A stretch of DNA of 11,525 bases. It comes from Pseudomonadota bacterium (lineage in GTDB: Bacteria; Pseudomonadota; Gammaproteobacteria; Burkholderiales; SG8-39). Of this stretch, positions 1 through 11,525 are shown one piece after another. The stretch is from positions 1 through 11,525 of the forward strand of contig QGUL01000019.1 in the NCBI GenBank assembly GCA_003242425.1, written 5' to 3'. Below the pieces are notes generated by a model that was not told where the DNA came from, did no database searches, and saw only the letters and a program-made list of their open reading frames with translations. The translations under genes were made by a program, and so were the position numbers. Every line of letters begins with the position of its first letter. The stretch's first letter is position 1.

Positions 1-917
1 CGCGGGAGGGACGAACCCGTCTTTGGGTTTTTCCTTTTGGGAAGGCCGGCCTTCCCACGGGACAAGGCAAGGTCCGCACGGTCGACGCGCGCACGGCCGA
101 GTTGCTGAAGGAGCCCAAGTTCAACGAGGGCTTCATCTACCTCATGTTCAAGCTGCACGTCGATCTGTTCGCGGGTATGGCGGGCACGCTCTTCCTCGGT
201 TTCATGGGGTTGCTGCTGGTGATCGCGATCGTGTCGGGCGTGGTGCTCTACGCGCCCTTCATGCGCAAGCTGGAGTTCGGCACCGTGCGCCGCAACCAGT
301 CTGCACGGCTGAAATGGCTGGATCTGCACAACCTGCTCGGCATCGTGACGCTCGCCTGGCTGTTCGTGGTCGGGCTCACCGGCGTGATCAACACGCTGGC
401 GCAGCCCCTCACCGCGCTGTGGCGTTTCGATCAGGTGAGCGAAATGATCGCGCCCTACCAGGGGCAGCCGCCCGTCACCGAGCCCGGCTCGCTCGATGCG
501 GCGGTGCGCGCGGCGCAGGCGCTGGAACCGGACATGCACGTCAGCTTCGTCGCCTTTCCCGGCACCAACTTCGCGAGCCCCTACCACTACGGGGTCTTCA
601 TGCGCGGCAACGAGCCGCTCACTGCCCGTCTGTTCAAGCCCGTGCTCGTCGATGCGCGCACCGCGGAAGTGACCGACAGCCGCGAACTGCCGTGGTACAT
701 CACCACCCTGCTCATCTCGCAGCCGCTGCATTTCGGCGATTACGGCGGCACGCCGATGCAAATCCTCTGGGCCCTGCTCGATCTCATGAGCATTGTCGTG
801 TTGTGGAGCGGGCTGGTGCTGTGGTGGCGTCGCCGCAGACAGCCGCTGGAAGCCATCGCGCGCGAAGCCGAGGCCGAAATCGAATCCGGGCTCGTGACGG
901 CGAAGGAGTCGATATGA
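1..917 (+). CDS. PepSY-TM inner-membrane protein, probable siderophore reductase (5' end outside window)
   Basis: This is a PepSY-associated transmembrane protein, the family of FoxB/PiuB, which reduces or handles ferric siderophores at the inner membrane. The frame is open from base 3 with no stop, giving 304 residues in the window, so the start lies upstream; a TTG at 102 is only an internal codon. Residues ahead of it (LWVF...VRTVDARTAELL) look like the end of a periplasmic PepSY domain. Three membrane segments follow: about 210-285, 340-400 and 760-830 in bases. Conserved histidines stand in FKLHVDLFAG and WLDLHNLLG, the positions expected for heme ligands in FoxB-like proteins, and a QPLHFGDYGG motif precedes the last helix. 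Family members have four helices, so the first is missing here. The stop overlaps the next ATG (ATGA). The receptor gene downstream supports a role in siderophore-iron use. The exact substrate is unknown. Confidence 0.85.
   Translation, partial: REGRTRLWVFPFGKAGLPTGQGKVRTVDARTAELLKEPKFNEGFIYLMFKLHVDLFAGMAGTLFLGFMGLLLVIAIVSGVVLYAPFMRKLEFGTVRRNQSARLKWLDLHNLLGIVTLAWLFVVGLTGVINTLAQPLTALWRFDQVSEMIAPYQGQPPVTEPGSLDAAVRAAQALEPDMHVSFVAFPGTNFASPYHYGVFMRGNEPLTARLFKPVLVDARTAEVTDSRELPWYITTLLISQPLHFGDYGGTPMQILWALLDLMSIVVLWSGLVLWWRRRRQPLEAIAREAEAEIESGLVTAKESI
39..56. repeat. Perfect 18-bp palindrome inside the PepSY-TM gene
   Basis: GGGAAGGCCGGCCTTCCC reads the same on both strands. It follows a small hairpin (AACCC 14-18, GGGTT 25-29) and a T-rich run (27-37 region). 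Both lie within the open frame of the PepSY-TM protein, so it is either a constrained coding stretch or a structured RNA or DNA site. Confidence 0.6.
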
Positions 918-1102
918 GCGCGCGCCGCACGCTCAGCGAGGTATACCGCTGGCCCGCCGCCATCGCCCTGGCCAGCCTCGTCGGCCTGTCGAGCGCGCTG
1001 TTCGCCGACGGCTTCTGGGATGCCGTCTCCTGGATCGCGCTCGCCGTTCCCGTCGCGGTCGGATGCTGGAAGTGGTTCAACGCGGGTTCGGGTTCCGCAT
1101 GA
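914..1102 (+). CDS. Small two-helix membrane protein of the siderophore operon
   Basis: This is a 62-residue protein starting at ATG 914, which overlaps the stop of the PepSY-TM gene (ATGA). A good Shine-Dalgarno (GAAGGAG, about 902-908) sits 5 nt upstream, which decides the start. After a short basic N-terminus (MSARRTLSEVYRW), two hydrophobic stretches are visible at about residues 13-31 and 38-53, separated by ADGFWDA. The C-terminus is short and polar. Small proteins of this layout commonly follow PepSY-TM genes in siderophore uptake loci. No function is established; a partner or stabiliser of the reductase is an inference from gene order. The overlap implies translational coupling. Confidence 0.75.
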   Translation: MSARRTLSEVYRWPAAIALASLVGLSSALFADGFWDAVSWIALAVPVAVGCWKWFNAGSGSA

Positions 1103-1115
1103 AAGTCTGACAGGT

Positions 1116-1137
1116 GGCGTCCACTATTGCGGACGCC
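1116..1137 (+). terminator. Stem-loop between the small membrane gene and the TonB receptor
   Basis: GGCGTCC (1116-1122) and GGACGCC (1131-1137) form a perfect 7-bp GC-rich stem with an 8-nt loop, followed by GTTTCT. It lies 13 nt past the stop of the small membrane gene and 54 nt before the receptor start. It could be a weak intrinsic terminator or an attenuator that lowers receptor expression relative to the upstream genes. The T-tract is poor, so the role is uncertain. Confidence 0.35.
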
Positions 1138-1191
1138 GTTTCTCCATCCCCGCCAGCCGTCGCCAGCCCCGTACTGCATGAGAGGAGTGCT

Positions 1192-3282
1192 ATGCAAAAG
1201 CACGGCTGGCGGCTACGGCCGCTCATCTTCGCATGCCTGCTGGCCTATGCCGGCGCCGGCATGACACAGGACGCGACACAACTGCCCACCGTCGAAGTGA
1301 AGGCGGAGGCGGCGACCGAATCGGCGACCGGCCCGGTCGGCGGCTACGCCGCCACACGCAGCGCCACCGCCACCAAGACCGACACGCCGCTCGTCGAAAC
1401 GCCGGCATCGATTTCCATCGTCACGCGCGAGCGCATCGAGGACCAGGGCGCCACGTCTCTGCAGGACGCGCTCAACTACGCGGCAGGCGTGCGCTCGGAC
1501 GCCTACGGCCTCGATTCGCGCACGGACAGCGTGCGCGTGCGGGGCACCTATCCCGCCGAATTCAAGGACGGCCTCGCGCGCCAACTGACCGGGTACTACA
1601 CCAGCAGCACACGCAACGATCCGTTCCTCTTCGAGCGCATCGAGGTGCTGCGCGGTCCCGCGTCCATGCTTTACGGACAAGGCAGCACCGCGGGCATCAT
1701 CAACCTCGTCACCAAGCGGCCGCTGCCCGAAGCGCAGCGCGAAATCGGTGTGCAATACGGCAGCTTCGATCGCAAGCAGCTGCAAATGGATTTCACCGGG
1801 CCGCTGACCGAGGACGGGCAGTTCCTGTATCGCCTGATCGCCGTGGCGCGCGATGCCGACACCCAGGTCGATCATGTGGAGGACGACCGGAAACTGTTCG
1901 CGCCTTCGCTCACCTGGCGCCCGGGTCCCGACACCTCCCTGACACTGCAGGCGCTCTGGCAGGACGACCACAGCGGCTCCACCTCGCAGTTCTTCCCGTG
2001 GCGCGGCGTCCGCCTGCCTAACCCGAACGGCAGCATTCCGCTCGACCGCTTCATCGGCGAGCCGGGATTCGATCGCTACGACTCCGAGCGCAAGGAAATC
2101 GGCTGGCTGTTCGAACACCGTCTGAACGGCGACTGGACGGTGCGGCAGCACACGCGTTATGCGCACAACCGGGTCGAGTACCGCACCCTCTACGCGGACT
2201 CTTTCAGCAATCCGGACGATCCGTTCATCGATCCCGACGATCGCGTCATGAACCGCTGGGCCTTCCTGGAAGACCGGACCACGAAAGTGCTCGCCACCGA
2301 CCAGCATCTGGTGGGGAAGTTCCGCACCGGCGCCGTACAGCATCAATTACTGCTCGGATTCGATTACGCGAGTCACCACAGCGAGGCCGAAAGCGGCGGC
2401 GGATTCGGTTTTCCGATCGACATCTACGCCCCGGTGTACGGCAACTTCGTCGAGCCTGCGATGGCCGACGGTCCTTACTCGAGGATGCGCCACGCGGGCG
2501 TTTACGTGCAGGACCAACTCAGGTTCGGCCGCTGGATTCTCACCGCGGGGCTGCGCCACGACCGCGTCACGAGCAAGGCGGAGGGTCAGGACGAGGAGAA
2601 GGACCGCGCCACGACGCGGCGCGCCGCGGTGATGTACAGGTTCGACGGCGGGATCGCGCCCTACGTGAGCTATACGGAATCGTTCACGCCCGTGGCGGGC
2701 GTCAATGCGGCGGGCAGACACTACAAGCCGCTTGAGGGCGAGCAGGTGGAAATCGGCATCAAGTTCGAACCGCCCGGCCGGCGCATGATGTACAACCTCG
2801 CGTTCTACGAGCTGAAGGAAAGCAATCAGCTCGTTGCCGATCCCCTCAATCCCGGCAGTTCGCTGCAGACGGGCGAAATCGTCAATCGCGGCTTCGAGGC
2901 GGAAGCGATCGGACGGCTGCTGCCGTGGCTCGACATCGCGGCGCACTACAACTACATCGACATCGACCCCACGCTCGAGGCGATACCGAAGCATCAGGCC
3001 GCGGTGTGGGCGCAAAGCCGCTTCTCCATCGGCGATCGTCCCGGCTTCCTCGCGGGCCTGGGCGTGCGCTACTTCAGCGCCTTCACCGACAGCGCCGCGC
3101 CGAGGACGCCGAGCGTCACGCTCTACGACGCCATGATCGGCTATCAGCACGGTCCGTGGCACTACGCGCTCAACGTGCAGAACATCGAGGACGAGAAATA
3201 CGTGTCCACCTGCCTCGGTCGCGGCGACTGCTGGTTCGGCGCGCGGCGCACCGCCGTGCTGACGGCCAGCTATCGTTTCTGA
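1192..3282 (+). CDS. TonB-dependent ferric-siderophore outer-membrane receptor (FhuA/FoxA type)
   Basis: The chosen start is ATG 1192 because AGAGGAG (1181-1187) lies 4 nt upstream and a signal peptide follows at once (MQKHGWRLRPLIFACLLAYA, then AGAGMTQ). An in-frame GTG at 1114 would add 26 residues without a good ribosome site. The product has 696 residues, a usual length for siderophore receptors. A TonB box-like segment (LPTVEVKAE, 31-39) precedes the plug domain at about 65-190, with TPASISIVTRE, FERIEVLRGPASMLYGQGS and GIINLVTKRP, typical of the TIGR01783 siderophore-receptor family. A 22-strand barrel follows, ending in a terminal Phe (ASYRF). The end, with a Cys pair (STCLGRGDCWFGARR), resembles FhuA/FoxA hydroxamate-siderophore receptors. 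It imports a ferric siderophore across the outer membrane using TonB-ExbBD energy. The actual ligand cannot be read from sequence. No Fur box is visible just upstream, so control probably acts at a promoter outside the window. Confidence 0.93.
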   Translation: MQKHGWRLRPLIFACLLAYAGAGMTQDATQLPTVEVKAEAATESATGPVGGYAATRSATATKTDTPLVETPASISIVTRERIEDQGATSLQDALNYAAGVRSDAYGLDSRTDSVRVRGTYPAEFKDGLARQLTGYYTSSTRNDPFLFERIEVLRGPASMLYGQGSTAGIINLVTKRPLPEAQREIGVQYGSFDRKQLQMDFTGPLTEDGQFLYRLIAVARDADTQVDHVEDDRKLFAPSLTWRPGPDTSLTLQALWQDDHSGSTSQFFPWRGVRLPNPNGSIPLDRFIGEPGFDRYDSERKEIGWLFEHRLNGDWTVRQHTRYAHNRVEYRTLYADSFSNPDDPFIDPDDRVMNRWAFLEDRTTKVLATDQHLVGKFRTGAVQHQLLLGFDYASHHSEAESGGGFGFPIDIYAPVYGNFVEPAMADGPYSRMRHAGVYVQDQLRFGRWILTAGLRHDRVTSKAEGQDEEKDRATTRRAAVMYRFDGGIAPYVSYTESFTPVAGVNAAGRHYKPLEGEQVEIGIKFEPPGRRMMYNLAFYELKESNQLVADPLNPGSSLQTGEIVNRGFEAEAIGRLLPWLDIAAHYNYIDIDPTLEAIPKHQAAVWAQSRFSIGDRPGFLAGLGVRYFSAFTDSAAPRTPSVTLYDAMIGYQHGPWHYALNVQNIEDEKYVSTCLGRGDCWFGARRTAVLTASYRF

Positions 3283-3289
3283 TGCCCGG

Positions 3290-3310
3290 CCGCCGCCTCA
3301 CCAGCGGCGG
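3290..3310. terminator. GC stem-loop at the convergent receptor/lipoprotein junction
   Basis: CCGCCGC (3290-3296) and GCGGCGG (3304-3310) form a perfect 7-bp stem with a 7-nt loop. It starts 7 nt past the receptor stop and covers the last codons of the opposing lipoprotein gene. Its place between convergent genes fits a bidirectional terminator, but no T-tract follows on either strand and the repeat partly encodes the Arg-Arg-Trp tail, so it may be incidental. Confidence 0.25.
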
Positions 3311-3666
3311 TAGGGATGGACCCAGTAGGAGCCGAATGGATAGGAGTAACCGGGCCAGCCGTAGAAGAAATACTGATCGCGCGTCTGCAGGTGCTGCTCC
3401 CAGCGCTCGGCGGCGATGTAGGTTTCCTGCATGTAGTCGAGCACCTCGTCGGGCACGCCGCGGTTCTTGAGATCGGCGAGCTGACTGCCTGACAACCGGT
3501 ACACGGCGCGCGCCGCCTTCATGCGCTCGATGATCTGCTCGGGCGGCATTTTCTCGTTCGACCACTGCACGATCTCGTCGATGGTCGGCGCCGGCGGCAG
3601 CGGCGTGGTCGCGCATCCGACCAGGACAAAAAGGCTGAGCAGCAGTGTCGCGAGTAAACGGCTCAT
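3298..3666 (-). CDS. Small outer-membrane lipoprotein of unknown function
   Basis: This is a 122-residue protein with a lipoprotein signal peptide: basic MSR start, hydrophobic stretch at 4-14 and lipobox LVGC with Cys at residue 18. The residue after Cys is Ala, so outer-membrane sorting is expected. The mature part has a compact helical domain (about 28-85: IDEIVQWSNEKMPPEQIIERM, then YRLSGSQLADLKNRGVPDEVLDYMQ), a pattern seen in small proteobacterial lipoproteins of unknown role. A short tail follows, very rich in Tyr, Trp, Phe, Pro and Gly (FFYGWPGYSYPFGSYWVHPYRRW). No catalytic motif is visible. It is transcribed alone, convergent with the receptor (15 nt between stops) and divergent from ugpB. 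The ribosome-binding site is weak. I do not recognise a named gene. Confidence 0.8.
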   Translation of the reverse strand: MSRLLATLLLSLFVLVGCATTPLPPAPTIDEIVQWSNEKMPPEQIIERMKAARAVYRLSGSQLADLKNRGVPDEVLDYMQETYIAAERWEQHLQTRDQYFFYGWPGYSYPFGSYWVHPYRRW

Positions 3667-3784
3667 GGCATTGACCAGGCGGCAACGGCTGTTCCTGTCG
3701 CCGCATCAACACTCTTCACACCCCAGGGCGTGATTATTGCCCCGAGCATGCGCGCGCGGCGGCGGAAGCGGCTGCCGCAGTTCC

Positions 3785-3790
3785 TATAAT
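3785..3790 (+). promoter_or_regulatory. Probable -10 element of the ugpB promoter
   Basis: A perfect TATAAT lies 26 nt before the ugpB ATG in an otherwise GC-rich 150-nt divergent intergenic region. The -35 region about 17 nt upstream (near 3762-3767) is poor, so an activator may be needed. AAGGA (3805-3809) is the ribosome-binding site, 7 nt from the ATG. A convincing Pho box was looked for and not found. Confidence 0.5.
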
Positions 3791-3816
3791 CCTCTCCGTT
3801 TTGCAAGGACAGCGTC

Positions 3817-5139
3817 ATGAAGTTTTGCCGGCTTCGCATCGGCCTGTTGGTGATACTCCTGCTCGTATCGGTACGCGTCCAGGCGGCGACCGAAATCCAA
3901 TTCTGGCATTCGATGGACGGCGCGCTCGGCGAAGCCTTGCAGCAGCTCACCGACGCGTTCAACGCCGCCCAGTCCGACTACAAAGTCGTGCCCGTGTACA
4001 AGGGCAGTTACGACGAAGCCGTGGGCGCGGTACGCGCGGCCTTCCTGGAAGGCAAGTCGCCGCACATCGTCCAGATCTATGACCTCGGCACCGCCAATTT
4101 GATCGCCTCCAAGCAGATTATCAAGCCCGTGCACGAGGTGCTCAAAGAAACAGGTGTACACATCCCTTCCGACGCCTACGCCCCGGCCGCCTGGAGCTAT
4201 TACGCCGACTCCAAGGGCCGGCTGATGGGACTGCCCTTCAATGTCTCCACTCCCGTGCTGTTCTACAACCGCGACCTGTTGAAGCGCGCGGGTGTGGAGC
4301 CGGATTCGCCGATCACGACCTGGTACGACCTGCAGAAAGTGCTGCTGGCGGTACGGCAGTCGGGCGCGGCGCCATGCGGCCTCACTACCACCATGCCCTC
4401 CTGGGTGCTGCTGGAAAACACGCTGGTGTGGCACAGCCAGGAATTCGCGACCCGCAACAACGGCTTCGACGGCACCGACGCCCGACTGACGTTCAACACG
4501 CGCCTCGCGATCCGTCACATTTCGCTGCTGTCCTCCTGGATCAAGAGCACGCTCTTCACCTACGCCGGCCGGCGCGAGGAAGGCCAGGCGCTGTTCGTGC
4601 GCGGCGACTGCGCTTTCCTGACCGCCTCGTCCGCGGCCTACGCCGACATCCGCAAATCCGCCGGCTTCGACTTCGGCGTGCTGCCCATGCCCTATTACGA
4701 CGACATCAACAACGCCCCCTACAACACCGCCGTGGGCGGTGCGGGGATATGGGTGATGGCGGGCAAGAAGCCGGCGGAGTACAAGGGCGTCGCGAAATTC
4801 CTCGCCTATCTCGCCAAACCGGAAACGCAGGCCGCCTGGCATCAGCAGACCGGCTACCTGCCGCTGTCGCGCGCCGCCTACGAGCTGACGAAGAAAAGCG
4901 GCTTCTACGACGAGCACCCCGGCACCGAAATCGCCGTGCAGACCGTTACCCATGCCAGCCGGCCCACCGCCCATTCGCGCGGCATCCGCCTGGGCAACTA
5001 CGCGCTCATCCGCGCCATCATCGAAGAGGAGCTGGAAGCGGTCTGGGCTTCGGTAAAATCGCCCAAGGCCGCGCTCGACACCGCCGTGCAGCGCGGCAAC
5101 GAAGTCCTGCGCCGTTTCGAACGCGGCGCGAATTTCTAG
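3817..5139 (+). CDS. ugpB: sn-Glycerol-3-phosphate ABC transporter periplasmic binding protein UgpB
   Basis: This 440-residue protein closely follows the E. coli UgpB pattern over its whole length (about 438 residues there). It has a signal peptide (1-23, ending VQA) and opens with EIQFWHSMDGALGE. Recognisable blocks include YKGSYDEAV, ASKQIIKPVHEV, FNVSTPVLFYN, NNGFDGTDA, GDCAFLTASSAAYADIR, GGAGIWVM, AKPETQAAWHQQTGYLPLS, RGIRLGN and EEELEAVW. Residues matching the known ligand pocket of E. coli UgpB, as far as I can place them from memory, are Tyr65, Ser144, Trp169, Ser271 or 272, Gly308, Tyr348 and Arg391. The acidic pocket residue is Asp89 where E. coli has Glu. It should bind glycerol-3-phosphate or glycerophosphodiesters in the periplasm and deliver them to UgpAEC. 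No permease or ATPase gene is next to it: a DUF4442 gene follows and a divergent lipoprotein precedes. It therefore depends on transporter genes elsewhere, or is an orphan. Confidence 0.95.
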   Translation: MKFCRLRIGLLVILLLVSVRVQAATEIQFWHSMDGALGEALQQLTDAFNAAQSDYKVVPVYKGSYDEAVGAVRAAFLEGKSPHIVQIYDLGTANLIASKQIIKPVHEVLKETGVHIPSDAYAPAAWSYYADSKGRLMGLPFNVSTPVLFYNRDLLKRAGVEPDSPITTWYDLQKVLLAVRQSGAAPCGLTTTMPSWVLLENTLVWHSQEFATRNNGFDGTDARLTFNTRLAIRHISLLSSWIKSTLFTYAGRREEGQALFVRGDCAFLTASSAAYADIRKSAGFDFGVLPMPYYDDINNAPYNTAVGGAGIWVMAGKKPAEYKGVAKFLAYLAKPETQAAWHQQTGYLPLSRAAYELTKKSGFYDEHPGTEIAVQTVTHASRPTAHSRGIRLGNYALIRAIIEEELEAVWASVKSPKAALDTAVQRGNEVLRRFERGANF

Positions 5140-5178
5140 CAGCGGTGGGAGGACGACTTCGTCAGGTTCCTGGACGGT

Positions 5179-5628
5179 TTGTCGCCGCGCTGGTTCGTTT
5201 TCCTGCTCAATTTCTGGCCGCCCTTCCGTTGCGCGGGTATCCGCGTGCGGCGCATTTCCCCGGACTGGCGCGAGATCGACGTAGAGTTGCGGATGGGGCT
5301 GCTCAACCGCAACTACATGGGCTCGCATTTCGGCGGATCGCTGTTCTCCATGACCGATCCGTTCTTCTGGCTGATCGTGTCGCGCGCCCTGGGCCGCGAT
5401 TACGTCGTCTCGCACAAAGGCGGCCGAATCGAGTTCCTCAAGCCGGGTTACGGTGTGGTGAGGGCGCACTTCGCCGTGAGTGACGACGCGCTGGAAAGCA
5501 TTCGCGCGCGTACGGCCAACGGCGAGCGCGATCTGCCCGAGTTCAGCACCGAAATCGTCGATGAAGCCGGCGTGGTGATCGCCCGCGCCACGCAGATCCT
5601 GCACGTCCGCCGCAGAACAGCGGCCTAG
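5179..5628 (+). CDS. DUF4442 hotdog-fold (thioesterase-like) protein, start codon uncertain
   Basis: The product is at least 149 residues and matches the DUF4442 family, which has a hotdog fold like acyl-CoA thioesterases. Typical stretches are AGIRVRRISPDWREIDVEL, LLNRNYMGSHFGGSLFSMTDPF, LGRDYVV and GRIEFLKPGYG. The first canonical start is TTG 5179. However, the frame is open back to the ugpB stop (TAG 5137-5139, same frame), and the residues before the TTG (VRFLDG) continue the family-like N-terminus. A strong Shine-Dalgarno GGGAGGA (5147-5153) is placed for a start at 5161, where the codon is GTC, not GTG. CTG 5170 is another option. It is probably co-transcribed with ugpB. A cytoplasmic thioesterase or acyl-binding role is inferred from the fold; the substrate is unknown. 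Its stop shares CTAG with the opposing exporter gene. Confidence 0.82.
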   Translation: MSPRWFVFLLNFWPPFRCAGIRVRRISPDWREIDVELRMGLLNRNYMGSHFGGSLFSMTDPFFWLIVSRALGRDYVVSHKGGRIEFLKPGYGVVRAHFAVSDDALESIRARTANGERDLPEFSTEIVDEAGVVIARATQILHVRRRTAA

Positions 5629-6197
5629 GCGAAATCGAAGCCGAGCAGCACCGCGAGGCCGAGCGCGGCGAACAGCGCGGCAGCGGCATAGCGGACCAGT
5701 TTGAACGGGATTTTCTTCGCGGCCTTGTCGGCGAGGAACACCACCGGCGCATTGGCGCACAGCATGCCGAGGGTGGTGCCGCCAACGACAGCGGCGAGCG
5801 ACTCGTACCTGGCGGCGAGCGCGACAGTGGCGAGCTGCGTCTTGTCGCCGATCTCGGCGAGGAAGAAAGCCACCAGGCTGCACATGAACACGCCGTAGGT
5901 GCCCATCCTGCAGGCTGCGTCGTCCTCATCGAGCTTGTCCGGCTTGATCGCCCAGGCGGCGATGCCGAGGAAGGAGGCGCCCAGTCCCCAGCGCAAGGTC
6001 TCCGGTTCGAGCATCTCCCGGATCCAGTTGCCGGCCAGCCCGGCAATGGCATGATTGGCGAGGGTTGCGACCAGGATGCCGAGCACGATCGGCACCGCCT
6101 TGCGGAAGCGGGTGGCGAGGATGAAGGCGAGCAGTTGAGTTTTGTCGCCGATCTCGCCGATGGTGACGGCGAGGGTGGAGACGAAAAAAGCTTCCAT
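5625..6197 (-). CDS. TMEM165/GDT1 (UPF0016) family cation exporter, probably Mn2+
   Basis: This 190-residue membrane protein has the two family signatures, EIGDKT at residues 15-20 and again at 115-120, exactly 100 residues apart in two homologous three-helix halves. These motifs form the cation path in UPF0016/GDT1 proteins, which export Mn2+ (bacterial MneA) or exchange Ca2+/Mn2+ for protons. A charged loop (KPDKLDEDDAA, about 85-95) divides the halves. The start ATG 6197 is chosen because the helix with the first motif follows at once; an in-frame ATG at 6248 lies inside the riboswitch aptamer and is not a plausible start. The leader carries a yybP-ykoY manganese riboswitch, which strongly supports Mn2+ as the substrate. 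The stop overlaps the opposing DUF4442 stop by 4 nt. It lies 203 nt downstream of the phosphomannomutase gene on the same strand and probably has its own promoter. Confidence 0.92.
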   Translation of the reverse strand: MEAFFVSTLAVTIGEIGDKTQLLAFILATRFRKAVPIVLGILVATLANHAIAGLAGNWIREMLEPETLRWGLGASFLGIAAWAIKPDKLDEDDAACRMGTYGVFMCSLVAFFLAEIGDKTQLATVALAARYESLAAVVGGTTLGMLCANAPVVFLADKAAKKIPFKLVRYAAAALFAALGLAVLLGFDFA

Positions 6198-6245
6198 GCG
6201 TCCGGATCGAAACAACGGTCTCGCCGTGCTCAATGCCGAACGCAC
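6198..6245 (-). promoter_or_regulatory. Proposed RBS-sequestering helix of the riboswitch expression platform
   Basis: GTGCGTTCGG in the 3' part of the aptamer (6245-6236) can pair over 10 bp (8 Watson-Crick, 2 G-U) with CCGGACGCAT (6205-6196), which covers the only Shine-Dalgarno-like GGA and the AT of the start codon. The same aptamer bases are needed for the middle stem and the three-way core, so the two folds exclude each other. That fits a translational switch that is off without Mn2+ and on with it. The pairing is seen in the sequence; the mechanism is inferred. Confidence 0.55.
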
Positions 6246-6315
6246 CATGGCCGCGCGGCCAGACTTGTTGATGCGCTCTCCCCGCCGAAGCGGGGCGGCT
6301 ACTCCCCGTGAACCG
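6205..6315 (-). promoter_or_regulatory. yybP-ykoY manganese riboswitch in the exporter leader
   Basis: Read on the minus strand, the leader contains GGGGAGTAGC (6307-6298), a stem CCCCGC-TTCG-GCGGGG (6295-6280), ATCAACA (6272-6266), a stem TGGCC-GCGC-GGCCA (6261-6248), and GGCGAGACCG ending near 6216. GGGGAGUAGC, AUCAACA and GCGAGACC, in this order and spacing, are the conserved parts of the yybP-ykoY (Mn2+-sensing) aptamer. CGCATC (6275-6270) and GGTGCG (6246-6241) can close the middle stem, and ACGG/CCGT gives a short P1. The aptamer ends about 10 nt before the ribosome-binding region of a UPF0016 exporter, a classic target of this riboswitch. No covariance search could be run; the call rests on motif recognition and context. 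Confidence 0.9.
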
Positions 6316-6320
6316 GCGCG

Positions 6321-6326
6321 ATTTTA
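6321..6326 (-). promoter_or_regulatory. Possible -10 element of the riboswitch/exporter promoter
   Basis: TAAAAT on the minus strand (5 of 6 matches to TATAAT) lies 6-10 nt before the aptamer's 5' end, where transcription should begin if the leader is independently transcribed. It is one of the few AT-rich spots in the gap. No good -35 was found at 16-18 nt upstream. Confidence 0.4.
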
Positions 6327-6352
6327 ACCCCGCCCGGAGGCCCCGAACGGCG

Positions 6353-6386
6353 AACCGGGCGCGGATCGCTTCATTCGTGCCCGGTT
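6353..6386 (-). terminator. Stem-loop downstream of the phosphomannomutase gene
   Basis: AACCGGGC and GCCCGGTT form a perfect 8-bp stem with an 18-nt loop, starting 14 nt past the mutase stop. The position suits the end of the long minus-strand operon, but no T-tract follows on that strand. The T-rich run (TCATTTTTTATT) lies on the other side of the stem and would serve plus-strand transcripts. It may be a Rho-dependent or stabilising structure. Confidence 0.35.
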
Positions 6387-6400
6387 TCGCTCATTTTTTA

Positions 6401-7777
6401 TTAAAAAGGCAGTTCCACGTCCGGCTTCAGCGCCAGCAACAGACGGCGGAAATCCTCCTGGATGCGCTTGAGACCCGCCTGATCACGGGCTTCGAAGCGC
6501 AGCACGATCACCGGCGTGGTGTTCGAGGCGCGCGCGAGGCCGAAGCCGTCCTCGTATTCCACCCGCAGGCCGTCGATGGTGATGACGTTCGTGGCCTCGG
6601 GGAAATGCGCGCCCGCCTGCAATTGGGCGATGAGGCGGTGCGGTTCGCCCTCGCGCAGCTTGATGTTGAGCTCCGGTGTGGTGACCGAGTCCGGCAGGCT
6701 CTTCAGCGTCGCGTTGGCGTCCTGCTCGCGCGAGAGGATCTCCAGCAGCCGCGCGCCGGCGTAGAGCCCGTCGTCGAACCCGAACCAGCGCTCCTTGAAG
6801 AAGATGTGGCCGCTCATCTCGCCGGCAAGCGGCGCGCCGGTTTCCTTGAGTTTCGCCTTGATGAAGGAATGGCCGGTGCGCCACAGCACCGGCTCGCCGC
6901 CGTGTTTGCGGATCCAGGGCGCGAGATTGGTGGTGCATTTGACGTCGTAGATGATCTGCGCACCGGGTACGCGCGCGAGCACGTCGCGCGCGAACAGCAT
7001 GAGCTGGCGGTCAGCGTAGATGATCTCGCCGTCCTTGGTGACCACGCCCAGCCGGTCGCCGTCGCCGTCGAAGGCGAGGCCCAGCTCGGCGTCGGTCTCG
7101 CGCAGTTGCGCGATCAGATCGCGCAAATTCGCGGGCTGCGACGGATCCGGATGATGGTTCGGGAAAGTGCCGTCCACCTCGCAGTAAAGTTCGCGCACTT
7201 GGCAGCCCATGCGGCGATAGAGCTCCGGCGCGAGGCTCCCCGCCACGCCGTTGCCGCAGTCGACGACGATGGACATCGGCCGCGCGCACTTCACGTCTTC
7301 GGTGATGCGGCGCAGGTAGGCTTCGCGCACGTCTTTTTCGATATAGCGGCCCTCTCCCGCGAGAAAATCGCCGCGCTCGATGCGCTTGCGCACGTCCTGG
7401 ATTTCCTCGCCCGACAGCGTGGTGCCGGCGATGACCATCTTGAGGCCGTTGTACTCGGGCGGATTGTGGCTGCCGGTGACGGCCACGGCGCTGCCGGTGC
7501 CGAGCTCGTGCGCGGCGAAATACACCACCGGTGTCGGCACCATGCCCACATCGTAGACGTCCACGCCCGCGGCGCGGATGCCCTTGGCAAGAGCCGCCAC
7601 GAGCTCCGGTCCCGACAGGCGCCCGTCGCGCCCCACCGCGATGGCGCTGCCGCCGCGTTCGCGGCACAGCGTGCCGAGCGCCCGGCCGACCAGTTCCACC
7701 ACCGGCGGCGTGAGCGTCTTGCCGACGATGCCGCGGATGTCGTAGGCCTTGAAGATTTCCTGCGGTACTTGGTTCAT
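6401..7777 (-). CDS. algC: Phosphomannomutase/phosphoglucomutase (AlgC/ManB type)
   Basis: This is a 458-residue alpha-D-phosphohexomutase, close to the 463 residues of Pseudomonas AlgC. It interconverts mannose-6-P and mannose-1-P, and usually glucose-6-P and glucose-1-P, feeding GDP-mannose and UDP-glucose synthesis for LPS, exopolysaccharide or glycogen. All four family motifs are intact: the phosphoserine loop TGSHNP (Ser103), the Mg2+ loop DGDGDR (237-242), the sugar-specificity loop GEMSGH (319-324) and the phosphate-binding RASNTTP (416-422). GEMSGH is the form found in dual-specificity PMM/PGM enzymes. The start ATG 7777 lies 2 nt after the stop of the yheT-like gene, so translation is probably coupled; the Shine-Dalgarno is weak. 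It is the last gene of the compact minus-strand run. Confidence 0.95.
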   Translation of the reverse strand: MNQVPQEIFKAYDIRGIVGKTLTPPVVELVGRALGTLCRERGGSAIAVGRDGRLSGPELVAALAKGIRAAGVDVYDVGMVPTPVVYFAAHELGTGSAVAVTGSHNPPEYNGLKMVIAGTTLSGEEIQDVRKRIERGDFLAGEGRYIEKDVREAYLRRITEDVKCARPMSIVVDCGNGVAGSLAPELYRRMGCQVRELYCEVDGTFPNHHPDPSQPANLRDLIAQLRETDAELGLAFDGDGDRLGVVTKDGEIIYADRQLMLFARDVLARVPGAQIIYDVKCTTNLAPWIRKHGGEPVLWRTGHSFIKAKLKETGAPLAGEMSGHIFFKERWFGFDDGLYAGARLLEILSREQDANATLKSLPDSVTTPELNIKLREGEPHRLIAQLQAGAHFPEATNVITIDGLRVEYEDGFGLARASNTTPVIVLRFEARDQAGLKRIQEDFRRLLLALKPDVELPF

Positions 7778-7779
7778 GT

Positions 7780-8802
7780 TCAGCCCGTCTGATCGAAAAA
7801 TGCGAAAACCCGCTCCGGCAGCCAGCGCAGGTGTCCGGGGAACGGCCCGCTCAGGAAACCGACATGGCCGCCCGTGGCCGGAAATTCAAGTGTCACGGCG
7901 GCGGACACCTCGTCGCGGCCGGGCAGATGCTGCGCGGGCAGGAACGGATCGTTGCGCGCGTTGAGGATCAGCGTGCGCACGCGGATGTGGCGCAGCAACG
8001 GCTTCGAACTCGCGCGCGTCCAATAATCGGTCACATCGGCGAAGCCGTGCAACGGCGCGGTCACGGCGTCGTCGAACTCGCGCAGCGTCCGTGCTCGCGC
8101 CGCGCGTTCGCCGTCGAAAAGGCCGGGAAAGCGCGCGATCATGTCCATGCTCTTTGCGACCAGCGTAGCAAGGAACATGCGGGCGTAGACGCGGTTGAAA
8201 CCGCGCTCGAGCGCCTCGCCCGCCGCCATAAGATCGAGCGGCGCCGAGACGGCCGCCGCCGCACGCACCAGCGCGCCCGCCTCCTCGCCGCGTTCGCCCA
8301 GCCATTTCAGCAGCACGTTGCCGCCCAACGAGACGCCCATCGCGTACAGCGGCCGGCCGCAGGCATATTCCGCGGCACGTCGCAGCATCCAGTCCAGTTC
8401 CGCGGTATCGCCGGAGTGGTAGGCGCGCGGCAGCCGGTTGGGCTCGCCGCCGCAGCCGCGGAAATGCGGCAGCAGCGCGCGCCACCCGCGGGCGCGCGCG
8501 TGCTGCATCAGCGCACGTGCATAATGGCTGTGCGAGCCGCCTTCCAGTCCGTGGAAGAGTACAAGGAGCGGCGCCTCCTGCGGCCCGTCCAGTACATCCA
8601 CGGCGACGCAATCGCCGTCGGGCGTCTCCCAGCGTTCGCGCCGCAGCGCAGGTCGCGGCGGCCTCCGGAACAGGTAGGGATAGATCGTCTGCAGATGCCC
8701 GCCTGGCAGCCACCAGGGCGCGCGATAGCTGCTCTCGGACGTCTCCCGGGCCTCGTCCAGTGCCGCGATGCCGTTGGCCGTGCGCGCCTCGCCCTCGTTC
8801 AT
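7780..8802 (-). CDS. yheT: YheT-family alpha/beta hydrolase
   Basis: This is a 340-residue alpha/beta-hydrolase matching the YheT/UPF0017 group. The N-terminal block WWLPGGHLQTIYPYLFRR is typical of the family. It is followed by LFHGLEGGSHSHYA (oxyanion region), HFRGCGGEPNRLPRAYHSGDT, the nucleophile elbow GVSLGGN (Ser158), NARNDPF (Asp285) and GGHVGF (His313), giving a complete catalytic triad. Family members are cytoplasmic esterase-like enzymes with poorly defined substrates, so a precise reaction cannot be given. The start ATG 8802 has TGAGG a few nt upstream and lies 6 nt after the stop of the SnoaL-like gene. Its stop is 2 nt before the mutase ATG. Gene spacing shows it belongs to the compact operon. 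Confidence 0.93.
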   Translation of the reverse strand: MNEGEARTANGIAALDEARETSESSYRAPWWLPGGHLQTIYPYLFRRPPRPALRRERWETPDGDCVAVDVLDGPQEAPLLVLFHGLEGGSHSHYARALMQHARARGWRALLPHFRGCGGEPNRLPRAYHSGDTAELDWMLRRAAEYACGRPLYAMGVSLGGNVLLKWLGERGEEAGALVRAAAAVSAPLDLMAAGEALERGFNRVYARMFLATLVAKSMDMIARFPGLFDGERAARARTLREFDDAVTAPLHGFADVTDYWTRASSKPLLRHIRVRTLILNARNDPFLPAQHLPGRDEVSAAVTLEFPATGGHVGFLSGPFPGHLRWLPERVFAFFDQTG

Positions 8803-8808
8803 TTCGCC

Positions 8809-9237
8809 TCAATGCAGGATCTTCAGCATCTCGACGAGCGGATCGGCGCGCCGCACCGGGTCCGCCGAGGCATGGTGCATGAGCATGCGCCAGCCCGTGC
8901 CGGTGCGGGTGTAGACGTTGGTCGCCAGGATCGGCGGCCGCGCCTTGGTCTCGCCGGCGACGAGGATGTGCTCGTACACGCTGTGCACGGCGAGCAGCAC
9001 GCCCTGCACACAGACCTGATTGCCGAGATGCACCTGCGGCCGCGGACGGTCCTTGAACATCTCGGCGTAGCTGCGGCGGACCTGTTCGTAACCGACCAGC
9101 CGCGCCTCGCCCGGATGGACGCAGACGATCTCCTCGTCTTCGGCCCAGACGTTCATCATCGCCTCGAGATCGCCCGTCTCGAAGGCTTCGTAGAACGCCG
9201 CCTCGGCATCCTGCGCGGTGGGGAAGCCCTTGCCCAT
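8809..9237 (-). CDS. SnoaL/NTF2-like (DUF4440-type) protein
   Basis: This is a 142-residue single-domain protein of the SnoaL/NTF2-like cone fold. The pattern AEAAFYEAFETGDLEAMMNVWAED, then HPGEARLVGYEQVRRSYAEMF, then a run of beta strands ending TGTGWRMLMHHAS is characteristic of the DUF4440/SnoaL_3 branch. These proteins are small ligand-binding or isomerase-like modules; without a known active-site set, no reaction can be assigned. The start ATG 9237 is chosen over an upstream in-frame codon near 9303, which would overlap the chelatase gene by 65 nt; GAGGG lies 5 nt upstream of ATG 9237. The gap to the chelatase stop is 1 nt, so coupling is likely. Confidence 0.88.
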   Translation of the reverse strand: MGKGFPTAQDAEAAFYEAFETGDLEAMMNVWAEDEEIVCVHPGEARLVGYEQVRRSYAEMFKDRPRPQVHLGNQVCVQGVLLAVHSVYEHILVAGETKARPPILATNVYTRTGTGWRMLMHHASADPVRRADPLVEMLKILH

Positions 9238-9238
9238 C

Positions 9239-9613
9239 TCAGCCCTCGAAGGACTGGTCGGCGACCCAGGCCGCGATGGCGTCGAGCAGCGCTTCGGCCT
9301 CACCGATCACCGGCAATACCCGGATGCGCAGTTGCGGATGGCGCTCGATCGCTTCCTCGACGAGCCGCGGCAGATCGTGTTGCACATGCGAGCCGGAGGC
9401 GAGAAAAAGCGGCGCGACGGTGATGCGCGCCACACCCTGCTCGACCAGCCCGTCCACGGCGCTGTGGAAATCGGGCGACATGAGCTCGAGATAGGCGCAC
9501 ACGACCGCCGTATCGCTGCGGCGCGCCGCGATGCGCTCGCCGATACGCTCGAACGGTGCCGCCCACTCCCGCGTACGGCTGCCGTGCGCAAAGAGCAGGA
9601 TGCCGGTTTTCAT
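9239..9613 (-). CDS. cbiX: Single-domain CbiX/SirB-type sirohydrochlorin chelatase
   Basis: This is a 124-residue protein with one CbiX domain, the short form that works as a dimer. LLFAHGSR (His10) and PLFLASGSHVQHDLP (His76, His79) hold the metal- and porphyrinoid-binding histidines, and AYLELMSPDF is a typical family segment. Family members insert Co2+ (cobalamin route) or Fe2+ (siroheme route) into sirohydrochlorin, or bind related tetrapyrroles. No other siroheme or cobalamin gene is in the window, so the metal and even the substrate remain open. The start ATG 9613 is chosen for its Shine-Dalgarno (GGGAG, about 5 nt away); the longer frame to 9673 would run into the amidase gene. It sits 17 nt after the amidase stop and 1 nt before the SnoaL-like gene. 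Confidence 0.9.
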   Translation of the reverse strand: MKTGILLFAHGSRTREWAAPFERIGERIAARRSDTAVVCAYLELMSPDFHSAVDGLVEQGVARITVAPLFLASGSHVQHDLPRLVEEAIERHPQLRIRVLPVIGEAEALLDAIAAWVADQSFEG

Positions 9614-9630
9614 CGCGTTCTCCCGCGTGC

Positions 9631-10941
9631 CTAGGATGAAGCCGCGTACCGCGCGAGCTGCGTCTCGCACCACTTCGCCACGCGCAACAGCAACGCGTCT
9701 TCACCGGCGGACGCGGCGATCTGCAGACCGAAAGGCAGGCCGGCGGCGGAACGTCCGCTCGGCAGCGACAAGGCCGGAAAGCCGAGCAGCGACCAGAGCG
9801 TGGCGAAGCTCGGATCGCCCGTGGCGTGCAGGCCCGCGGGCGCCGCGCCCGGCGCCGAGGGACTCAGCACAGCATCGCGGTCCTCGAACAGATCGCGCGC
9901 GCTTTCCATCATCGCCGCGCGTGCTGCGAGCGCCTCGCGGTATGCGTCCGCGCTCATGGCCGCGCCTTCGTCCAGCGCCGCAGCCAAAGTCGCGCTCAGC
10001 CGGTCGCGCGCGTTGACGCGCGCCTCGGCATGTTCGCGCGCGGCTTCATACAACATGATGGTGCGATGCACCGTCTTCGCTTCGGCGAGCGCATCCGGCA
10101 AAGCGATCTCTTCGATCTCCGCGCCGCCCGCGCGCAGGCGGTCGAGCGTTTCTTCGAAATGGCGTGCCGCATCCGGCTCCGCCTCGTTCCACGGAAACCG
10201 TCGCAAAGCCAGCAAACGCGGTGCGCGGCCAAGCGGCGCGCGTACCTGTTCGATTAGCTGATCGTCGGCAACGAGCACGGACGTGATGAGCGCCGCGTCA
10301 TCGACATCGCGGGCGAAAGCGCCGAGCTGATCGAGCGTGCTGCTGAAAACCAGACAACCGCCGCCCGGCACGCTGCCCGCGGTCGGTTTGATCCCCACCA
10401 CGCCGCAGTACGCGGCCGGACGCACGATCGAGCCGTTGGTCTGCGTGCCGAGTGCAAGCGGCACGAAACCCGCCGCGACCGCGGCGGCCGAACCCGAGGA
10501 AGAACCGCCGGGAGTATGTCCGGGATGCCGGGGATTGCGCGTCGGGCCCGGATGCATGAAAGCCATTTCGGCCGTGACGGTCTTGCCCATCACGTAGGCC
10601 CCCGCGCGCTTCAGGCGCTGGACGACTTCGGCATCGCGTTCCGGCCGCCGTCCCGCATAGAGCGACGAACCGCACTGCGTCGGCAGATCGGCGGTGTCGA
10701 TGATGTCCTTGACGCCCACCGGGATGCCGTAAAGCGGCAGCTCGGTACGGTCCTCGACGGCTTCGCAGGCTTCGGCCAGCCGCAGCGCGCGTCCGGCATC
10801 GAAATCGACCCAGGCCTGTATCTCCCCTTCGCGTGCGGCGATGCGGTCGAGGAAAGGCCGCAAGTATTCGTGTGCGGCGAGGCGGCCGGCGCGCATGCGC
10901 GCGGCCGCCTCGGTCGCGTTCAATGCCGTCTCCGGGTTCAT
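9631..10941 (-). CDS. Amidase-signature family amidohydrolase
   Basis: This is a 436-residue amidase-signature enzyme with the full Ser-cisSer-Lys triad: Lys78 in GIPVGVKDIIDT, Ser147 in TPGGSSSGSAAAVAAG and the nucleophile Ser171 in GTQTNGSIVRPAAYCGVVGIKPT. The spacings (69 and 24 residues) equal those of malonamidase E2. It hydrolyses a carboxylic amide. The substrate is not evident, and GatA is unlikely because no gatB or gatC is adjacent. The start ATG 10941 forms an ATGA overlap with the stop of the upstream dehydrogenase, which decides it over a GTG at 10959. The C-terminal part (LLGFPALSLPSG...LPFGLQIAA) is complete. Pairing with a hydroxyacid dehydrogenase suggests small organic acid or amide metabolism, which is only inference. 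Confidence 0.92.
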   Translation of the reverse strand: MNPETALNATEAAARMRAGRLAAHEYLRPFLDRIAAREGEIQAWVDFDAGRALRLAEACEAVEDRTELPLYGIPVGVKDIIDTADLPTQCGSSLYAGRRPERDAEVVQRLKRAGAYVMGKTVTAEMAFMHPGPTRNPRHPGHTPGGSSSGSAAAVAAGFVPLALGTQTNGSIVRPAAYCGVVGIKPTAGSVPGGGCLVFSSTLDQLGAFARDVDDAALITSVLVADDQLIEQVRAPLGRAPRLLALRRFPWNEAEPDAARHFEETLDRLRAGGAEIEEIALPDALAEAKTVHRTIMLYEAAREHAEARVNARDRLSATLAAALDEGAAMSADAYREALAARAAMMESARDLFEDRDAVLSPSAPGAAPAGLHATGDPSFATLWSLLGFPALSLPSGRSAAGLPFGLQIAASAGEDALLLRVAKWCETQLARYAASS

Positions 10942-11525
10942 GTACGGCGCTTGTCCCACACCTCGGGATTGAGCAGATGCGGCGGCTTCTCGCCGCCGAG
11001 CGCGGCGACGAGGTTGCGCGCCGCGGTCATGCTCATGCGCACGCGCGTGGCGCGCGTGGCGCTGGCGATGTGCGGCATGAGCACCACGTTCTCCAGCTCC
11101 AGCAGACCGGGATGCACCACGGGCTCGCCTTCGTACACGTCCAGCCCGGCCGCGTAGAGCTTCCCGGCTTTCAAGGCCTGCGCCAGCGCGGCGTCGTCCA
11201 CCACGCCGCCGCGCGCGAGGTTGACCAGCACCGCCGTGGGCTTCATGCGCGCGAGCTGCTCGGCGCCGATCAGATGGTGCGCCTCAGGGCTGTAAGGCAG
11301 CGTCAGCACGACGAAATCGCTCTCGGCAAGCAGCGTGTCGAGATCGGCGTATTCGGCCTGCAGCTCCTTTTCGATGGCCTCGGCCACCCGCCGGCGGTTG
11401 TGATAGCGGATGCGCATGCCGAAGCCGCGTGCGCGGCGCGCCAGCGCCTGGCCGATGCGGCCCATGCCGATGATGCCGAGGCTCGCGCCCGTCACGTCCA
11501 TACCCAGGAACCGGTCGATCGCCCA
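10938..11525 (-). CDS. D-2-hydroxyacid dehydrogenase, glyoxylate/hydroxypyruvate reductase type (N-terminus outside window)
   Basis: The C-terminal 195 residues are present; the frame is open to the right edge (WAIDRFLGMDVTGASLGIIG), so ATG 11501 is internal and roughly 120 N-terminal residues are missing. The NAD(P)-binding Rossmann motif is GMGRIG. The catalytic Arg (VNLARGGVVDD), Glu (GLDVYEGEP) and His (MPHIASAT) of the family are all present. The dinucleotide-binding loop YHNRRR is basic where a strictly NAD-specific enzyme would have Asp, which favours NADPH. The ending (MTAARNLVAALGG...LLNPEVW) resembles GhrB-like glyoxylate/hydroxypyruvate/2-ketogluconate reductases. It reduces a 2-keto acid to a D-2-hydroxy acid. 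The stop overlaps the amidase start by 4 nt (ATGA), making it the upstream gene of the visible operon. Confidence 0.92.
   Translation of the reverse strand, partial: WAIDRFLGMDVTGASLGIIGMGRIGQALARRARGFGMRIRYHNRRRVAEAIEKELQAEYADLDTLLAESDFVVLTLPYSPEAHHLIGAEQLARMKPTAVLVNLARGGVVDDAALAQALKAGKLYAAGLDVYEGEPVVHPGLLELENVVLMPHIASATRATRVRMSMTAARNLVAALGGEKPPHLLNPEVWDKRRT

Follow-up and report, generated by a model that had tools for sequence, protein, structure and literature searches.

The window analysed in this study (the whole stretch of 11,525 nucleotides) carries on its minus strand a gene of the GDT1/UPF0016 family and, immediately ahead of it, a leader in which a yybP-ykoY (RF00080) Mn2+ riboswitch aptamer can be recognised from its sequence with near certainty (Table 1). 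The protein encoded by the gene matches PF01169 with 141.1 bits in two stretches, giving two matches in the genome search as a two-repeat protein, and its translation contains EIGDKT twice, which conforms to the E-x-G-D-(R/K)-(S/T) motif described for UPF0016 in a review (PMC7380456). The first-pass annotation of this DNA had placed the gene in the UPF0016/TMEM165 class, and this assignment holds. No other GDT1 gene was found in the same genome (2.42 Mb, 533 contigs), and by analogy with characterised members the protein is predicted to export Mn2+; a comparison of solved structures with the GDT1 protein by sequence, at an E value of 0.001, returned no match. The gene converges with a DUF4442 gene on the plus strand (5179–5628), the two stop codons overlapping in one CTAG at 5625–5628.

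Table 1. Features of the riboswitch leader and the gene that follows it (window coordinates).
Feature	Position	Strand	Basis or remark
Putative -10 box TAAAAT	6321..6326	-	13 nt before L1
yybP-ykoY aptamer	6205..6316	-	RF00080 46.5/44.5 bits; window-free model R1 66.5 bits
L1 motif GGGGAGUAGC	6298..6307	-	pattern scan and sequence
P2 hairpin CCCCGC-UUCG-GCGGGG	6280..6295	-	fold
P3, stem of 10 pairs	6238..6278 (6278-6269 with 6247-6238)	-	fold; family covariation
L3 UCAACA	6271-6266	-	pattern scan; within the P3 span, UCA belonging to P3
P3.1 UGGCC-GCGC-GGCCA	6261-6248	-	fold
Conserved 3' motif GGCGAGACC (3' strands of P1.2 and P1.1)	6217..6225	-	pattern scan and sequence
Predicted alternative hairpin, 22 bp, two bulged C	6196..6245	-	minimum free energy fold
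Weak Shine-Dalgarno-like GGA	6201..6203	-	sequence; unpaired probability 0.00 in the free fold
GDT1/UPF0016 gene, 190 aa, predicted Mn2+ exporter	5625..6197	-	ATG at 6197

The start codon at 6197 is established by homology, since all 76 named GDT1 relatives, which we take to be mostly Betaproteobacteria (their class membership being in part assumed), align from the residue encoded there; the host itself is thus probably a betaproteobacterium. The same position had been proposed earlier on the strength of the riboswitch; the position was correct, but it is homology and not the RNA that decides it. An in-frame ATG at 6248 was rejected as the start, as it lies inside the aptamer at the junction of P3.1 and P3 and the same 76 of 76 relatives align from 6197. 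The further suggestion, that the riboswitch gives an otherwise generic transporter its substrate, brings little that is new: published sources already report both Mn2+ transport by UPF0016 proteins and their control by yybP-ykoY (PMC7380456, PMC13274385).

RF00080 was the best Rfam match to the leader, though only borderline against the family's cut-off of 45 bits. It scored 46.5 bits (E 1.2e-11) when positions 6150–6420 were searched alone and 44.5 bits, just below the cut-off, when the whole window was searched with relaxed reporting, and a whole-window scan at the gathering threshold gave no match to the family. The comparison with RF00080 that the first-pass annotation had put forward as a check was therefore favourable in the shorter segment and fell short over the full length. 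Termite-leu, isrB, istR and MIMT1_1 were weak Rfam matches within 6150–6420, far under their own cut-offs, and were rejected. As the RF00080 score was borderline, a covariance model (R1) was built from the aptamers of 21 relatives, with the window left out, to settle the identity; the consensus fold of this alignment shows changes on both sides at 21 of its 32 pairs. R1 matched the window at 6316–6205 with 66.5 bits (E 2.2e-15, 96 sources searched), and this was the only match that it reported in the window's own genome (E 1.8e-14).

The internal evidence agrees with this identification. The window has a single copy of the combined spaced motif pattern and 200 shuffles have none, which with the R1 E value of 2e-15 rules out a chance motif match, and the window retains 27 of the 29 columns that are at least 95% conserved among 60 relatives, of which 50 have lost none, six have lost one, three have lost two and one has lost four (a count that omits 13 R1 matches below 60 bits). 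In the family structure, 95.3% of cells pair across 73 distinct aligned sequences, a share that falls to 37–39% when the partners are slid by one column, and all five measures of pairing exceed those of all 500 shuffles, statistics that lean towards this structure because the alignment was fitted to it. What the first-pass annotation had described is thereby borne out: the motifs of the Mn2+ aptamer lie on the minus strand in the order and spacing claimed (GGGGAGTAGC at 6307–6298, then TCAACA and GGCGAGACC), its extent of 6205–6315 fits the R1 match almost exactly, and its well-formed stems, one with a UUCG loop, correspond to P2, P3 and P3.1. These three helices and inner P1 are present with standard pairs throughout, and the claim of a Mn2+ riboswitch ahead of an exporter of the UPF0016/TMEM165 type is supported by sequence and structure together.

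Two parts of the aptamer depart from the family. The four bases that follow UCAACA in the L3 region deviate from the Rfam consensus, and outer P1 has been reworked: the GUCAUU/UUUGAC conserved there in relatives is lost, and four contiguous pairs are possible (6309–6306 with 6218–6215). Outer P1 is the switch helix P1.1, which Mn2+ is reported to stabilise (PMC6754395). Upstream, the putative -10 box lies at a spacing that is characteristic of the family, as 58 of 60 relatives have a TAnnnT 11–15 nt upstream of L1 (26 have it at 13 nt), compared with approximately 6% of 1200 shuffles, whilst a simple generic scan for sigma-70 pairs gave no full promoter at the leader. Transcription probably starts at the aptamer or a few bases upstream of it, so that the leader would be around 115–120 nt long, a length that follows from the position of the -10 box.

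The pairing of this riboswitch with GDT1 is ordinary and already known, and the window is a further member. R1 matched at 54 of the 76 named GDT1 loci (14 of the 54 being rows of R1 itself) and at six of 29 other GDT1 loci of the same family (three of these six being rows of R1), with no R1 match at the five most similar family orthologues (L100–L104). According to a review, a UPF0016 member was under yybP-ykoY in 328 of 333 screened strains (PMC7380456), and Vibrio mneA is likewise described as being under yybP-ykoY (PMC13274385); in such systems the aptamer core, the gene family and the gene order are all like those of the window. The proportion of family loci with R1 (six of the 29 at L100–L128) is far below the 328 of 333 given in the review (PMC7380456), which suggests frequent loss of the riboswitch within this family.

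Where the window differs from the yybP-ykoY-GDT1 systems of its order is in the expression platform. In a survey of 220 genomes of the order, R1 gave 83 matches in 77 genomes, and the distance between the end of the R1 match and the first GDT1 codon was 56–191 nt (median 64 nt) in the 63 other riboswitch-GDT1 pairs, with the window excluded. In the window, GDT1 starts 7 nt past the modelled RNA, a truncation that the first-pass annotation overlooked. Nineteen R1 matches in the order have no GDT1 start within 400 nt. An alignment of 18 relatives from the aptamer through the gene shows that their platform holds a covarying hairpin that re-uses the 3' strand of P1 (UUUGACC with GGUCA), and in 43 of the 48 relatives with a platform of 70–100 nt this P1-competing hairpin was at least equal in strength to all but 2 of 100 shuffles. 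The platform of about 60 nt with such a hairpin, which is usual in the order, is absent from the window, and a gap of 7 nt leaves no room for it. For the middle of the platform paired with the region before the start, at least the same level was reached in only 19 of the 48 relatives, and so nothing is claimed from this pairing.

What may stand in the place of this platform is suggested by the minimum free energy fold of the window's leader. The predicted 22-bp hairpin joins the 3' strands of P3, P4 and P1 to the GGA and to the A and U of the start codon, so that this hairpin and the aptamer fold would be mutually exclusive. Pairing of the P3/P4 strand with the start region has a predicted duplex energy of -22.5 kcal/mol, which was reached by 4 of 3000 shuffles. 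Measured by run length the complementarity is weaker, with the 10 consecutive pairs reached by 437 of 20,000 shuffles and the Watson-Crick-only run of five by 7331 of 20,000. The mean unpaired probability at -12 to +12 is 0.23, below that of all 46 relatives that gave a value (two of the 48 gave none); the AUG alone is equally occluded in three of these 46.

When the aptamer was imposed on the fold, the mean unpaired probability at -12 to +12 climbed to 0.44, a gain exceeded by only one of the 18 leaders compared. Under the constraint of the full aptamer, the unpaired probabilities are 0.09, 0.01 and 0.56 for the three bases of the GGA and 0.83, 0.11 and 0.01 for those of the AUG, the release of the start being only partial in the model because the coding sequence re-pairs with both. 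The cost of the aptamer fold over the free ensemble is 9.5 kcal/mol, which lies within the 4.9–30.2 kcal/mol of 17 relatives (two of them lower) and is therefore not unusual. For transcripts ending at 6214–6199 the cost is 1.6–3.0 kcal/mol, rising to 5.3 kcal/mol once the AUG has been made, and this low cost before the AUG and higher cost after it suggest a co-transcriptional decision, in which Mn2+ bound during the last 15 nt of synthesis would keep the aptamer and the start would otherwise be captured. No congener in which covariation of the hairpin could be followed was present among 97 other family genomes, and the start-masking switch is a fold prediction made on one metagenome-like assembly.

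We lean, if only slightly, towards a translational ON switch in which the strands of the aptamer themselves act as the expression platform. Without Mn2+, the leader would fold so that the 3' strands of P3, P4 and P1, drawn into a long hairpin, cover the GGA and the AUG, keeping translation off. Mn2+ bound between L1 and L3 would hold P3 and P1 in the aptamer form, leaving the start region more accessible and allowing the exporter to be made. The DNA itself shows the aptamer and the gene, the 7-nt gap between them and the complementarity of the start region; the two folds would be alternatives predicted for this RNA, and the ON direction is that of characterised members. Counting against this reading are the partial release of the start, the weaker run-length signal, the three relatives with an equally occluded AUG, a leader that folds only 1.84 standard deviations better than shuffles, the reworked P1, the four changed bases in L3, the borderline RF00080 score and the dependence on one assembly. 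A more specific form of this reading is put forward tentatively, as possible and somewhat doubtful: that this may be a minimal switch with no separate platform, whose anti-Shine-Dalgarno and anti-AUG sequence would be supplied directly by the 3' strands of P3, P4 and P1, so that the metal would bind and the start be released in a single refolding, settled over some 15 nt of transcription.

It is plausible that a compact leader using the aptamer strands as its own platform is a new variant. Among the titles listed for yybP-ykoY papers on the expression platform and on start codon sequestration, none concerns such a leader, a scope of titles that stops short of establishing its absence from print. 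If the reading is correct, the window would hold a short and purely translational Mn2+ switch with its sensor and output on common strands, would show how an aptamer's strands can take the place of a lost expression platform, and would offer a handy compact Mn2+ sensor for laboratory use.

A useful comparison is the betaproteobacterial leader of B. pertussis BP3410. It is a yybP-ykoY leader with an upstream -10 box that is reported to respond to Mn and to control a Mn exporter, but transcription is reported to stop inside this riboswitch without Mn (PMC8546581), whereas the window is read as translational. The E. coli mntP riboswitch belongs to the same family and is described as translational, with its ribosome binding site inaccessible without Mn; its 5' UTR is given as 229 nt (PMC11647493), in contrast to the 115–120 nt or so suggested for the window by the -10 box, and its exporter is of a different family from the window's GDT1.

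These systems bear on an alternative that we consider unlikely, in which the window holds an ordinary yybP-ykoY switch, the start-masking hairpin is a by-product of a GC-rich leader, and Mn2+ acts via P1 on Rho-dependent termination or mRNA decay. The modest folding advantage of the GC-rich leader over shuffles (1.84 standard deviations) speaks for it, but the energy of the start-region duplex was matched by only 4 of 3000 shuffles, and the start region is more occluded than in 46 of 46 relatives. The reported stop within the B. pertussis leader without Mn favours transcriptional control (PMC8546581), as does the reported action of Rho on E. coli mntP (PMC11647493); against this, the sole terminator-like site in 6100–6500 is on the plus strand (6352–6387), and an intrinsic terminator was rejected as the platform on the same grounds.

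The missing platform could also be a sign of decay, with an aptamer that no longer regulates and a gene that is constitutively low or read from elsewhere. The loss of two of 29 conserved columns, the four changed bases in L3 and the five most similar family orthologues without an R1 match would all fit such a history, yet the other 27 columns are kept, L1, UCAACA and GGCGAGACC are intact, the -10 box stands at its conserved spacing and the aptamer fold costs less than in 15 of 17 relatives, and we regard decay as rather improbable. That approximately 57 nt were lost in assembly or sequencing from a leader that is in truth ordinary appears very improbable. The sequence comes from a single source, a fragmented genome of 533 contigs with a completeness of 90.74 and a contamination of 4.83, which leaves room for an error of this kind; however, the arms of the hairpin pair through G-U and bulged bases, unlike those of a simple fold-back chimera, which makes a fold-back artefact unlikely, and a chance loss would hardly bring a P3-complementary start codon to this place.

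A second, weaker yybP-ykoY-like leader was observed elsewhere in the same genome (contig C496, L002 1501–1665), with 32.5 bits for RF00080 and 34.6 bits for R1, ahead of a TerC gene (PF03741, 165.5 bits); cmscan with its filters on did not report this leader. Together with four other weak R1 matches (L015, L016, L017 and L019), it has common departures from the conserved columns, seven in each of the four and eight in L002, and an L3 of GUCA type that appears shorter than UCAACAUACUU. TerC genes follow L002 and, by eye, L015, and on the strength of these genes and the common departures the five may form a coherent TerC-linked subtype.

On the plus strand of the window, a terminator-like hairpin of 15 pairs with a T-rich tail (6352–6387) lies between a phosphoglucomutase/phosphomannomutase gene and the riboswitch promoter and points into the end of the former. 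At the other end of the window (3–3282, plus strand), a PepSY-type membrane protein adjoins a TonB-dependent receptor, and the two are possibly a metal-siderophore uptake pair.
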